Positions 1 through 64,000 of a DNA stretch of 64,000 nucleotides are shown one piece after another; positions within the stretch are counted from its first letter, which is position 1; every line of letters starts with the position of its first letter. The DNA is from an uncultured Clostridia bacterium. Lineage in GTDB: Bacteria > Bacillota > Clostridia > Oscillospirales > JAAYOS01. The translations under genes and the position numbers were made by a program. Below the pieces are notes generated by a model that was given only the letters and a program-made list of their open reading frames with translations, did not search any database and had not been told where the DNA came from. The stretch is from assembly GCA_947631015.1 (NCBI GenBank), contig CANRJS010000008.1, positions 1-64,000 of the forward strand. The letters run 5' to 3'.

Positions 1-9
1 AAAGCGCGC

Positions 10-600
10 TTAAGGGAGAGGGCTTCGCCCTCTCCCTTAATAATCCCTCTCCTGAATACGACACACAACCGCAACCCGCATAACAGGACACACTCTGTAT
101 CAAACACATCTATCATCCGACCGGGTGAGTTTCTGGGGTACATATCCGACTTTCCCACTGTATTCGACGACATCGAACAGTTCCTGCGTAGTAGAAATAA
201 AAGTCCGGTCCTACGCTCACACTATAAGCGTAATGCAGATACTTCCCCTAGAAAACGGAACTTTCGGTTCTAGGGGAAAGTATGAGCGTGGACGCTTGTA
301 CTAAGCTACGGACGGACGTCCCGCGTGGCAGAGACCTTCCGGTCAAAGGAAAGAGGGGTACAAAGGGGAGAAAACAAAGTTTTCTCCCCTTTGTGTGCTT
401 TTTGGTTACTTTTTGCACAAGCAAAAAGTAACGCGGGGTGTGGGGGTGCACCCCCCGTAAGGCAGCGGTGAGGCTCTGCCTCACTTAGGGACGCGGGGGT
501 CGCCCCGCAGATTCCCGCGGGGCTTCCCCGCTAGATGGGTGTGGGCTCCGCCAACTTGGACGCGGGGGTGCAACCCCCGCAAGGCGGCGGCATATTATGG
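10..600. repeat. Cluster of about nine short perfect or near-perfect hairpins
   Basis: ttaagggagagggc/gccctctcccttaa (10-40); acttcccctagaa/ttctaggggaaagt (241-281); caaaggggagaaaac/gttttctcccctttg (361-393); gttactttttgc/gcaaaaagtaac (405-432); gtgaggc/gcctcac (468-484); several gcggggg/cccccgc stems (440-580). Confidence 0.7.
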
Positions 601-622
601 ACGCGTGGGGGAGGGATAACAG

Positions 623-874
623 ATGGCCGAATGTATGCTGACAAGCCGCGGAGAGACCCGCGCCCGCCTGATGGCGGGCGAGCTCGGGCGGAAGGGGATA
701 CCCGCGCTGCTCCGCCGCCTTCCGGCGGAGCTGACGCAGGAGGGATGCGCCTACGGGGTTTCGGTCCCGTCGGAGGAGCTTCCGAGAGCCGTGCACCTGC
801 TCCGCGTCGCAGGCTTTCCGCCGAGGAGGGCGTTCGTTTACGGCGCGGACGGCTGGCGGGAGGTGGACGCGTGA
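623..874 (+). CDS. DUF3343 (putative Se/S carrier-like) protein
   Basis: 83 aa, directly upstream of a cysteine-desulfurase-like gene; length and context typical of DUF3343. Confidence 0.55.
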   Translation: MAECMLTSRGETRARLMAGELGRKGIPALLRRLPAELTQEGCAYGVSVPSEELPRAVHLLRVAGFPPRRAFVYGADGWREVDA

Positions 875-1051
875 GCGCCCGGCGTCCGCCGCATGTGAGG
901 GCGGCACAGGAGAATACGCCGGAATGCCGGCTCGCGTGCGAAAGCCGCGGACGTGAACGCATCGCCGCAGACCGCGCGACGTCCGGCGCGGCGGGAAAGC
1001 GCAGCGGACGGAGCGTCCGTGAGGATGCGCGCGGGGAAGCGGGGCGGTGAG

Positions 1052-2179
1052 ATGATATACCTCGACAACGCCGCGACGACCGTCGAGAAGCCGCCGAAGG
1101 TCGTCCGCGCGGTGGAGGAGGCGTTCCGGCGCGGCGGGAACGCCGGGCGGGGAGAGGGAAGCGGCTACGCCGGCGAGACCCTGCTCGCCTGCCGCACGGA
1201 GGCGGCGGCGCTCTTCGGCACGCGCCCGGAGCGGGTGGTATTCACCTTCAACGCGACGCACGCGCTGAATATCGCGATAGCTTCGCTTGCGCGGGGCGCG
1301 TGCCGAGCCGTCATATCCGGCTACGAGCACAACGCCGTCCGCCGTCCGCTCGTGGCGCGCGCGGAAGCGGGGCTCGAGACGGCGGTCGTCCGCTCGCCGC
1401 TGTTTGAGCCGGAGTATTTTCTTTTTATGTTCGAAAGAGCGCTCGAGCGCGGCGCGGACTTCGCGGTTTGCACCCACGTCTCGAACGTGTTCGGATATAT
1501 CCTGCCGATAGAGCGCGTGGACGCGCTCTGCGAGCGGTACGGCGTGCCGCTCATAGTGGACGCGAGCCAGTCCGCGGGCGTGCTGCCGCTCGACGCCGGA
1601 AGCCTCCGCGCCGCGCGGTTTATATGTATGCCGGGTCACAAGTCGCTCTACGGGCCGCAGGGGACCGGGCTCCTAATCTGCCTCGGGGACGCGGAACCGC
1701 TGCTCTACGGCGGGACCGGTCAGGACTCGCGCGCGGACGGTATGCCTGACTACCTGCCCGAGCGGCTCGAGGCGGGAACGCAGAACCTGCACGGCATAGC
1801 GGGGCTTCTCGAGGGGATACGGTATGTCCGCGAGCGCACGCCGGAGGCGATACTCGCGCACGAGCGCGCGTTCACAGAAAGAGTGCTCGACGGACTGCGG
1901 GTGCATCCCGAGATAAAGACCTACTCGTCGCGGGGACTGTTCTGCCAGACCGGCGTACTTTCACTCGAGCTGCGCGGCGGGGACAGCGAGACATTCGCGC
2001 ACGAGCTGATGCTTCGCGGAATAGCTACGCGCGGAGGACTGCACTGCGCGCCGCTCGCGCACGAGTCGGCGGGCACGTCGGAGCGCGGGACGGTGCGGAT
2101 AAGCCCGTCCGACTTCACGCGACTGCGGGACGCGGATACGCTAGTCGCAACTCTCGCAAGAAACAGTTCGCGGGCTTAG
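1052..2179 (+). CDS. Class V aminotransferase / cysteine desulfurase family protein
   Basis: MIYLDNAATTVEKPPKVV N-terminus; PLP-lysine region MPGHKSLYGPQGTG; start moved from 953 to ATG 1052. Confidence 0.88.
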   Translation: MIYLDNAATTVEKPPKVVRAVEEAFRRGGNAGRGEGSGYAGETLLACRTEAAALFGTRPERVVFTFNATHALNIAIASLARGACRAVISGYEHNAVRRPLVARAEAGLETAVVRSPLFEPEYFLFMFERALERGADFAVCTHVSNVFGYILPIERVDALCERYGVPLIVDASQSAGVLPLDAGSLRAARFICMPGHKSLYGPQGTGLLICLGDAEPLLYGGTGQDSRADGMPDYLPERLEAGTQNLHGIAGLLEGIRYVRERTPEAILAHERAFTERVLDGLRVHPEIKTYSSRGLFCQTGVLSLELRGGDSETFAHELMLRGIATRGGLHCAPLAHESAGTSERGTVRISPSDFTRLRDADTLVATLARNSSRA

Positions 2180-2200
2180 CCCGCGAACTGTTTCTTGCGA
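2154..2200 (+). terminator. Perfect 23-bp-arm palindrome overlapping the stop codon
   Basis: tcgcaagaaacagttcgcgggct-t-agcccgcgaactgtttcttgcga. Confidence 0.6.
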
Positions 2201-2595
2201 GGCCGCCGGACAAGGCCTGGCCTTGCCGGCGGCGCACGCTCCGCGAGAGGTGTAAATTTCGCCGTACACGCCGCCGAAATTTATCGATTTGACTCTATTT
2301 CGCCGCTTACGCGGCGAAACTCTGCGAGGCTTTGGCGAACAGCGGCACTTCGCGCCGTCCGCTCTATAAAGCAATCAAAGTTGGGCAATATTCGCGGAGC
2401 GAATATTGCGGGCGAAAGCAGTAGAGTGTCGGATGAAGAATCGGTTCGCGCTTTCGCTGTTCGCAGCGGTGAAGTTAGCGGCGCAGCCGCTAACTTTGCG
2501 GAGCCCCGATTCACTCGGGGCGAGCATTTTAATTTAAGAGTTCCCAAACGGCGCAAAGCGCCGTTTGGGACTTGGCGAAACTCTGCGAGGCGCGA
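2201..2595. repeat. Modular multi-hairpin intergenic island, copy R1
   Basis: Contains module A (2202-2233), GTACAC-loop hairpin, CTCTGCGAGGC linker, H5 (aatattcgc/gcgaatatt), H4 (2412-2457), H3, H2 and H1 shared with the other islands. Confidence 0.85.
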
Positions 2596-2598
2596 CAA

Positions 2599-2627
2599 AA
2601 AACCGAGGGTTGCAAACCCTCGGTTTT
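2599..2627. terminator. Bidirectional intrinsic terminator
   Basis: aaaaccgagggtt-gca-aaccctcggtttt between convergent genes. Confidence 0.8.
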
Positions 2628-2637
2628 CTCCGACCTG

Positions 2638-3057
2638 TTAAACTATCTCCGTGCCCTTCGCGGCGTAGTACGCGAGGGCGCGGCGCACCATGTCCTCGGT
2701 CACGCCGAAGAGCTCCGCGAGCTCCCACGGCTCGGTGATGCCCTGCCGCGCGGCGCTCCGCAGACGCGAGGGGGAGAGGACGTGCTCGTATGCCCACGCC
2801 CACGCGCGCGCCTCGTTCCGCTCCACACTGTCCGCCGCGCTGCTCTTGGTGTAGAAGCTCCCGGTGCAGCAGTGTCCGAGCTCGTGCGCGAGGCGCGTCA
2901 CCGACTCGGCGGAGCTCATCCTACGCGAGTTGTCCAACCCGACCGCGCTCCGCTCGTGCCCGCAGTCTATCGCGAGCGACCCGCACTCGGTAAGCGGCAG
3001 CCGGTATATCGCGATCTTCCGCGCTTCGGCGTACCGTTCCAGCGTCTTTTCCGTCAT
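2638..3057 (-). CDS. ImmA/IrrE family metallo-endopeptidase
   Basis: HELGH zinc motif (RLAHELGHCCTG); overlaps the upstream XRE regulator by ATGA. Confidence 0.88.
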   Translation of the reverse strand: MTEKTLERYAEARKIAIYRLPLTECGSLAIDCGHERSAVGLDNSRRMSSAESVTRLAHELGHCCTGSFYTKSSAADSVERNEARAWAWAYEHVLSPSRLRSAARQGITEPWELAELFGVTEDMVRRALAYYAAKGTEIV

Positions 3058-3446
3058 TTATTCCTTTGGTTCTCCTTCTCTCGCTCCGCGATGTACCGCG
3101 CGAAGCGCTTTACTTCCTCAAACATCTCGTCGGTGATCTCGGCCGCGTCTCCGCCGAAAAGCGCGAACCGGAGCTCGGCTTCCGCGTCGAAGCCGCGTCG
3201 GTCAGGGGAGGCTTGGCCGTCCGGACGGGACGCGGCGTAGGGGTCGTCGCTCCAGCCCATCAGGTAGTCTGCGGACGTGTGCAGAGCGGCCGCGATGGGG
3301 GAGAGCTGTGAAATGGGTATCTTGCTTATCTCGCCGTTCTCGTAGCGGTACACGGTCGCGCGCGAGATACCGAGCAGCCGCGCAAGCTCGTCGGCGGTCA
3401 TGTCAAGCGCCTTTCTGCGTTCGCGGATGCGCTCGCCGGTCGTCAT
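3054..3446 (-). CDS. XRE-family helix-turn-helix repressor
   Basis: MTTGERIRERRKALDMTADELARLLGISRATVYRYENGEISKIP; start trimmed from 3563. Confidence 0.88.
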   Translation of the reverse strand: MTTGERIRERRKALDMTADELARLLGISRATVYRYENGEISKIPISQLSPIAAALHTSADYLMGWSDDPYAASRPDGQASPDRRGFDAEAELRFALFGGDAAEITDEMFEEVKRFARYIAEREKENQRNK

Positions 3447-3526
3447 ACAAATCACCTCGGTTTGAGTATAGCACGGGCAACGCGGATATGCAACAAATAA
3501 ATTCGCAGAAACGAGAAATTTTTCTC

Positions 3527-3555
3527 TTGACATTTCACTCGAACAGATGTACAAT
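3527..3555 (+). promoter_or_regulatory. Sigma-A promoter TTGACA-17-TACAAT
   Basis: Consensus hexamers, 17-bp spacer, divergent from the XRE repressor. Confidence 0.7.
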
Positions 3556-3671
3556 ATTTGCAAAACATAAATCGCAGTACCGCGACAACAAAGCGTTTGG
3601 CTACGGCACAGAAGTGATGTGCCGCAACTATTGCCCGGCTAGTCGCATAAATGCGATAAGGAGGCGGATTT

Positions 3672-3836
3672 TTGAGGATCAAGGACGCACCGGAGCGTCC
3701 GGAAATACTGCGGGCGCTCCGGACGGGCTATCCGCAGCCGGCGAGGAGGATGGGGAGACGTCCGCCTCCGTCCGGATGGGTGAGAGCGGAGGGGAGGTCG
3801 CGGCGCGCCGTCCGGCGGCGCGTCTCCCGTCCGTGA
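3672..3836 (+). CDS. Possible small basic protein, TTG start
   Basis: aaggaggcggat upstream, then LRIKDAPERPEILRALRTGYPQPARRMG...; 54 aa, no homology known to me. Confidence 0.3.
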   Translation: MRIKDAPERPEILRALRTGYPQPARRMGRRPPPSGWVRAEGRSRRAVRRRVSRP

Positions 3837-3913
3837 CGCGAATAAACGGAGAGACGCTCCGCCGCTCCGCGCGCGGCGAAAGTCGTCCGCAACATCGGGA
3901 AAGGAGGGTTCGG

Positions 3914-4111
3914 ATGAAGGAACTGCTCGTAAGGCTCTGCAAGCTTCTCGAGGTCAAAAGCCTCGTGACACTTGCGCTCACGGTCGCGATGGTCGTGCTG
4001 CTCTTTCGGGGCGAGGAGGTCCCGAGAGAGATGCTGACGCTTTTCAGCACGGCATACGGCTCGGTCGTGACCTATTTCTTCACAAGAAAAAGCGGCTCGG
4101 ACGAGACATAA
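3914..4111 (+). CDS. Small phage holin-like membrane protein
   Basis: MKELLVRLCKLLEVKSLVTLALTVAMVVLLFRGEEVPREMLTLFSTAYGSVVTYFFTRKSG; one or two TM segments; adjacent to a lysin. Confidence 0.65.
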   Translation: MKELLVRLCKLLEVKSLVTLALTVAMVVLLFRGEEVPREMLTLFSTAYGSVVTYFFTRKSGSDET

Positions 4112-4164
4112 GAGAGATTTGAAAAAAGAGCCCGCAAAGATGCGGGCGGGAAAGGAGAAAAGCT

Positions 4165-4809
4165 ATGAAGAATATGCCTGTGCGCGGCGCGTTCACCGTG
4201 ACCGCCGCCTACGGGGAGACAAATCCCAAGCTCTGGGGAGCAAAGAAGCACGCGGGGGTGGACATAGCGGCGGGAGACCGCCGCATCTTCTCCGCGAGCG
4301 CGGGGCGCGTCCGCGTCGTCGCGTTCGATGAGAGCGGTTGGGGACAGTACGTCACCGTCGGAGACGGAGAGGGGAGGATACACCTCTACGCGCATCTCGT
4401 GCGCGGGAGCGTGCTCGTGAGTCCCGGGGAGGCCGTCACGCCCGACGTGCAGCTCGGCACGATGGGGGCGACGGGCAACGTCACCGGCGTCCACCTCCAC
4501 TATCAGATAAACGACATGAGCGGCACGCCGCAGGACCCGACGCCGTTTCTCGGCATACCGAACGCGCGCGGCGTGTACCGCGCGGACGAGGGCGGCACGG
4601 ATGAGTCCGGCGGCGAAAGCGGCGGCGCGGAAGCCTCCGGCGGGACGGAAGCTCCGCAGAGCCACTGGGCGGAGCGGTACTATGACTCGCTCGTCGCGCG
4701 CGGCGTCATAGACGGCGGCGCGACCTCCGAGGTCTGGCGGCGCTTTGACGCAAGCGCCGCAGAGCTGACGGTGGGTCAGCTCCTCGCCCTTGCGGACAAG
4801 CTGAAGTAG
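4165..4809 (+). CDS. M23-type peptidoglycan endopeptidase (phage lysin-like)
   Basis: KHAGVDIAAGDRR...HLYAHL...GNVTGVHLHYQI: LytM/M23 motifs. Confidence 0.85.
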   Translation: MKNMPVRGAFTVTAAYGETNPKLWGAKKHAGVDIAAGDRRIFSASAGRVRVVAFDESGWGQYVTVGDGEGRIHLYAHLVRGSVLVSPGEAVTPDVQLGTMGATGNVTGVHLHYQINDMSGTPQDPTPFLGIPNARGVYRADEGGTDESGGESGGAEASGGTEAPQSHWAERYYDSLVARGVIDGGATSEVWRRFDASAAELTVGQLLALADKLK

Positions 4810-4863
4810 GCGAAGCGTCCGCGCGCGTCTGCGGCGGGACCCGCGCCCGATGTCCGGCGGGGA

Positions 4864-4892
4864 TTGACAAACCGGCGCCGGTTCTTTATAAT
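4864..4892 (+). promoter_or_regulatory. Promoter TTGACA-17-TATAAT with a palindrome filling the spacer
   Basis: aaccggcgccggtt (4870-4883) is a perfect 14-bp palindrome between the hexamers. Confidence 0.65.
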
Positions 4893-4971
4893 TGATTTGT
4901 GATTTGAGGGTATGCGGAGCGCCGCCGGGCGCGGCGTTCCGCAGCCGGAGAGACTACGGGGGTGCGGAGAT

Positions 4972-5355
4972 ATGGTAGAGGTCGCGGCGGCGCTCATCTG
5001 GGACGGAGACCGCTTCATGATATGCAGACGGCCGGCGCACAAGGCGCGCGGACTTCTGTGGGAGTTCGTCGGAGGAAAGCGGGAGGCGGGAGAGACGCTT
5101 CCGGAGGCGCTCGTGCGCGAATGCCGCGAGGAGCTGGACGTCCTCGTCGGCGTGGACGACGTCTTTATGGAGGTGACGCACGAGTACCCGGACATCACGG
5201 TGCGCCTGACCCTCTTCAACGCGCGGATACTCGAGGGCGAACCGAAGCTGCTCGAGCACTGCGACCTCCGCTGGATCACCCCGGCGGAGATAAAGGACTA
5301 TGAGTTCTGCCCGGCGGACGAGGACATCCTGCGCCGCATAGAGAGCATGAACTAG
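4972..5355 (+). CDS. NUDIX hydrolase (8-oxo-dGTP diphosphatase-like)
   Basis: Nudix box GGKREAGETLPEALVRECREELDV. Confidence 0.88.
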   Translation: MVEVAAALIWDGDRFMICRRPAHKARGLLWEFVGGKREAGETLPEALVRECREELDVLVGVDDVFMEVTHEYPDITVRLTLFNARILEGEPKLLEHCDLRWITPAEIKDYEFCPADEDILRRIESMN

Positions 5356-5388
5356 CGCCTCCGCGCGGCAAAAACCGCTTTTCGGGGC

Positions 5389-5416
5389 TTGACAGTGACG
5401 GAAAAGATGGTATAAT
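5389..5416 (+). promoter_or_regulatory. tRNA promoter TTGACA-16-TATAAT
   Basis: Consensus hexamers with extended -10 TGG, upstream of the tRNA. Confidence 0.65.
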
Positions 5417-5459
5417 AGTTGTTGCGCGGCATTCGGAACGCCCCGCCGCGCGCAAATAC

Positions 5460-5548
5460 GGAGAGGTATCGAAGTGGTCATAACGGGGCTGACTCGAAAT
5501 CAGTTTGCAGGAAACTGCACGTGGGTTCGAATCCCACCCTCTCCGCCA
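5460..5548 (+). tRNA. tRNA-Ser (anticodon CGA)
   Basis: ggagagg...cctctcc acceptor with encoded CCA; anticodon loop ctCGAaa; long variable arm; ggttcgaatcc T arm. Confidence 0.95.
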
Positions 5549-5552
5549 AAGG

Positions 5553-5588
5553 AAAGAGCCCGAAACCGTAACGGTTTCGGGCTCTTTC
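5553..5588 (+). terminator. Intrinsic terminator after tRNA-Ser
   Basis: aaagagcccgaaaccg-taa-cggtttcgggctcttt. Confidence 0.85.
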
Positions 5589-5745
5589 TGTGCTCTTACA
5601 GCGGTCTCGGCTTTCACCGCCGCGAAACGGGGTTCAATACCAAAGGAAGCCGCGCCCGTTTCGCTGTACAAAATGCACACGAATCATGTTCGGTCTGCCG
5701 CGGGTCTCGCGGCGGAACCGCTCTGCGTCCCGCCGGTTTTTGCTC

Positions 5746-6648
5746 TTAAAACGGCGTGGTCGGCTTGAAATCTATCACCCGGGGCTGCTTCTTTCCGGCG
5801 AAGCGGCGGTCGGGGTCGTAGCTCATGTTGAAGCTCTTGCCGTCGGCACGTTCGATGGGGCTCGCGCCGTGACGCGCGGCATATATGACCTTCTGCCCGA
5901 AAAGTCCGACGCTCTCCTCGCGGTCGTCGCTCCCGGAAAGCACCCTCGCCGCAAGCTCGATGCCCTCGTCGATTATGCCGGACGTAAACACCTGATGGCC
6001 GCCGTAGCACATATCAAATTCGGGCTGGAAATGCTTCAGATGCAGCAGATTCTTCAGATATGTATCCACAGGGAGGGCGTTGCCGAAGTCGAGCAGCGTG
6101 TTGCCGTTGCAGGCGTCGCCGGTGAAGGCGATGCGAAGCGCGCGGTCGACAAAGACGACGCTGCCGGGTGAGTGTCCGCCCACGTCCACAACCTCGATTT
6201 GGCGGTCGCCGAGGTCGAGCAGGTCACCGTCGTAGAGCGGATAGACCTTCATATCCCGCGCCGCACAGAAGTCGGAGACCTCCATGGCGGCCTTGTACTC
6301 GTCCTTCGCTTCTTCTCGGGCGCGCTCGAGCATCTGCTCGGGCGTGCTTACGCGGGAATCGTAGAAGGCGGCGATGTCCGCGTGGTGCATATAGCAGCGG
6401 TCGAAGTCGAAGTTCCCGGCGGTGTGGTCGAAGTGGAAATGCGTATTGACGAGCCGCAGCGGCTTGTCCGTGAGAGTTTCGCAAAATGCCTTCAGATTGC
6501 CGTAGCCGTACATCGTGTCGATGACGAGCGCCGCCTCGCTTCCCTCCACCAGATAGCAGTAGACGTGCTCCCGGTCGGTGAAGTTGTACTCTATCTGCCA
6601 GGCGCGGTGTGCGATTTCCTTTGCTTTGAAATAAGGTACGTTGGACAT
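5746..6648 (-). CDS. MBL-fold metallo-hydrolase
   Basis: NTHFHFDHTAGN metal motif, GGHSPGSVVF, FTGDAC. Confidence 0.9.
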   Translation of the reverse strand: MSNVPYFKAKEIAHRAWQIEYNFTDREHVYCYLVEGSEAALVIDTMYGYGNLKAFCETLTDKPLRLVNTHFHFDHTAGNFDFDRCYMHHADIAAFYDSRVSTPEQMLERAREEAKDEYKAAMEVSDFCAARDMKVYPLYDGDLLDLGDRQIEVVDVGGHSPGSVVFVDRALRIAFTGDACNGNTLLDFGNALPVDTYLKNLLHLKHFQPEFDMCYGGHQVFTSGIIDEGIELAARVLSGSDDREESVGLFGQKVIYAARHGASPIERADGKSFNMSYDPDRRFAGKKQPRVIDFKPTTPF

Positions 6649-6704
6649 AACAAAACCTCCTACAGTTTCAATTGACCTGTTTCACTCTGCCGTTTCGCGG
6701 CGGG

Positions 6705-9362
6705 TCACTTTATAAAGAGCTTCACCGCGCCGACGATGCCCTCCGGACGCACCGCGTCGGGCACGCCGCCCATCGAGAAGCCCTCCGGCAGGTGCATCGC
6801 GAGCACCTTGCGGTTCGGGGTGGCGGCGACCTCTATGCGCAGGCTGTTCTTTCCGGGCTTTGCCGCCGCCGTGAGGTCGAAGACCCACTCCGGCGCGATG
6901 CGCGCGCCGCAGGGAACGCCGTTCAGCCACACCTCTGTGCCGTCCGAGACATAGTCGAGCTTCAGCACGACCTGACGCGCGTCGTCCAGCTCGAACTCCG
7001 TCTCGTAGCGGTAAAAGTCCATGAACTCCGGGTAGTTCGCGGCGACGTCCACGCACCGCTCGAGCTCCACGGTCTTGCCGAAGTTCGGGTACTCAGTGGC
7101 GGGGCAGGAGGACAGCCGGAAGCCGGTGAGCTCCGTTTCTTTCCCTTCGGGACGTACCTCCGGGGCGAGAGCGCCGGTATACTCGCCGAAGAACACGATG
7201 AGCGGTTCGTAGGCGCGTATCGTCACGCGGAGCTCGCTCACACCGTCGCGCACCGTCTGCCTGGCGGCGTGCACCTCGTTGCGGTACGCGTCGTAGATAT
7301 ACGCCTTCCCGGTGTTGGGGAAGGTCACAACGCCCTCATAGGGCTTGCCGAGGTCGTTGTTTACGAGCATATACAGGTCGTCCTCGTGGCGGTAGTGGTA
7401 ATACTTCACGGAGCGGGAGGCGGGGCTTATCGCTATATCGCCTATCCCCTTGCCGCGCAGTACGGATACGAGATTTTCGAGCGCCACGACCTCTCCCACG
7501 GCCGTGACCTTCCGCCCGTCCTTGACCGCCTGCGGCAGCACGTCTATAAAGAGCACCGGGAAGCCTGCCGACTTTGCCCTTTCGGAGAAGTCCGCGAGCG
7601 CGGGAGAGGTATAGTCGGTCGCGGGAACAACGAGCGCCTTGTAGGTGACGCCGTTTGCCGTGAGGACGCCGTCCCCGAGCTCGGAGCCGTCTTCGAGCAG
7701 GTCAATGGGTATTATATCGTAGTCTATCTGGTTCTGCCCGAGCTCCTTTGCGGGCGTCTCGCAGAACATCCTGTGCGTGACGCCGGCGTGCTCGCTTACC
7801 CAGTCGCTTTCGGCGTTGTAGAGCACGGCGGCCTCGACCGAGTGTTTTCCGCCGTTCAGCAGGTGGCAGACACGCTGCATGTACCGCATCAGCCTTGCGA
7901 AGTGGCGGTACTGCGCGTTCTCGCCGTGGGCGTAGAAGTGGGGCGGACAGTCGGGGTCGGGGAACGCTTTGGGCGAGAATGCGTGCGGGACAAAGTAGTT
8001 GACGCCGTTTACAAGGAAGTTGTCGGCGAGGTACTTCATCTTGTCCACGCCGAAGTCCCAGCCGGTCGCGCCGAATATCTCGCACATGGCGCGGCCGCGC
8101 TTGTGCGGGTCGAAGGACGCGTGGCTCGAGGCAAACTTTCCGAGCACGTAGTAGTAGAAGTCCGCCCCGCCGTGACTGTCGGCGGCGCGGCGATCCGACC
8201 ACGGCTTCATCTGATTGCTGAAAACTATGTCCACGCCGCCCATGTGGTTGCCGTGCATGGCGCGGAAGTAGTGACCGAGGCCGCCGCCGAGCGCGGGCGA
8301 GAGGTGCGCGTCCTCCCAGATATGGCCGATGTACTCGACCCCGTGCTCCTCGCACCAGCGGCTGAGCTGCCCCGCAAAGTTCTTCTCGATAAGCCGGGTC
8401 ACGGCGTCCATATACGCCTGCCGCACGGCGACTGTCTGCTCGTCCGTGCCGTCGCCCCAGAGGAGGCCGAGGAACATCTTCCACTCGCCGCCGAGCCTCT
8501 CTTCAAGCATCGCGGGCAGGTCCTTCTGCCACGGGTTAGTGAGCTTGCGTTCGCCGCCGAGCTGCCCCGTCGCGTACATCCCCGCGATGTTGCCGACCAT
8601 CGGCTCGTCGGAAAAGAAACCCCTTATCGTCCCGCCGAAGTCCGCGCCGTAACGGGCATAGTGCGGCTCGTACACACGGTCTATGAGTACCCGCACACTG
8701 TCCCCGTCCAGAATATTTATGTAGTCGGTGCGACCCTCGCCGTTGTGGGTGAGGAAGGTGACATAGATTCGGTAGGAGCCGTTAGGAACGTCCCACACGA
8801 GCACGCCGTCCCGCACGAAGGAGCTCACGTCTGTATAGCCGACCATGCGGCCGCTTTCGTCCAGCTCCCACGCGGCGACGCTCAGTATCTCAACGTCGTT
8901 CTCGAAGTGCAGCTTCTGTCCGCCGCGGAGCATCATCGCCTGACGCGGGTCGTTCGAGGGCGCGGTGGCCTTCTCTATCGCGCCCGCTATGTCGAAACGG
9001 TTTGCCGGGGAGGGACCGTAGCAGTCCGCCGCCACGCTCTCCACATACCACGGGCGGAGGGAGATGTCCGCGTCCTCTATGCCGCCGTTCGCGTGACCGG
9101 TGGGGAAGTGGTCGTCGTCAAGTATCCAGACCGTCATGCCCCGCTTTTTGGCCTCGTCGAGAATGACGTCCAGATCCTCCCACCACTTTGGGCCGCAGAA
9201 ATCCGGGTGCGGCCTGCACTCGACGCACATCGCCAGGATGTTCGCCTCATAGATGGCGCGGACGTAGTCCCGGAGCGTCGCCTCGTCCTCGCCGTGCTGC
9301 CAGAAGAAGGGCAGGATGTAGCTTCCGCCCTTTCCGGCGAGCAGTTCGTCTATCCTTTTCAT
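6705..9362 (-). CDS. Large glycoside hydrolase (GH106/GH2-like; rhamnosidase-type suspected)
   Basis: YILPFFWQHGEDEATLRDYVRAIYEANILAMCVECRPHPDF...; C-terminal sugar-binding beta domain LDYVSDGTEVWLNGVPCG; start trimmed to 9362. Confidence 0.65.
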   Translation of the reverse strand: MKRIDELLAGKGGSYILPFFWQHGEDEATLRDYVRAIYEANILAMCVECRPHPDFCGPKWWEDLDVILDEAKKRGMTVWILDDDHFPTGHANGGIEDADISLRPWYVESVAADCYGPSPANRFDIAGAIEKATAPSNDPRQAMMLRGGQKLHFENDVEILSVAAWELDESGRMVGYTDVSSFVRDGVLVWDVPNGSYRIYVTFLTHNGEGRTDYINILDGDSVRVLIDRVYEPHYARYGADFGGTIRGFFSDEPMVGNIAGMYATGQLGGERKLTNPWQKDLPAMLEERLGGEWKMFLGLLWGDGTDEQTVAVRQAYMDAVTRLIEKNFAGQLSRWCEEHGVEYIGHIWEDAHLSPALGGGLGHYFRAMHGNHMGGVDIVFSNQMKPWSDRRAADSHGGADFYYYVLGKFASSHASFDPHKRGRAMCEIFGATGWDFGVDKMKYLADNFLVNGVNYFVPHAFSPKAFPDPDCPPHFYAHGENAQYRHFARLMRYMQRVCHLLNGGKHSVEAAVLYNAESDWVSEHAGVTHRMFCETPAKELGQNQIDYDIIPIDLLEDGSELGDGVLTANGVTYKALVVPATDYTSPALADFSERAKSAGFPVLFIDVLPQAVKDGRKVTAVGEVVALENLVSVLRGKGIGDIAISPASRSVKYYHYRHEDDLYMLVNNDLGKPYEGVVTFPNTGKAYIYDAYRNEVHAARQTVRDGVSELRVTIRAYEPLIVFFGEYTGALAPEVRPEGKETELTGFRLSSCPATEYPNFGKTVELERCVDVAANYPEFMDFYRYETEFELDDARQVVLKLDYVSDGTEVWLNGVPCGARIAPEWVFDLTAAAKPGKNSLRIEVAATPNRKVLAMHLPEGFSMGGVPDAVRPEGIVGAVKLFIK

Positions 9363-9446
9363 TTTTCCGCCTCTTTTCGTATCGGTATAACAAGCCGCCG
9401 AATAACGTCCGTACTGCCGTGACTGTTCACGCGGCTCTATTTGTAA

Positions 9447-9489
9447 GATTATTATACCATATCGCTCCGCGATATGGTATAATAATCTC
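9447..9489. promoter_or_regulatory. Symmetric divergent promoter/operator palindrome
   Basis: agattattataccatatcgc-tcc-gcgatatggtataataatct: 20-bp arms, each carrying a TATGGTATAAT -10, between divergent genes. Confidence 0.7.
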
Positions 9490-9544
9490 AAAACCCCCGA
9501 GCGCCGAGGCGCGCGATAAAACACACAATCAAGGAGGCAATGTC

Positions 9545-10486
9545 ATGGAAGTAAAAGCATGGACCTATGAGGAACTGCCCGAGTTCGAGGGCTGCCCGGA
9601 GGGCGCGCACATCATCGCGACGACCGGCGACGAGCCGGGCGTCATGTACCTGCACGACGTGGAGTACGCGAAGCCGGACGGCCATCCTCTGCATCTCCAG
9701 ATACTTATCCCGGAATGCCGCAACAAGCGAGTCGCGGCGGAGAAGAAAATTCCCGCAGAGCCGCTGCCCTGCTATGTCTTCGTACAGGGCTCCGCGTGGA
9801 TGCCGCAGTACGTCTACGGCAACGTCGCGTCGCTTGCAAAGCTCGCTCTGCGCGGATACGTCTGCGCCATCGTGGAGTACCGCCACTCCGGGCTCGCGGC
9901 GTTCCCCGCACAGATAAAGGACGCGCGTAACGCCATCCGCTTCCTCCGCAGCAACGCCGACAAGTTCGGCATCGACCCGGCGAAGGTCGTCCTCGCGGGC
10001 GACTCGTCCGGAGGACACACCGCGATGTGGGGCGGCATGCTCCATGACGACGACTCGGAGGACAACCTGTTCCCCGGCGTCAGCGCGGAGCCGTGCGGCG
10101 TAGTGAGCTACTACGGCTCGTCCTCTGTTATGGCGCCCGACTCCAACCCCATTCAGGTCCTTCACTGCTTGCCGGACAGCCCGGAGGGGCGCGTCATGGG
10201 CGGGAAGAACCTGCTCGAGCATCCGGAGCTCGCGCGGGCGCTCTCGGTCGAATGCAACATCGACGGGGATACCGTGATGCCGCCGGTGCTGATGTTCCAC
10301 GGCACGAAGGACCGCGTCGTCAACTGCACGTGCAGTGTCGTCATCTACGAGCAGTTGAAAAAGACCGGCCACACCGCCGACCTGTACCTGATAAAAGGCG
10401 CGGACCACGGCGGAGCGGAGTTCTGGACGGACGAGGTGCTCGACCTTGTGGACGCGTTCTGCAAAAAGTGCTTTGCCGCGAAGTAA
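9545..10486 (+). CDS. Alpha/beta hydrolase (esterase/lipase family)
   Basis: GDSSGGHTAMWG nucleophile elbow; DHGGAEFW C-terminal catalytic His; RBS aaggagg. Confidence 0.85.
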   Translation: MEVKAWTYEELPEFEGCPEGAHIIATTGDEPGVMYLHDVEYAKPDGHPLHLQILIPECRNKRVAAEKKIPAEPLPCYVFVQGSAWMPQYVYGNVASLAKLALRGYVCAIVEYRHSGLAAFPAQIKDARNAIRFLRSNADKFGIDPAKVVLAGDSSGGHTAMWGGMLHDDDSEDNLFPGVSAEPCGVVSYYGSSSVMAPDSNPIQVLHCLPDSPEGRVMGGKNLLEHPELARALSVECNIDGDTVMPPVLMFHGTKDRVVNCTCSVVIYEQLKKTGHTADLYLIKGADHGGAEFWTDEVLDLVDAFCKKCFAAK

Positions 10487-10510
10487 TGCGGTTCTACACA
10501 CACTGAAACG

Positions 10511-10543
10511 AAAACCGGCAGGGCTGGGGCCCTGCCGGTTTTT
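10511..10543 (+). terminator. Intrinsic terminator
   Basis: aaaaccggcaggg...ccctgccggttttt. Confidence 0.85.
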
Positions 10544-10573
10544 CGTCCTGCACCGCGCCGCCGAAACAAACTC

Positions 10574-10602
10574 TTGCCAGTGCGGGCAGGATATGCTAAA
10601 AT
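10574..10602 (+). promoter_or_regulatory. Promoter TTGCCA-17-TAAAAT
   Basis: Hexamers with 17-bp spacer upstream of the aminotransferase. Confidence 0.55.
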
Positions 10603-10678
10603 ACTATTAAGTATAGGCAAAATTCGCGGCGGCGGAAAAGCCCGCGCCGCGCGGCCCGTACCGTTTGGAGGCATAGCG

Positions 10679-11872
10679 ATGAATTTCAGATTTTCCGAGC
10701 GTATCGACACGCTGAAGCCGTCCGCGATACGCGAGATACTAAAGGCAGATCCCGACCCGGAGGCGATAAGCTTCGCCGCGGGCAATCCCTCGCCGGACAC
10801 CTTCCCCACGGAGGAGATGGCGTCCGCCGCCGCCGAGATATTCAGAGACGCGTCCGGCGCGGCGTTCCAGTACGGCATAACCGAAGGCTATACGCCGCTC
10901 CGCCGCGCCACGGCGGAGCGCGTGAAGCTGCTCCATGACGTGGGGCGCGACTTTGACGACTGCATAATAGTCTCCGGCGGACAGCAGGGGATAGAGCTCG
11001 CGACAAAGGTGCTCCTCAACGAGGGGGACGCGATAGCCTGCGAAGCGCCGAGCTTCATCGGCGCGCTCAACTGCTTCCGCGCGCAGCGTCTCCGCCTCGT
11101 CGGCATTCCGTGCGACGGGGAGGGGATGTGCGTGGATAAGCTCGAGGAGCGGCTAAAGGCCGACCCGGGCATCCGCGCGGTGTACACCATTCCGACCTTC
11201 CAGAACCCCGGCGGGTCCACGATGTCGCTCCGCCGCCGCGAAAAGCTTATGGAACTTGCGCGCCGCTACGACGTCTGTATCATAGAGGACAGCCCTTACT
11301 TTGAGCTTCGCTACTCGGGCGAGACCGTCCCCACCATCAAGAGCATGGACGAGGAGGGGCGCGTCATATTCTGCGGCTCCTACTCGAAGGTGATAGCGCC
11401 CGGCATACGCATAGGGTACGTCGTCGCGCACCGGGACGTCACGGCGAAGATGGCCGTCGCAAAGCAGGTGAGCGACGTACACACGAACCTGTTCTTCCAG
11501 ATGATAGTCGAACGCCTCGTCACCGGCGGCGGCTTCGAGCGGCACATCGAGGAGTGTCGGAAAGTCTACCGCCGCCGCCGCGACATCATGCTCGACGCAC
11601 TTGGAAAGTACGTCCCCGAGGGCAAGGCGGAGTGGACCGTACCGGACGGCGGGCTGTTTATCTGGCTCACTCTCCCGGAGGGGTACGACGGCGCGGAGCT
11701 CTGCCGCCGCGCAAAGGCGCATAAGCTCGCGTGCGTCCCCGGCTCCGCGTTCAACGTGGACGAGCATGCGACGAGCCGTTCGATACGCCTCAATTTCTCT
11801 CTTCCGACCGACGATCAGCTCGTGCGCGGTTGCGAGATACTCGGCCGCGAGATAGACGGCTACGTCAAATAA
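10679..11872 (+). CDS. PLP-dependent aminotransferase (2-aminoadipate/LysN-like)
   Basis: ISFAAGNPSPDTFP, SGGQQGIELATKVLLNEGD, FCGSYSKVIAPGIRIGY. Confidence 0.85.
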   Translation: MNFRFSERIDTLKPSAIREILKADPDPEAISFAAGNPSPDTFPTEEMASAAAEIFRDASGAAFQYGITEGYTPLRRATAERVKLLHDVGRDFDDCIIVSGGQQGIELATKVLLNEGDAIACEAPSFIGALNCFRAQRLRLVGIPCDGEGMCVDKLEERLKADPGIRAVYTIPTFQNPGGSTMSLRRREKLMELARRYDVCIIEDSPYFELRYSGETVPTIKSMDEEGRVIFCGSYSKVIAPGIRIGYVVAHRDVTAKMAVAKQVSDVHTNLFFQMIVERLVTGGGFERHIEECRKVYRRRRDIMLDALGKYVPEGKAEWTVPDGGLFIWLTLPEGYDGAELCRRAKAHKLACVPGSAFNVDEHATSRSIRLNFSLPTDDQLVRGCEILGREIDGYVK

Positions 11873-11902
11873 AACGAAATCATTCCGAAAGGTGTAATAT
11901 AT

Positions 11903-12907
11903 ATGGAAAACGCAAAGAAAAGGATATTCAGCGGCATCAAACCTACGGGCGACCTCACGCTCGGCAGCTACCTCGGCGCGATAAAGAACTGGGTCGGGTT
12001 CCAGGACGAGTACGAATGCCTCTACTGCATCGTCGACCTGCACGCCATAACCATACGTAACGACCCGGAGACGCTTCGCCGCCGCGCCCGCGAGCAGCTC
12101 GCGCAGTACATCACGGCGGGGCTCGACCCGAAGAAGAGCGTGATATACCTCCAGAGCCACGTCTCCGCCCACGCGGAGCTCGGCTGGATACTCGGCTGTT
12201 ACTCGATGATAGGCGAGCTTAACCGCATGACCCAATACAAGGAGATGCAGAAGAAGCAGGCAAACAACCTCAACAGCGGCATCTTCACCTACCCTGTGCT
12301 GATGGCGGCGGACATCCTGCTCTTTGACACCGAGCTCGTTCCGGTGGGCGAGGACCAGAAGCAGCACGTCGAGCTCGCGCGGAACATCGCCGTCCGCTTC
12401 AACGGCGTGTACGGAGACGTGTTCAAGCTCCCCGAGCCGTTCGTGCCGAAGGTCGGCGCGAGGATAAAGAGCCTCACCGACCCCACGGCGAAGATGAGCA
12501 AGTCGGACGACGACCCGCAGGGCAGCGTCTACATCATGGACAGCCCGGACGCCATAATGAAGAAGTTCAAGCGCGCCAAGACCGACAGCCTCGGCGTAGT
12601 GCGCTTCGACCCGGAAAATCAGCCGGGCATCGCGAATCTCATGACGATATACTCCGCCGTCACCGGCAGGAGCTACGACGAGATAGAGCGGGAGTTTGAC
12701 GGCAAGGGCTACGGCGTGTTCAAGCCCGCCGTCGCCGAGGTCGTCACCGACGTGCTGCGCCCGATACGCGAGGGCGCGGAGCACTACCTCTCGGACGGCG
12801 CGGACGAGCTCGAGCGGATATACCGCGAGGGCGCGGAGCGTGCGCGGGATCTCAGTGAGCCCGTGCTCAACAGGGTGCGCCGCGTCATAGGCTTCGTCGA
12901 GCGCTGA
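11903..12907 (+). CDS. trpS: Tryptophanyl-tRNA synthetase
   Basis: FSGIKPTGDLTLGSYLGAIKNWV and KMSKS (AKMSKSDDDPQGSV). Confidence 0.96.
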   Translation: MENAKKRIFSGIKPTGDLTLGSYLGAIKNWVGFQDEYECLYCIVDLHAITIRNDPETLRRRAREQLAQYITAGLDPKKSVIYLQSHVSAHAELGWILGCYSMIGELNRMTQYKEMQKKQANNLNSGIFTYPVLMAADILLFDTELVPVGEDQKQHVELARNIAVRFNGVYGDVFKLPEPFVPKVGARIKSLTDPTAKMSKSDDDPQGSVYIMDSPDAIMKKFKRAKTDSLGVVRFDPENQPGIANLMTIYSAVTGRSYDEIEREFDGKGYGVFKPAVAEVVTDVLRPIREGAEHYLSDGADELERIYREGAERARDLSEPVLNRVRRVIGFVER

Positions 12908-12921
12908 ACGGAGGGAGAGCC

Positions 12922-14154
12922 ATGCCGAGTGAGCTCATAATCTGGGTGATAGCCTCGCTTGTGACGGCGTTCATCGTCTCGTTTGTCTGCACGCCGGTGG
13001 TGCGGCAGTTCGCGAACCGCTCCGGCATCGGCGTGGACGTGCCGAAGGACAACCGCCGTATGCACAAGGTGCCGATACCGCGCATAGGCGGACTTGCGAT
13101 ATTCCTCGGGTTCATGATTTCGGTGCTCGTGTTCAGCGAGGTGGACAGCGGACTTCGGGGAATACTCATCGGCCTTGTGCTGATAGTCGTCATAAGCCTC
13201 ATAGACGACATATCGCCGCTGCCGGCTCTGCTCCGCTTCGCGGTGCAGATAGCCGCCGCGATAATAGTCGTGGCGCACGGCGTTCGGATAGAGTTCCTGT
13301 CGAATATAAACATCTTCAGCGACCAGGCGTACCTTCACCTCGGCGAGTGGATATCAAACATCGTCACGGTGATATGGATAGTTGCGATAACCAACTCCGT
13401 CAACTTCATAGACGGACTGGACGGGCTCGCCGTCGGCGTAAGCACGATATCCTCGCTGTGTATGCTGATAATCGCACTGCTCGTGAGCGAGCCGAATATC
13501 GCCCTCGTGATGGCGGCGCTCGTCGGCGCGTGCGCGGGCTTCATGCCCTACAACCTCAACCCGGCAAAGATCTTCATGGGCGACGTCGGCGCGATGTCGA
13601 TAGGCTTCATACTCGCGACGATATCGATACAGGGACTTTTCAAGTTCTACGCCGTGATAAGCTTCGCCGTGCCCTTCCTCATACTCGCGCTGCCGATATT
13701 TGACGAGGTGTTCGCCGTCGTGCGGCGGCTTCTCAAGGGTCAGAACCCGATGAGCCCGGACAGGGGACATGTCCACCACCGCCTCATAGACATGGGCTTC
13801 AACCAGAAGCAGGCGGTTGCGATAATGTACACGATGAGCGGCATACTCGGCCTCACGGCGGTGGTGCTTACCGCCTCCGGCGAGATACGCGCGATGTTCC
13901 TTCTGCTCGCGTTCCTGCTCGTCGGATTCGTCGCGTGGAGGCTGATAGGCTTCGGGAAAAAGAACGCGCCGTCGGGCGAAACGGAAAAAGCGGAAGACGG
14001 GAGCGGCGGCGCGGAGCCGGACGCACAGACAGCGCCGGACGCCGGTACATCCGGCGAAGCGCACGGGGAGAACGGAGAGACGTCCGCCGGAGACGGCGAT
14101 GCGGCATCGTCCGCAAAAGAAGACAAGGGGGACAGCGAAAGTGGAAAAGATTAA
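12922..14154 (+). CDS. MraY/WecA/TagO family GlcNAc-1-phosphate transferase
   Basis: Multipass; FIDGLDGLAVGVS, NPAKIFMGDVGAMSIGF, PIFDEVFAVVRR, SPDRGHVHHRL. Confidence 0.92.
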   Translation: MPSELIIWVIASLVTAFIVSFVCTPVVRQFANRSGIGVDVPKDNRRMHKVPIPRIGGLAIFLGFMISVLVFSEVDSGLRGILIGLVLIVVISLIDDISPLPALLRFAVQIAAAIIVVAHGVRIEFLSNINIFSDQAYLHLGEWISNIVTVIWIVAITNSVNFIDGLDGLAVGVSTISSLCMLIIALLVSEPNIALVMAALVGACAGFMPYNLNPAKIFMGDVGAMSIGFILATISIQGLFKFYAVISFAVPFLILALPIFDEVFAVVRRLLKGQNPMSPDRGHVHHRLIDMGFNQKQAVAIMYTMSGILGLTAVVLTASGEIRAMFLLLAFLLVGFVAWRLIGFGKKNAPSGETEKAEDGSGGAEPDAQTAPDAGTSGEAHGENGETSAGDGDAASSAKEDKGDSESGKD

Positions 14155-15286
14155 GGTCATGACGGTTTTCGGCACCCGTCCGGAGGCGGTCAAGATGGCT
14201 CCTCTCGCGCTCGAGCTCGCCTCGCGCGAGGAGATAGAGAGCATCGTCTGCGTGACGGCTCAGCACCGCGAGATGCTTGACCAGATACTTGAGATATTCG
14301 GCATAGTCCCGCGCTACGACCTCAACATCATGAAGCCGGGGCAGACGCTCTACGAGATAACCGGCAGGATACTCGAGGGGATGGACGGCGTATTGAAGGA
14401 CGCCGCGCCGGACATCGTTCTCGTCCACGGCGACACGTCGACGACGTTTGCCGGGGCGCTTGCGGCGTTCTACCGTCAGATACCGGTGGGCCACGTCGAG
14501 GCGGGGCTTCGCACCTACAACATCTACTCGCCCTTCCCGGAGGAGATGAACCGCAGGCTCGTAGGTCAGATAGCGTCGCTGAACTTCGCGCCGACGCGCC
14601 GCAACGCGGAAAACCTCGCGCTCGAGCACGTCCTCGGCGAGACATTCATCACCGGCAACACAGTGATAGACGCGCTCAAGACCACCGTGCGGAGCGACTA
14701 CCGCTTCCGCGACCCGGTCCTGCGCGAGCTGGACGGCCTCGGCCACAGGATAGTTATAGTCACGGCTCACCGCCGCGAGAACTACGGCCGGCCCTTTGAG
14801 AACATCCTCTCGGCGATACGGGAGACCGCGTCGCGCTACCCGGAGGTCGAATTCGTGTACCCGGTCCACCTCTCCGAGTACGTCACCGAGAACGCGCACC
14901 GCGTGCTCGGCGGCGTGAGGAACATCCATCTCATAAAGCCGCTCGACCTCGACGAGATGCACAACCTCATGGAGCGCGCCTATATGGTCATGACCGACTC
15001 GGGTGGGATACAGGAGGAGGCTCCGGCGCTCGGCAAGCCGGTGCTCGTCATGCGCCACGAGACCGAGCGTCCGGAGGCGGTCGAGGCCGGGACGGTGAAG
15101 CTCTGCGGCATCGAGCGGGACGATATAATCTCTATGGCCTGCGAGCTTCTCGACGGCGGCGCGGCATATGACGCCATGGCGAACGCCGTCAACCCATACG
15201 GGGACGGAGAGGCGTCGCGCAGGATAACCGACGCGATACTTTGGCACTTCGGGCGCGGCGAAAAGCCGGACTCCTTCGGAGGCTGA
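14141..15286 (+). CDS. wecB: UDP-N-acetylglucosamine 2-epimerase (non-hydrolysing)
   Basis: VMTVFGTRPEAVKMAPL, VHGDTSTTFAGALAAFY, VGHVEAGLRT, DSGGIQEEAP; GTG start overlapping the upstream gene. Confidence 0.93.
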   Translation: MEKIKVMTVFGTRPEAVKMAPLALELASREEIESIVCVTAQHREMLDQILEIFGIVPRYDLNIMKPGQTLYEITGRILEGMDGVLKDAAPDIVLVHGDTSTTFAGALAAFYRQIPVGHVEAGLRTYNIYSPFPEEMNRRLVGQIASLNFAPTRRNAENLALEHVLGETFITGNTVIDALKTTVRSDYRFRDPVLRELDGLGHRIVIVTAHRRENYGRPFENILSAIRETASRYPEVEFVYPVHLSEYVTENAHRVLGGVRNIHLIKPLDLDEMHNLMERAYMVMTDSGGIQEEAPALGKPVLVMRHETERPEAVEAGTVKLCGIERDDIISMACELLDGGAAYDAMANAVNPYGDGEASRRITDAILWHFGRGEKPDSFGG

Positions 15287-15290
15287 GAGA

Positions 15291-16046
15291 ATGAACAAGG
15301 GGCGGATAATGCTCTTTGCGATGCTCGCCGCGGCGACGATAGTCATAGCGGTGCTGATGAGCATATTTGCGACCGGCGCGACGGGCGAGCGGCCGGAGAT
15401 AGTCCTGCCGCAGGAACTTCCCGAGGGACTTCAGCCCGGATGGAGCTTTGACGGCTCGGACCGTGCGCCGGACGCGGGAGACGTGAGCGCGGAGACGCTC
15501 GCGGCGCTCGTGCTGTCGCTCGAGCGGCCGGAGGAGTATTACGCCACGATGAAGGTCGGCCTGTACTGGGACAGCGGCTCGTCCGAGACGCGCCGCGAGG
15601 TGTGGTCGACCGGCGGATATGAGCTTATCCGCAGCTACGACGAGTCCGGCTCGCCCGAGCGGAACTGCATTGTTGCGGGCGAGGACACATATATCTGGTA
15701 CGAGAACGAGACGCAGTACTACGTCGGCGCGACGGCGGCGTTCAGCACCGACGACGAGGCGCAGATCCCTACCTACGAGGATCTTGCGGCGGTGCCGCGG
15801 GAAAACGTGGCGCTCTGCCGGTATGAGGCGAGCGGCGACATCCCCTGTCTCTACGCAGAGACCGTGGACGACATGGGTCAGACGAATCGCTGGTGGGTGT
15901 CGCTCTCGAACGGACTTCTGTGGAAGTTCGAGACGTGGGACGGCGGCGAGCTCGCATATTCGATGCAGACGCTCTCGCTTTCCACCGACGCGGTGGACAG
16001 GAGAGAGTTCGTCCTGCCGGACGGGAACAACGTTTTTGCGGAGTAG
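15291..16046 (+). CDS. Secreted/membrane-anchored hypothetical protein
   Basis: N-terminal TM (IMLFAMLAAATIVIAVLMSIF) then an extracytoplasmic domain. Confidence 0.6.
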   Translation: MNKGRIMLFAMLAAATIVIAVLMSIFATGATGERPEIVLPQELPEGLQPGWSFDGSDRAPDAGDVSAETLAALVLSLERPEEYYATMKVGLYWDSGSSETRREVWSTGGYELIRSYDESGSPERNCIVAGEDTYIWYENETQYYVGATAAFSTDDEAQIPTYEDLAAVPRENVALCRYEASGDIPCLYAETVDDMGQTNRWWVSLSNGLLWKFETWDGGELAYSMQTLSLSTDAVDRREFVLPDGNNVFAE

Positions 16047-16052
16047 AAAGTT

Positions 16053-16082
16053 TTGCGGGGGGCAATGCCCCCCGCAAACTAT
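16053..16082 (+). terminator. Intrinsic terminator
   Basis: gtttgcggggggc-aat-gccccccgcaaac-type stem followed by attttttat. Confidence 0.75.
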
Positions 16083-16126
16083 TTTTTATAGAGCTTTGCT
16101 CTGCCTGAAAATGCAGAGCAAAATGC

Positions 16127-18349
16127 TCAAAGCCTTACGATATTGACGTTCTCGTGTCCCGCGCACAGCTCCGCCTCGCGGCTGTGGCAGGTGAAGAGCA
16201 GTATCTGCCGCGTCTCGGCCTCGCGCTCAAGGAGGCGGAGCGCCGCCTCGAGGCGCCCGTCGTCGAAGGTGACGAACGCGTCGTCGAGAATCAGCGGCGT
16301 GTCCTCGGGGAGGACGGCGTGCGCCACGGCGAGCCGAAGCGCGAACCAGAGCTGGTCGGACGTCCCACGGCTGAGCTGTGCTCCCGAGCGGAGGGGAGAC
16401 GCCTCGCGCCCCGCCTCAGGCCTGAACTCACGGCTTACCGTCACGCGGTCGTACCGTCCGGCGGTGAGCTCGCCGAGTATCCGCGCGGTCTCCTTTCCGA
16501 GGGCGGGGGAGAACCGGCTGCGAAGCTCGTCGCCCGCGCGCCGGAGCGCTTCGAGCGCCGTGTCGATGGCGCGGTAGCGGCGCTCGCATTCGGCAAGACG
16601 CTCCTCGAGCCGCCCGCGCTTTTCGTCGATGATCGCCGCGTCGCGCCCGCCGAGGACGCCGCTGTTGTATGAGACGTCGCGGCGGAGCTCGGCAATGTGA
16701 CGGCGGAGCGCTTCAAGCTCCGCCTCCGCGTCCTCTCGCGTCATGCCGGAAAAGTCCTCGGCGCTCGGAACGTCCTCCTCGCTTCCGTCCGCGCTTTCGG
16801 CGGGGACGGAGCTTTTCAGTGCGTCGATAGCGGCGCGCGCCTCGCGGGCGCTGCCTTGCAGCATGTCGCGCTTCTCGCTCCACGATATGAGCGTTCTCAG
16901 CGCGTCGAGCGGCTGCCCGCGCTCGCCCGTGAGCGCCTCGAGCTCGTCCTCTGCGGGGGACGGCTCGCCCGCAAGACCCGCCGCGCGCTCGGCGCATTTC
17001 GAGCGGTGAGCTTCCGCCGACCTCGTGTTCTCGATGAACTCGCGGAGCGCATCGGGAGAGCCGGCGTTCCAGCCCCGAAGCAGCGCTTCAAGCGACGCGC
17101 GAGAGAGCGTGCGCTTCCTCACGCTCCTTGCCGCGAGAACCGCAAGCACAAGACAGCAAACCGCCGCAGCGGCGCCGCAGAATATCTGAACGTTGGAGCG
17201 GATAAACAGCTCGGACACAAAGCAGCAGACGGCGGCAAGCCCGAGGAGCGCCGCAAGGACTGCAAAGCGGCGCGGCGTCCTGTCCGACGAGGACGCTTCG
17301 AGCCGCCGCGCCTCGTCGAGATCCTGCTGCGCGGCGGCGGCCGCCCGACCCGCGAGCGTCTCGGCGTTCGGAAGCGCGCCGTGCGCGTGCTGCGCTCTGC
17401 CTACGGCGGCGAATATCCGCCGGTCGAGCTCTGAAAGCTCCTCGTCCAGATCTCTTAGGCGCGCGGAGGCCGCATCCCTCTCGGCTGTGACTCGGCCCTC
17501 GAGGCTCCGCAGCTCGCCCGTGGAAGGGCACCCCTCGGGGAGGACGTTTTCCTCGATGTTCCTAAGCTCCTGCTCGATATTTTCGAGCCGCTCCCGCGCG
17601 GCGGCAAGCTTCCTCCGCGCGGCGGCGCTCTCGGCGGAGCCCATACGCTTTAGAAGGTCTTCAAGCTCCTTCTCTCGGGCGGCCGCCTCGCGGAGCTCCG
17701 ATTCAAGCGAATCTATCAGGTCGGCGGTCGCGCGGCAATCGTCCGCCTTGCGGCGCAGGGAGTTTATCTCGCCCTCCAGCTCGGGGATCTCTCCGCGCCG
17801 GTTGAAGCGGAGGCGGCGCTGCCATTCGCGGAGGCGCGCTTCCGCCGCCGAGGCGTTCGCGCTCTCGTCCCCGGAGGAGACGGTCGCGAGTATCCGCGCC
17901 TCGAGCTCCGCAGAGCCGGAGGGCAGCGGCGGAGAGGAAACGAACGCGCTCCGCTCGAACACCTCGCGGCTCGCGCCGGTCAGTTTTTCGCCGATGTTTT
18001 CGGCGGTGAGGCCGGCGTCCCCGCCGCCGGAGGTGTAGGCGCGGAGACTGCGGAGCGGCGCGGAGTCTGTGCCGCTCCGTTCCACCGTTATCTCACGGCC
18101 GTCCGCCTCGAGCTCGAGCCTGCCGCTTATCGGAGCGCCCGACCACGGGCGGTAGAGGTTCTTTTCGGCGGGACGCTCCTTCGTGTCGCGCTCCCGCGTG
18201 GGTATGCCGTAGAGCATCGCGCGGAGGAACGCGCACCAGGTCGACTTTCCGCTCTCGTTTGCGCCCTCGATGATGTTGAGGCCGGGCTCGAGCTCGAGCT
18301 TCGACTCGTGCAGCCCCGCAAACGTCGCAAACATCCGTCTTATCTTCAC
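16127..18349 (-). CDS. yhaN: YhaN-like SMC/Rad50-type AAA ATPase
   Basis: IIEGANESGKSTWCAFLRAMLYGIP Walker A; coiled coil; LSRGTSDQLWFALRLAVAH signature; LILDDAFVTFDD Walker B. Confidence 0.85.
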   Translation of the reverse strand: MKIRRMFATFAGLHESKLELEPGLNIIEGANESGKSTWCAFLRAMLYGIPTRERDTKERPAEKNLYRPWSGAPISGRLELEADGREITVERSGTDSAPLRSLRAYTSGGGDAGLTAENIGEKLTGASREVFERSAFVSSPPLPSGSAELEARILATVSSGDESANASAAEARLREWQRRLRFNRRGEIPELEGEINSLRRKADDCRATADLIDSLESELREAAAREKELEDLLKRMGSAESAAARRKLAAARERLENIEQELRNIEENVLPEGCPSTGELRSLEGRVTAERDAASARLRDLDEELSELDRRIFAAVGRAQHAHGALPNAETLAGRAAAAAQQDLDEARRLEASSSDRTPRRFAVLAALLGLAAVCCFVSELFIRSNVQIFCGAAAAVCCLVLAVLAARSVRKRTLSRASLEALLRGWNAGSPDALREFIENTRSAEAHRSKCAERAAGLAGEPSPAEDELEALTGERGQPLDALRTLISWSEKRDMLQGSAREARAAIDALKSSVPAESADGSEEDVPSAEDFSGMTREDAEAELEALRRHIAELRRDVSYNSGVLGGRDAAIIDEKRGRLEERLAECERRYRAIDTALEALRRAGDELRSRFSPALGKETARILGELTAGRYDRVTVSREFRPEAGREASPLRSGAQLSRGTSDQLWFALRLAVAHAVLPEDTPLILDDAFVTFDDGRLEAALRLLEREAETRQILLFTCHSREAELCAGHENVNIVRL

Positions 18350-19404
18350 AGCGGCGCCTCCTCTCCGTCGAGCGCGGCGAGGCCGTACCTCGCGGCAAGC
18401 TCCGCGAGCGCCTCGGCCTCTGCGTTCCCGGCGTCGCCGGACTCGGCGCGGACGGCATCGAGCGCGCGGAGGAACGCCCCCGCAAGCGAGTCCTCGGCGG
18501 CAAGCTCGCGCACGCGCTTCGGCAGGCGCGTCCTGTCCGTGACCTTCACATAGAACGCTCGCGGAGCAAGCTCGCGTGCGAGCGCCTCGGTGTCGACCGG
18601 CTCGCTCTCGCCGGTGAGGACGAGCTTCACAAGGTCGCGCTCGAGGCCGTCCGGGACGGCGCGCTCGCCGCTCTCTATAGTCACGAATTTCCGCGCGCCG
18701 AGCGGGACGAACCTCACGCGGGCGCGATCCTCGATCTCGACGACATACACGCCCTTCTCGCCGGTCTCGTCAAAGCCGCGCCCCATGGGGCAGCCCGGGT
18801 AGGCAAAGAGCGTGTCGCCCGCGCGAACGGCTTCGCTCCGCGCGTGTATGTGTCCGAGCGCGAGGTAGCTGAGTCCGCTCACGGCAATGTCGCGCGGCGA
18901 GACCGCATGGTAGTACGCGGAGGAGGCGTCCGCCTCGCCGTGCAGGACCATCACCGAGGGAAGTCCCTGCTCCGCGCGGAAGCCCTGCAGCAGCTCGCGC
19001 TCGACCACGGGCGCGGCGAAGCCCGCGCCGTAGACGTCGAAGTCCCCACACGGTATCTTCTCTATCCGCTCGGAGCGGAAGATGTGGACGTTCTCGGGCA
19101 GGTCCTGCCTGCGGTAGACCGAGTGGACCGACATATAGTCGTGATTTCCCGGGGAAATAAATACCGGCACACCGGCGCGTCCCAGCAGAGCGAAGGTCCT
19201 GTCCGCCACCGAGCGGGAGGGGGAGGGCTCGTCAAAGAGATCGCCGGAGATGAGTATGGCGTCCGCTCGCTCGCTTTCCGCGAGCTCGCAAATCTTTGCA
19301 AGCGTGGTGAAAAGCTCCTCGCGGAGCTCGGCCGCGACATCCTCCGGAAGACCCGCTATCGGCGAGCCGAGGTGCAGGTCTGCGGTATGTATAAGCTTTA
19401 TCAT
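18346..19404 (-). CDS. yhaO: YhaO/SbcD-like metallophosphoesterase
   Basis: HTADLHLGSP, ISGDLFDE, PGNHDY, LHGEAD; ATGA overlap with yhaN. Confidence 0.88.
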   Translation of the reverse strand: MIKLIHTADLHLGSPIAGLPEDVAAELREELFTTLAKICELAESERADAILISGDLFDEPSPSRSVADRTFALLGRAGVPVFISPGNHDYMSVHSVYRRQDLPENVHIFRSERIEKIPCGDFDVYGAGFAAPVVERELLQGFRAEQGLPSVMVLHGEADASSAYYHAVSPRDIAVSGLSYLALGHIHARSEAVRAGDTLFAYPGCPMGRGFDETGEKGVYVVEIEDRARVRFVPLGARKFVTIESGERAVPDGLERDLVKLVLTGESEPVDTEALARELAPRAFYVKVTDRTRLPKRVRELAAEDSLAGAFLRALDAVRAESGDAGNAEAEALAELAARYGLAALDGEEAPL

Positions 19405-19439
19405 AGTCGTACTCCGTCGACGGGTATCGGGTGGAGGCG

Positions 19440-20561
19440 TTACAGCCCCATCGCCTCATAGGCGAGATCCCGTATCCTGTGATGTATGATATTGTAGGCG
19501 TAGTTGCAGTTCATGACCTGCATTCCGATGTAAATTGAGACCTTGTTTTCTGTGTCCGCCATGCAGTACGCGGCCGCCGCGCCGTTCCAGCCGAATTCTC
19601 CCACCGGCGTCGGAGAGAGGGACAGATTCTTATCCATGTGGACGCGGCCGCAGAGACCCCAGCCGTAGCCGTAGAGCGGGGTCTGCCAGCGGCGAAAGTC
19701 GCTGAGCGGCACGTACTCGAGGAGGTTCCTCTGGCAGAGCGCAAGCGTCTCCTCCTTCAGGACGCGGACGCCGTTTGCGCCGACGCCGCCGTTCGCTATC
19801 ATGTCCATAAAGAGCGAGTAGTCGTGCACGGTGCTGTAGAGACCGCCGCTGCCGAGCTCGACGCCCTGGCTGTCAATGGCGCCGCCGCCCTCGAGAGGAG
19901 AGACTCTGTTACGCTCGTTGTCGTAGACCCACGCGGCGGCGAGGCGCTTCTGCTGCTCCGCGTCGGGGTGAAAGCCGGTGTCGGTCATGCCGAGCGGCCG
20001 GAAGAACACCTCGTCGAGGTACGCGCCGAGGCTTTTGCCGGTTATCTTCTCGATTATCGCGCCGAGGACGTCCTGACTTGTGCCGTACTCGTAGCGTGTG
20101 CCGGGGTCGAAGTGGAGCGGGACCTTTGCCATCTGCGCCGCCATGGTAATGTTGTCATGGACGGTCTCCGGCTCCGGGAACTCCCCGAACACGCCGTAGC
20201 TCCAGCCGCCCTCCATCAGGAAGCAGTGGCGGACAAGCAGCTCGGTCTTTGCGGGACGGACGGCGTCGCCGTCGCGCACCGTGAGCGACGCGAACTCGGG
20301 CAGGTACTTGGACACCGGGTCGTCTATCGCGAGGCGGCCTTCCTCCACGAGCTTCAGCGCGCCGAGGCAGAGCGACACCTTCGAGCAGGAGAAGATGAGG
20401 TAGAGCTCGCCCCCGGTCATGGGAGCCTTCCGCTCCGCGTCCGGGTGACCGACGTACCTGCGGTAGACGACGTCGTGGTTCATACGAACCTCGACGTCCG
20501 CCGCGGGAATGTCCGCCGCCTCGAGAGACGCCAGATAGCGGGTGAGTTTGCTGAAATCCAT
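19440..20561 (-). CDS. Serine hydrolase, beta-lactamase/class C family
   Basis: FSCSKVSL (SxxK), YEYGTSQDVLG, ISRYL-type PVSKYLPEF. Confidence 0.88.
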   Translation of the reverse strand: MDFSKLTRYLASLEAADIPAADVEVRMNHDVVYRRYVGHPDAERKAPMTGGELYLIFSCSKVSLCLGALKLVEEGRLAIDDPVSKYLPEFASLTVRDGDAVRPAKTELLVRHCFLMEGGWSYGVFGEFPEPETVHDNITMAAQMAKVPLHFDPGTRYEYGTSQDVLGAIIEKITGKSLGAYLDEVFFRPLGMTDTGFHPDAEQQKRLAAAWVYDNERNRVSPLEGGGAIDSQGVELGSGGLYSTVHDYSLFMDMIANGGVGANGVRVLKEETLALCQRNLLEYVPLSDFRRWQTPLYGYGWGLCGRVHMDKNLSLSPTPVGEFGWNGAAAAYCMADTENKVSIYIGMQVMNCNYAYNIIHHRIRDLAYEAMGL

Positions 20562-20752
20562 AGCAAAACCTCCTTTGATTTGTCTGATTTATACAATTTT
20601 AATATACCATAATATAGCGTTTATTGCAACACCTTATCTGCGGGCGAAGCCGCGACCTTGCGGGGCAAAAGCAAAAGATTTGACTAATCGTATGCTTTGC
20701 GATATACTATATCCGTATAGATTTTTACAGCGGCGAAAGGGAGCGGGAAAGC

Positions 20753-21301
20753 ATGGCGGACGTATTTAACGAACAGATTGTAAAGAAAAAGCGCGATTTT
20801 ACCGACGTTATCAAGATCGTTCTGATAATTCTTGCCGCGTTTGTCGTAGACTCTGCGTTCCTGATCATAGGAATACTCAGGACGGTGTTCCCGGCGGTGT
20901 TCGCGATAAGCGTTTATCTTGCTTACAACTTCATACGTAATATGTCCGTCGAGTACGAGTACTCGGTCATGAACGGCGAGCTCGACGTGGACTGCATCGC
21001 GGGACGGCGCAAGCGCAAGAAGATGCTCTCGGTGTCTGTCCGCCGGTTCTCGATACTCGCGCCGGTGAAGGCGGAGTACCGCGCGGAGTACGAGAGCCAG
21101 TCGATACGCAATTTCATCCACGCGAGCATCTCCGACCGCACGGACGGACTGTGGTTCGCGCGCTATGAGGACGACGCCGGGGTGGACACCGTGCTCTTCT
21201 TCAACCCCAACGAAAAGCTCCTCGGCGCGATGGCGCGGGTGATACCGGGCAAGGCGAAGGACGTACCTCCCGAGCTGCTCCGCAGAGGTGACGAGGTTTG
21301 A
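20753..21301 (+). CDS. DUF6106-like membrane protein
   Basis: Two N-terminal TM segments, conserved YEYSVMNGELDVDCIAGRRKRK region. Confidence 0.55.
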   Translation: MADVFNEQIVKKKRDFTDVIKIVLIILAAFVVDSAFLIIGILRTVFPAVFAISVYLAYNFIRNMSVEYEYSVMNGELDVDCIAGRRKRKKMLSVSVRRFSILAPVKAEYRAEYESQSIRNFIHASISDRTDGLWFARYEDDAGVDTVLFFNPNEKLLGAMARVIPGKAKDVPPELLRRGDEV

Positions 21302-21651
21302 TAGCGGGGGTCGGTATCGACATGCTCGACATCGCGCGGATGGAGCGTCCCATGAAAAACGGACACTTCATGGAGCGCGTCTACACCGCGGCCGAGCGGG
21401 ACTACGTCGCGCGGAACGGAGCGCAGAGCGCCGCCGGCATCTTCTGTGCCAAGGAGGCGTTCGTGAAGGCCGTGGGCGAGGGACTGAAAATTCCGCTCGG
21501 AGAGGTGGAGGTGCGCCACGGCGAGCGCGGCGAGCCGCTCATCGTCCTGCACGGCGGGACGGCGGAGTGCTACGCCGACGTAAACATTCGGGTCTCGATA
21601 ACTCACACGGCGTCCACGGCGGCGGCCGTGGTCACGGTCGAAAGGGGATAG
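21298..21651 (+). CDS. acpS: Holo-[acyl-carrier-protein] synthase
   Basis: GVGIDMLDIARME, FCAKEAFVKAVGEGLK, VSITHTASTAAAVV; TTG start. Confidence 0.92.
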   Translation: MIAGVGIDMLDIARMERPMKNGHFMERVYTAAERDYVARNGAQSAAGIFCAKEAFVKAVGEGLKIPLGEVEVRHGERGEPLIVLHGGTAECYADVNIRVSITHTASTAAAVVTVERG

Positions 21652-21654
21652 CGT

Positions 21655-23181
21655 ATGTGGCTCTATTCTAAAGAGAAGATGGCGGCGCTCGAGGCGGAGG
21701 AGATCCGCCGGGGCACGCCCGAGCACGTCCTGATGGAGCGCGCGGCGGAGGCGCTCGCCGCTGAAGCGGCGGCGCTCATGGGCGGCGCGGAAGGCAGGCG
21801 CGCTGCCGTGTTCTGCGGCAGAGGAAAGAACGGCGGGGACGGCTACGGAGCCGCCCGCATCCTCCGTTCTGCCGGTGCGGAGGTGAAGGTCTACGCCGTC
21901 GCGGGCGGAGAGCTCGCCGCGCTTACCTCCGTCATGAGAGACGGATACCTTGCCGACGGCGGCGAGGAGGAGCCGTTCGAGCGCTCCTCGCGTGAGTCGA
22001 TGGAGTTCTGCGCCGGCGCCGGCGTCATAATCGACGCGGTGTACGGCGCCGGCTTTCACGGAAGCCTGAGGGGAGCGGCGCTCGAGGCGGCGCGGGTGAT
22101 GAACATCTCCCGCGCGCCCGTCGTGTCCGCAGACCTGCCCTCCGGCGTCGCGGCGGACGGCGCGGCAAGCGAGCATGCGGTGCGCGCCGACGTGACAGTC
22201 GCGTTCGGACGCGCGAAGCCCGCGCACTTCATAGAACCCGGGCGCAGCCTCTCCGGGCGCGTCATGACGGCGGAGATAGGCATCTCCCCGGAAGCGGAGA
22301 AAGCGGCGGGGGGAGACGTCCGCCTTGTCGGGGACGACTTCCTGTTTGAGAAGATAGCGCCGCGCCGCCGCGACTCGCACAAGGGCGACTACGGCAGCGT
22401 GCTCATAGTCGGCGGAAGCATGGGACTCACCGGCGCGCCGCAGCTCGCGGCGGACGGCGCGCTCCGCGCCGGCGCGGGACTTGTATACATGGCGGCGCCG
22501 GAATGCGTGTATCCGATAATGGCGTCCGGCCTGCGGGAGACGATATGCTTCCCGGTCTCGTCGGCGGGCGGCGGATACGCCGCGAAGGCCGCGGAGGAAG
22601 TGCTCGAGCGGGCGAAGAAGGCGGACGTCGTCGTCCTCGGACCCGGTCTCGGCCGCTCGAAGGAGAGCGACCGCTTCGCGGCGGAGCTCATACTCGGGCT
22701 GAAGTGTACCCTCGTGCTCGACGCGGACGGCATAAACCTCGCCGCCTCGAATATAAATATACTGCGCGGGCGCAAAGCGCCTACGATAGTGACCCCGCAC
22801 GACGTTGAGTTCGCGCGGCTCGGCGGCTCGCTCGAGGCGGGACGTCTCGCCGGAGCGCGGAGCCTCGCGGAGGCGACGCGCGCCGTGACGGTGTTGAAGG
22901 GCGGCACGACGGTCGTCGCCGCGCCGGACGGAGAGACGTTCGTCGCCGCCTCCGGGAATCCCGGAATGGCGAAGGGCGGCTCGGGCGACGTGCTCGCGGG
23001 CGTCATAGCCGGTCTTGCGGCGGGGGGACTGTCCCCCATGGACGCGGCGGCGGCGGGCGCGTACATCCACGGGCGCGCCGGGAGCCTCGCGGCGGAGGAG
23101 CTGGGCGAGTTCGGCATGCTGCCGAGCGACCTGCTCCGAAAGCTCCCGCTTACGCTGAAGGACATAGTCCCGCGCAAATAG
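21655..23181 (+). CDS. nnr: Bifunctional NAD(P)HX epimerase/dehydratase
   Basis: FCGRGKNGGDGYGAARIL (epimerase), VGGSMGLTGAPQLAADGALRAGAGLV and GNPGMAKGGSGDVLAGVIAG (dehydratase). Confidence 0.93.
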   Translation: MWLYSKEKMAALEAEEIRRGTPEHVLMERAAEALAAEAAALMGGAEGRRAAVFCGRGKNGGDGYGAARILRSAGAEVKVYAVAGGELAALTSVMRDGYLADGGEEEPFERSSRESMEFCAGAGVIIDAVYGAGFHGSLRGAALEAARVMNISRAPVVSADLPSGVAADGAASEHAVRADVTVAFGRAKPAHFIEPGRSLSGRVMTAEIGISPEAEKAAGGDVRLVGDDFLFEKIAPRRRDSHKGDYGSVLIVGGSMGLTGAPQLAADGALRAGAGLVYMAAPECVYPIMASGLRETICFPVSSAGGGYAAKAAEEVLERAKKADVVVLGPGLGRSKESDRFAAELILGLKCTLVLDADGINLAASNINILRGRKAPTIVTPHDVEFARLGGSLEAGRLAGARSLAEATRAVTVLKGGTTVVAAPDGETFVAASGNPGMAKGGSGDVLAGVIAGLAAGGLSPMDAAAAGAYIHGRAGSLAAEELGEFGMLPSDLLRKLPLTLKDIVPRK

Positions 23182-23213
23182 CGGAGGCACGGCCTCCGTC
23201 GGGAGGACCTGCC

Positions 23214-23810
23214 TTGCGTAAAATATCTGTTTTTCTTATAGCGTTGACGCTTGCCCTGCTCACCTCCTGCGCCCCGAGCGAGGAGGAGAGCGAGGACATA
23301 TTGAATCGCCTCGCGGCGCTCGGAGACTTCGATACCGAGATGACGGTGACGGCGGAATATCCCTCGCGCACCGTCTCCTTCCGGCTCGCGGCGTCGGTCG
23401 CGGGCGACGAATGCGGCGTTCGCGTCCTCGAGCCCGCCGAGCTCGAGGGTATTGACATCACGATAGGCGCGGGGGAGTGTACGGTGGAGTATGACGGCGC
23501 GAGCTTCGAGGCGGGCGACCCGTCCGCGCTCGGCATTGCGCCGGTGACGGCGGCGGCGGAGGTGGCGCGGCTGTTTCGCAGCGCTTCGCCGCGCGAAGTG
23601 GGCGCGGAGAAGCGCGCGGGTACGGACTGCGTGCTCCTCGTCTACGCGTCCGGCTCGGACGAGACCCGCGTGTGGGTCACGCTCGATACACTCACGCCTA
23701 CGGCGGCGGAGTTCCTGCGGGACGGAGAAAGACGCCTTGTGTGCGAGTTTGACACGTTTGATACAGGGGGAAGTGAAAGCCTTGCGGACATATCTGGAGA
23801 TCTCTCTTGA
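23214..23810 (+). CDS. Putative lipoprotein
   Basis: Signal peptide and lipobox LLTSC; no further motif. Confidence 0.6.
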   Translation: MRKISVFLIALTLALLTSCAPSEEESEDILNRLAALGDFDTEMTVTAEYPSRTVSFRLAASVAGDECGVRVLEPAELEGIDITIGAGECTVEYDGASFEAGDPSALGIAPVTAAAEVARLFRSASPREVGAEKRAGTDCVLLVYASGSDETRVWVTLDTLTPTAAEFLRDGERRLVCEFDTFDTGGSESLADISGDLS

Positions 23811-24927
23811 CAACATAGAGCACAATTTCAGACTGATACGCGAGCGCGCCGGAAGCGCGGCGGTGATGGCGGTCGTCAAGGCGGACGCCTACGGCCACGG
23901 CGCGGCGGAGGTCGCGCGGGTGCTCGAGGACTGCGGCGCGGATCGCTTCGCCGTCGCGACGGCGGACGAAGCGGCGGAGCTCCGCGCGGCGGGAATAACC
24001 CGCCCGGTGATGGTATTGGGTGTGAGCGATCCTTCGCGCGCGCCGGAGCTTGCGGAGATGCGTGTGATACAGACTGTCGGGTCGATAGAGTACGCGGAGA
24101 CGCTCGATTCGGCGCTTTCCGCCTGCGGACAAAAGCTCCTTATCCACTTCGCGGCGGACACCGGCATGAGCCGCCTCGGCTTTGAGACCGGGGACGCGTC
24201 CGCCGTCCGCTCGGCGGACGAAATAGTGCGCGCCGCGCGGCTGTCGCATCTCGAGGCGGAGGGGATATTCACCCACTTCGCGACAAGCGAGATTCCGGGC
24301 GAGCCGTTCCAGCGGGAACAGCTCGAAAGATTTGAGCGCCTGCTCGGACTGCTCCGCGAGCGCGGGATCGCGCTCCCCACGGTGCATATATCGAACAGCG
24401 GCGCGATATTCAACATCCCGGGTGCGAGGTTTGATATGGTACGTCCCGGGATAGTCCTGTACGGAGTGTCGCCGGACGGCGAGGTGCTCCCCTGCGAGGG
24501 ACTTCGCCCCGCGATGAGCCTGAGGACGCGGATAGTCCAGATACACGAGTACGCGGAGCCGGTGTCGGTGAGCTACGGGCGGCGGTTCCGCTCGGACGGC
24601 CCCATACGCACCGGCACGGTGGCAATAGGCTATGCGGACGGGCTGCACCGCATGCTCTCCGGGAAGATAGACGTGCTCGTGCACGGAAAGCGCGCGCGGC
24701 AGATAGGAAATATCTGCATGGATATGTCGATGATAGACCTCACGGACATTCCGGAGGCGAAGGTGGGCGACGTAGTGACCGTCTTCGGAAGCGACGGAGA
24801 CGCTTCGATACCTGTGGAGGAGGTCGCCGCCGCCGCGGGTACGATACCCTACGAGATAATGTGCGCGCCCTCCCCGCGCGTGGCGAAGGTGTGGCATTAT
24901 CACGGAAAAATATGGGAGAGCAAATAG
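23773..24927 (+). CDS. alr: Alanine racemase
   Basis: RTYLEISLDNIEHNFRLIRE, VVKADAYGHGA PLP lysine, catalytic-Tyr region GYADGLHRML. Confidence 0.95.
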   Translation: MKALRTYLEISLDNIEHNFRLIRERAGSAAVMAVVKADAYGHGAAEVARVLEDCGADRFAVATADEAAELRAAGITRPVMVLGVSDPSRAPELAEMRVIQTVGSIEYAETLDSALSACGQKLLIHFAADTGMSRLGFETGDASAVRSADEIVRAARLSHLEAEGIFTHFATSEIPGEPFQREQLERFERLLGLLRERGIALPTVHISNSGAIFNIPGARFDMVRPGIVLYGVSPDGEVLPCEGLRPAMSLRTRIVQIHEYAEPVSVSYGRRFRSDGPIRTGTVAIGYADGLHRMLSGKIDVLVHGKRARQIGNICMDMSMIDLTDIPEAKVGDVVTVFGSDGDASIPVEEVAAAAGTIPYEIMCAPSPRVAKVWHYHGKIWESK

Positions 24928-24930
24928 CGC

Positions 24931-24959
24931 TTGCCAAAGCCGCGCGCATTTGCTATAAT
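24931..24959 (+). promoter_or_regulatory. Promoter TTGCCA-17-TATAAT
   Basis: Just upstream of the predicted structured RNA. Confidence 0.65.
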
Positions 24960-24965
24960 AAGATG

Positions 24966-25155
24966 TACGTTGTATTTCCACGCTGACTCTCCGGGCGGCT
25001 GCCGCATACTATGGAGCGGAGGCCGCGCGGCGAGGTAAATATTGGACCCCGCGCCGGTGTTTAGGGCGCGCGTCCTTGGGGCAGAATTATGTTGCGGCCG
25101 CTACATAATCAACCCTCGGCGCGGCGGCCGTAATCCGACTCCGGAGCGTGAATAC
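24966..25155 (+). ncRNA. Candidate structured RNA, 6S-like architecture
   Basis: Closing helix cacgct[gactct]ccgg/ccggagcgtg; internal helix gccgcgc(gg)cgagg/cctcggcgcggc; bubble with 3' side hairpin attatgt/acataat; terminal stem ccccgcgcc/ggcgcg..gggg; own promoter. Confidence 0.5.
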
Positions 25156-25522
25156 GGTGGAAATCAATGTCAAAAGAGGAGAGATATACTACGCGGATCT
25201 GAGTCCGGTGGTAGGCAGTGAGCAGGGCGGCATGCGCCCGGTGCTCATAGTCCAGAACGACGTAGGGAACAAGTTCAGCCCGACCGTTATCGCGGCGGCT
25301 ATAACCTCGCAGATAAACAAGGCGAGGCTGCCGACGCATATAGAGCTCAGCGCCGGTTCCTTCGGCCTGTCGAAGGACTCGGTGGTTCTGCTCGAGCAGA
25401 TACGCACGCTCGACAAGAGGCGTCTGCGCGAGCGGATGGGCCGCATCGACGGTGTGCTCATGCACCGAATAGACGACGCGATAGCCGTGAGCTTCGGCAT
25501 AGGCGGACGGGAGAAGGTCTAA
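25148..25522 (+). CDS. MazF/PemK (NdoA) endoribonuclease toxin, no MazE found
   Basis: VKRGEIYYADLSPVVGSEQGGMRPVLIVQNDVGNKFSPTVIAAAITS; start may be GTG 25148 or GTG 25157. Confidence 0.92.
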   Translation: MNTVEINVKRGEIYYADLSPVVGSEQGGMRPVLIVQNDVGNKFSPTVIAAAITSQINKARLPTHIELSAGSFGLSKDSVVLLEQIRTLDKRRLRERMGRIDGVLMHRIDDAIAVSFGIGGREKV

Positions 25523-25541
25523 GAAAAAGGAGTGCATTGAA

Positions 25542-26201
25542 ATGGTCTCGAAAAAGTGGATAACCTGTGCCTGCACGGTGCTGCTCGTGGTGCTTCTGCT
25601 CGCCGGCGGCGCGGCTATAGCGGCGGAGCTCGGCGGCGCGGACGACCCTCTCGTTTCGCTGAGCTACATAGAGCAGCTCATCCCGCAGCTCAATGACAAC
25701 ATCGAGAAGATAATAGGCCAGAAGGTAGACGAGTTCGACCAGTCCATCGACGAAAAGATAGCGCAGGTCGACCAATCGATAAACGACAAGATAAGCCGCT
25801 TTGAGGAGCAGTACGCCGCGGGCTTTGCCGATGAGGACTTCATCAACCGCGTTGCGGACGCGATAGCGTCGCGCGGAGTATCCGGCGGCACGACCGCGCC
25901 GGGCGGCGAGACGCCGTCCGCGCCGTCCGCCGGTACGACCGATTCCTTCACCGTCGTGGACGTGAGCGCCGGGCAGAAGCTCATAGGAGCGGTCGGCACC
26001 GAGATACTGTGGCGCATAGGCACCGCAAGCTGTGTCGCACCCGGCTCGCCCGGACTTATCGACATATCCTCCGGCGCGGATCTCGCCGCCGGCGGACAGC
26101 TCCAGCAGAACCACGTCTATGTCGTGACCGTCGCGGAGCGCGGCTTCCAGGCCACATCCAACTGCAAGGTGCTTATAAAGGGAACGTATACGATACAATA
26201 G
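25542..26201 (+). CDS. Secreted/anchored coiled-coil protein of unknown function
   Basis: N-terminal TM, heptad-like DEFDQSIDEKIAQVDQSINDKISRFEE, Thr/Pro-rich linker, C-terminal beta domain. Confidence 0.6.
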   Translation: MVSKKWITCACTVLLVVLLLAGGAAIAAELGGADDPLVSLSYIEQLIPQLNDNIEKIIGQKVDEFDQSIDEKIAQVDQSINDKISRFEEQYAAGFADEDFINRVADAIASRGVSGGTTAPGGETPSAPSAGTTDSFTVVDVSAGQKLIGAVGTEILWRIGTASCVAPGSPGLIDISSGADLAAGGQLQQNHVYVVTVAERGFQATSNCKVLIKGTYTIQ

Positions 26202-26258
26202 TCGTTACAAATAAGTAAGGGCGCGGATTTCATCCGCGCCCTTACTTATTTGTAACGA
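26202..26258 (+). terminator. Perfect 26-bp-arm palindrome immediately after the stop codon
   Basis: tcgttacaaataagtaagggcgcgga-tttca-tccgcgcccttacttatttgtaacga. Confidence 0.65.
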
Positions 26259-26650
26259 AGCCGCCGGACAGAGCGGAGCTCTGCCGGCGGCGGGCGCTCC
26301 GCTACGCAATTCCCACGCGGTCGGCGACCGCGTGGGAGCCCTTCCAATTGAAATGCTCGGGGCGAGTGAATCGCCCCTGCGCAAAGTTGCTTGCCATAGG
26401 CAAGCAACTTTAACCGCGCGAACCGGCGCGGGCGCCGCCTGCGGCGCTTCGAAGCGCGCTCCGCGCAAAGTATTTTCGGCGACGTACACGCCGCCGCCGA
26501 AAATAGATTAAACCTTATTCGCCGCCTTCGGCGGCGAACTCTGCGCGGCTTTTGCCGGGATGTCGGCGTGAAACGCCGTTTGGGGTTCTGATGCGCCCGG
26601 TAAAAAGTTTCGACGCGTAGCAAGTCGAGGGGCGCATTCTCTGCGCGGCT
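26259..26650. repeat. Modular multi-hairpin intergenic island, copy R2
   Basis: Module A (26260-26291), H1 (from 26311), ATTGAAATGCTCG linker, H2, H3, GTACAC-loop hairpin, CTCTGCGCGGC linker, H4 (26591-26637). Confidence 0.88.
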
Positions 26651-26658
26651 ATGACAAA

Positions 26659-26686
26659 CGCGCGCCGGAATTTTTTCCGGCGCGCG
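26659..26686 (-). terminator. Terminator hairpin of vanZ-like gene
   Basis: cgcgcgccggaa-tttt-ttccggcgcgcg. Confidence 0.65.
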
Positions 26687-26700
26687 CTTGTTGTAAGCTT

Positions 26701-27318
26701 CTATTTGGACGGAGATGCTTTCCCACGCACTCTCCGCACTGCTGCTGCTGCAACAGCCTTCGCCGCAAAGAAGCCGCAGACGATGCCGGCGAAGTTCAAT
26801 ATGAGGTCGTCGACGTCAAAACTGCGTCCCACGGCGAGCTGCACCGTCTCGACCGCGAGCGGCACGAGCGCCGCCACGGCGAAGATGCTTCTGCCCGTCA
26901 CCCTGTCCGTCACGAACGGCAGGAACGCGCCGAGGGGCAGGAACATAAGGAAGTTGCCGACAAGCATCTCCGTCACCCAGCCGCCGAGCCCCGAATACTC
27001 TCCCGTGAGGAGACGCACAAGCGCCGGGACAAGGTTTATCCCGCCGGAGAAGGGCGGCGGAGAGCCGTATTCGAAGCTTCCGGTGCGCAGGAAGTACAGT
27101 ATGTCGCCCCAGAGGTTCTGCGGCGCGAGGACGAGCGCCGCGAGCCCCGCGAGGTAGCACACAAAGAGCAGACGCACGACTTCGCGTCCCCACGCGGGCG
27201 GACGATTCCAATGGAGCGCGGCGGCGCGGCAGACCGCGTACACAAGTCCCACAAGAAGCGCCGGCGGCACGGCCTGTAAAAATCTGCCGAACGTGCCGGA
27301 GGTCATAAGCTCGTACAT
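26701..27318 (-). CDS. VanZ-like family membrane protein
   Basis: NLVPALVRLL...NFLMFLPLGAFLPF...ETVQLAVGRSFDVDDLILNFAGIVCG VanZ motifs; start trimmed to MYELM. Confidence 0.85.
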   Translation of the reverse strand: MYELMTSGTFGRFLQAVPPALLVGLVYAVCRAAALHWNRPPAWGREVVRLLFVCYLAGLAALVLAPQNLWGDILYFLRTGSFEYGSPPPFSGGINLVPALVRLLTGEYSGLGGWVTEMLVGNFLMFLPLGAFLPFVTDRVTGRSIFAVAALVPLAVETVQLAVGRSFDVDDLILNFAGIVCGFFAAKAVAAAAVRRVRGKASPSK

Positions 27319-27322
27319 GTCG

Positions 27323-27383
27323 ATCCCCTCTCCGAAAAGCCGTGTGTAGAACAATCATACACGGCGCGGAGAGGGGATGTCAA
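27323..27383 (-). promoter_or_regulatory. vanZ promoter (TTGACA-18-TATGAT) embedded in a long inverted repeat
   Basis: ATCCCCTCTCC (27323-27333) and GGAGAGGGGAT (27368-27378) plus an inner GCCGTGT(g)TA/TACACGGC pair flank the -10 at 27354-27359. Confidence 0.65.
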
Positions 27384-27416
27384 TTAAGAGAGTATTAAAT
27401 CCGCGTGGGAACCGGG

Positions 27417-27956
27417 TCAGAGCCCGATAAAGAGCGCGACGGCGGCAAGGATGACGAGGTCGCCGGGCTTGCCGTCCTCCAAAAAGAGCAGCACGAGGAT
27501 GAGCAGCAGAATGACGTCGCCGAGGTCGAGACCTCCGAGTAAGCCGCTGTCGCCGAACAGCCTGCCGGAGATGCCGCGAAGCGCGGCGAGTATGCCGCCG
27601 TCCCGCGCAGGAGACGAGGCGGCGACGGCGTCCGCGCCTCCCGCTTCGCTCCCCGCGAGTGACGCGCCAGCGCCGACCTCCCCGCCGCCGCGCGGCGCGC
27701 CGGAGGCGTCCCCGCAGTGGGAAAACTCCCCGGCGGAGACGGACGTCTCGCGGGGAAGGCCGCCGGCCCCGAGACCGTCTCGCGCCTCCGCAAAGTCCGG
27801 GAAGGCGGAGTCGCGGACAAGCGCCGTGCCGGAATAGCCGTCCGGGACGGAAACAAAGTCTCCGCCGGGAGCGTCCTGCCCGCCGCCCTCCGCGTCGAGC
27901 GGGCGGAACACGGAGCGTCCCGTGGGGTCATATCTTGAGTACATCGCCTTTGTCAC
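27417..27956 (-). CDS. Hypothetical protein, acidic/Gly-rich with hydrophobic C-terminus
   Basis: ILAALRGISGRLFGDSGLLGGLDLGDVILLLILVLLFLEDGKPGDLVILAAVALFIGL; start overlaps the upstream gene. Confidence 0.55.
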   Translation of the reverse strand: MTKAMYSRYDPTGRSVFRPLDAEGGGQDAPGGDFVSVPDGYSGTALVRDSAFPDFAEARDGLGAGGLPRETSVSAGEFSHCGDASGAPRGGGEVGAGASLAGSEAGGADAVAASSPARDGGILAALRGISGRLFGDSGLLGGLDLGDVILLLILVLLFLEDGKPGDLVILAAVALFIGL

Positions 27957-28572
27957 CTCCGGAAAGGGAATTTATCGCCGCGCGTACTGCGGTGCTCACT
28001 TTAAGTATTCGGACGGCGCGGTCGACGCGCTCCGCCTTCTCGCGGCGGAGAAGCGGCTTCAGCGCGAGGAGCAGACGCGTGCGGTCGTCGTCCGTGCCGA
28101 CCGCGCCGAGGACCTGCGCCGCTGTCGCGAGCAGCTTCGGGTCGAGCGCAGGCGGGGAGGACGGCGCTTCACGGCGTCCCCCGCCCGCCGCGCCGAGAAG
28201 CGCCGACAGGGTGCCGGAAGCGCTCGCGCTCTCCCCGGACCTTGCGGGGGACGGCGACGCGGCCCCGCCGAGAAGCCCCATGAGTGCGGAGAGCGCGTCG
28301 CCGGACGCCGCGCTGCGGGACGTGTCGTCGCCGCCGGGCAGTCCCGCGGGCGCCGATGCGGGGATGCTTTCGCCGTCGGACGAGGACGCCGCCGGTGCGG
28401 AGCCGCTGCCCGGAATGGCGCCGTCCGGCATGGCCGTGTCCGACCCTCCGTCGGACGAGGCAGGCGCAGCCTCCGGCGACGGGGCGCGGGAAAGAAGCTC
28501 CCCGGCGAGCTTTGCCGCCGCCGCGAGCAGCTCCGGCGAGGAGAGTATCCCGTCGAGTATGTTGGGATCCAT
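27928..28572 (-). CDS. Hypothetical protein, same operon
   Basis: MDPNILDGILSSPELLAAAAKLAGELL... low-complexity middle... LLLALKPLLRREKAERVDRAVRILKVS. Confidence 0.55.
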   Translation of the reverse strand: MDPNILDGILSSPELLAAAAKLAGELLSRAPSPEAAPASSDGGSDTAMPDGAIPGSGSAPAASSSDGESIPASAPAGLPGGDDTSRSAASGDALSALMGLLGGAASPSPARSGESASASGTLSALLGAAGGGRREAPSSPPALDPKLLATAAQVLGAVGTDDDRTRLLLALKPLLRREKAERVDRAVRILKVSTAVRAAINSLSGGDKGDVLKI

Positions 28573-28585
28573 CCCGTGCCTCCCT

Positions 28586-28861
28586 TCAGCCGAGCAGACC
28601 GACGAGCGTCATGGCGAGCTTCGCCCCTTCGGGGGTGCTCATGAGCGTGCTGACGAGCTTTGCGGCGCTGTCGCGGTCGCCTCCGGCGGCGGCGCGCGCC
28701 GCCTCCTTGAGAGCGTCGCCTCCCGCGCCGCCGAGCTGGCTGAGGAGCGCCTGACCCTCCGCGCTCGCGGCGAAATTTTTCAGCTTATCCATGTTCCCGG
28801 CCACCCGTGCGCCCTGAGGCGTGGAAAGAAGCGCGCGTAAGAGATTTTCGGATTTATCCAT
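28586..28861 (-). CDS. Small hypothetical protein, first gene of operon
   Basis: Internal repeat LLSTPQGARVAGNM ... LMSTPEGAKLAMTL; RBS-like ggaggtgc upstream on the minus strand. Confidence 0.6.
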   Translation of the reverse strand: MDKSENLLRALLSTPQGARVAGNMDKLKNFAASAEGQALLSQLGGAGGDALKEAARAAAGGDRDSAAKLVSTLMSTPEGAKLAMTLVGLLG

Positions 28862-28967
28862 GCTGCACCTCCGCTTGTTTTTGTTTCGATAGAGTATATG
28901 CCGCGCGCCGCCGCGCGGTGCGCGAAAAGGGTGTGATAGTTGCTACAGGGTATTTTTGCCGGCAGGA

Positions 28968-28996
28968 TTGCATTTTGTCAAAAAGTGTGATAATAT
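28968..28996 (+). promoter_or_regulatory. Promoter TTGCAT-17-TAATAT
   Basis: Extended -10 (TGaTAATAT); predicted start site falls at the first base pair of the leader RNA. Confidence 0.6.
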
Positions 28997-29000
28997 GTAA

Positions 29001-29176
29001 CTGCCACACAAATCTATATTGCCAATGGTATACCTGTGCCTGTTTGAGGGAAAATAACTGCGGTAAAAACGCGGGTCCTTACTTCTTCCTCTTTACAGGC
29101 ATAGAAGATTTGTGTGGCAACAAATGGGGCCATGCGTTTTTCGGTGTGTGGTTCCGTTTGGACCACACACTTTTTT
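29001..29176 (+). ncRNA. Structured leader/small RNA ending in an intrinsic terminator
   Basis: Perfect outer pair TGCCACACAAATCT (29002-29015)/AGATTTGTGTGGCA (29106-29119), inner TGCCTGT (29037-29043)/ACAGGCA (29095-29101), then GTGTGTGGTTCC..GGACCACACAC-TTTTTT (29144-29176). Confidence 0.65.
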
Positions 29177-29190
29177 ATGGAGGCAAAAAT

Positions 29191-30147
29191 ATGACCAAAA
29201 ATGAGATTAGAGACTATCTGGGAATGTTGGTAGATTTGGAGAGGGAGCATTTCATGCAGACCAATCTTATTGCCACCCTTCAAGATCGTATTTCGAGGTT
29301 GGGCCATCCGGGGCAGATTGATGAGCCGGTCATGGCAATGCCTCGAGGAGAAGAAACAGATTGGGATAATCTTGCAGTGGCTATTGTTTTGGGAGGAATT
29401 CTGGGTGGTATTTTAGGAATTGCCACAGCAAACGGCTTCTTTAGTGCAATAGGTAATGCCCTGAAGGGAGCTCTCTGTGGCGCTGTTATTTGCGGAGTTC
29501 TTTATGCGCTGTATAAGGCAATCGTTTATTACGCAACCTATCAAGAGGATAAAACGGCAAAAGACGCAGACTACCAGAAAAGGCACATTGCGTACGAGAA
29601 TGCGTTAATGGAAGATGAGAAACGACTTCAGCGGGAACACAACGCTTTAATTTATCTGAATCAAGAGCTCAAAAATCTGATGGAATGCTATAACCATACA
29701 AACGATGTCTTGGATAAAATGTATGGTGTAAATGTTATTTACAAAAAATACCATCACAACTTTGCGGCGGTGTCTTCATTTTATGAGTATTTCTGTTCCG
29801 GTATGGTTAATTCTCTCGAAGGTCCTGACGGGGCATACAGCCGATTGGAATATGAAATACGACTTGACATAATCTCTATTAAGCTTGATATTCTGATAAG
29901 ACAGCTGGATGATATAAAGCAAAATCAGTTTATGCTGTATTCTGCCATAACAGAGGCTAATGCAAAGTTGGATTCTATAGTCAGTTCATGCAGCAAAATT
30001 GAAGCCGGTGTACAAAATCTTCAGATTCAGGGGAACGAACTGAACGAGCGTATCGCGGGTTTGCAGGCCACATCGGATTTAAATCTCTATATTAACGCCC
30101 TCAACCACGAGGAACTTGACTTTATGCGGCGAATGGGCGTTCGCTAA
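29191..30147 (+). CDS. Membrane-anchored coiled-coil protein of unknown function (AT-rich accessory gene)
   Basis: Two hydrophobic segments (LAVAIVLGGILGGILGIATA; GALCGAVICGVLYALYKAIVYYA) then a long helical region; RBS tggagg; composition clearly different from neighbours. Confidence 0.75.
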   Translation: MTKNEIRDYLGMLVDLEREHFMQTNLIATLQDRISRLGHPGQIDEPVMAMPRGEETDWDNLAVAIVLGGILGGILGIATANGFFSAIGNALKGALCGAVICGVLYALYKAIVYYATYQEDKTAKDADYQKRHIAYENALMEDEKRLQREHNALIYLNQELKNLMECYNHTNDVLDKMYGVNVIYKKYHHNFAAVSSFYEYFCSGMVNSLEGPDGAYSRLEYEIRLDIISIKLDILIRQLDDIKQNQFMLYSAITEANAKLDSIVSSCSKIEAGVQNLQIQGNELNERIAGLQATSDLNLYINALNHEELDFMRRMGVR

Positions 30148-30380
30148 AGGCGTATTTATCGCCTATGTGGAGTATAATGACAAAAGCTATTATGTTTATA
30201 TACATAACTTATGAAAAAATGCGGAAATTTCATACAAATCAGCTCATTGCAAAACACAGAACACATGGTTCCGCAAAGCTGCTTGATGGTTTTGGCATAT
30301 CCTCGCCCCGGGACGTTGCAACGCCGCGTCCTGGGGCGTATCTTACGTCTCAAAGCGTATTCCGGACGTCGTACGACGGC

Positions 30381-30409
30381 TTGTTTTTTCCCCCGGACTA
30401 TGCTATAAT
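30381..30409 (+). promoter_or_regulatory. Promoter TTGTTT-17-TATAAT
   Basis: Extended -10 TGcTATAAT, upstream of the methyltransferase. Confidence 0.55.
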
Positions 30410-30466
30410 ACCGATACTGCACCGGCGGAGGCAAAATGCCGCCGCAGACTACGGGAGGGGAGAAGG

Positions 30467-31210
30467 ATGGGCTACACCGCGCTCTACACGGTATACGACA
30501 GGTTCACGCGCGACGTGGACTATCCGGCGCTCGCGCGTTACGTCGCGGAGCTGCTGCGGCGGAACGGCGTTGCGGACGGCATCCTTCTCGACCTAGCCTG
30601 CGGAACGGGCACGCTCTCGCTCGAACTTGCGGGGATGGGCTTTGACGTGATAGGCGCGGACAGCTCGGAGGAAATGCTCTCCGAGGCGTGGAACAAGCTG
30701 TGGAATATGGAGACCCCGCCCGACCCGCCGCCGCAGTTTATATGCCAGGATATGCGGCGGCTCGACCTCTTCGGAACGGTAAGGGCCTGCGTGTCCACGC
30801 AGGATTCTATGAACCATGTGACCGAGCCGGACGAGCTTTCGGAGGTTTTCCGCCGCGTCAGCCTCTTTACCGAGCCGGGAGGGGTGTTCGTGTTTGATAT
30901 GAACACGCCCGCGCGCTTTGCCGCCATGGACGGCGAAGCCTACGTGGACGAGGACGAAAACGCGCTCTGCATCTGGAGAGTGGCGGGAGACGGCGGCGGG
31001 CTCTACGAGTACACGGTGGACGTTTTCCTGCGGGAAAAACGGCTCTGGCGGCGCGTAAGCGAGGTGTTTTTCGAGCGCGCCTACGAGCCGCAAACGGTGC
31101 TCGATATGCTGAAAAACGCCGGCTTTGCGTCGGCGGAGACGTTCGGGGAGCGGAGCTTCGATGCGCCCGCGCCGGACGAGAAAAGAATATTTTTTGTGGC
31201 GAGGAAATAA
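30467..31210 (+). CDS. Class I SAM-dependent methyltransferase
   Basis: LLDLACGTGTLSLELA motif I; QDMRRLDL; GVFVFDMNTP. Confidence 0.88.
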   Translation: MGYTALYTVYDRFTRDVDYPALARYVAELLRRNGVADGILLDLACGTGTLSLELAGMGFDVIGADSSEEMLSEAWNKLWNMETPPDPPPQFICQDMRRLDLFGTVRACVSTQDSMNHVTEPDELSEVFRRVSLFTEPGGVFVFDMNTPARFAAMDGEAYVDEDENALCIWRVAGDGGGLYEYTVDVFLREKRLWRRVSEVFFERAYEPQTVLDMLKNAGFASAETFGERSFDAPAPDEKRIFFVARK

Positions 31211-31211
31211 G

Positions 31212-32093
31212 ATGGGCAAGACAGTAAGGATGATTTCGTCGGACGGATTTATCTCCGCCTGCGCCGTGGACGCTACGGACATCGTCGCGCGCGCCCACGA
31301 GATACACGGCACGAGCGCGACGGCTTCCGCCGCGCTCGGGAGGGTGCTCGCCGTCACGTCGCTCATCGGCGGCGGGATAAAGGTGGACGGCGGCTCGGTG
31401 ACCGTCCGCTTCAACGGGAACGGCGCGGGTGGAAGGATAATAGCCGTCGCGGAGTGCGACGGCTCGGTGCGCGGCTGCGTGGACAACCCTCACGTCGACC
31501 TGCCCCGCCGTCCGGACGGCAAGCTCGACGTCGGCGGCTTCATAGGTCATGAGGGCTCGCTTACCGTCGTGAAGGATCTGCGCATGCGCGACCCTTACGT
31601 CGGCATGGTCGAGATAGTCGGCGGTGAGGTCGCGGAGGATGTCGCGGCGTACTTCGTCGAGAGCGAGCAGATACCCACCGCCTGCGCGGCGGGCGTGCTC
31701 GTCGCGGGGGACGGGGCGATAGTCTCCGCCGGAGCGTACCTCGTCCAGCTGCTCCCCGGAGCGCCGGAGGAGTTTGCGGAGAAGCTCGAGGGCGCGGTCA
31801 TGCGCGCGGGGACTGTCACACAGCTCCTCGGCGCGGGCAGCGGCCCGGAGGAGATACTTGAAAAGCTCCTCGAGGGCTTTGAGCCGAGAAAGCTCGAGGA
31901 GTACGACGCGGTATACCGCTGCGGGTGCAGCCTCGAACGCGTCGAGCGCGCGCTCATCTCGAGCGGCAAGAAAGCGCTCGAGGAGATGATAGCCGAGGGA
32001 CACGGCGCGGAGGTCTCCTGCCAGTTCTGCGACAGGGTATACCGCTTCACCACGGAAAACCTCACGGAGCTGCTGAAGAAAGCGACAAACTGA
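31212..32093 (+). CDS. hslO: Hsp33 redox-regulated chaperonin
   Basis: C-terminal zinc site CGCS...CQFC, N-terminal Hsp33 fold motifs. Confidence 0.94.
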   Translation: MGKTVRMISSDGFISACAVDATDIVARAHEIHGTSATASAALGRVLAVTSLIGGGIKVDGGSVTVRFNGNGAGGRIIAVAECDGSVRGCVDNPHVDLPRRPDGKLDVGGFIGHEGSLTVVKDLRMRDPYVGMVEIVGGEVAEDVAAYFVESEQIPTACAAGVLVAGDGAIVSAGAYLVQLLPGAPEEFAEKLEGAVMRAGTVTQLLGAGSGPEEILEKLLEGFEPRKLEEYDAVYRCGCSLERVERALISSGKKALEEMIAEGHGAEVSCQFCDRVYRFTTENLTELLKKATN

Positions 32094-32159
32094 CGGCTAT
32101 GGAAACAACTCTGATAAGTCCGCCGAGCCTTCGGCGGACGCTTGCGGGAGGTGAGCGGC

Positions 32160-33101
32160 GTGTCGGAAAAACCGAATAGGCTCGGGCTGCGGCGCTTCCC
32201 GGACGTGCCGGCGAGCCGCGAGCACACGACCGGCATAGAGCGCCTTGACACATGGCTTTTGGGTCACAGAAGGGCGAGAGAAGTATTCGGCTTTGTGTTC
32301 CGGGTGCTGAGAGACAACCTGATAGGCACCGCCGCGCAGACGGCGTTTTTCCTGCTGCTCGCCATCTTCCCGATACTCATGCTTGTGGCAGGGTGGCTCT
32401 CGAGAATGCCGTTCGCGTTCGACACAGGTCTGCTCTCGGCGATATTCCCCGAGTCGGTCGCGTCTACCCTGCAGGAGGTCATGGAGCACGCTCCGAGCTC
32501 GACCGGATACACCGTCGTGCAGATAGCGCTGTCGGTCTGGTCGGCGTCGGCGGGAATATGGGCGCTGATGCGCGGTATCTGCATATCACACACCGGCAGG
32601 ACGCCGAACTACTTCAAGGGACGGATAATTTCGGTGCTGCTGATGGTGGGCTTTGTCGCGATGATAGCGCTGAGCCTCGTCGTCTGGGTGTTCGGCCGCG
32701 ACATAGTGAGCTACATCGCGGGCGGGGACTGGCAGAGCGGCGACGTTGTGGTCTCGGTGGCGCGGTACGCCTTCACGCTGCCGCTGCTGTTCCTCTTTGT
32801 GCTCGTGATGTACGCCGCGACGCCGGGCTTCCGCCTCGAGATGCGGCAGACGGCGATAGGCGCGGCGATAGCCGCCGTGAGCTGGACGCTCGTCAGCCGT
32901 GGCTTCGAGGCGTATATGAGCACGTTTTCGCGCTACTCCGCGCTGTACGGCGGCGTCGGCGCGTTCCTCGGACTTGCGGTGTGGCTGCTCGTCGTCTGCT
33001 TCGTGATAATGTTCGGCGCGGAAGTGAACGCGTATATCGCCGAGACCGCCGCGCTCCGCGCGGCGCTCACGACGGAGCTCAGACCGCCGGACAAGGCGTA
33101 G
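32160..33101 (+). CDS. YihY/BrkB family membrane protein
   Basis: Multiple TM segments, NLIGTAAQTAFFLLLAIFPILM; GTG start after gggaggtgagc. Confidence 0.85.
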   Translation: MSEKPNRLGLRRFPDVPASREHTTGIERLDTWLLGHRRAREVFGFVFRVLRDNLIGTAAQTAFFLLLAIFPILMLVAGWLSRMPFAFDTGLLSAIFPESVASTLQEVMEHAPSSTGYTVVQIALSVWSASAGIWALMRGICISHTGRTPNYFKGRIISVLLMVGFVAMIALSLVVWVFGRDIVSYIAGGDWQSGDVVVSVARYAFTLPLLFLFVLVMYAATPGFRLEMRQTAIGAAIAAVSWTLVSRGFEAYMSTFSRYSALYGGVGAFLGLAVWLLVVCFVIMFGAEVNAYIAETAALRAALTTELRPPDKA

Positions 33102-33485
33102 ATATTCACGGCAAATCGCGCTCGCTTCGCTCGCTTACCAATTTGCCGCGAAGCCGCCGGACAAGGCGCAGCCTTGCCGGCGGCAAGCGCTCCGCTACGC
33201 GTCGATTTTCCGCCTGCGGCGGAAAATCGACGCATTCCCACGCGGTCGGCGACCGCGTGGGAGCCCTTCCGATTGAAATGCTCGCCGGAAATGAATTCCG
33301 GCTCCTTAAAGTTGCTTGCCCGAGGCAAGCAACTTTAACCGTTGCGAACCGCGAGGGCTCGAACCAATTTCTCATCCGACATTTTACAGCCCTCGCTTGC
33401 AATATTCGCTTTGCGAATATTGCCCGACATTGAGCTAAATAAAAGGCGGAACCGCCTTTGGCGGCGAACTCTGCGAGGCTTTTGG
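33102..33485. repeat. Modular multi-hairpin intergenic island, copy R3
   Basis: Module A (33153-33184), cgattttccgc/gcggaaaatcg, H1 (from 33236), ATTGAAATGCTCG linker, H2, H3, H4 (33351-33396), H5, CTCTGCGAGGC linker. Confidence 0.88.
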
Positions 33486-33494
33486 GAAAAGCGA

Positions 33495-33526
33495 GGCGGA
33501 CGGTACATCTGTACCGTCCGCCTTTT
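33495..33526. terminator. Intrinsic terminator hairpin
   Basis: ggcggacggtac-atct-gtaccgtccgcc-tttt. Confidence 0.75.
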
Positions 33527-33543
33527 GATATAGTCGGATGTTG

Positions 33544-34524
33544 TCAGTCGAGGACTGCGGAAGCTGCTGCCTCCGTATCCGGCGCGTCCGTGCGGCCGCC
33601 GTCCTTTCCGTTCTTCTTCGGCTTGTCTATCTTCGGGTCCTCGAGCACGCGCTTCGGGGGACGGTCGAGATCGTCCGGGCGCTTGAGCGTGCGCTGCATC
33701 AGCTTTGCGGCGGAGGCGAAGTAGTACCCGTCGCAGACCCGCTCGTCCATGACGAAGGTGTAGTCGATATAGCGCACGGTACGGACAGAGCCGTCCCGGT
33801 TCAGCTCGTAGCGCTGACGCTTTGCCCCAAAGCTCATGAACAGCGGGACGTTGCCGAAGTCGTAGACGTGGTGGAATATCGGTGGGATGCCGAGCGAGCC
33901 CATCGAGGTGATGAAGAAGGACGCGTGGAACGGGCTGAGGTCGGTGAGTACCTTAGGCAGGAGGCCGAAGTAGTCGAGCAGACCGAGAAACCACACCGCA
34001 AACTTCAGCAGGAAGCGCGGCATGAAGTTGAGTATCTTTGCCGCCGAGTCGAAGCCTCCGCCGGGGTCGTTTCGGTAGTCGTCTATGGCCTTAGAGACGG
34101 TAGCGTACACGTCCTCCGCCGTGAAGTCCGGCCGGAAGTGCAGCTTCAGGGCGGTGTCCGGCGAGCTCAAAGTCATCTCGCGCTTGATGACGAGCGAGAC
34201 CTGTATGTCCTTTCTCGCGTACACGCGATGGCCGACGCAGAAGCGGTTGACCGCCGGCATCGCCGCCACCGCGCGGAGGTAGCAGGTGAGCAGGACGTGC
34301 ATCAGCCCGAAGCCCTTCAGCCCCTCCTCGCGCTTGCGCTTGATGTATTTCTCTATTTCGGTTATCTCGAGGCTGTCGCGGAAGTAGTTCTGCGCGTCCG
34401 AACGCTTCTTCATGATGAACGGCGAGACGCGCTCCATCGGGGACGTGCCGCGCAGAAGCCAGCCGTCCTTCCTGTCACCGGGACGCCAGCGGCGCTTTTT
34501 CTTTGTGTCGGGCATCGGTTCCAC
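33544..34524 (-). CDS. Stand-alone 2-oxoacid dehydrogenase E2-like / CAT-fold acyltransferase-like protein
   Basis: GFGLMHVLLTCYLRAVAAMPAVNRFCVGHRVYARKDIQVSLVIKRE, LSPFHASFFITSMGSLGIPPIFHHVYDFGNVPLFMSFGAKR resemble the E2 catalytic domain; no lipoyl domain. Confidence 0.6.
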   Translation of the reverse strand: MEPMPDTKKKRRWRPGDRKDGWLLRGTSPMERVSPFIMKKRSDAQNYFRDSLEITEIEKYIKRKREEGLKGFGLMHVLLTCYLRAVAAMPAVNRFCVGHRVYARKDIQVSLVIKREMTLSSPDTALKLHFRPDFTAEDVYATVSKAIDDYRNDPGGGFDSAAKILNFMPRFLLKFAVWFLGLLDYFGLLPKVLTDLSPFHASFFITSMGSLGIPPIFHHVYDFGNVPLFMSFGAKRQRYELNRDGSVRTVRYIDYTFVMDERVCDGYYFASAAKLMQRTLKRPDDLDRPPKRVLEDPKIDKPKKNGKDGGRTDAPDTEAAASAVLD

Positions 34525-34690
34525 TCCTTGTTACGTATAAAATTGTAAATTTTTGTATACTTGTATCTTTATAAAATAATTTTATCAGATATAAACGGAA
34601 AATGCAATGCCCGAAATCTTAAATTTGCGTAAAAAGTCGAAAAACCTGTCCGCGCGACGACACGCTCCGCGCGGACGCCGCCCGAAACAT

Positions 34691-35740
34691 TCAGTTTTCG
34701 TCCTCAAAGCGGAACGCGAAGGTCAGCTCGTGACGCTTTCCCGTGCCGTCGAGATTTTCGACGAAGGTGAGCTTCACGCGGTACCTGTGCCGGGTATCCG
34801 GCAGGCGCAGAGAGATCTGCTCGGTCTCGTATGTGTTGTTGGTGTTGCTCCAAACCCCGGTGTTATACCTGCGGTTCGTATCTTCCAGAAGTGCGGGATC
34901 CTCATCGTCCAAGTGCTCTATGGCGTCATTTCCGTCGGACGTGTCCGGCACCGGGACCCACTTGCCGTCCTCGAACATCTCTACGGTGTTGCAGGCGAAG
35001 TCGCAATAGAGCGGCGTGCCGTCGTTGGAGCGGACGGCAAGAGTCATCATGCCGCCGTAATACCCGAGGGACACGCCGTCATCTTTCTCCTCGGACAGGT
35101 ACAGGTGCCAGCCGATGAGATCATACGGCTTCTCCGTCGCCTCCGGGACGGTGAACTCGAAGACCGTATGGTACAGCTCGTCTCCCGTGGTATATCTGCC
35201 CTCCTTTGTGCGGTAGTTGAGGGTGACGCGGTACCGTGCGGGTTCGTACAGGCGGAGGCTCGTGCCGATGCTGCGGGGCGTCTCTATCGGTCCGTCGGTG
35301 GAGAGGAAGGGAGGAAGATCGCCGGGCAGCGGAGTGACGTACTCCAGCCCCATGTCGCCGGCGGGCATCCACTCGCCGTTCTCCCATCGCTCGATCGTGC
35401 CGAAAGGAATGTTCTTTGTCTCTTCGTAGTATTTGCCGCCGTAGTTGACGCCGGTGAGCGCTATAGCGCGGTCTGTCGTAAATATGAGAGCCGGACAGCG
35501 CGGCTGCCAGTTCGTCTGACCTATCCCGAGCACGGTGAGCCCACCTCCGTCCTCGCAGCTGTCCACCGGGATATAGCCGTCTTTCAGCAGATACTCCCAA
35601 TCGACCTTTGTGAGTGTGTATTCGTCTTCGACAAAGCCGAAGTCGGCGTTAGAACGCGTGCGGAGCACCGCGACCTCCGCGGCGGCGAGCGACGCGAATA
35701 CGGCAAGCACGAGCAGGACTGCGAGTATTTTCTTCTTCAT
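34691..35740 (-). CDS. Secreted protein with bacterial Ig-like domains
   Basis: Signal peptide MKKKILAVLLVLAVFASLAAAEVAV; two beta-rich repeats (YRVTLNYRTKEG.../YRVKLTFVENLDG...). Confidence 0.6.
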   Translation of the reverse strand: MKKKILAVLLVLAVFASLAAAEVAVLRTRSNADFGFVEDEYTLTKVDWEYLLKDGYIPVDSCEDGGGLTVLGIGQTNWQPRCPALIFTTDRAIALTGVNYGGKYYEETKNIPFGTIERWENGEWMPAGDMGLEYVTPLPGDLPPFLSTDGPIETPRSIGTSLRLYEPARYRVTLNYRTKEGRYTTGDELYHTVFEFTVPEATEKPYDLIGWHLYLSEEKDDGVSLGYYGGMMTLAVRSNDGTPLYCDFACNTVEMFEDGKWVPVPDTSDGNDAIEHLDDEDPALLEDTNRRYNTGVWSNTNNTYETEQISLRLPDTRHRYRVKLTFVENLDGTGKRHELTFAFRFEDEN

Positions 35741-36008
35741 CTGAAACGCTCCTTTCAACGGTATTTCCGTGTTGTACTGATATATGTCCGCACCCGCGCG
35801 TTTCGGGACAGCTTTTTCAAAAAATTTTTTTGTTTTTTCGGAAGCGGCGTCAACGTAAGAAAAATATTGAAAAATCGCCTCCGCTGTGCTATATTTAGTA
35901 GTGTACGTGAGCCGGGCGGGAAAACTTACCGGCGGCGGAGTATTCGGATATTTATTTCCCGGGGACAATAAGCGTCCCACGGGACGATATATGCGGGAGG
36001 ATGTATAA

Positions 36009-37733
36009 ATGGACTACAAAGCGCTGAGCGAGCTGCTTTTCCCGGACGTGACGAACACGCCGGAGGCGCTCGAGGAACAGTACCCGCCGCGCGACCTGCC
36101 GGAGGGAGCGGTCGTGAGCCGCATGGGGCCGAGCCCCACGGGATTTGTCCACCTCGGAAACCTCGTGCAGGGGATAACCTCCGAGCGGATGTGCCACCAG
36201 TCGGGCGGCACGCTCTTTCTGCGCGTCGAGGATACCGACAGCAAGCGCGAGGTTCCGGGCGCGATAGAGTCGCTTATTCGCGGACTCGCGCACTACGGTA
36301 TTAACTTCGACGAGGGCGCGACTGTGGACGGCGAGAAGGGCGCTTACGGCCCCTACAAGCAGTCCCGCCGCGCGCACATATACCACGTCTACGCAAAGAA
36401 GCTCGTCTCGGAGGGCAAGGCTTACCCCTGCTTCTGCACCGAGGAGGAGCTGCAGGAGATACACGCCCGCGAAGAGGCGGCAAAGGAGAACTTCGGCTAC
36501 TACGGCAAGTACGCCGTCTGGCGCGACCGTCCTATGGAGGACATAAAGGCCGCGCTCGCCGAGGGGAAGGAGTGGGTGCTCCGCTTCCGCTCGGAGGGCT
36601 CGATAGAGCACAAAATTAAGTTCACCGACCTCATCAAGGGACCGCTCGAACTCACCGAAAACGACATCGACCACGTCCTGCTGAAGTCGGACGGGATACC
36701 GACCTACCACTTCGCCCACGCCGTAGACGACCACCTCATGCGCACCACGCACGTCGTGCGCGGGGACGAGTGGCTGCCGAGCCTGCCGCTGCACATCCAG
36801 CTTTTCTCGGCGCTCGGCTTCAGGTTGCCGAAGTACCTGCACGTCGGAACGCTCCAGAAGATGGACGGTGCATCCAAGCGCAAGCTCTCCAAGCGCAAGG
36901 ACCCCGAGCTCGCGCTCTCGTTCTACCGCGAGCAGGGCTACCCCGTGCCGTCGGTGTACGAGTATATAATGACGATACTGAACTCCAACTTCGAGGACTG
37001 GCGGCGCGCGAATCCCACGGCGCCGGTGGGCGACTTCAAGTTCTCCCCGAAGAAGATGAACCCGGCGGGCTCGCTCTTTGACGAGGACAAGCTGCGCGAC
37101 GTCTCGAAGGAAGTCATAAGCCGCATGACGGCGGCGGAGGTCTACGACGGCGTCCTCGACTGGGCGAAGGAGTACGATCCGGATTTTGCCGCGCTCCTTG
37201 AGCGCAGCCCGGACTACGCCCGCGCGATACTCGCAATAGGCAGGGGCGGCAAAAAGCCGCGCAAGGACTTCGCCGTCTGGAGCGAGGTGAAGCCCTACAT
37301 GAGCTTCTTCTACGAGGAGCTTTTCGAGCCGGACTACACCCCGCCCGAGGGCATGACGCCCGAGGAGATGGCAAACATCCTCCGGGCGTATTACCGACAG
37401 CGTATGCAGATGTGGCACGAAAAGCACACGATGCTCGAGCCGGACGGGAACGAGTGGTTCGAGAACGTGAAGGCGCTTGCCGAAAGCCTCGGCTACTGCC
37501 CGGACACAAAGCTCTACCGGCAGGAGCCGGAGAAGTGGAAGGGAAGCGCCGGCGACGTGTCGATGGCGCTCCGCATAGCGATATGCGGCAGGCGGCAGTC
37601 GCCCGATATGTATTCGGTCCTGAAGATAATGGACGGAGACGACCCGGACGTGAGCGGCGATTTCTTTATGGGACGGCTCGAGAGAGCCGGCGCGGCGCTC
37701 GGGGCGAACACCTCCGAATGGAACTCAAAATAG
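36009..37733 (+). CDS. gltX: Glutamyl-tRNA synthetase
   Basis: RMGPSPTGFVHLGNL HIGH-like; KRKLSKRKDPE KMSKS-like. Confidence 0.95.
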   Translation: MDYKALSELLFPDVTNTPEALEEQYPPRDLPEGAVVSRMGPSPTGFVHLGNLVQGITSERMCHQSGGTLFLRVEDTDSKREVPGAIESLIRGLAHYGINFDEGATVDGEKGAYGPYKQSRRAHIYHVYAKKLVSEGKAYPCFCTEEELQEIHAREEAAKENFGYYGKYAVWRDRPMEDIKAALAEGKEWVLRFRSEGSIEHKIKFTDLIKGPLELTENDIDHVLLKSDGIPTYHFAHAVDDHLMRTTHVVRGDEWLPSLPLHIQLFSALGFRLPKYLHVGTLQKMDGASKRKLSKRKDPELALSFYREQGYPVPSVYEYIMTILNSNFEDWRRANPTAPVGDFKFSPKKMNPAGSLFDEDKLRDVSKEVISRMTAAEVYDGVLDWAKEYDPDFAALLERSPDYARAILAIGRGGKKPRKDFAVWSEVKPYMSFFYEELFEPDYTPPEGMTPEEMANILRAYYRQRMQMWHEKHTMLEPDGNEWFENVKALAESLGYCPDTKLYRQEPEKWKGSAGDVSMALRIAICGRRQSPDMYSVLKIMDGDDPDVSGDFFMGRLERAGAALGANTSEWNSK

Positions 37734-37748
37734 AAGGAGAGACCTCGA

Positions 37749-39410
37749 ATGGACAACAGCAATGTTTCCAACTTTATACACGATATAATCGACGAACAGA
37801 AGGCGAACGGCTTTACGCGCGAGATACACACCCGTTTCCCGCCGGAGCCGAACGCGTATATCCACATCGGCTCGGCGAAGGCTATATGGATAAACGCCTC
37901 GACGGCGGAGAAGTACGGCGGAAAGTTCAACCTCCGCTATGACGACACCAACCCCACCAAGGAGGACGAGGAGTACGTCCGCGCGATACTCGAGGACATC
38001 CGCTGGCTCGGCTTTGAGCCGACGGGCGGCGTCTTCTACGGCTCGGACTACTTCGATAAGTGCTACGAGTATGCCGTAAAGCTGATAAAGGACGGCAAGG
38101 CCTACGTCTGCGACCTCACGCCCGAGCAGATGCGCGAGTACCGCGGAACGCTCACCGAGCCCGGAAAGAACAGCCCGTGGCGCGACCGCTCCGTAGAGGA
38201 GAACCTCGACTTCTTTGAGCGGATGAAGAACGGTGAGTTTGCGGACGGCACTCACACCCTCCGCGCAAAAATAGACATGTCCTCGCCGAATATGAACATG
38301 CGCGACCCGGCGATATACCGCATCCTGCACGCGACGCACCACCGTCAGGGCGACAAGTGGTGCATCTACCCGCTTTACGACTTCGCACACCCCATTCAGG
38401 ACGCGCTCGAGGGGATAACGCACTCCTGCTGCTCGATAGAGTTCGAGAACCACCGTCCGCTCTACGACTGGGTGGTGGAGAACATCGGCTTTGACCCCGC
38501 GCCGCATCAGTACGAGTTCGCGCGCCTCAACATGACCTACACCTCGATGAGCAAGCGCTACCTGCGTCAGCTCGTCGAAAACGGCCTTGTCGACGGGTGG
38601 GACGACCCGCGTATGCCGACGCTTCGCGGACTCCGCCGCCGGGGCTACACGCCTTCCGCGATAAAGGACTTCCTCGCGCGCTGCGGCGTCTCGAAGGCGT
38701 ACAGCATAGTGGACATCGGGCTTCTCGAGCACTGCATCCGCGACGAGCTGAACCGCACGGCTCCGCGCCGCATGGCGGTAAAGGACCCGATAAAGCTTGT
38801 CATTACGAACTACCCGGAGGACAAGACCGAGTATTTCGAGATAGCAAACGACCCGCAGAACGACGAGCCGACGAAGCGTAAGGTTGCCTTCTCCCGCGAG
38901 CTGTGGGTGGAGCGCGAGGACTTCGCGGAGACTCCGCCGCCCAAGTTCTTCCGCCTCAAGCCCGGCGGGGAGGTGCGCCTGATGGGCGCGTACATCGTCC
39001 GCTGTGACGAAGTGGTAAAGAACGACGCGGGCGAGGTGACGGAGCTCCGCTGCACCGCCGACCTCGAGAGCGGCTGCGGTAATCCGGCGGACGGCCGCAA
39101 GATAAAGGGCACGATACACTGGGTAGACGCGCGAACCGCCGTTCCGGCGACGCTCCGCGAGTACGGCTACCTCTTCACTCAGCCGAACGTCTTTGATCTG
39201 CCGGAGGGGATGAGCTTCCTTGACGTAGTGGATAAGAACAGCGTCACGGTCTACCCCGAGGCAAAGCTCGAGGCGTGCCTTGCGGATACGCCGGAGGGCG
39301 AGAGGTTCCAGTTCGTCCGCGACGGATACTTCGTCCGCGACCCGCTCGCGGACACCTACAACTGCATCGTGGGTCTCCGGGACACATGGGCAAAGGCACA
39401 GAACAAATAA
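37749..39410 (+). CDS. glnS: Glutaminyl-tRNA synthetase
   Basis: TRFPPEPNAYIHIGSAKAIWIN; TSMSKRYLRQLV; C-terminal GlnRS anticodon-binding beta barrels. Confidence 0.95.
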   Translation: MDNSNVSNFIHDIIDEQKANGFTREIHTRFPPEPNAYIHIGSAKAIWINASTAEKYGGKFNLRYDDTNPTKEDEEYVRAILEDIRWLGFEPTGGVFYGSDYFDKCYEYAVKLIKDGKAYVCDLTPEQMREYRGTLTEPGKNSPWRDRSVEENLDFFERMKNGEFADGTHTLRAKIDMSSPNMNMRDPAIYRILHATHHRQGDKWCIYPLYDFAHPIQDALEGITHSCCSIEFENHRPLYDWVVENIGFDPAPHQYEFARLNMTYTSMSKRYLRQLVENGLVDGWDDPRMPTLRGLRRRGYTPSAIKDFLARCGVSKAYSIVDIGLLEHCIRDELNRTAPRRMAVKDPIKLVITNYPEDKTEYFEIANDPQNDEPTKRKVAFSRELWVEREDFAETPPPKFFRLKPGGEVRLMGAYIVRCDEVVKNDAGEVTELRCTADLESGCGNPADGRKIKGTIHWVDARTAVPATLREYGYLFTQPNVFDLPEGMSFLDVVDKNSVTVYPEAKLEACLADTPEGERFQFVRDGYFVRDPLADTYNCIVGLRDTWAKAQNK

Positions 39411-39485
39411 GCCGGTTTCCGTCCGGGGAGGCGTCCCGCCGCCCCGGACGAGCTTTATTAAGAGAATACTGACAGGAGGAAAAGC

Positions 39486-40814
39486 ATGGACGGGATACTC
39501 GACTTCACGGTGCGCGAGCTTCTGCGCGCGATAAGGGAACGGAGACTAGGCGCTGAGGAGCTTGTGCGCTTCTATCTCGAACGGATAGAGCGGTATGACG
39601 GAAAGCTGAACGCCACGGCGGAGCTTGCCCCGGACGCGCTCCGCCGCGCCCGCGAACTCGATATGCGCCCCGCCGGAGAGGATATGCCGCTCTGCGGGCT
39701 GCCGGTGCTCGTCAAGGACAACATCGACGTCGCAGGGCTGCACACCACGGCGGGGAGCGCCGCGCTCGCGGATAGCGTCGCGGACGCAGACGCGCCGGTC
39801 ATTGCAAACCTCCGCCGCGCGGGAGCGGTCATACTAGGCAAGACGAACATGACTGAGTTTGCAAACTTCACCTCGCAGGGCATGCCGAACGGCTTCAGTT
39901 CGCGCGGGGGACAGGTGCGGAGCGCGTACCGCGCGGACGCCGACCCGAGCGGGTCGAGCACCGGGTCGGCCGTGGCGGTGTCCGCCGGGTTCTGCGCGGC
40001 GGCGGTCGGAACGGACACGAGCTTTTCGGTCGTCGTCTGCGCCGCGGCGAACGGCTGCGCGGGTCTCAAGCCCGCCGCCGGGACGCTCTCCGGGCGGGGG
40101 ATAGTCCCGATTTCGCACACGCTCGACAGCGCCGGAGCGATAGCGCGCGACCTCGACGGCGCAATACTGCTCGCCGCCGCCATGGGCGACGCCGCCGCGT
40201 CCGGCGTGACGCCCGCCGACCCCCGGCGGCTCCGGATAGCGGTAAATCTCGCAAACCGCGACAATATTTCGCCGCCCTGCTCGGAGGAGGGGACGGAAGC
40301 GCTCCTCGCGGCGCTCCGCGCGGAGGGCGCGGAGCTTACGGAAGTCCGTCGGCCCTTTGCCCCGCAGATGACGGAGATAATGCGCTTCGAGTTCATGCAC
40401 GACCTCGAAGAGTACCTCGCGGGCGCGAACGCGAAGCGGAAGACGCTTCGCGATATAGCGGACTTCTACCGGGAAGACCCGTCCCGGATGCCCTACGGCA
40501 TAACGCACCTCGAAGGCGCTCTCGAAGCGTCCGGCCGGCTCGACGACGCGCCGTACCTTGAGGCGATGGCGGAGCGGAAGCTCCTCCGCGCGGAGATGGC
40601 GGAGGAGCTGAAGGACGTCGATGCATGCGTCATGACCGGTCCCACGAACGTCATGCACGTCGCCGGATTACCGTCGCTCAGCGTCCCGCTCCGCATGGGT
40701 GAGGACGGCACACCGCGCGGCGTCATACTCTACGGCGCGGACGAGCGCCGTCTGCTTTCGGCGGCGCTTGCAATCGAACGACTCGTTCCGGGTGTCGCGC
40801 GCCCGGCGCTCTGA
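39486..40814 (+). CDS. Amidase signature family protein (GatA-like amidase)
   Basis: GLPVLVKDNIDVAGLHTTAGS, ADPSGSSTGSAVAVSAGF, Ser-cis-Ser-Lys features. Confidence 0.9.
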   Translation: MDGILDFTVRELLRAIRERRLGAEELVRFYLERIERYDGKLNATAELAPDALRRARELDMRPAGEDMPLCGLPVLVKDNIDVAGLHTTAGSAALADSVADADAPVIANLRRAGAVILGKTNMTEFANFTSQGMPNGFSSRGGQVRSAYRADADPSGSSTGSAVAVSAGFCAAAVGTDTSFSVVVCAAANGCAGLKPAAGTLSGRGIVPISHTLDSAGAIARDLDGAILLAAAMGDAAASGVTPADPRRLRIAVNLANRDNISPPCSEEGTEALLAALRAEGAELTEVRRPFAPQMTEIMRFEFMHDLEEYLAGANAKRKTLRDIADFYREDPSRMPYGITHLEGALEASGRLDDAPYLEAMAERKLLRAEMAEELKDVDACVMTGPTNVMHVAGLPSLSVPLRMGEDGTPRGVILYGADERRLLSAALAIERLVPGVARPAL

Positions 40815-40832
40815 GGGAATTTCCGTGCGAGG

Positions 40833-40861
40833 TTGAAATATCCCTCCCGATATGGTACAAT
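40833..40861 (+). promoter_or_regulatory. Promoter TTGAAA-17-TACAAT
   Basis: Hexamers with 17-bp spacer upstream of the glycosyltransferase. Confidence 0.55.
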
Positions 40862-40903
40862 AACTTAAACTGCCGGAAAAGGCATTTTCGGGGACAGGCC
40901 CCG

Positions 40904-41659
40904 ATGGGGAACGGAGGGGTTTCCTTGCAGAGAACGGACATACTCGGCGTCGGATTTGACAACGTGAACATGGCGGAGGCGTTCGAGCGCGCGGAAGCGC
41001 TGCTCGACGGAGGCTCGCACTACATCGTCACGCCCAACTCGGAGATAGTCTACGACGCGCAGACGGACGACGCGCTGCGCGGGATACTGAACCGCGCCGA
41101 CCTCGTCCTGCCGGACGGCGTGGGCGTAGTGAAGGCGAGCCGGATACTCGGCACGCCGCTCAAGGAGAAGGTCGCGGGGGTGGAGGTCGCGGAAGCGCTG
41201 CTTTCGGTCTTCGCGCGGCGCGGCGACTCGCTCTATCTCCTCGGCGCGAAGCCCGGCATAGCCGAGCGCGCGGCAGAGAAGATGACGCAGATCGCACCCG
41301 GACTCAAAATCGCCGGTACGCACGACGGATACTTCAAGGACGATGCGGCCGCCGCCGCGGAGGTCCGCGCGTCCGGCGCGGACGCAGTGTACGTCTGCCT
41401 CGGTTCGCCCCGTCAGGAAAAGTTCATATCGGAAAACCTCGGCGCGATGGGCTGCAAGCTCGCGATAGGCCTCGGAGGCTCGCTCGACGTGTTCGCGGGC
41501 GAGGCGAAGCGCGCGCCGAAGATATTCATAAAGCTCGGTCTCGAGTGGTTCTGGAGGCTCCTCCGCCAGCCGAGCCGCATAGGGCGCATGATGCGCCTGC
41601 CGAAGTTCCTGCGCGCCGCCAAAAAGGAGGCTCGCCGCCGCAAAAAGGAGGCAAAATAG
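40904..41659 (+). CDS. WecG/TagA/CpsF family glycosyltransferase
   Basis: VTPNSEIVYDAQ, LPDGVGVVKASRILG, LLGAKPGIAERAA, VCLGSPRQEKFI; start possibly TTG 40925. Confidence 0.9.
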   Translation: MGNGGVSLQRTDILGVGFDNVNMAEAFERAEALLDGGSHYIVTPNSEIVYDAQTDDALRGILNRADLVLPDGVGVVKASRILGTPLKEKVAGVEVAEALLSVFARRGDSLYLLGAKPGIAERAAEKMTQIAPGLKIAGTHDGYFKDDAAAAAEVRASGADAVYVCLGSPRQEKFISENLGAMGCKLAIGLGGSLDVFAGEAKRAPKIFIKLGLEWFWRLLRQPSRIGRMMRLPKFLRAAKKEARRRKKEAK

Positions 41660-42445
41660 ATGAATGTTATTCTGCTTGCACACACCCCGAGCCCGGTGGA
41701 GCTTGTCGCGCTCGCGGCAAAGAACTGTTACTCGAACTCCACGGCGGGCGAGCTTCGGGACGGTATGACGCCGGAGAAGGCCAGGGAGTTTGTGGAGATG
41801 CTCGCGTCCCTCGGCCATGAGAGCCCGATAGAGCACGCAAGCTACACCTTTGCTATTGAGGGCGTCAGCCGCTCGCTGCTCGCGCAGATAACGCGGCACC
41901 GCCTCGCGTCGTACAGCGTCAAGAGCCAGAGGTACGTGAGCGAGAAGGACTTCGAGTACGTCACGCCGCCCGCGATAGCGGCGGTGCCCGAGGCGGCGGA
42001 GGAGTTCAGGCGCGCCATGGCGGACGACCGCGAGAGTTACAAAAAAATCTCGAACCTTCTCTACAAGAAATACTGCGCCGAGCTCGAGGCGGAAGGGAAG
42101 CTCGACAAGGCGTCGAAGTCCGCCGCGCGGAAGCGCGCAGGCGAGGACGCGCGCTACGTCCTGCCGAACGCCTGCACGACGCAGATAGTGATGACGATGA
42201 ACGCGCGGTCACTCAAGAACTTCTTCGCGCAGAGGATGTGCAACCGCGCCCAGTGGGAGATACGCGAGCTCGCCGCGAGGATGCGCGAGCTCGTCATGGA
42301 GGTCTCGCCCGAGCTCTTCCGGGATAGCGGGCCCGCCTGTCTGCGTGGCCCGTGCCCCGAGGGGAAGATGAGCTGCGGCAGGGCGGCGGAGATGCGCGCG
42401 AAGTACCTCGCGCCGGCGAAGAATGACGACGGGAGTGCGAAATGA
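41660..42445 (+). CDS. thyX: FAD-dependent thymidylate synthase
   Basis: ThyX motif RHRLASYSVKSQRYV. Confidence 0.94.
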   Translation: MNVILLAHTPSPVELVALAAKNCYSNSTAGELRDGMTPEKAREFVEMLASLGHESPIEHASYTFAIEGVSRSLLAQITRHRLASYSVKSQRYVSEKDFEYVTPPAIAAVPEAAEEFRRAMADDRESYKKISNLLYKKYCAELEAEGKLDKASKSAARKRAGEDARYVLPNACTTQIVMTMNARSLKNFFAQRMCNRAQWEIRELAARMRELVMEVSPELFRDSGPACLRGPCPEGKMSCGRAAEMRAKYLAPAKNDDGSAK

Positions 42446-43446
42446 TAAGAAAAGCCGTTAAAGATGACATCGCAGCTCTGCGGGGACTGTGGAGCGAGCT
42501 TCTGCCGGACGGGGAAGCGCTTGCCGGGGTCTATGCCGCGCTCGCAACTCCGGAGAGGACGCTCGTCCTCGAGCGGGACGGACGCACGGAGGGCGTCGTG
42601 CTGAGCTCCCTCGAACCGCTCCGCATACCGGGCGCGGGAGAGCTCACGGCGGCGTACATCTTCGGCGCGGCGGCGCGGGACGAGGACGGGCTCCGCGAGC
42701 TCGTCACGGCGTCGCTTTCGGCGGCGCGGGACTGCGGCGCCGCCGCCGCGACGGTGCGGCCGCGCGGGGATGGAGAGTTCGCGTTCTACCGCTCCCTCGG
42801 CTTTGCCGAGATGTTTTCGATAGAGTATTCGGCGGAACGCCGCGCGGCGATAGCGCCGTCGGACGAGTGTGTCGAGGAGCTGCCGCCGGAGCGAGCGCCG
42901 GAGTGCGAGGAGATATTCACACAGGTCGCGCGGTGGAGGAGCCATCAGGCGCGGAGCCGCGATATGTGGCGCGCGGCGGCGGAGGCCGAATACGCGCGCG
43001 GCGGCGCTCTGCTTGCCGTCCTGCGCGGGAACGAAATCATCGGCTACGCGTTCTGCCGCTCGGACGGCGGCGCGGCGGTGATAGACGAGCTATTCTGCGA
43101 GGACGAGCCGGAGTTCAACGCTCTGCGCCTCGCGGTGATGGACAGGTTCGGTACGGATACGGTGACGCTCTGCGCACCGGCGTGTCCGCACGGAGCGCGG
43201 CGGTTCGGGATGGTTCGCGCCCTCGACCCGAAGGTCGTGGTCGAGGCGGGACTGAAGCGCCGCCCGGGAGATTTTGAGATAGAGGTGGAGGACACGGAGC
43301 TGCCCGGGCTGTCGGGACGTATTTCCGTGCGGGACGGCGTCGTTGCCGTCGGAGAGAGGACCGGCACGGTGAGCATCACGCCCGGCGACCTTGCGGCGCT
43401 GACGCTTGGCGGAGGCCCCGCTCCGTTCCTGAATCCTATAGTTTGA
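42442..43446 (+). CDS. GNAT family N-acetyltransferase
   Basis: Two GNAT-like halves; RALDPKVVVEAG; ATGA overlaps both sides. Confidence 0.7.
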   Translation: MIRKAVKDDIAALRGLWSELLPDGEALAGVYAALATPERTLVLERDGRTEGVVLSSLEPLRIPGAGELTAAYIFGAAARDEDGLRELVTASLSAARDCGAAAATVRPRGDGEFAFYRSLGFAEMFSIEYSAERRAAIAPSDECVEELPPERAPECEEIFTQVARWRSHQARSRDMWRAAAEAEYARGGALLAVLRGNEIIGYAFCRSDGGAAVIDELFCEDEPEFNALRLAVMDRFGTDTVTLCAPACPHGARRFGMVRALDPKVVVEAGLKRRPGDFEIEVEDTELPGLSGRISVRDGVVAVGERTGTVSITPGDLAALTLGGGPAPFLNPIV

Positions 43447-43454
43447 GGGCTGCT

Positions 43455-45233
43455 ATGGAAGAAAACAACATTTTTGAAGCAAAAGAACAGCTGCGGCGGA
43501 GGATGAAGGAGCGCGCCGCCGCCCTCACCCCCGAGGAGAAGTCCGAAAAGGACCTCGCGGTGCTGCGCGAGCTTGCGTCCCTTCCCGAGATGCGCTCGGC
43601 GGCGACGGTTTTCTGTTACGTCTCCGTCGGAAGCGAGGTTGACACCCGAAAGCTCATTCCCGTGTTGCTGCACGGCGGGCGGCGGGTGTTCGTGCCGCGC
43701 GTAGACGGCGCGGAGATGAGCGCCGTCGAGATAACATCCCCGGATGACCTGAGCGAGACGAACGCCTTTGGGATACCCGAGCCGCCGGCGTCCTTCCCGG
43801 CGGCGGACCCGGACGGGATAGACATCGCGCTCATACCGGGAGCCGCATTCGGCACGGACGGCAGCCGCCTCGGCCGGGGGATGGGATATTACGACAGATG
43901 GCTTGCGGGCTACCACGGCACAAAATGCGGTATCGCCCGTGAGGACGCGCTGCTCGAGACGGTGCCCTCGGAGAACACGGACGAGCGGATGAACGTCGTC
44001 GTGAGCGACAGGTGCGTCTGCCGCGTCAGCACGGCGCAGAACACCATCGAGTCGGCAATAGAGCAGAACATCGCAAGGAGCGTCGCGCGCGCCGAGGAGG
44101 AGCCGGACGACGCCGCCGAGGAGGAGCTTCCGGCGGAACCGGAGCTCCCCGAGGAGGATGAGGAGCCCGAGACGCGCCCGAGAAAGCGCAGGCTCGGGTG
44201 CTTCGGCGCGCTCATCTGGTTTCTCTGCGTCATCGGCATAAGCGCCGCGCTTGCGGGCTTCGGATGGATGTGCGCGGACGATCTCCTCGGCCTCACGGCG
44301 GAGGACAGCGATGCGACAATAACCGTGCTCGAGACCGACGACGTGAGCGCCGTCGCGGACAAACTCGCGGAGGCGGGCATGATAAAGCGCCCGTGGCTCT
44401 TTGAGATATTCGGAAAGATATTCGACGCGGAGGAGAAGATCTCCCCCGGCGTGTACAACGTGAACGCCATTATGGACTACCGCGCGCTGATAAACGCCAT
44501 GCGCGAGAACTCGTCCTACCGCGCGACGGTGGATGTCACCATCCCGGAGGGCTACACCGTGGAGCAGATACTGCGGCGGCTCGAGGAGAACGGCGTCGCA
44601 AGCTACGAGGATCTCGCGGATGTCTGCGCGAATTACGACTTCGAGTATTCCTTCCTCGAGGACATACCGCTCGGGGACGTGAACCGGCTCGAGGGCTACC
44701 TGTTCCCGAACAGCCACACCTTCTATGTCGACGAGAACCCGGTAAACGCGATAAACCGCTTCCTCAACGACTTCTCGAACAAGTTTGACGAGGACCTGCG
44801 CGCGGAGGCGGAGGAGATGGGCATGAGCGTCCACGACGTGCTCACCCTCGCCTCGATGATAGAGAAGGAGGCGGCGAGCACGAGCGAAATGCCGCTCATC
44901 TCGTCGGTCATACACAACCGCCTCGACAACTGGCCGGAGCCGTATCTTCAGATAGACGCGACGATACAGTACGTCCTCGAGGAGCGCAAGCAGTACCTGT
45001 CGCTCGAGGACCTGGCAATAGACAGTCCGTACAACACCTACAAGTATATGGGGCTGCCGCCCGGACCTATCTGCAACCCCGGCCTCGCGGCGATACGCGC
45101 AGCGCTCCGCCCGGAGGAGACTGACAATTACTACTACGCGCTCACCGAGGAGGGCACGCACGAGTTTGTCCGCACGTCGGAGGAGCTGCAGGCGATAATC
45201 AACGCCAATCCCGGCGCTTACGGTGCGGAATGA
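43455..45233 (+). CDS. mltG: Fusion: 5-formyltetrahydrofolate cyclo-ligase (N) + TM + MltG endolytic transglycosylase (C)
   Basis: N: SRLGRGMGYYDRWLAGY (5-FCL). TM: LIWFLCVIGISAALAGFGWM. C: IPEGYTVEQIL, LEGYLFPNSHTF, LASMIEKEAAS, INNRL-like VIHNRLDNW, YNTYKYMGLPPGPICNPG (MltG). Confidence 0.9.
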   Translation: MEENNIFEAKEQLRRRMKERAAALTPEEKSEKDLAVLRELASLPEMRSAATVFCYVSVGSEVDTRKLIPVLLHGGRRVFVPRVDGAEMSAVEITSPDDLSETNAFGIPEPPASFPAADPDGIDIALIPGAAFGTDGSRLGRGMGYYDRWLAGYHGTKCGIAREDALLETVPSENTDERMNVVVSDRCVCRVSTAQNTIESAIEQNIARSVARAEEEPDDAAEEELPAEPELPEEDEEPETRPRKRRLGCFGALIWFLCVIGISAALAGFGWMCADDLLGLTAEDSDATITVLETDDVSAVADKLAEAGMIKRPWLFEIFGKIFDAEEKISPGVYNVNAIMDYRALINAMRENSSYRATVDVTIPEGYTVEQILRRLEENGVASYEDLADVCANYDFEYSFLEDIPLGDVNRLEGYLFPNSHTFYVDENPVNAINRFLNDFSNKFDEDLRAEAEEMGMSVHDVLTLASMIEKEAASTSEMPLISSVIHNRLDNWPEPYLQIDATIQYVLEERKQYLSLEDLAIDSPYNTYKYMGLPPGPICNPGLAAIRAALRPEETDNYYYALTEEGTHEFVRTSEELQAIINANPGAYGAE

Positions 45234-46456
45234 TGCGTAAGGTCGAGCTTCTGAGTCCCGCGGGGGACATGTCCAAGCTGAAGATGGCGCTCGCCTACGG
45301 CGCGGACGCGGTGTACCTCGCGGCGGACAGGTACGGTATGCGCGCCGCCGCGGGCAACTTCCGCGAGGAGACTCTTGCGGAGGCGGCGCGCCTCGCTCAC
45401 GCCGCCGGCGCGCGGGCGTACATCACGATAAACACCGTCGCACACGAGGACGAGCTCGAGGGAGCGGCGCGCCTCGCGCGCATAGCGGAGGAGAGCGGGC
45501 TCGACGCGGCGATAGTCGCGGACGCGGGCGTGCTCGGCCTCGTGAAGCGCGCCGCGCCGTCGCTTGAGGTACACATGTCCACGCAGGCGGGCATCACGAA
45601 CAGCGCGTCCGCGCGGATGTGGCACGACCTCGGCGCGAAGCGCGTTATACTCGCGCGCGAGCTCACCTTGGACGAGATAGCGTCGATACGCGCGAACACG
45701 CCGCGCGAGCTCGAGCTTGAGGTGTTCGTCCACGGCGCGATGTGCGTCAGCTTCTCGGGGCGCTGCCTCCTCTCGGAGTACATGGCGGGCAGAGACGGAA
45801 ACCGCGGCGAGTGCGCGCAGCCCTGCCGATGGCGCTACCACCTCGTCGAGGAGAGCCGCCCCGGCGAATATTACGAGATGCAGGAGCATCCCGAGGGGAC
45901 ATATATCCTCAACTCGAAGGACCTCAACGCGATACGCCTCCTTGACAGGATAATCGAGGCCGGCGCGTCGAGCCTCAAGATAGAGGGACGCTCGAAGAGC
46001 GAATACTATGCCGCCGCCGTCACCTACGCCTATCGCGGCGCGCTAGACGACCTGTACGCCGGGCGTCCGTTCGACGAACGGTGGGAGGAGGAGCTGGGAA
46101 AGGTCAGCCACCGGCCGTACTGCGACGGGTTCTTCCGCGAGCGGCCGAAGCACGGACTTCAGTACACCGGCGACTCGCGGTATATACGCGACTGGGAGGT
46201 CGCGGCGGTGGTGGAGCGTGTCGAGGGAGAGTATGCCTTCGTGTCGCTGAAGAACCCGTTCGGGGAGGACGAGGAGCTGGAGCTTCTCTCACCCGGACGC
46301 CGCCCCGAGAAGGTGCGCGTCCGCGAGATATACGAGCTCGGCGCGGACGGCGCTGAGACGCGCGTCACGCGCGCGACAAAGAACCAGCTGACGCACCGTC
46401 TGCTCCTGCCGGACGTAAAGCCGCAGGCAATACTTCGAAAAAGTCGCGAGAAATAG
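45230..46456 (+). CDS. U32 family peptidase (TrhP/YegQ-like tRNA hydroxylation protein)
   Basis: ELLSPAGDMSKLKMALAYGADAVY; VHGAMCVSFSGRCLLSEYMAGRDGNRGECAQPCRW. Confidence 0.93.
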   Translation: MMRKVELLSPAGDMSKLKMALAYGADAVYLAADRYGMRAAAGNFREETLAEAARLAHAAGARAYITINTVAHEDELEGAARLARIAEESGLDAAIVADAGVLGLVKRAAPSLEVHMSTQAGITNSASARMWHDLGAKRVILARELTLDEIASIRANTPRELELEVFVHGAMCVSFSGRCLLSEYMAGRDGNRGECAQPCRWRYHLVEESRPGEYYEMQEHPEGTYILNSKDLNAIRLLDRIIEAGASSLKIEGRSKSEYYAAAVTYAYRGALDDLYAGRPFDERWEEELGKVSHRPYCDGFFRERPKHGLQYTGDSRYIRDWEVAAVVERVEGEYAFVSLKNPFGEDEELELLSPGRRPEKVRVREIYELGADGAETRVTRATKNQLTHRLLLPDVKPQAILRKSREK

Positions 46457-46486
46457 GTTGCGGGCGAAGCCCGCAACCTATTTCTC
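46448..46486 (+). terminator. Perfect palindrome overlapping the stop codon
   Basis: gagaaataggttgcgggc-gaa-gcccgcaacctatttctc. Confidence 0.65.
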
Positions 46487-46700
46487 ACGAGGAGTTCACT
46501 TGGAATTGCGCCTGCGCAATTCCAAGTGAAGCTGTCGATAGGGCAAAGCCCTACCGACAGCGGGCGCTCCGCTACGCGCCTCGACGGCTTCGACGTCTTC
46601 GACGCGCGCTCCGCGAGAGGTATTTTCGGTGACGTACACACCGTCGCCGAAAATGATTTGAATTTATTTCGCGCCTGCGGCGCGAAACTCTGCGAGGCTT
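46487..46700. repeat. Modular multi-hairpin intergenic island, copy R4
   Basis: ttcacttggaattgcg/cgcaattccaagtgaa; module A variant (46531-46561); GTACAC-loop hairpin; tttcgcgcc/ggcgcgaaa + CTCTGCGAGGCTT. Confidence 0.82.
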
Positions 46701-46701
46701 A

Positions 46702-46726
46702 GGCGCGCGTATGCGCGCCTTTTTTT
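46702..46726 (+). terminator. Intrinsic terminator at the end of island R4
   Basis: ggcgcgc..gcgcgcc followed by ttttttt. Confidence 0.8.
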
Positions 46727-46787
46727 GATAATAAAACCTCACCAAACCGCACAGACTATCGGAAAACACGGTTCGGGAGGGATCGCT

Positions 46788-47492
46788 TTGGACAGACAGA
46801 ACGCGCCGGAGGAAGCAAAGGCCGAGATGAAGCAGATCGAGGACTTTGGCTCGATAAGCACCGGCACGGACGGACGGAACATACACTGCATAGTTATCGT
46901 GGGACAGATAGAGGGGCACCAGGTCCTGCCGCCGCAGAACAAGACGACGAAGTACGAGCACGTCCTTCCTCAGCTCACGGCGATAGAGGAGAGCCCGGAG
47001 ATAGACGGTCTCCTTGTACTTCTCAACACCGTCGGCGGGGACATCGAGGCGGGGCTTGCCATCGCCGAGCTGATAGCCGGGATGAGCAAGCCGACGGTCT
47101 CGCTCGTGCTCGGCGGGGGACACTCGATAGGCGTGCCGCTCGCGGTCGCGGCAAAGCGGAGCTTCATAGCGCCGTCCGCCGCCATGACGATACACCCGGT
47201 GCGGATAAACGGCGTGATAATCGGCGTTCCGCAGACCTTCAACTACTTTGAGAAGATACAGGAGCGGATAATAAAGTTCATCACGCAGAACTCGAACGTC
47301 TCGGAGGAGAAGTTCAAGGAGCTGATGCTCAGGACGGGCGAGCTCGCGGCGGACGTCGGCTCGGTGATATACGGCGAGGAGGCGGTGTCTATCGGCCTTA
47401 TAGACGAGCTGGGCGGCCTTGCCGACGCGCTTGGCGCTTTGCACGCCATGATAGACGAGCGAAGGGGGGAAGCGGAATGCTCTACACAGTGA
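46788..47492 (+). CDS. ClpP-like translocation-enhancing protein TepA (YmfB)
   Basis: [51 protein letters not shown] start after gggagg; followed by ylzJ. Confidence 0.85.
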
Positions 47493-47647
47493 TGCCGCTC
47501 GAGCTCGTGTACGCGGAAGAACTGCCCGAGACCGAGGAGGAGTTGCGCGGCGGCGCGCGGCTCGTGTGGCAGGTGAGCGGCGGCACTAGGACGCTAATGC
47601 GGGTGATTTCGAGCGACCCGCGGGACTATTTGAAGTACAGAGTATGA
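47477..47647 (+). CDS. YlzJ-like protein
   Basis: 56 aa [56 protein letters not shown]; family and synteny (tepA-ylzJ). Confidence 0.8.
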
Positions 47648-48184
47648 TATTCGCTGACGCGTCGGCGCGAAATGTGCTCGGGCAATGAATTGCCCTGCGC
47701 AACCCCACGCGGTCGGCGACCGCGCGGGAGCCCTTCCTATTTATATGCTCGCCCTGAATGAATCGGGGCTCCGCAAATTCGGCGTTTTGCGCCGAATTTG
47801 ACCGCGCGAACCGGCGTGGAGTACGGCTTTGCCGTCTTCGACGCACGCTCCGCGCAGTACAAGGTCGGGACGTCGGCGCGAAGCGCCGAGGTCTGATGCG
47901 CCCGGTAAAAGGTTGGAAGCGGTATGGGTTCGAGGGCGCATTGTACACGCCGTCGGAAAAACGGATTTGACTCTATTTCGTGCCTGCGGCGCGAAACTTT
48001 GCGAGGCTAACGCGAAGTTTCACAGTTGCGCGCATAGCGCGCATCCGCGCCGGTTCGCGCGGTTGAAGTTAGCGGCGGAGCCGCTAACTTCGCGCAGCCG
48101 GAATCCATTTCCGGCGAGCATTTCAATCAAAGGGGTCCCCAAGCGGCGTGAAACGCCGCTTGGGACTTAACTATGCGAGGCTTG
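47648..48184. repeat. Modular multi-hairpin intergenic island, copy R5
   Basis: H1-linker-H2-H3 forward (about 47704-47800), H4 (47896-47941), CTTTGCGAGGC linker, then H3-H2-linker-H1 again in reverse orientation (about 48060-48168). Confidence 0.85.
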
Positions 48185-48185
48185 A

Positions 48186-48226
48186 AATTATTCCCCGACG
48201 CTCCACTGAAACGTCGGGGAATAATT
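48186..48226. terminator. Strong hairpin after island R5
   Basis: aattattccccgacg...cgtcggggaataatt. Confidence 0.6.
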
Positions 48227-48282
48227 ATGATTTGCCGCGAATGTTTACCCCCGGAAGCGCCATATACTTTGAGGTATGGGGC

Positions 48283-48312
48283 TAGACAAGACCCTGTGTT
48301 TTGTGGTATGAT
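48283..48312 (+). promoter_or_regulatory. Promoter TAGACA-18-TATGAT
   Basis: Extended -10 (TGgTATGAT), upstream of uppP. Confidence 0.5.
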
Positions 48313-48436
48313 AACCATGTATGTTTACATAATCCGATATTATGCGCCGGACTTGCGGAAGCGCCCGGAGCGCCGTGCCAGAAACGCAAATTCGGGCGGA
48401 AACCGGCAAAGTCCGTGAAAATACGGAGGCGAAAGC

Positions 48437-49261
48437 GTGAATCTTATACAGTCTATTATATTGGGGCTCATACAGGGACTTACGGAGTTCCTTCCGGTGT
48501 CCAGCTCGGGGCATCTCGTTATATTCGAGAACCTTTTCAAGCTCGAGAGCGCGGAGAGCTCGAACCTGTTCTTCGACGTGCTGCTGCACTTCGGAACGCT
48601 CGTCGCGGTCGTGATAGCCTTCCGGCAGGACATAGCGGAGCTTCTGCGCGCGTTCTTCGGAATGTTCCGGCGGGGCGACCCGAACCGTCAGCGCGACCTA
48701 TTTTCGCGCAGGCTGATACTTATGCTCGTAGTCGGAACGCTCCCGCTGCTTGCGATAATGCCGGTAAAGGACGTCATCGAGGGTGCGCGGGCATATCCGT
48801 GGATAGTCGGCATAGCGCTGTTTGTGACGGCAGGACTGCTGTTCCTTGCCGACCGCGTGGGGAAGGGCCGCAAGACCGAGAAGAACGCGACGATGCTCGA
48901 TGCGCTGCTGATAGGGCTTATGCAGGCTGTCGCTGTGACGCCGGGCATAAGCCGCTCCGGCTCCACCATTTCGATGGGTGTGTTCCGGGGCTTCGAGCGG
49001 AACTTTGCCGTGAAGTTCAGCTTCCTGCTCTCGCTTCCCGCAGTCCTCGGTGCGACACTGCTCGAGACTGCGGACGCGGTAAAGACCGGCATCGACTGGA
49101 CACTCATGCCGGTCTACCTCGCGGGAATGGTGACGGCGGGAGTGAGCGGATTCTTCGCGATAAAGCTCGTTCGGTACATAGCAAACAAGGGCAAGTTCGG
49201 ATGGTTTGCTGTCTACTGCGCTGCCGCCGGAATAGCGGCGATAGTCATATCGTTCATATAA
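48437..49261 (+). CDS. uppP: Undecaprenyl-diphosphatase (BacA)
   Basis: LGLIQGLTEFLPVSSSGHLVI; ITPGISRSGSTISMG-like VTPGISRSGSTISMGVFRG. Confidence 0.95.
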   Translation: MNLIQSIILGLIQGLTEFLPVSSSGHLVIFENLFKLESAESSNLFFDVLLHFGTLVAVVIAFRQDIAELLRAFFGMFRRGDPNRQRDLFSRRLILMLVVGTLPLLAIMPVKDVIEGARAYPWIVGIALFVTAGLLFLADRVGKGRKTEKNATMLDALLIGLMQAVAVTPGISRSGSTISMGVFRGFERNFAVKFSFLLSLPAVLGATLLETADAVKTGIDWTLMPVYLAGMVTAGVSGFFAIKLVRYIANKGKFGWFAVYCAAAGIAAIVISFI

Positions 49262-49297
49262 GCGCTCATATAAAGACAGGGAAGTGTAATTTGTAAA

Positions 49298-52021
49298 ATG
49301 GCTCAGTCTACGGCAAAGAAGAAAAAGACGGCCGCCGCCCCGGCGTCCGGCCGGGGAAAGAGGACGGCGGCGACGACGGCGTCCGCCGTCGAAAAGAAGA
49401 AGCCGATACGGCGGCAGGTGGGCGCGGCGGTATGCGCCTTCCTCGCGCTGTGCGTGCTCTTTGCGATATTCGGGCACGACGCGGTCGTTTTGAAGTGGCT
49501 CTGGTACTTCTGCCGGGGTCTCGTGGGATGGGGAACGTGGCTGCTGCCGCTGCTGCTCCTGTCGGCGGCGCTCAAGCTGTTCTTCCACAGGGGACATCCG
49601 GTGCGCCTGCGCGTGACCTGTACGCTCCTGCTCGCGCCGCTCGCGGGCGCGCTCGTACACCTCATAGGAGACAAGACGGAGTACACTCTGGGACTTCAGA
49701 TGTTCGGCGCGCTCTACACCTCCGGGACGGCGAGTACGTCCGGCGGAGTGCTCGGCGGGACATTAGCGGTGCTCCTGCGGAGCGGCCTCGGAACCGCGCT
49801 CTCGGTGATACTGCTGGCGCTCCTGATACTCGGAGACGCGGCGGCGGCCTACAATCCGCAGCTGAAGCGGCTCATAAAGTATCTCAGCGAGCGCGAGCGG
49901 CCGGAGTACGAGCCCGAGCCGGAGCCGGAGACTCTGCCGGTAAAGCGGCGCGGAAAGACCGAGACGCCTGCGTCCGAACCCGCGCCCGAAGCCGCTTCGG
50001 CTCCGGCGGGGGAGAAGGAAAAGACCGCGGCAATAGACATCCCCGGTCCGGGAGCGCCGAGCCGCAGGGAGCTCCGACGCGAGAAACGGGAGGCAAAGAA
50101 GCTCCTGCGTGAGCGCGCCGTCGCCACGCCGGACGAGGTAATGAACGGCATAAAGGAGAGCGCGGCGCCCTCCGAACCGAATTACGGCCGTCTGCCGATA
50201 GATATGCCCTCGCCGCGTGACCCAGTGCCGCCGCTTGAGATGCGTCCCGGCCTTAACGACGACCCGGCTTCCGGCGAAACGTCCGCACCGGAGGAGGCGG
50301 CGGCCGCCGAGGACGACCTGCCGCCCTTCCTCGAGGAGGAGCCGAGCGATGAGGTAGAGTTTGAAGCGCCTCGGGAGGAAGCGCCGTCCCGCGCGCCTAC
50401 TCTGCGTCCTGCGAACAAGACGACCCACGAGCCGAAGATAGTCGATACGCTCGGCGGAAGCAAGGCGGACGCCGAGCGGCGCGAGCGTGAGGCGGCGGTG
50501 AGCGCGGTCGCGGCGGAGGTCGCGGCGGCGCACGTCGCGTCTGAGACCGGCGCATACGCCTACCCCTCGGTGGAACTGCTCAACGAGGCTCCGCCCGTCG
50601 CCGCGTCTGACGCCTCCGGCGAGATGCGTCTCAACGCACAGCGCCTTGCGGACACGCTCCGCAGCTTCGGAATAGACGCAAAGATAAACAACGTCACGCG
50701 CGGGCCGTCCATCACCCGCTACGAGCTGGAACTTGACCGGGGCGTGAAGCTCTCGAAGCTCTCCGGGCTTGCGGACGACATCGCGCTGTCCCTCGGCGCG
50801 GCGGGAGTCCGCATAGCGCCGATACCGGACAAGGTGTCCATCGTCGGAATAGAAGTGCCGAACAAGACCGTCGCGACCGTGTCGCTCCGCGAGATAATCG
50901 AGTCGCGCGAGTTCGGCGCGAGCAAGTCGCCGGTGTCCTTCGCGCTCGGGCGCGACATCAGCGGCGCGGCGATGGTGGGCGACATCGAAAAGCTGCCGCA
51001 CCTGCTCATAGCCGGCACCACAGGCTCGGGCAAGTCGGTCTGCATGAACTCGCTCATCATCAGCCTGCTCTACAAGAGCTCGCCCGACGAGGTCAAGCTG
51101 ATAATGGTCGACCCGAAGATGATAGAACTGAACGTCTACAACAAGGTCCCGCACCTGCTCATCCCGGTCGTCACCGACCCGAAGAAGGCGGCGGGGGCGC
51201 TCCAGTGGGCGGTCGGAGAGATGATGAACCGCTACGGCGCCTTCCGCGAGGCGGCGGTGAGAAACATCACCGAGTACAACGACCACGCCGAGCGGAACCA
51301 CACAAAGAAAATGCCGAGGATAGTGATACTCATAGACGAGCTCGCCGACCTGATGCTCGTCGCGGCAAAGGAGGTCGAGGAGTCTATCTGCCGCATCGCG
51401 CAGATGGCGCGCGCGGCGGGGATGCACCTCGTCATCGCAACGCAGTCGCCGCGGGCGGACGTCATAACCGGCATCATGAAGGCGAACATCCCGAGCCGCA
51501 TAGCCTTCGCCGTCGCGAGCTCGCTCGAGAGCCGCATAATCATGGACACTCCCGGCGCGGAGAAATTAGTCGGACGCGGGGATATGCTCTACGTGCCGGT
51601 CGGCTCGCGCAAGTCCACGCGCATACAGGGCTGCTTCGTCAGCTCCGAGGAGGTCGAGCGTGTGGTGGACTTCATCAAGACCTCCTCCGGCGCGCCTACA
51701 TACTCGGAGGAGGTCATAAACCAGATAGAAAAGGCCTCGCAGGAGGGAACAGCGCAGTCGGAGGACGGCGTGCCGGACGGCGCGGACGACCGCGACGAGA
51801 TGTTCTCCGCCGCGGTGGAGGTGCTGCTCGAGACGGGGCAGGCGTCGGTGTCGATGCTCCAGCGCCGTCTCAAGCTCGGATACGCCCGCGCGGCGCGGCT
51901 CGTGGACCAGCTCGAGCGGCGCGGCATTGTCGGACCGTTCGAGGGCGCGAAGCCTCGCCAGCTCCTTATCACCCGCGAGGAGTGGGAGGAAATGAAGCTC
52001 CAGAACCCCGACTATCAGTGA
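49298..52021 (+). CDS. FtsK/SpoIIIE family DNA translocase
   Basis: 4 TM N-terminus; [12 protein letters not shown] Walker [13 protein letters not shown]-terminal winged-helix gamma domain. Confidence 0.95.
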
Positions 52022-52059
52022 CATCTGCTCTGTTATTTGCAGGAAGCGGCCGCCCGGAC

Positions 52060-52088
52060 TTGCATTCGGCGCGCCGCTGTGCTACAAT
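52060..52088 (+). promoter_or_regulatory. Promoter TTGCAT-17-TACAAT
   Basis: Hexamers with 17-bp spacer; extended -10. Confidence 0.55.
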
Positions 52089-52153
52089 ATCAAATTGAAG
52101 TGCGGCGGGACGGCTCCGCCCCGGTGCACAAGCCTTTCCACGGAGGAATAATC

Positions 52154-52711
52154 ATGACTTCCATGAAGAAAATACTTACCGTGCTTCTTGCGTTTGCGAT
52201 GATTCTTTCGATTGCCGCCTGCTCGGAGGCGCAGGAGGTCTCCGGGAGCAGCGACCCCGGATTCTCCGCCGCAGACCTCTCTCTTTCCCACGGCGGCAGC
52301 ACCTACAAGTGCGACGTGCATATCGAGGACATAATCTCCGCTCTCGGCGAGGGCTACACCTACTCCGAGGCGATGAGCTGCGCCTACGACGGGCTCGACA
52401 AGGTCTACGGCTACGAGACGGAGGGCGCGGACTTCTCCACCCGCCCGGACGGCGACCGCGACCTCGTCTGCGAGATATACGTCTACTCCGGCGACTGGCA
52501 GACCTCGAAGGGGATAAAGATAGGCTCCACTGCGGACGACGTCACGGCCGCCTACGGCGAGCCGAGCCGCGCGACAAATTTTGTCAGCTACTACGAGCTG
52601 CCCGCCTCAAACGACCTCAGCACCAGCGCGAGTCTCTACTTCTATTTTGACGGCGACGGAGTGGTCACTTCCTTCGGCATCGTCGCCGAGCAGCTTATAG
52701 GGGAGGAATAA
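52154..52711 (+). CDS. Putative lipoprotein
   Basis: Lipobox IAACS; IKIGSTADDVTAAYGEP repeat-like motif. Confidence 0.65.
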   Translation: MTSMKKILTVLLAFAMILSIAACSEAQEVSGSSDPGFSAADLSLSHGGSTYKCDVHIEDIISALGEGYTYSEAMSCAYDGLDKVYGYETEGADFSTRPDGDRDLVCEIYVYSGDWQTSKGIKIGSTADDVTAAYGEPSRATNFVSYYELPASNDLSTSASLYFYFDGDGVVTSFGIVAEQLIGEE

Positions 52712-52714
52712 CCG

Positions 52715-53578
52715 ATGAAACGGACTGCCGCGATACTGCTTCTTCTTGCGATGCTGTTCGGGCTTGCGTCCTGCGGCGGCGGGACGTCCGCCTCGACCGA
52801 GCCTTCCGTCGAGGCGAGCGCCGATGTGTCGGCCGCGCCGAGCGCGCCGGCGTCCGTCGAACCGAGCAAAATTCCGAGCGAGGAGCCCTCGGAGGAACCG
52901 AGCGAGGCGCCGAGCGTTGAACCGTCCGCCGAACCGTCGGAAGAACCCTCCGCCGAGCCTTCGGAGGAGCCGTCCGTTGCACCGTCCGAGACGCCGAGCG
53001 AAGCGCCGTCGGAGGAGCCGAGCGAGATACCGTCGGAAGACCCGGGCGTAGAGACCTCCGGCAGCATTGAGGAGACCGTCGCGGTCGGCACAAAGACCGG
53101 GGACGACGTGCTTGACGACGCCGTGCTCGAAGTGATCGAGGACGTGTGCAGCGCGGATGCGTCGCTTGAGGACAACCTCGGCGCGCTCTTTGACTGGATG
53201 ACAAAGAACCTCACCTACCGCAACGTCACGGTCGACCTCTCGAACGGCTACACCGACGAGCTCGTCATAGACATTGCAAAGACGCTTATAACGACCTATC
53301 GAGGAGCGTGCGAGCACAACGCCGCCCTGATGAAGGTGTTCTGCGACCGTCTCGGAGCGCCGGCTGTCTGCGTCTCCGGCGACTTCAAAAACGAGAGCGG
53401 AGCGTGGGTCGAGCACGCGTGGTGCATCTGCGAGATAGACGGCGCTTACCGCCATATCGACGTGCTCTACGGGCGCAACCACACCCACGGCAACGCCCGC
53501 ACGATGTTCCTTGTGACGGACGACAAGTTTTCCGACACCCACCGCTGGAACGCGGAGGACTATCCCGCCTGCGAATAG
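52715..53578 (+). CDS. Transglutaminase-like lipoprotein with PSEEPSE repeat stalk
   Basis: Lipobox LASCG; about 75-residue PSxEP repeat; TYRGACEHNAALMKVFC...VEHAWCIC...YRHIDVLYG Cys-His-Asp triad. Confidence 0.8.
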   Translation: MKRTAAILLLLAMLFGLASCGGGTSASTEPSVEASADVSAAPSAPASVEPSKIPSEEPSEEPSEAPSVEPSAEPSEEPSAEPSEEPSVAPSETPSEAPSEEPSEIPSEDPGVETSGSIEETVAVGTKTGDDVLDDAVLEVIEDVCSADASLEDNLGALFDWMTKNLTYRNVTVDLSNGYTDELVIDIAKTLITTYRGACEHNAALMKVFCDRLGAPAVCVSGDFKNESGAWVEHAWCICEIDGAYRHIDVLYGRNHTHGNARTMFLVTDDKFSDTHRWNAEDYPACE

Positions 53579-53632
53579 CGCGAGTTTACCGCCGCGAAGC
53601 GGAGCCTTCGCGGCTTTGAAGGATGCGATAAG

Positions 53633-55132
53633 ATGTTTCTGCTAGAGGGTATAAAGAAGTACGCCGCGACCGACCGCCTCGCGCTCGTCAACGGCGAAAA
53701 GAGCATGAGCTATGCCGAGCTCGACGCCGAGAGCGAGGCGTTTGCCGCGTGGCTTCTCGAGACGTTCCCGGGTGACAAGACCCCGGTCGTCATATACGGA
53801 CACAAGGAGATGGCGCTCCTGCCCTGCGCCTACGGCGCTCTGAAGGCGGGGAGAGCCTACGTCCCGATAGACATAACCGTCCCCGCCGACCGCGTGAAGC
53901 AAATCGTGGAGGAGGTGCGTCCCACCGCCGCCGTTGACTTCTGCGGGACGGGAATAGACGCGGAGAGGACGCTTTCGGCGGACGACTTGGCGGAGGTGTT
54001 CCGAAAGTACCGGGGCGTCGAGGTCCTGCGCTCCGCGTGGGCGAGCGGGAGCGACTACGCGTACATACTCTTCACCTCCGGCTCGACCGGTAAGCCGAAG
54101 GGCGTCACGATAATGATTTCAAATGTGGAGAACTTCGACCGGGAGTTCTCGCCGTGGCTCGAGAGCAGGGGACATGTCATGCTCAGTCAAGCGAGCTATT
54201 CCTTTGACCTGTCGGTGCTGCCGGTGTGGCTCGGAATGGCGCACGGCTTCACCCTCCACACCTTCGAGAAGTCGGTGGGGGAGGACTTCGCGGAGCTGTT
54301 CTCGCGGCTCGGAAAGTCGGACATATCGGTCTGGGTCTCGACGCCGTCCTTTGCGGAGATGTGCTGTTCCTCCGACCGCTTTGACGAAAACCTCCTGCCT
54401 TCGCTTGACCGCTTCATCTTCTGCGGCGAGGTGCTGACGCACCGCCTCGTGGACGAGCTTTTCCGACGCTTCCCGCGTGCGAAGGTGATAAACACCTACG
54501 GCCCCACCGAGTCGACCGTCCTCGTGTCCGCCGTGGAAGTAACGGCGGAGATGGCGGCGGACGAGCGCTCCATACCCGTGGGCGAGCCGCTGCCGGAGGT
54601 CACGTTCCGCATAGCGGACGGGGACGGGCGAGAGCTTCCCGAGGGCGAGGAGGGCGAGCTGCTGATAATCTCAAAGAGCGTCAGCGCGGGCTACTTCAAG
54701 CGTCCCGACCTCACCGAAAAGTCGTTCTTTACGGATGAGAAGCTCGGAAAGCGCGGCTACCACACCGGAGACAGCGCCTACCGGCTGGGGAATATGTACT
54801 ACTACCGGGGACGCATCGACAATCAGATAAAGCTCAACGGCTACCGCATAGAGATAGAGGACGTGGAAAAGAACCTCGCGCTCGTATCGAACGTCGCGCG
54901 CGCCGCCGTCCTGCCCGTCTACGACGGGGAGACGATACGCTCGCTTACGGCGTTCGTCATACTCGAGGAGCCGGACGGCCTTGCAAACCTCGAGCGCGCA
55001 GTGAAGATAAAGCGCGAGCTCCGTGAACTCATACCGGCGTACATGGTGCCGAGAAGGATAACCGCCGTCGAGAGCTTCCCGCTCACGGCAAACGACAAGA
55101 TAGACAAAAAGAAGCTGCGCGAGCTGCTTTGA
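53633..55132 (+). CDS. dltA: D-alanine--D-alanyl carrier protein ligase
   Basis: Adenylation motifs ILFTSGSTGKPKGV, INTYGPTESTV, GYHTGDSAYR; followed by dltBCD. Confidence 0.95.
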   Translation: MFLLEGIKKYAATDRLALVNGEKSMSYAELDAESEAFAAWLLETFPGDKTPVVIYGHKEMALLPCAYGALKAGRAYVPIDITVPADRVKQIVEEVRPTAAVDFCGTGIDAERTLSADDLAEVFRKYRGVEVLRSAWASGSDYAYILFTSGSTGKPKGVTIMISNVENFDREFSPWLESRGHVMLSQASYSFDLSVLPVWLGMAHGFTLHTFEKSVGEDFAELFSRLGKSDISVWVSTPSFAEMCCSSDRFDENLLPSLDRFIFCGEVLTHRLVDELFRRFPRAKVINTYGPTESTVLVSAVEVTAEMAADERSIPVGEPLPEVTFRIADGDGRELPEGEEGELLIISKSVSAGYFKRPDLTEKSFFTDEKLGKRGYHTGDSAYRLGNMYYYRGRIDNQIKLNGYRIEIEDVEKNLALVSNVARAAVLPVYDGETIRSLTAFVILEEPDGLANLERAVKIKRELRELIPAYMVPRRITAVESFPLTANDKIDKKKLRELL

Positions 55133-55189
55133 AGCGCGTCCCGCCGCGCGGGGACGCGGCACACTCCCTGATGTTTTCGGAGGACTTTT

Positions 55190-56329
55190 ATGGATTTGTA
55201 TGAAGGGCTGGGCTTCTTTCTTCTGCTCGCGGCTCTGCTCCTGCCCGCCGTGGTGCTCGGTCTCTGCGGCGTGCGGCTCAAGTGGTACGGCCTCGCGGTG
55301 ACGGTCGCGATACTCCTCGTCACCTTCCGCGGATGGCAGGCGAAGGCCTGCCTCGCGGCGTTCTACATACTCGAGCTCGTCTGTGTGGAGGTCTACGCGC
55401 AGGTGCGCGCGCGGTGCGACAAGCGCCCGGTGCTATGGCTGTTCCTGCTCGTCGCGCTCGCGCCGCTCTGTATGGTGAAGCTCGGCACCGTCACAGACGC
55501 GTTTGACTTCTTCCGTCTTGTCGGCGTGAGCTACATGACCTTCCGCTCGGTTCAGGTGCTTATCGAGATATACGACGGGCTTATAAAGGACGTCGGGATA
55601 GCCGACTTCAGCTACTTCCTGCTGTTCTTCCCGTCGGTGAGCTCCGGCCCGATAGACCGCTACCGCCGGTTTCTTAAGGACATCGAGGCGAAGCCCACAC
55701 GCGGGGAATACGCGGAGCTCGTGCGGCGCGGGATATGGAAGCTTGTCACCGGCGCCGCGATGAACTTCGGCATAGGGAACTTCCTCTACGCGCACTGGCT
55801 CGCGCCGCTGCCGGAGAGCGGGTTCCTGGCGTCGGTGTCGTACATGTACGGCTACGCGTTCTTCCTGTTCTTCAACTTCGCCGGATACAGCCTGATGGCC
55901 GTCGGCACGGCGTATATCCTCGGCGTGAAGATGCCGGATAACTTCAATATGCCCTTTATCAGCGTCGACATGAAGAACTTCTGGTCGCGCTGGCACATAT
56001 CCCTTTCGACGTGGCTGCGGGACTTCGTGTATACGCGCTTCTGCACGGCAGCGCTCAGGGGAAAGTGGTTCCGCGACCGCCGCACCGCGTCCTATATCGG
56101 CTACGTCATAACGATGCTCACGATGGGCGTCTGGCACGGTCTTACGCCCGCCTACATACTCTACGGCGCGTACCACGGGGTATTGATGTGCCTCAACGAG
56201 ATAGCCGACCTGCGTTGGAAGCGCTTCAAGCAGATAAAGCGGAGCGGCGTCGGGCAGGTCATAATGGTTATCATAACGTTCCACCTTTTCAGCTTCGGAC
56301 TGCTGATATTCAGCGGAAGAATAATCTAG
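55190..56329 (+). CDS. dltB: D-alanyl-lipoteichoic acid biosynthesis MBOAT protein
   Basis: FFPSVSSGPIDRYRRF; NFWSRWHISLSTWLRDFVYTRF; MGVWHGLTPAYILYGAYHG. Confidence 0.95.
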   Translation: MDLYEGLGFFLLLAALLLPAVVLGLCGVRLKWYGLAVTVAILLVTFRGWQAKACLAAFYILELVCVEVYAQVRARCDKRPVLWLFLLVALAPLCMVKLGTVTDAFDFFRLVGVSYMTFRSVQVLIEIYDGLIKDVGIADFSYFLLFFPSVSSGPIDRYRRFLKDIEAKPTRGEYAELVRRGIWKLVTGAAMNFGIGNFLYAHWLAPLPESGFLASVSYMYGYAFFLFFNFAGYSLMAVGTAYILGVKMPDNFNMPFISVDMKNFWSRWHISLSTWLRDFVYTRFCTAALRGKWFRDRRTASYIGYVITMLTMGVWHGLTPAYILYGAYHGVLMCLNEIADLRWKRFKQIKRSGVGQVIMVIITFHLFSFGLLIFSGRII

Positions 56330-56346
56330 TTTCGGAGGTCACTCAG

Positions 56347-56577
56347 ATGAAAGAGAAGATAATGGCCATACTTGAGGACGTCTGCGGCGCGGACGAGGGC
56401 GAGCTTTCACCGGACACCCGGCTCTTTGAGGACGGGATACTCGACTCGTTCGGCGTCATAAGCCTGTTTGTGGAGATAGAGACACAGCTCGGCATAAAGC
56501 TCGAGCCGACCGAGCTCGACCGCGACCAGCTCGCGACCCCCGCGCTCATAATCGCGGAAGTGGAGAAGCGCGCGTGA
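56347..56577 (+). CDS. dltC: D-alanyl carrier protein
   Basis: FEDGILDSFGVISLFVEIE carrier serine motif. Confidence 0.93.
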   Translation: MKEKIMAILEDVCGADEGELSPDTRLFEDGILDSFGVISLFVEIETQLGIKLEPTELDRDQLATPALIIAEVEKRA

Positions 56578-57743
56578 AGAAGCTGCTCATCACCGCCGCG
56601 GCGAGCATCCTCGCGGCGGCGCTCGCACTTGGATGCGTGCGGCTTGCCGTCCGGCCGGGGGAGTACCCGCTGTCGCTTGGCAACGTCAACTACACCGAGA
56701 AGATAACCGGAACGTGGCTTGTGGAGGAGGCGGCAAAGGACCCGCGCACCGTCACGATATTCGGCTCGAGCGAGCTCCGTACCTACGACATCCTCACCCA
56801 CCCCGCAAACTTCTTCAAGGGGGAGCGCGCGGGGTTCCAGGTGAACCTCGTCGGGCGCGGCTCCTGTCAGTCGATAATCCACGCGCTCGAGATAGCCGCC
56901 TGCGGGGACGCCCTCGCGGGTACGAAGGTCGTGCTGATAACCTCCCCGCAGGCTTACGTCGAGGGAGGCATCGCACCCGACCTCTTTATGGCAAACTTCT
57001 CCGAGGAGCAGTATCTGAAGCTGATGAGCGACCCGGAGATACCGGACGAGATGAAGCTGCGCTTCTCCGAGCGCGTCCTCGCGCTCGCCGAGGCTTACGG
57101 CGCGGACGACACGTCGGCGGCGCTCCTGCTCGCACGCGGAACGGTTGAGGGCAACGGCGTCCTGAAGGCCGCCGCCGCACCGTATGCCATGGCGAGCCGC
57201 TGGCTGCTCGAGACGAAGGACCTCGCCTCTGCAAAGAAACTCATCGCGACCGAGGCGGCGGATGCTGCAATCTCCGCCGAGCCGATAGACTGGGACGCGG
57301 TGGAGGCGGCGGCCGTCGCCGAGGCGAAGGCCGCTACATCCAACAACGACTACGGCATGCTCGACGACTACTATACGACCTACATCGGGCGCAGGCTCGA
57401 ACAGCAGAAGGACAAGGACAAAGAGCTCAGCTACTCCGTGTCCGAGGAGTACGGCGACCTCCGTCTCCTCCTCGACGTCTGTAAGCTAAAGGGGATAGAG
57501 CCGATGTTTGTCCATATTCCCGTACACGGCGACTGGTCGGACTACACCGGCTTCTCGAAAGAGCTCCGCGAAGAGTACTACGAGAACGTCCGCGAGATAG
57601 TCTCGGAGTACGACAACGTGACCCTGCTCGACCTCACCGGGTACGAGTACGAAGACTATTTCCTCTGCGACGTTATGCACCTTGGATGGAAGGGGTGGCT
57701 TGAAATTGATAAAGCGCTTGTCGAGTTCTATAACGAAGGTTAA
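56574..57743 (+). CDS. dltD: D-alanyl-lipoteichoic acid biosynthesis protein DltD
   Basis: TVTIFGSSELRTYD, GRGSCQSIIHALEIAA; overlaps dltC. Confidence 0.93.
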   Translation: MKKLLITAAASILAAALALGCVRLAVRPGEYPLSLGNVNYTEKITGTWLVEEAAKDPRTVTIFGSSELRTYDILTHPANFFKGERAGFQVNLVGRGSCQSIIHALEIAACGDALAGTKVVLITSPQAYVEGGIAPDLFMANFSEEQYLKLMSDPEIPDEMKLRFSERVLALAEAYGADDTSAALLLARGTVEGNGVLKAAAAPYAMASRWLLETKDLASAKKLIATEAADAAISAEPIDWDAVEAAAVAEAKAATSNNDYGMLDDYYTTYIGRRLEQQKDKDKELSYSVSEEYGDLRLLLDVCKLKGIEPMFVHIPVHGDWSDYTGFSKELREEYYENVREIVSEYDNVTLLDLTGYEYEDYFLCDVMHLGWKGWLEIDKALVEFYNEG

Positions 57744-57867
57744 GGAGTTCTGCTACCGGCATACCGCCGTGTACGCGCTCGTCATAGCGGTCTGCGCCGC
57801 GCTGATACTCGCCGTGTGGGCGGCAAGCGACGGGGAGAGCGTCGCCTTTGTCTACAACGAATTTTAA
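57703..57867 (+). CDS. dltX: DltX-like single-TM micropeptide
   Basis: LKLIKRLSSSITKVKEFCYRHTAVYALVIAVCAALILAVWAASDGESVAFVYNEF: one TM plus C-terminal FxYNEF, the DltX signature as I recall it. Confidence 0.65.
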   Translation, partial: KLIKRLSSSITKVKEFCYRHTAVYALVIAVCAALILAVWAASDGESVAFVYNEF

Positions 57868-57879
57868 GGAGCAGGAAGT

Positions 57880-58173
57880 ATGGCAAAGATACAGCGGAAG
57901 CCTCTGGAAAAGAAAAACGCGCTGCCCCACTTCAAGGTCATCGTGCTGATACCGATAGTGGTATACCTCCTGCTCACCATCTGGTTCTTTAACAGCGACC
58001 TCGCGAGGTATCTTCTTATCATAGGGCTTGCAGTCGTCGAAGCGGCGCTCGTCGTGACGGACGGGCTCCTCCGAAAGAAGCAGGGGGGACGCTTCGACCG
58101 GGGCGACATCATGCTCGTCGGTGCGGCGGCGGTCGCTGTGGTGTACATGATTTACCTTATTGTAAAGCTCTGA
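57880..58173 (+). CDS. Small membrane protein, unknown
   Basis: Three hydrophobic segments; RBS ggagcagg. Confidence 0.65.
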   Translation: MAKIQRKPLEKKNALPHFKVIVLIPIVVYLLLTIWFFNSDLARYLLIIGLAVVEAALVVTDGLLRKKQGGRFDRGDIMLVGAAAVAVVYMIYLIVKL

Positions 58174-58248
58174 AAAACGACGTATTTGCGCGATAATCGA
58201 AGTGTCGACGCGATAACGGAATACTAAGGAAATTTGATTCACCTTTTT

Positions 58249-58276
58249 CGGCGTCCTCGATACGAGGACGCCTTTG
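58249..58276 (+). terminator. Intrinsic terminator
   Basis: ggcgtcctcg-ata-cgaggacgcctttg. Confidence 0.7.
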
Positions 58277-58358
58277 CTTTATTCCGCGCTCCGTGATACA
58301 ATATGTACATACGCGGGAGATACTTAAAACTGCGAAACTATGAAAGTGAGGAAATGAT

Positions 58359-59348
58359 ATGGTTTTTGTTATAGGCGGCATTGTGCTGACGGTCGTGCTG
58401 TTCATACTGCTCGGTCTGCGTTCGGAGAACTCGCGGCTGAGCTTCAGATTCTCCGGCAGGCAGGTGCTCGCGCTGCTCGGCCTTGTAGTGGTGGCGTTCG
58501 GGTGCTATACCGTCGTGCCGGCGAACAGCGTCGGAATCATCTACTCGCCGTTCACCGGCGTGAGCGAGGAGACGCTTCCCGAGGGCATCCACCCCAAGAG
58601 CCCGTTTGACACGGTGTACTTCCTCTCGACCGAGGTGCAGACCCAGTCGATCTCGAACGTCACCGGTCAGACCAAGGACGCGCAGTACATCACCATGTCG
58701 ATAGACATCAAGTATCACGTCGACACGGCGAACGCCTTCCGCATCTTCAAGCAGTTCAGAACGCTTGACAACATGAACTCGTCGCTCATCTCGCCGACGG
58801 TGCAGCGCTCCATCGAGACCGTGACGACGCAGTACAACGTGATAGACGTCCTCGGTGAGTTCCGCAACGAGGTCTATCAGAAGATAGAGGACGACCTTTC
58901 CACGCGTCTCGGCACGAACGGCGTCACCTTCTATTCGATAACCTTCACCGATACCGACGCCGGTGACGAGATCGAGGAGGCAATACGCGCCGAGGCCGTC
59001 GCGAAGAAGGCGGTCGAGACCGCCGAGCAGGAGCGCGAGCGCGTCGAGATAGAGGCACAGGAGCGCGTCATCGAGGCTCAGGCGGACAAGGACAAGGCCG
59101 CTATCGACGCCGAGACCGCGATAATCAAGGCGAAGGCCGAGGCCGAGGCGAACCGCCTCATCGCCGAGTCGGTGACGCCGGAGCTCATCGCCCTCCGCGA
59201 GGCTGAGGCGAGGATGGAGCACGGCTGGGTCACCGTCCAGGGCGGCACGGCGATAGTCGACGCTCGCGGCGACGGCACGTCGTCCTCAGGCAGCACGGCG
59301 TCCTCCTACTCCTCCGGCACGAGCTACGGCCCGAACACGGAACAGTAA
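58359..59348 (+). CDS. SPFH/Band 7 (prohibitin-like) protein
   Basis: N-terminal TM; VPANSVGIIYSPFTGV; long Glu/Ala coiled coil. Confidence 0.85.
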   Translation: MVFVIGGIVLTVVLFILLGLRSENSRLSFRFSGRQVLALLGLVVVAFGCYTVVPANSVGIIYSPFTGVSEETLPEGIHPKSPFDTVYFLSTEVQTQSISNVTGQTKDAQYITMSIDIKYHVDTANAFRIFKQFRTLDNMNSSLISPTVQRSIETVTTQYNVIDVLGEFRNEVYQKIEDDLSTRLGTNGVTFYSITFTDTDAGDEIEEAIRAEAVAKKAVETAEQERERVEIEAQERVIEAQADKDKAAIDAETAIIKAKAEAEANRLIAESVTPELIALREAEARMEHGWVTVQGGTAIVDARGDGTSSSGSTASSYSSGTSYGPNTEQ

Positions 59349-59363
59349 GCGGACAAAAGAGAC

Positions 59364-59396
59364 AGAGGGTCGGATTTATCCGACCCTCTTTTTCGT
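59364..59396. terminator. Intrinsic terminator
   Basis: agagggtcgga-ttta-tccgaccctcttttt. Confidence 0.8.
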
Positions 59397-59397
59397 G

Positions 59398-60237
59398 CTA
59401 ATTCTTGTCGCAGCCGCAGGGCGCGCTCTCGCCGAAGCCGCGTGACACCGGGAAGAACTCGTCGGTGGGGAAGGCTATCCGGCCGAACAGGTCGCAGGGG
59501 CTCTCGTCCGAAGAGCAGCTGCACTCCTTCTCGGGGATGCAGAAGTCGTAGGCGGGCATGAGAAGCTGGCTGTCCCGCTCTAGACGGATGATGCTGAACT
59601 GTCCGAGCGTGACGTACAGGCGCTTCTCGCCGTCCGAGCTCGTCACCTCGTCGTCGAAGCACTCGCAGACCGCGCGCGGCACGTCGCAGCAGCCGTGGTC
59701 GGGCAGGTCGCAGCCGCAGGTCTCGATGAGCCTGAGATCGAGGACGATAGGCTCGACCGTCTCCACGACGGCGGTGGGCATATTCGTCCGCATGATGTGC
59801 TGTGCGTCGCGGTCGTTCTGTGCGGCGGTGGAGGTGAATATCTTCGCGCTGCCCTCGCTGCCGAAGAGCATAACGCGCTTGGAGTAGGACGCGAGGCCGC
59901 AGATCTCGGCGGGACGTCCCGTGCCGCAGTAGGCGTCCGCCGTGATGCGGTAGAAGTATTTGACGTCTATCGTGTAGAAGCCCCGGTTGAAGGTGACCGG
60001 TTCGACGTCGATGTATACGTTGAGCAGCTCCGCGCACCGAGCCTTGACGCTCACGGCGCGGTCAAGGACGGCCTGGCTCTCGCGCGTGGGCCATACGCGC
60101 AGATCCTCCTCGCAGTCCTTGTCCCGGCAGCTGTCATAGACCTTCTTTGTGTGGATGCATACCGTCTCGCACGCGCCGCCCTTGCCGGGGTCGGAAGCGT
60201 AGGCGCCGAGCGGTTTGCAGATGTTGTTCTGCCCCAT
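59398..60237 (-). CDS. Cysteine-rich hypothetical protein (20 Cys in 279 aa), possibly spore/coat-associated
   Basis: Clusters CGCDLPDHGCCDVPRAVCEC, CIPEKECSCSSDESPC, CGCDKN. Confidence 0.6.
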   Translation of the reverse strand: MGQNNICKPLGAYASDPGKGGACETVCIHTKKVYDSCRDKDCEEDLRVWPTRESQAVLDRAVSVKARCAELLNVYIDVEPVTFNRGFYTIDVKYFYRITADAYCGTGRPAEICGLASYSKRVMLFGSEGSAKIFTSTAAQNDRDAQHIMRTNMPTAVVETVEPIVLDLRLIETCGCDLPDHGCCDVPRAVCECFDDEVTSSDGEKRLYVTLGQFSIIRLERDSQLLMPAYDFCIPEKECSCSSDESPCDLFGRIAFPTDEFFPVSRGFGESAPCGCDKN

Positions 60238-60313
60238 AGCAGTGCCTCCAATATGCTTATTCGAGGGTTCCCTCAGGGCTCATTGTATGCCGCGCGCCGG
60301 AAAGGAGTGAGTC

Positions 60314-60362
60314 TCGGGGAATAGCGGTGGGCAGACTTCGTCTGCCCACCACCATTCCCCGA
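60314..60362. terminator. Long hairpin at edge of island R6
   Basis: tcggggaat..ggtgggcagac-ttc-gtctgcccacc..attccccga. Confidence 0.5.
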
Positions 60363-61020
60363 GGGGCCGTCGGACAAGGCAAAGCCTTGCCGACGGCAAC
60401 ACTCCGCTATGCGCCGATTTTTCCGCCTGCGGCGGAAAAATCGACGCATTCCCGCGCGGTCGCCGACCGCGTGGGAGCCCTTTTAATTGAAATGCTCGTG
60501 CGGAACACGAGGGCGCCGACATATTCCGCATTGGCGCATATTCAGCCCTCGTGAGCTTTACCCGCGAAGCGGGTAAAGCCATACATTGATATAATTCGCC
60601 TGCGCGAAGTTGGCGGCTTTGCCGTGGGCTTCAACCGCTGCGAACCGCGAGGGCGCGAACCCATTCTTCATCCGACATTTTACAGCCCTCGCTCGCAATA
60701 TTCGCTTTGCGAATATTACCCGACATTGAGGTAATTAGAATGCGGAGTACGGCTTCGCCGTCTTCGACGCACGCTCCGCGAGAGGTATTTTTTCCCCGTC
60801 TATTAGCAGAAAGTCGGGACGTCGGCGCGAAGCGCGGTTAAATTCAGCGCACAGCGCTGAATTTGCGGAGGGCAGCCATATCAATGTCCGGCTTTGCCCG
60901 CGAAGCGGGTAAAGCTCACGAGGGCTGAATATGTGCCGATGCGGAATATGTCGGCGCCCTCGTGTTCGGGAGCGAGCATTTCAATCAAAGGGCTCCCAAA
61001 CGGCGCTCTGCGCCGTTTGG
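60363..61020. repeat. Modular multi-hairpin intergenic island, copy R6, with long inverted arms
   Basis: Module A (60366-60397); H1-linker; 60473-60592 is near-identical to the reverse complement of 60879-60997; H4 (60647-60692) and H5 in between. Confidence 0.88.
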
Positions 61021-61024
61021 GAAT

Positions 61025-61053
61025 TTGCAAATCGCGTGGTGCTGTGCTACAAT
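61025..61053 (+). promoter_or_regulatory. Promoter TTGCAA-17-TACAAT
   Basis: Hexamers, extended -10, upstream of the LytTR regulator; starts inside the island edge. Confidence 0.6.
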
Positions 61054-61094
61054 ATCCGCATACAGAGTATGCGGCGGGAGAGGTGAAGTGAGCC

Positions 61095-61796
61095 TTGGAG
61101 AACGTGAGAATAGCCGTCTGTGACGACTCGCCGGAGGACCGGGAGTACATAGCGGCGCTTGCCGGAAGGTGGGCGGCGTCCCGCGGCCTCGGGTACTCGG
61201 TGGGGACGTTCGAGTCGGCGGAGAACTACCTTTTCCTCCGCGAGGACGGGAAGGGGTGCGACATACTGCTCCTCGACATCGAGATGGGCGGCATGGACGG
61301 CGTGACGCTTGCAAAGAGCATCCGCCGCGAGGACGAGACGGTGCAGATAGTCTTCATCACCGGTTACACCGACTACATCGCGGAGGGGTACGAGGTGTCC
61401 GCGCTCCACTACCTCATAAAGCCGGTGTCGGAGGAGAAGCTGTTTTCGGTGCTCGACCGTGCGCTCCGCCGCCTCGCACGCGAGGAACGGACGCTCACGC
61501 TCGAGACGCCGGAGGGCACGGCGCGCGTTCCGCTGAGAAGGATACGCTACGCCGAGGTCATGCGGAACTACGTCACCGTCCACGCGGATAGGGACTACAC
61601 CGCGCGCATGACGCTTTCGGAGTTCGAGACGCGGCTCGACGAGCGGTTCCTGCGCGTGGGGCGCTCGAGCGTCGTGAACCTCACGGGAATAAGCCGCGTC
61701 ACCCGCGCGGAGATGGTGCTTGAGAGCGGCGAGCGCCTGCCGCTGCCGCGCGGCGCATACGATGTGGTGAACCGCGCCATGATAGAGTTGGAGTAG
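61095..61796 (+). CDS. LytTR-family response regulator
   Basis: Receiver (VCDDSPEDREYI, LLLDIEMGGMDGV, ALHYLIKPV) + LytTR (RYAEVMRNYVTVH, FLRVGRSSVVNL); TTG start. Confidence 0.92.
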   Translation: MENVRIAVCDDSPEDREYIAALAGRWAASRGLGYSVGTFESAENYLFLREDGKGCDILLLDIEMGGMDGVTLAKSIRREDETVQIVFITGYTDYIAEGYEVSALHYLIKPVSEEKLFSVLDRALRRLAREERTLTLETPEGTARVPLRRIRYAEVMRNYVTVHADRDYTARMTLSEFETRLDERFLRVGRSSVVNLTGISRVTRAEMVLESGERLPLPRGAYDVVNRAMIELE

Positions 61797-61801
61797 ATAC
61801 T

Positions 61802-62473
61802 ATGGGACTTTTTGAAAAAAGGATAGACAGAAAGGTCGCCACGTACCAACGCGAGCTCATAGAGACGCACTACGCCGAGGTTGAGAACATGTACCGCAGT
61901 ATGCGCGGATGGCGGCACGACTACCGCAACCACATCCAGACGATGAAGGTCTACGCCGAGAACGGCGACCTCGAGGCGATAAAGCGCTACCTCGACGAGC
62001 TTGACGACGACCTCACGGCGGTGGACACCGTCATAAAGACCGGCAACCCCATGACCGACGCCATTCTCAACAGCAAGATATCGCTCGCGCGCTCGAAGCA
62101 TATCGAGGTGCGCGCGGACGCGCATATCCCCGTTCTGCTGAAGATATCCGAGATAGACCTCTGCTGTATCATCGGAAACCTCTTTGACAACGCGATAGAG
62201 GCGTCATTGGAGCTGCCGGAGGATAAGCGGATGATAAGGGTATATATGGATATGAAGGGCTCGAAGCTCTACATCTCCTTTACGAATTTCACTGCGGGAA
62301 AGAAGCTCCGAAGCGTCTCCGGGAGGTTTGCGAGCACGAAGGGGCGTGACCGCGGCCTCGGGCTTGTCCGCGTGGATACGATAGTGGAGCGCCTCGGCGG
62401 ATACCTCAGCCGCGCGAGCGAGGACGGAGCGTTCACAACGGAGGTGCTTCTGCCGCAGTCGGCGGACGCCTGA
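61802..62473 (+). CDS. GHKL/AgrC-type sensor histidine kinase lacking TM domain
   Basis: RGWRHDYRNHIQTMK H-box; IIGNLFDNAIEAS N-box; STKGRDRGLGL G-box. Confidence 0.9.
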   Translation: MGLFEKRIDRKVATYQRELIETHYAEVENMYRSMRGWRHDYRNHIQTMKVYAENGDLEAIKRYLDELDDDLTAVDTVIKTGNPMTDAILNSKISLARSKHIEVRADAHIPVLLKISEIDLCCIIGNLFDNAIEASLELPEDKRMIRVYMDMKGSKLYISFTNFTAGKKLRSVSGRFASTKGRDRGLGLVRVDTIVERLGGYLSRASEDGAFTTEVLLPQSADA

Positions 62474-62509
62474 GTGCAGTTCGTCCCCGTATGAGTGCGA
62501 TTCGTCCCC
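62472..62509 (+). promoter_or_regulatory. Candidate LytTR operator: direct repeats at 21-bp period
   Basis: gagtgcagttcgtcccc (62472) and gagtgcgattcgtcccc (62493); -10 TATGAT at 62539-62544 with no recognisable -35. Confidence 0.5.
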
Positions 62510-62535
62510 CGACGGAGCGGTCGGGGGACATTTTG
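62504..62535 (+). terminator. Hairpin between histidine kinase and ABC gene
   Basis: gtcccccgac-ggagcg-gtcgggggac-atttt. Confidence 0.65.
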
Positions 62536-62592
62536 TGCTATGATTCTCTCGAGGGCGCGGGGCGGTATCTCCGCGCGGAAAGGAGAGACGAA

Positions 62593-64000
62593 ATGAAACA
62601 AAAACCCAAATACGGTATGTGGGCTGTGCTCCGCTTCATGCACCGGTGCGCGTGGGAGAGCCGGAGAATAGTCCCGTTCCTCGGAATATTTCTCGCCCTG
62701 TTTACAGTGGCGCGGAGCGTCACCGAGCTCTTTCTTGCGCCGGAGATACTTGCCCGCGTGGAGAGCGGCGCGCCGCTCCATGAGCTGCTGGGGACGATAG
62801 GCGTGTTCGTCCTCGCGCTCATAGCGCTCGCCGCCGTTGGCGGCTACGCCAACGTGAACGCGATGTGGCCGCGGATGAACGTCCGTCTGCGCGTCATGCG
62901 GCTGTGTACGGACAAGTCGGGGGAGATGAGCTATCCGCTCACCTCCGACCCGGAGGTTCTGAAGCTGCGGCAGGCGGCGACCATGACGCTGAACAACAAC
63001 ATCTCCGCCGCCGAGAATATATGGGTGACGCTCGAGGAGCTCACAAGAAACATCGCGGGATTTGTCCTCTATCTCTTTATCATGCGGAGCCTGCATCCGC
63101 TGCTCATCGCGGCGGTTCTCGCGGCGACGGTGCTGAGCTTCCTTGCCGCGCGCCGCGCGCAGGAGCTGAATTACGCCGACCGGGACGAGAGGAACAGGCA
63201 GGAAAACCGTGCGGAATACATCACCTCCGTCGCAAACGACGTCACGACTGCAAAGGACATCCGCATTTTCGGCCTCGCCCCGTGGCTGAAGGAGGTGCGG
63301 GAGGACGTCATCCGCGCCATAGACGCGCTCGCCGTGAAGCGCGAGGAGCGGCTGTTCTTCGCAAACCTCGCGGACGCCCTTCTCAGCATGGCGCGGAACG
63401 GCTTTGCTTACTTTATACTCATCAACATGGCGCTCGCGGGCGAGCTCTCCGCGCCGGAATTTCTGCTCTACTTCACGGCGGTGAGCGGCTTTACTAACTG
63501 GGTCACCGGCATCATGGACAAGTTCGCGACGCTCCGCCGCGAGTGCATGGAGCTGTCCCAGACGATGGAGTTTATCAATTTGCCCGAGCCCTTCCGCTTT
63601 GAGGGTGGGAAAGCCATCCCCGAGAGGAAGCACTCCGGGCGCGAGCTGCGCCTCGAGCACGTCAGCTTCCGGTACCCCGGGGCGGAGTGGGACACGCTGC
63701 ACGACGTGGACCTCACGCTCCGGCCCGGCGAAAAGCTCGCGATAGTCGGCCTCAACGGCGCGGGCAAGACGACGCTTGTGAAGCTGCTCTGCGGCTTCCT
63801 CGACCCGACGGAGGGGCGTATCCTCATGGACGGCAAGGACATCCGCGAGTTCGACAGGCGGGAGTATTACTCGCTGTTCAGCGCGGTTTTTCAGGAGTTT
63901 TCGGTGCTCGACGTCACCGTCGCGGAGAACGTCGCACAGTCGGCGGACGGCGTCGATACGGAGCGCGTGCGCGAGTGTGTCGAAAAGGCGGGGCTTTCGG
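62593..64000 (+). CDS. ABC exporter (fused permease + ATP-binding), truncated by window end
   Basis: ATG after ggagagacgaa; TM domain then GLNGAGKTTLVKLLCGFLDPTEG Walker A; no stop before 64000 so absent from the ORF track. Confidence 0.88.
   Translation, partial: MKQKPKYGMWAVLRFMHRCAWESRRIVPFLGIFLALFTVARSVTELFLAPEILARVESGAPLHELLGTIGVFVLALIALAAVGGYANVNAMWPRMNVRLRVMRLCTDKSGEMSYPLTSDPEVLKLRQAATMTLNNNISAAENIWVTLEELTRNIAGFVLYLFIMRSLHPLLIAAVLAATVLSFLAARRAQELNYADRDERNRQENRAEYITSVANDVTTAKDIRIFGLAPWLKEVREDVIRAIDALAVKREERLFFANLADALLSMARNGFAYFILINMALAGELSAPEFLLYFTAVSGFTNWVTGIMDKFATLRRECMELSQTMEFINLPEPFRFEGGKAIPERKHSGRELRLEHVSFRYPGAEWDTLHDVDLTLRPGEKLAIVGLNGAGKTTLVKLLCGFLDPTEGRILMDGKDIREFDRREYYSLFSAVFQEFSVLDVTVAENVAQSADGVDTERVRECVEKAGLS

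Follow-up and report, generated by a model that had tools for sequence, protein, structure and literature searches.

A hairpin of 32 nt lies just behind an aminotransferase gene in an uncultured Clostridia bacterium, and its two arms change together from copy to copy. Is this pairing kept by selection on an RNA, or is it a property of the DNA? Covarying stems are usually taken as strong evidence for a functional RNA, and the repeat described here passes covariation controls strongly. It fails on the ratio of G.U to A.C deviations, the test by which RNA pairing can be told from DNA palindromy. We analysed a window of 64,000 nt (contig CANRJS010000008.1, positions 1 to 64,000) and followed the hairpin, here called module A, into related genomes and viral contigs, all relevant genomes being drafts or MAGs.

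Five copies of module A are present in the window (Table 1), at the places given in a preliminary description made from the letters alone, which also counted at least five base pairs changed on both strands; five do change in this way. Its "GA/C internal loop" was a misreading, as GCCGCCGG-A-CAAGGC and GCCTTG-CCGGCGGC form a continuous helix with a single bulged A. The copy in R4 has one G fewer, which leaves an A.C mismatch in place of the bulge. A covariance model built from the five window copies and run on the 1.89 Mb genome identified about 88-89 clear copies (best E 2.7e-16), and the exact stem pattern matched 16 times, versus 0 for a reversed-pattern control. The arm haplotypes are few (outer CCGCCGG, CTGTCGG, CCGTCGG and GCACCGG; inner CAGAGC, CAAGGC, TAGGGC and CAGGGC) and they reassort, several copies combining arms of different haplotypes. 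In the copies inspected, the flanks are GCGAA or GCGAG on the 5' side and AAGCGCTCCGC on the 3' side.

Module A is one module of a larger DNA repeat that many gut Clostridia carry just past stop codons and that is absent from Rfam 15, where no family was matched at its gathering score and only chance-like matches were seen below threshold. The order of parts is a P0 palindrome, module A, central palindromes, hairpin B, hairpin D and a fixed tag, AAACTCTGCGAGGC. With its linkers the element reads P0 - A - GCGCTCCGCTWCGC - central palindrome - CTCCGCGAGARG - B - GATTTGACTCTATT - D - AACTCTGCGAGGC. In the first copy, R1, P0 includes the TAG stop codon (2177-2179) of the upstream aminotransferase-V gene (Pfam Aminotran_5; ORF end 2179). 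At R4 the element stands in place of the final codons of a U32 peptidase gene and provides the TAG stop of that gene. The end of the gene that precedes R3 (window 33080-33101, with its G001 counterpart in L107) reads as the left arm of module A (CCGCCGGACAAGGCGTAG), which indicates that element sequence has turned into coding sequence. Another repeat rich in palindromes, about 730 nt long, occurs at window 1-600 and in L107 at 14199-14936; a relative is inserted in G001 at the counterpart of window position 20665, and this genome has a near-empty site there.

Table 1. Positions in the window of the parts of copy R1 and of the other copies of the element.
Feature	Position	Strand	Description
P0 palindrome of R1	2153..2201	+	24-nt perfect inverted repeat
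Module A hairpin (R1)	2202..2233	+	8+6 bp stem, one bulged A, 3-nt loop
Linker GCACGCTCCGCGAGAGG	2234..2250	+	conserved between copies and across families
Hairpin B, conserved loop GCCGTACACGCCG	2251..2283	+	
Linker TCGATTTGACTCTATT	2284..2299	+	
Hairpin D	2300..2317	+	
3' tag AACTCTGCGAGGC	2318..2330	+	second tag at 2580-2590
Further R1 palindromic modules	2331..2596	.	inverted repeats I2, I4, I5; partly inverted relative to R5/R6
R2 copy	26202..26550	+	directly behind TAG stop 26199-26201; module A 26260-26291; tag near 26538
R3 copy	33105..33480	+	starts 3 nt past TAG stop; module A 33153-33184; tag at 33468
R4 copy	46443..46697	+	module A 46531-46561; tag at 46687
Part of R5	47705..48017	+	313 nt, occupied here, empty in G001 and G004
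R6 copy	60320..61035	+	long mosaic; module A 60366-60397; between divergent genes, exception to gene-end rule

The distribution of module A is narrow. With the covariance model, the three sister species have 72-91 copies each; G003, which is also of this genus, has none, and the other genomes of the order gave no credible match. One match, in G036, sits in coding sequence and was rejected as a false positive. Exact-pattern matches that carry names, among the matches listed, are to uncultured Clostridia MAGs from the rabbit gut. The tag is more widespread: a search of 394 genomes of the order recovered 47-69 copies per genome in four genomes of the genus and 1-20 per genome in five genomes that belong to a different family of the order (f13), with zero matches for reversed-pattern controls. 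The f13 copies have the same architecture with different stems and are without module A. A covariance model of hairpin B, hairpin D and tag detected the element in 108 of 201 f13 genomes, representing 72 of 106 genera, and, within a 391-genome sample of the class, in the genome studied here and two f13 genomes only.

Three viral (phage) contigs that are close relatives of one another (L205, L206 and L207) carry a short form of the element immediately past the stop of a gene. The pattern of the B loop was identified in five viral contigs and the tag in one; module A was not found in viral contigs, and the GenBank phage collection gave one weak match of 53 nt. We found no description of such repeats in the papers searched on related Clostridia, which does not prove that none exists.

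The element marks gene ends with unusual precision, so that an insertion specificity or a 3'-end function is to be found. In its own genome the upstream gene is co-directional with the element for 71 of 83 scorable copies (binomial p 2e-11), and the orientation of the downstream gene is even (39 vs 40). P0 starts 0-8 nt past the stop codon in most of 63 clear cases, gene calls being made by a simple script that scores codons and was trained on the window, so that single cases may be wrong. Some P0 palindromes include the stop codon and some come after a native terminator; R6 and other copies lie away from gene ends. The same placement rule applies to the f13 elements. Direct repeats flank these above control (p 8e-6), the clear cases being 27-35 nt long and mostly terminator hairpins. 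A host terminator or gene end of 27-35 nt is present on both sides of the element at 6 of 33 f13 loci, the clearest case being the gene end in L260, which is 29 nt long and non-palindromic. Host terminator hairpins are seen on both sides of the element in L290, L303, L310, L311 and L313, and in several of these the downstream copy retains its T run.

Some f13 copies end in TGTCRAAAA / TTTTYGACA-like sequences, which may be terminal inverted repeats of the element; overall, the left-right inverted similarity does not exceed control (p 0.14), and motif counts are weak. Ends of this kind, TGTCRAAAA-like on the left and TTTTYGACA-like on the right, occur in L286, L298, L311, L315 and others.

Alignment of genomic copies, proposed in the preliminary description as a check, bears out strong covariation. 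Among 91 distinct copies of module A, 96.6% of cells are paired and 12 of 14 pairs show two-sided change. The covariation score is 0.346; shuffled alignments average 0.174, half as much, and slid ones reach at most 0.125, about a third. Unpaired stem substitutions, which that description had held would count against its hairpin, are present in some copies, at about 3% of cells.

If the stability of a sense RNA kept these stems, G.U would be expected to be far better tolerated than A.C. Stem deviations are G.T:A.C = 22:19 in 300 hairpins of the own genome and 46:36 in 613 hairpins when the sister species are included. For tRNAs from the same loci the ratio is 40:0 (Fisher p 2.6e-8), a control that is somewhat biased because ARAGORN favours G.U. 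An alignment of hairpins B and D (41 sequences, mostly f13) contains 157 two-sided changes and G.T in 1 cell of 817; the f13 deviations amount to one G.T and 28 A.C. These A.C cells probably come mostly from one position of hairpin B at which 30 cells are unpaired. That position (alignment A4, columns 24/36) is a conserved mismatch in an otherwise perfect stem, unpaired and mostly A.C in 30 of 41 cells; on the opposite strand it would be a G.T wobble. A preference for G.U over A.C on the transcribed strand, as a structured RNA would have, is not seen. The pairing is Watson-Crick on both strands, as DNA palindromes would show.

Comparison of sister species shows how fast the stems turn over. 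We matched 66 module A copies to the corresponding site of a sister species through the upstream sequence, at a mean identity of 94.1%, and only five pairs have identical hairpins. Stem divergence is 0.142 at orthologous sites versus 0.169 for random pairs, with 100 two-sided versus 60 one-sided changes. The P0, A and C palindromes at site R4 differ among the four species and occupy the same place. Since orthologous copies are nearly as different as random ones beside 94%-identical coding sequence, we infer block replacement at the DNA level. Independent point mutations at 6% divergence are not expected to give such turnover; block replacement or templated correction can. Replacement or correction of palindromes as blocks would have both arms change together and leave the linkers, loops and 3' tag as they are.

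Given stems that show no G.U preference and differ at shared sites nearly as much as random copies do, covariation statistics alone would mislead here. Of the covarying hairpin first described, what holds both throughout the genome and between families is that its arms change together. It implied an RNA structure evolving by stepwise compensatory change, which R-scape or SHAPE would confirm; this is unsupported, in view of the deviation ratio set against tRNA and of the orthologous comparison; the "compensatory changes" look like palindrome turnover in DNA. The repeat is of interest as a natural and very large data set, covering over 70 genera, on how palindromes stay perfect.

The presence of element sequence also differs between species. 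The 313 nt present at R5 in G000 are missing from G001 and G004, a presence/absence polymorphism at an orthologous site, and whole elements are missing from syntenic sites of G003. Comparison with this element-free genome shows that the gene end at R4 has been replaced. The presence/absence differences show gain or loss of the element. At R5 we detected no clean short target duplication beside the difference.

The repeat is probably a non-autonomous mosaic palindromic DNA element that is put in at gene 3' ends and then undergoes turnover of palindromes as whole blocks, with module A as an exchangeable hairpin. Insertions would follow the direction of the gene and would land where a transcription unit has its 3' end, either at the stop codon or right behind its terminator hairpin. 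Palindromes already in place would be swapped or corrected as blocks through conversion between dispersed copies, insertion of new modules or template-switch correction of arms. A putative enzyme supplied by the host or by phages may carry out transposition or integration, and the palindromic shape, as a folded single strand or a cruciform, may be what this enzyme or the replication machinery recognises. A bolder proposal, which we put forward tentatively and with considerable doubt, is that the repeat represents structure-encoded mobile DNA of a new class. Such DNA would be directed to stop codons or terminator hairpins at the 3' ends of transcription units, would duplicate about 28 nt of target, would have exchangeable hairpin cassettes as its recognised parts, and would have been spread by a putative recombinase over most genera of one Clostridia family and their phages.

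Several of the same observations could be read otherwise. Sense orientation in 3' UTRs and adjacency to the stop codon would also fit a functional structured RNA, one that protects mRNA 3' ends, controls translation termination or serves as a processing signal, spread to many genes and with stems kept by selection on the RNA, as would unpaired linkers and loops that are conserved across families while the stems covary. Ribosome stalling is reported in E. coli for REPs that lie within 15 nt of a stop codon (PMC12306157). We consider this reading unlikely, given the missing G.U excess, the absence from G003 and patchiness between genomes, the lack of an Rfam match, and wholesale stem swaps between 94%-identical neighbours. 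Mobility could be dispensed with if ancestral gene-end palindromes were altered solely by template switching and gene conversion. Template switching is able to make and maintain perfect hairpins and to produce multi-base compensatory changes (PMC8794818), and several species do share orthologous sites at which stems differ. Against this stand the retained synteny of G003 without the element, a patchy occurrence across genera and phage contigs with an identical tag, and the 313-nt presence/absence; a history free of mobility is very unlikely.

Mobilisation as REP/BIME elements, by a Y1 (RAYT/IS200-type) transposase acting on bulged-base hairpins, would suit the high-copy palindromes, mosaic strings, stop-codon proximity, alternative complementary stems and 1-nt bulges, all known for REPs (PMC3733652, PMC12306157). 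However, Y1_Tnp (PF01797) is encoded in none of the five genus genomes, Y1 and the element are unassociated across 201 f13 genomes (odds ratio 1.12, Fisher p 0.77), and no GTAG or CGTC tag was seen beside the hairpins, so that we give this route scant credence. Nor are these hairpins, in all likelihood, ordinary intrinsic transcription terminators. They do lie immediately past stop codons, but no T runs follow the hairpins of the element; real terminator-like hairpins with T runs come after it, as behind R4, or flank it left and right. A terminator would also leave the shared tag and linkers unaccounted for.

Among known systems, group IIC introns insert near terminator hairpins and are similar to the element in this respect; the element differs in its length of about 230 nt and in having no intron match in Rfam. 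A reverse transcriptase as mobiliser, or a group II intron, was considered and rejected (PF00078 in 0 of 5 genus genomes). Integron attC sites are palindromes behind stop codons, variable in sequence and with an extrahelical base, and so resemble the element. Its copies, in contrast, are dispersed over many contigs behind syntenic chromosomal genes and are not in cassette arrays. Template switching is documented as both maker and keeper of hairpins, and the perfect stems and simultaneous two-sided changes of the element are like its products (PMC8794818), whereas here whole stems are replaced in dispersed copies.

REPs cluster just past stop codons and at times provide the stop, and they have alternative complementary stem residues and single-base bulges (PMC3733652, PMC12306157). 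The element resembles the REP/BIME sequences of enterobacteria, Pseudomonas and others in its short high-copy palindromes, mosaic strings and clustering at stop codons, and module A, at 32 nt and ~88 copies, falls within their definition as high-copy palindromes of 20-40 bp. It differs in that its multi-hairpin architecture is fixed and far longer and ends in a conserved 3' tag; no GTAG/CGTC tag was seen, and the Y1 transposase is absent from the genus genomes and unassociated with the element in f13. MITEs are non-coding, high-copy, intergenic, strongly folded and non-autonomous sequences of 100-250 nt (PMC2229807). The element shares these traits, and its size, with MITEs and with composite repeats such as ERIC, RUP and Correia/NEMIS. 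Pneumococcal BOX is another bacterial composite repeat of comparable kind. What distinguishes the element from MITEs and composite repeats is its precise location at gene 3' ends, its sense orientation and its exchangeable hairpin cassettes.

Follow-up and report, generated by a model that had tools for sequence, protein, structure and literature searches.

The mosaic palindromic repeats of bacteria have mostly been left as being of 'origin unknown'. The BOX element of Streptococcus pneumoniae, assembled from boxA, boxB and boxC, is modular, intergenic, strongly structured and present in high copy (PMC3049150). Its host range is narrow, it has no transposase of its own and its present-day movement is slow (PMC3049150). 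REP sequences are tagged palindromes of 20-40 bp that form the mosaics known as BIMEs and the REPINs associated with RAYT (PMC3733652). IS1549 and IS1634 are elements of 1.5-2 kb with a DDE transposase (PMC2266710). Finally, template switching is a mutational process whose products are perfect stems with compensatory changes and inverted loops (PMC8794818).

Here, we describe a family of hairpin units in the 1.89 Mb genome (G000) of an uncultured Clostridia bacterium of the order Oscillospirales. The window is the stretch of 64,000 nucleotides at positions 1 to 64,000 of contig CANRJS010000008.1. It was compared with sequence surrounding islands, and with the sites collinear to them, in four genus-mates (G001-G004) and other genomes. 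The intergenic islands are likely to be accumulated short, non-coding, foldable mobile DNA, with a core of about 120 bp that is probably a non-autonomous element inserting at gene ends.

Hairpin islands of the window

Repeat coverage picks out exactly six islands in the window, all of them real, in agreement with the earlier note, which had listed six regions built from one kit of hairpins. Reading of the sequence together with hairpin parsing finds the same modules in all six, and all are non-coding. Weak coverage is also seen at 366-567 (maximum cover 12) and 63746-63783 (maximum cover 6). The statement that no open reading frame spans the islands needs rewording: mechanical frames do cross them (for example 26246-26623 on the minus strand), but they show no sign of coding. 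The islands (listed without strand) and their H units, the latter with covariance-model scores, are as follows.

2153-2595: island R1; T hairpin (2153-2201), hairpin A with bulged A (2202-2233), GTACAC-loop hairpin E (2253-2283), hairpin F (2298-2319) with CTCTGCGAGGCTT, then a minus-strand H unit
2454-2573, minus strand: H unit in R1; cmsearch 110.3 bits (model R1), 75.5 bits (model R2)
26202-26658: island R2, the anchor of the earlier note; T (26202-26258), A (26260-26291), H unit, E (26471-26505), F (26518-26538)
26308-26428, plus strand: H unit in R2; 128.6 bits (model R1), 107.7 bits (model R2, the window's top score)
33104-33484: island R3; T-like hairpin, A (33153-33184), D, H unit, H4 (33351-33396), H5 (33399-33423), F
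33233-33354, plus strand: H unit in R3; 114.2 bits
46442-46707: island R4, in which the covariance-model search of the window found no H unit; T (46448-46486), hairpin X (46495-46530), A (46531-46561), E (46622-46654), F (46667-46687)
47652-48170: island R5; two oppositely oriented H units
47700-47816, plus strand: H unit in R5; 104.6 bits
48048-48168, minus strand: H unit in R5; 134.0 bits
60313-61031: island R6, between a divergent gene pair; two interrupted H units, with a longer insert in the H2 slot
60447-60650, plus strand: interrupted H unit in R6; 75.4 bits
60826-61025, minus strand: interrupted H unit in R6; 66.9 bits

Independent gene calls reproduce the earlier tally of three convergent, two tandem and one divergent gap. 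The sole divergent island, R6, has outward-facing promoter-like sequences on either side, so that both promoters seem to be spared.

The shared plan comprises a long T hairpin (perfect, 18-28 bp) adjoining the upstream stop codon, hairpin A with its bulged A, the linker GCTCCGCTACGC, an optional D, the GTACAC-loop hairpin E, hairpin F and CTCTGCGAGGCTT. Block H, consisting of H1, linker, H2 and H3 and at times H4 and H5, can be present on either strand. A similar module order had been proposed; the shared modules hold up, with the correction that they are found on both strands. The core unit of about 120 bp contains hairpin H1, the linker GCCCTTnnnATTGAAATGCTC, a 7-bp hairpin H2 around ATGAA, hairpin H3 and a GC-rich hairpin. 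The evidence for mobility concerns this H unit, and A, D, E and F are companion modules.

Gene-end duplications and inverted tails

A direct duplication flanks 32 of 46 distant copies (that is, copies from other families), compared with one of 46 control flanks. The duplications are 24-116 bp long and 78-100% identical, and in nearly all duplicated distant copies the left duplicate abuts H1 exactly. The duplicated segment is a gene terminus, usually that of a conserved gene, namely the 3' end in 26 cases in which the frame could be resolved and the 5' end in three. Judging by the terminal peptides, we take the 3' ends to include those of lepA, eno and alaS, and the 5' ends to be those of two uvrC-like genes and one hisS-like gene. 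Measured from the stop codon, the outer end of the duplication falls between -1 and +5 nt in 17 of the 26 cases and between -7 and +9 nt in 22. The gene remains intact thanks to the duplicate that is joined to its body.

Copies of this kind are also present in the window's own genus. At locus L151 a 123-bp unit is accompanied by a 49-bp duplication that is 100% identical and ends six bases past the stop codon, at L154 the duplication is 127 bp long with 98% identity, and L101, L062 and L090 carry duplications similar to that of L151. No gene-end duplication was found at the window's own six islands. Solo copies of about 120 bp with gene-end duplications, both in other families and in the own genus, speak for the 'palindromic MITE-like mobile family' that had been one of the options put forward earlier. 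Like a MITE, the family is short, non-coding, multi-copy and dispersed. It is not an ordinary MITE, since no transposase was found and the duplications are long and variable instead of having a fixed length.

Duplications that are 100% identical (L227, L239, L254 and L301) imply recent insertion. At L181, and at L293 together with L299, the unit plus gene end is repeated in tandem, which suggests a route by which arrays grow. Between functional and displaced duplicates there are 74 synonymous and 5 non-synonymous codon differences. This bias is not predicted by simple insertion followed by decay and looks as if both copies were selected. Three insertions at the presumed lepA, in three genera, have sites a few bases apart and cores that are just 51-63% alike. 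As a separate observation, the flanks of two loci in G000 (L027 and L191) duplicate a sequence resembling a tRNA 3' end, for example GCGGTTCGATTCCGTTAGTGTCCACCA.

The 3' tail of the element, about 13 nt, is the reverse complement of its own insertion junction in 24 of 30 distant copies (score of at least 9); typically, 5-9 nt of it correspond to the gene side of the junction and 6 nt to the duplicated side. With another copy's junction as control this is seen in none of the 30, the score never exceeding 8. L297 and L305 are further loci with an inverted tail, and ten units inspected in the own genus lack it. It is possible, if somewhat unlikely, that these tails reflect guided insertion. A foldable unit of about 120 nt would then end in a target-complementary segment of about 13 nt and the gene terminus would be remade up to the stop codon, which would make the family a new class of mobile element able to live in essential genes, lepA, eno and alaS among them.

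A rival on the mechanism, which is compatible with mobility of the unit, is template switching (microhomology-mediated) during replication: with no dedicated enzyme, the polymerase would leave the gene, copy the hairpin unit and return slightly upstream. Variable duplication lengths, the short inverted junction copy, the inverted loops (see below) and the lack of the enzymes tested are all accounted for in this way. We nevertheless regard it as rather unlikely, because it leaves unexplained why the stop codon is usually where the duplication ends, why the tail is regular (-6/+5..9) and why the lepA junctions are similar in three genera.

Improbable in our view is a MITE of a known transposase family that makes long duplications (IS1634/IS1549 type), or else a SINE-like retroelement using a reverse transcriptase. 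Duplications of variable length are typical of target-primed reverse transcription, which counts in favour of the SINE-like version. The MITE version is favoured by the direct repeats of IS1549 and IS1634, which span 8-514 bp (PMC2266710). However, no IS1634 transposase is present in G000-G004, G061, G089 or G139, and reverse transcriptase (PF00078) is absent from G000-G004 and from the carriers G043, G046, G100 and G124. Moreover, no constant terminal inverted repeat was seen at the ends defined by the duplications; the only obvious inverted segment is the junction-derived tail, which follows the target. Either enzyme could possibly have gone undetected or been lost.

Among the carrying genomes, IS1634 transposase is above the cut-off in G126 only, with weak partial matches in G006, G010 and G043. 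TnpB (PF07282) is above the cut-off only in the carrier G139, and G001 and G004 have two weak matches below it. The Y1/RAYT transposase (PF01797) is absent from G000-G004 and present in five of 14 control genomes. As movers, none of these four enzymes accounts for the distribution of the element. On the preferred reading of an element that inserts at gene ends, movement would be active and would presumably require an enzyme acting in trans.

Occurrence among genomes and island turnover

The H1-linker motif has 79 copies in G000 (0 for a reversed control pattern) and 61-77 in three genus-mates, and the fourth, G003, has no linker copies. When 85,462 species genomes were scanned for the exact linker, matches came from three rabbit-gut MAGs only. 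This suggested a family confined to the genus, a notion that was overturned by covariance-model matches in other families. Of 147 genomes from the order, 16 have matches to the model, which covers H1-linker-H2-H3 (about 120 bp). Outside the genus there are up to 20 matches per genome, in another family of the same order, and mostly single copies. A class sample of 341 genomes gave practically no match beyond the order, with one further weak match in G399 (2.3e-4) that we take as chance.

A single linker match lies on a 4 kb contig (L064, G035:C39) in the genome of another family. At the DNA level the contig resembles neither the window nor those genus-mate stretches that were compared with it, and this copy may stem from transfer or contamination. 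The linker search found nothing in viral contigs, and the distant-family motif gave three real matches in two of them. One contig (L276, 8.8 kb) carries H-type elements at 4892-5013 and 8593-8712 and the other (L275) has one at 5794-5922, in each case with no flanking duplication. Such contigs are a possible vehicle for H-type elements between species.

In relatives with 85-96% identical genes the island sites are the same and their contents are exchanged. In particular, the R2 site of G001 (L162, G001:C8) has no island and holds an extra acyltransferase-like gene between two simple hairpins. R3 is remodelled in G001, G002 and G004 and absent in G003, which has only a terminator-like hairpin at that site, and R5 in G001 is without 47705-48017. 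Across about 64 kb, no site is new in G001, and R2 is missing there. Neither a joined-flank search nor this collinear comparison with G001 found a clean empty/filled insertion pair. After rpsR, a lone H1 hairpin in G001 corresponds to a 296-bp array starting with the same hairpin in G000 (L147 versus L193). Between R2 and R3, a 1455-bp segment (28922-30376) has no counterpart at the collinear position in G001, G002 and G004 (gap of 30-160 bp). The open reading frame at 28807-30147 (446 amino acids) has no Pfam or NCBIfam match and a weak PADLOC match to LmuB (E 0.0026).

Divergent promoter gaps are strongly avoided: the 53 classifiable islands are located in 25 convergent, 26 tandem and 2 divergent gaps. 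This distribution, the perfect T hairpins next to stop codons and the stable sites across about 64 kb could be taken to mean that the islands are host-selected gene-end devices (bidirectional terminators, mRNA-end stabilizers or gyrase/nucleoid sites, as proposed for REP/BIME) that spread by recombination with no mobility of their own. This is very doubtful, as the long gene-end duplications and site-complementary tails point to a mobile element, as do the patchy occurrence, with no linker copy in G003, and the copies in viral contigs. A role in termination or in the nucleoid may still apply, given the avoidance of divergent promoter gaps.

Stem covariation, folding and relation to described systems

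The stems covary as had been claimed and as expected of a structured element. For 50 H units the score is 0.470, compared with 0.162 +/- 0.009 in shuffles and only 0.05-0.11 in a slid-structure control. Pairing is kept in 98.2% of cells and 25 of 33 pairs show two-sided change. An alignment across other families retains the architecture, with two-sided changes in 20 of 23 predicted pairs. The stem of H2 falls into about six discrete variants, all perfectly paired, and the ATGAA loop that they enclose is fixed; hairpin A retains its bulged A in 115 of 120 copies with both stem halves changing. The loops had been described as kept, which is true of some; many triloops, those of H1 and H3 included, vary freely and are present in both orientations, so that only part of the loops is conserved.

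An RNA function of one strand predicts many more G.U than A.C mispairs. The observed G.U:A.C ratios are 35:27 for H1-H3 and 27:17 for hairpin A without its edge pair, or 62:44 in total (binomial p 0.10 taken alone), compared with 10:0 in control tRNA acceptor stems from the same loci (Fisher p 0.013). The absence of a clear strand bias favours folding as DNA, within the limited power of this test. In six cases, orthologous hairpins have an inverted loop and identical stems, which matches the footprint of template switching (PMC8794818). We infer that the units are more likely to fold as DNA than as RNA. Comparison with Rfam, as proposed earlier, yielded no family at or above its curated score that matches the islands: a curated-score search of the window returned tRNA-Ser at 5460 only, and permissive searches of R6 and of 26200-33520 gave only sub-threshold matches.

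A large multi-domain non-coding RNA in each island (or RNA domains of 3'-UTRs), the stems being maintained by RNA-level selection, would suit the strong covariation, the retained bulge of A and the orientation of A and F, which in tandem gaps are mostly co-directional with the flanking genes (11:2 and 11:3), but it is highly improbable given that module order and content are scrambled and replaced between species with such similar genes, that units lie on both strands, that G.U and A.C mispairs are nearly balanced and that Rfam has no match, and the 'large structured RNA' option of the earlier note is accordingly disfavoured.

Returning to mobile DNA at gene ends, the core unit would insert within or beside a gene terminus and duplicate 24-116 bp of it (127 bp in one own-genus copy) in direct orientation. 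The gene end would in this way be supplied anew, so that insertion would be tolerated even in essential genes. In other families the inserted copy would usually also end in about 13 nt that are the reverse complement of its junction. Within the window's own genus, units and the companion modules T, A, D, E and F would have piled up at old gene-end sites and been reshuffled through tandem duplication, deletion between repeats and recombination. The stems, perfect yet changing, would reflect a need for a folded DNA strand, aided by template-switch repair of palindromes.

One family can be traced from islands in which the modules are scrambled to lone copies whose boundaries are visible, and these lone copies show gene-end insertion that spares essential genes, with none of the tested mobility enzymes. 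Should the tail act as a guide, the family would amount to a small DNA or RNA system that specifies its target; should the tail be a by-product of replication, template switching alone would be able to spread a repeat through a genome. We found no description of the family in the literature, which is weak evidence of novelty as subscription papers were mostly outside the coverage. None of the defining features tested for the REP/RAYT, IS1634-MITE, retroelement and TnpB families was found.

TnpB reRNA and IscB omega-RNA are structured RNAs that lie beside a guide matching the insertion site. The order of a structured scaffold and then a short junction-complementary segment would be similar here; unlike in TnpB reRNA, the tail is about 13 nt and spans the junction, and a single carrier has TnpB above the cut-off. 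BOX is alike in being modular, intergenic, structured and of high copy number, with a narrow host range, no transposase of its own and slow movement. We know of no report of gene-end-type duplications for BOX. In contrast to BOX, the present family has such duplications and a tail inverted from the junction, its relatives extend over several families of one order, and by its description BOX differs in sequence and module grammar (PMC3049150). REP/BIME and REPINs with RAYT share the short gene-end palindromes clustered in mosaics (PMC3733652), whereas the units here are about 120 bp long, carry direct duplications and occur in a genus without Y1/RAYT. The direct duplications of IS1549 and IS1634 are likewise tens to hundreds of bases long and variable by copy (PMC2266710), but the units here are non-coding and as a rule 115-185 bp long, and IS1634 transposase is missing from nearly all genomes that carry them. 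Finally, hairpins maintained by template switching show the same compensatory changes, inverted loops and perfect stems (PMC8794818); there they are the result of a mutational process, and here they belong to a family of elements.
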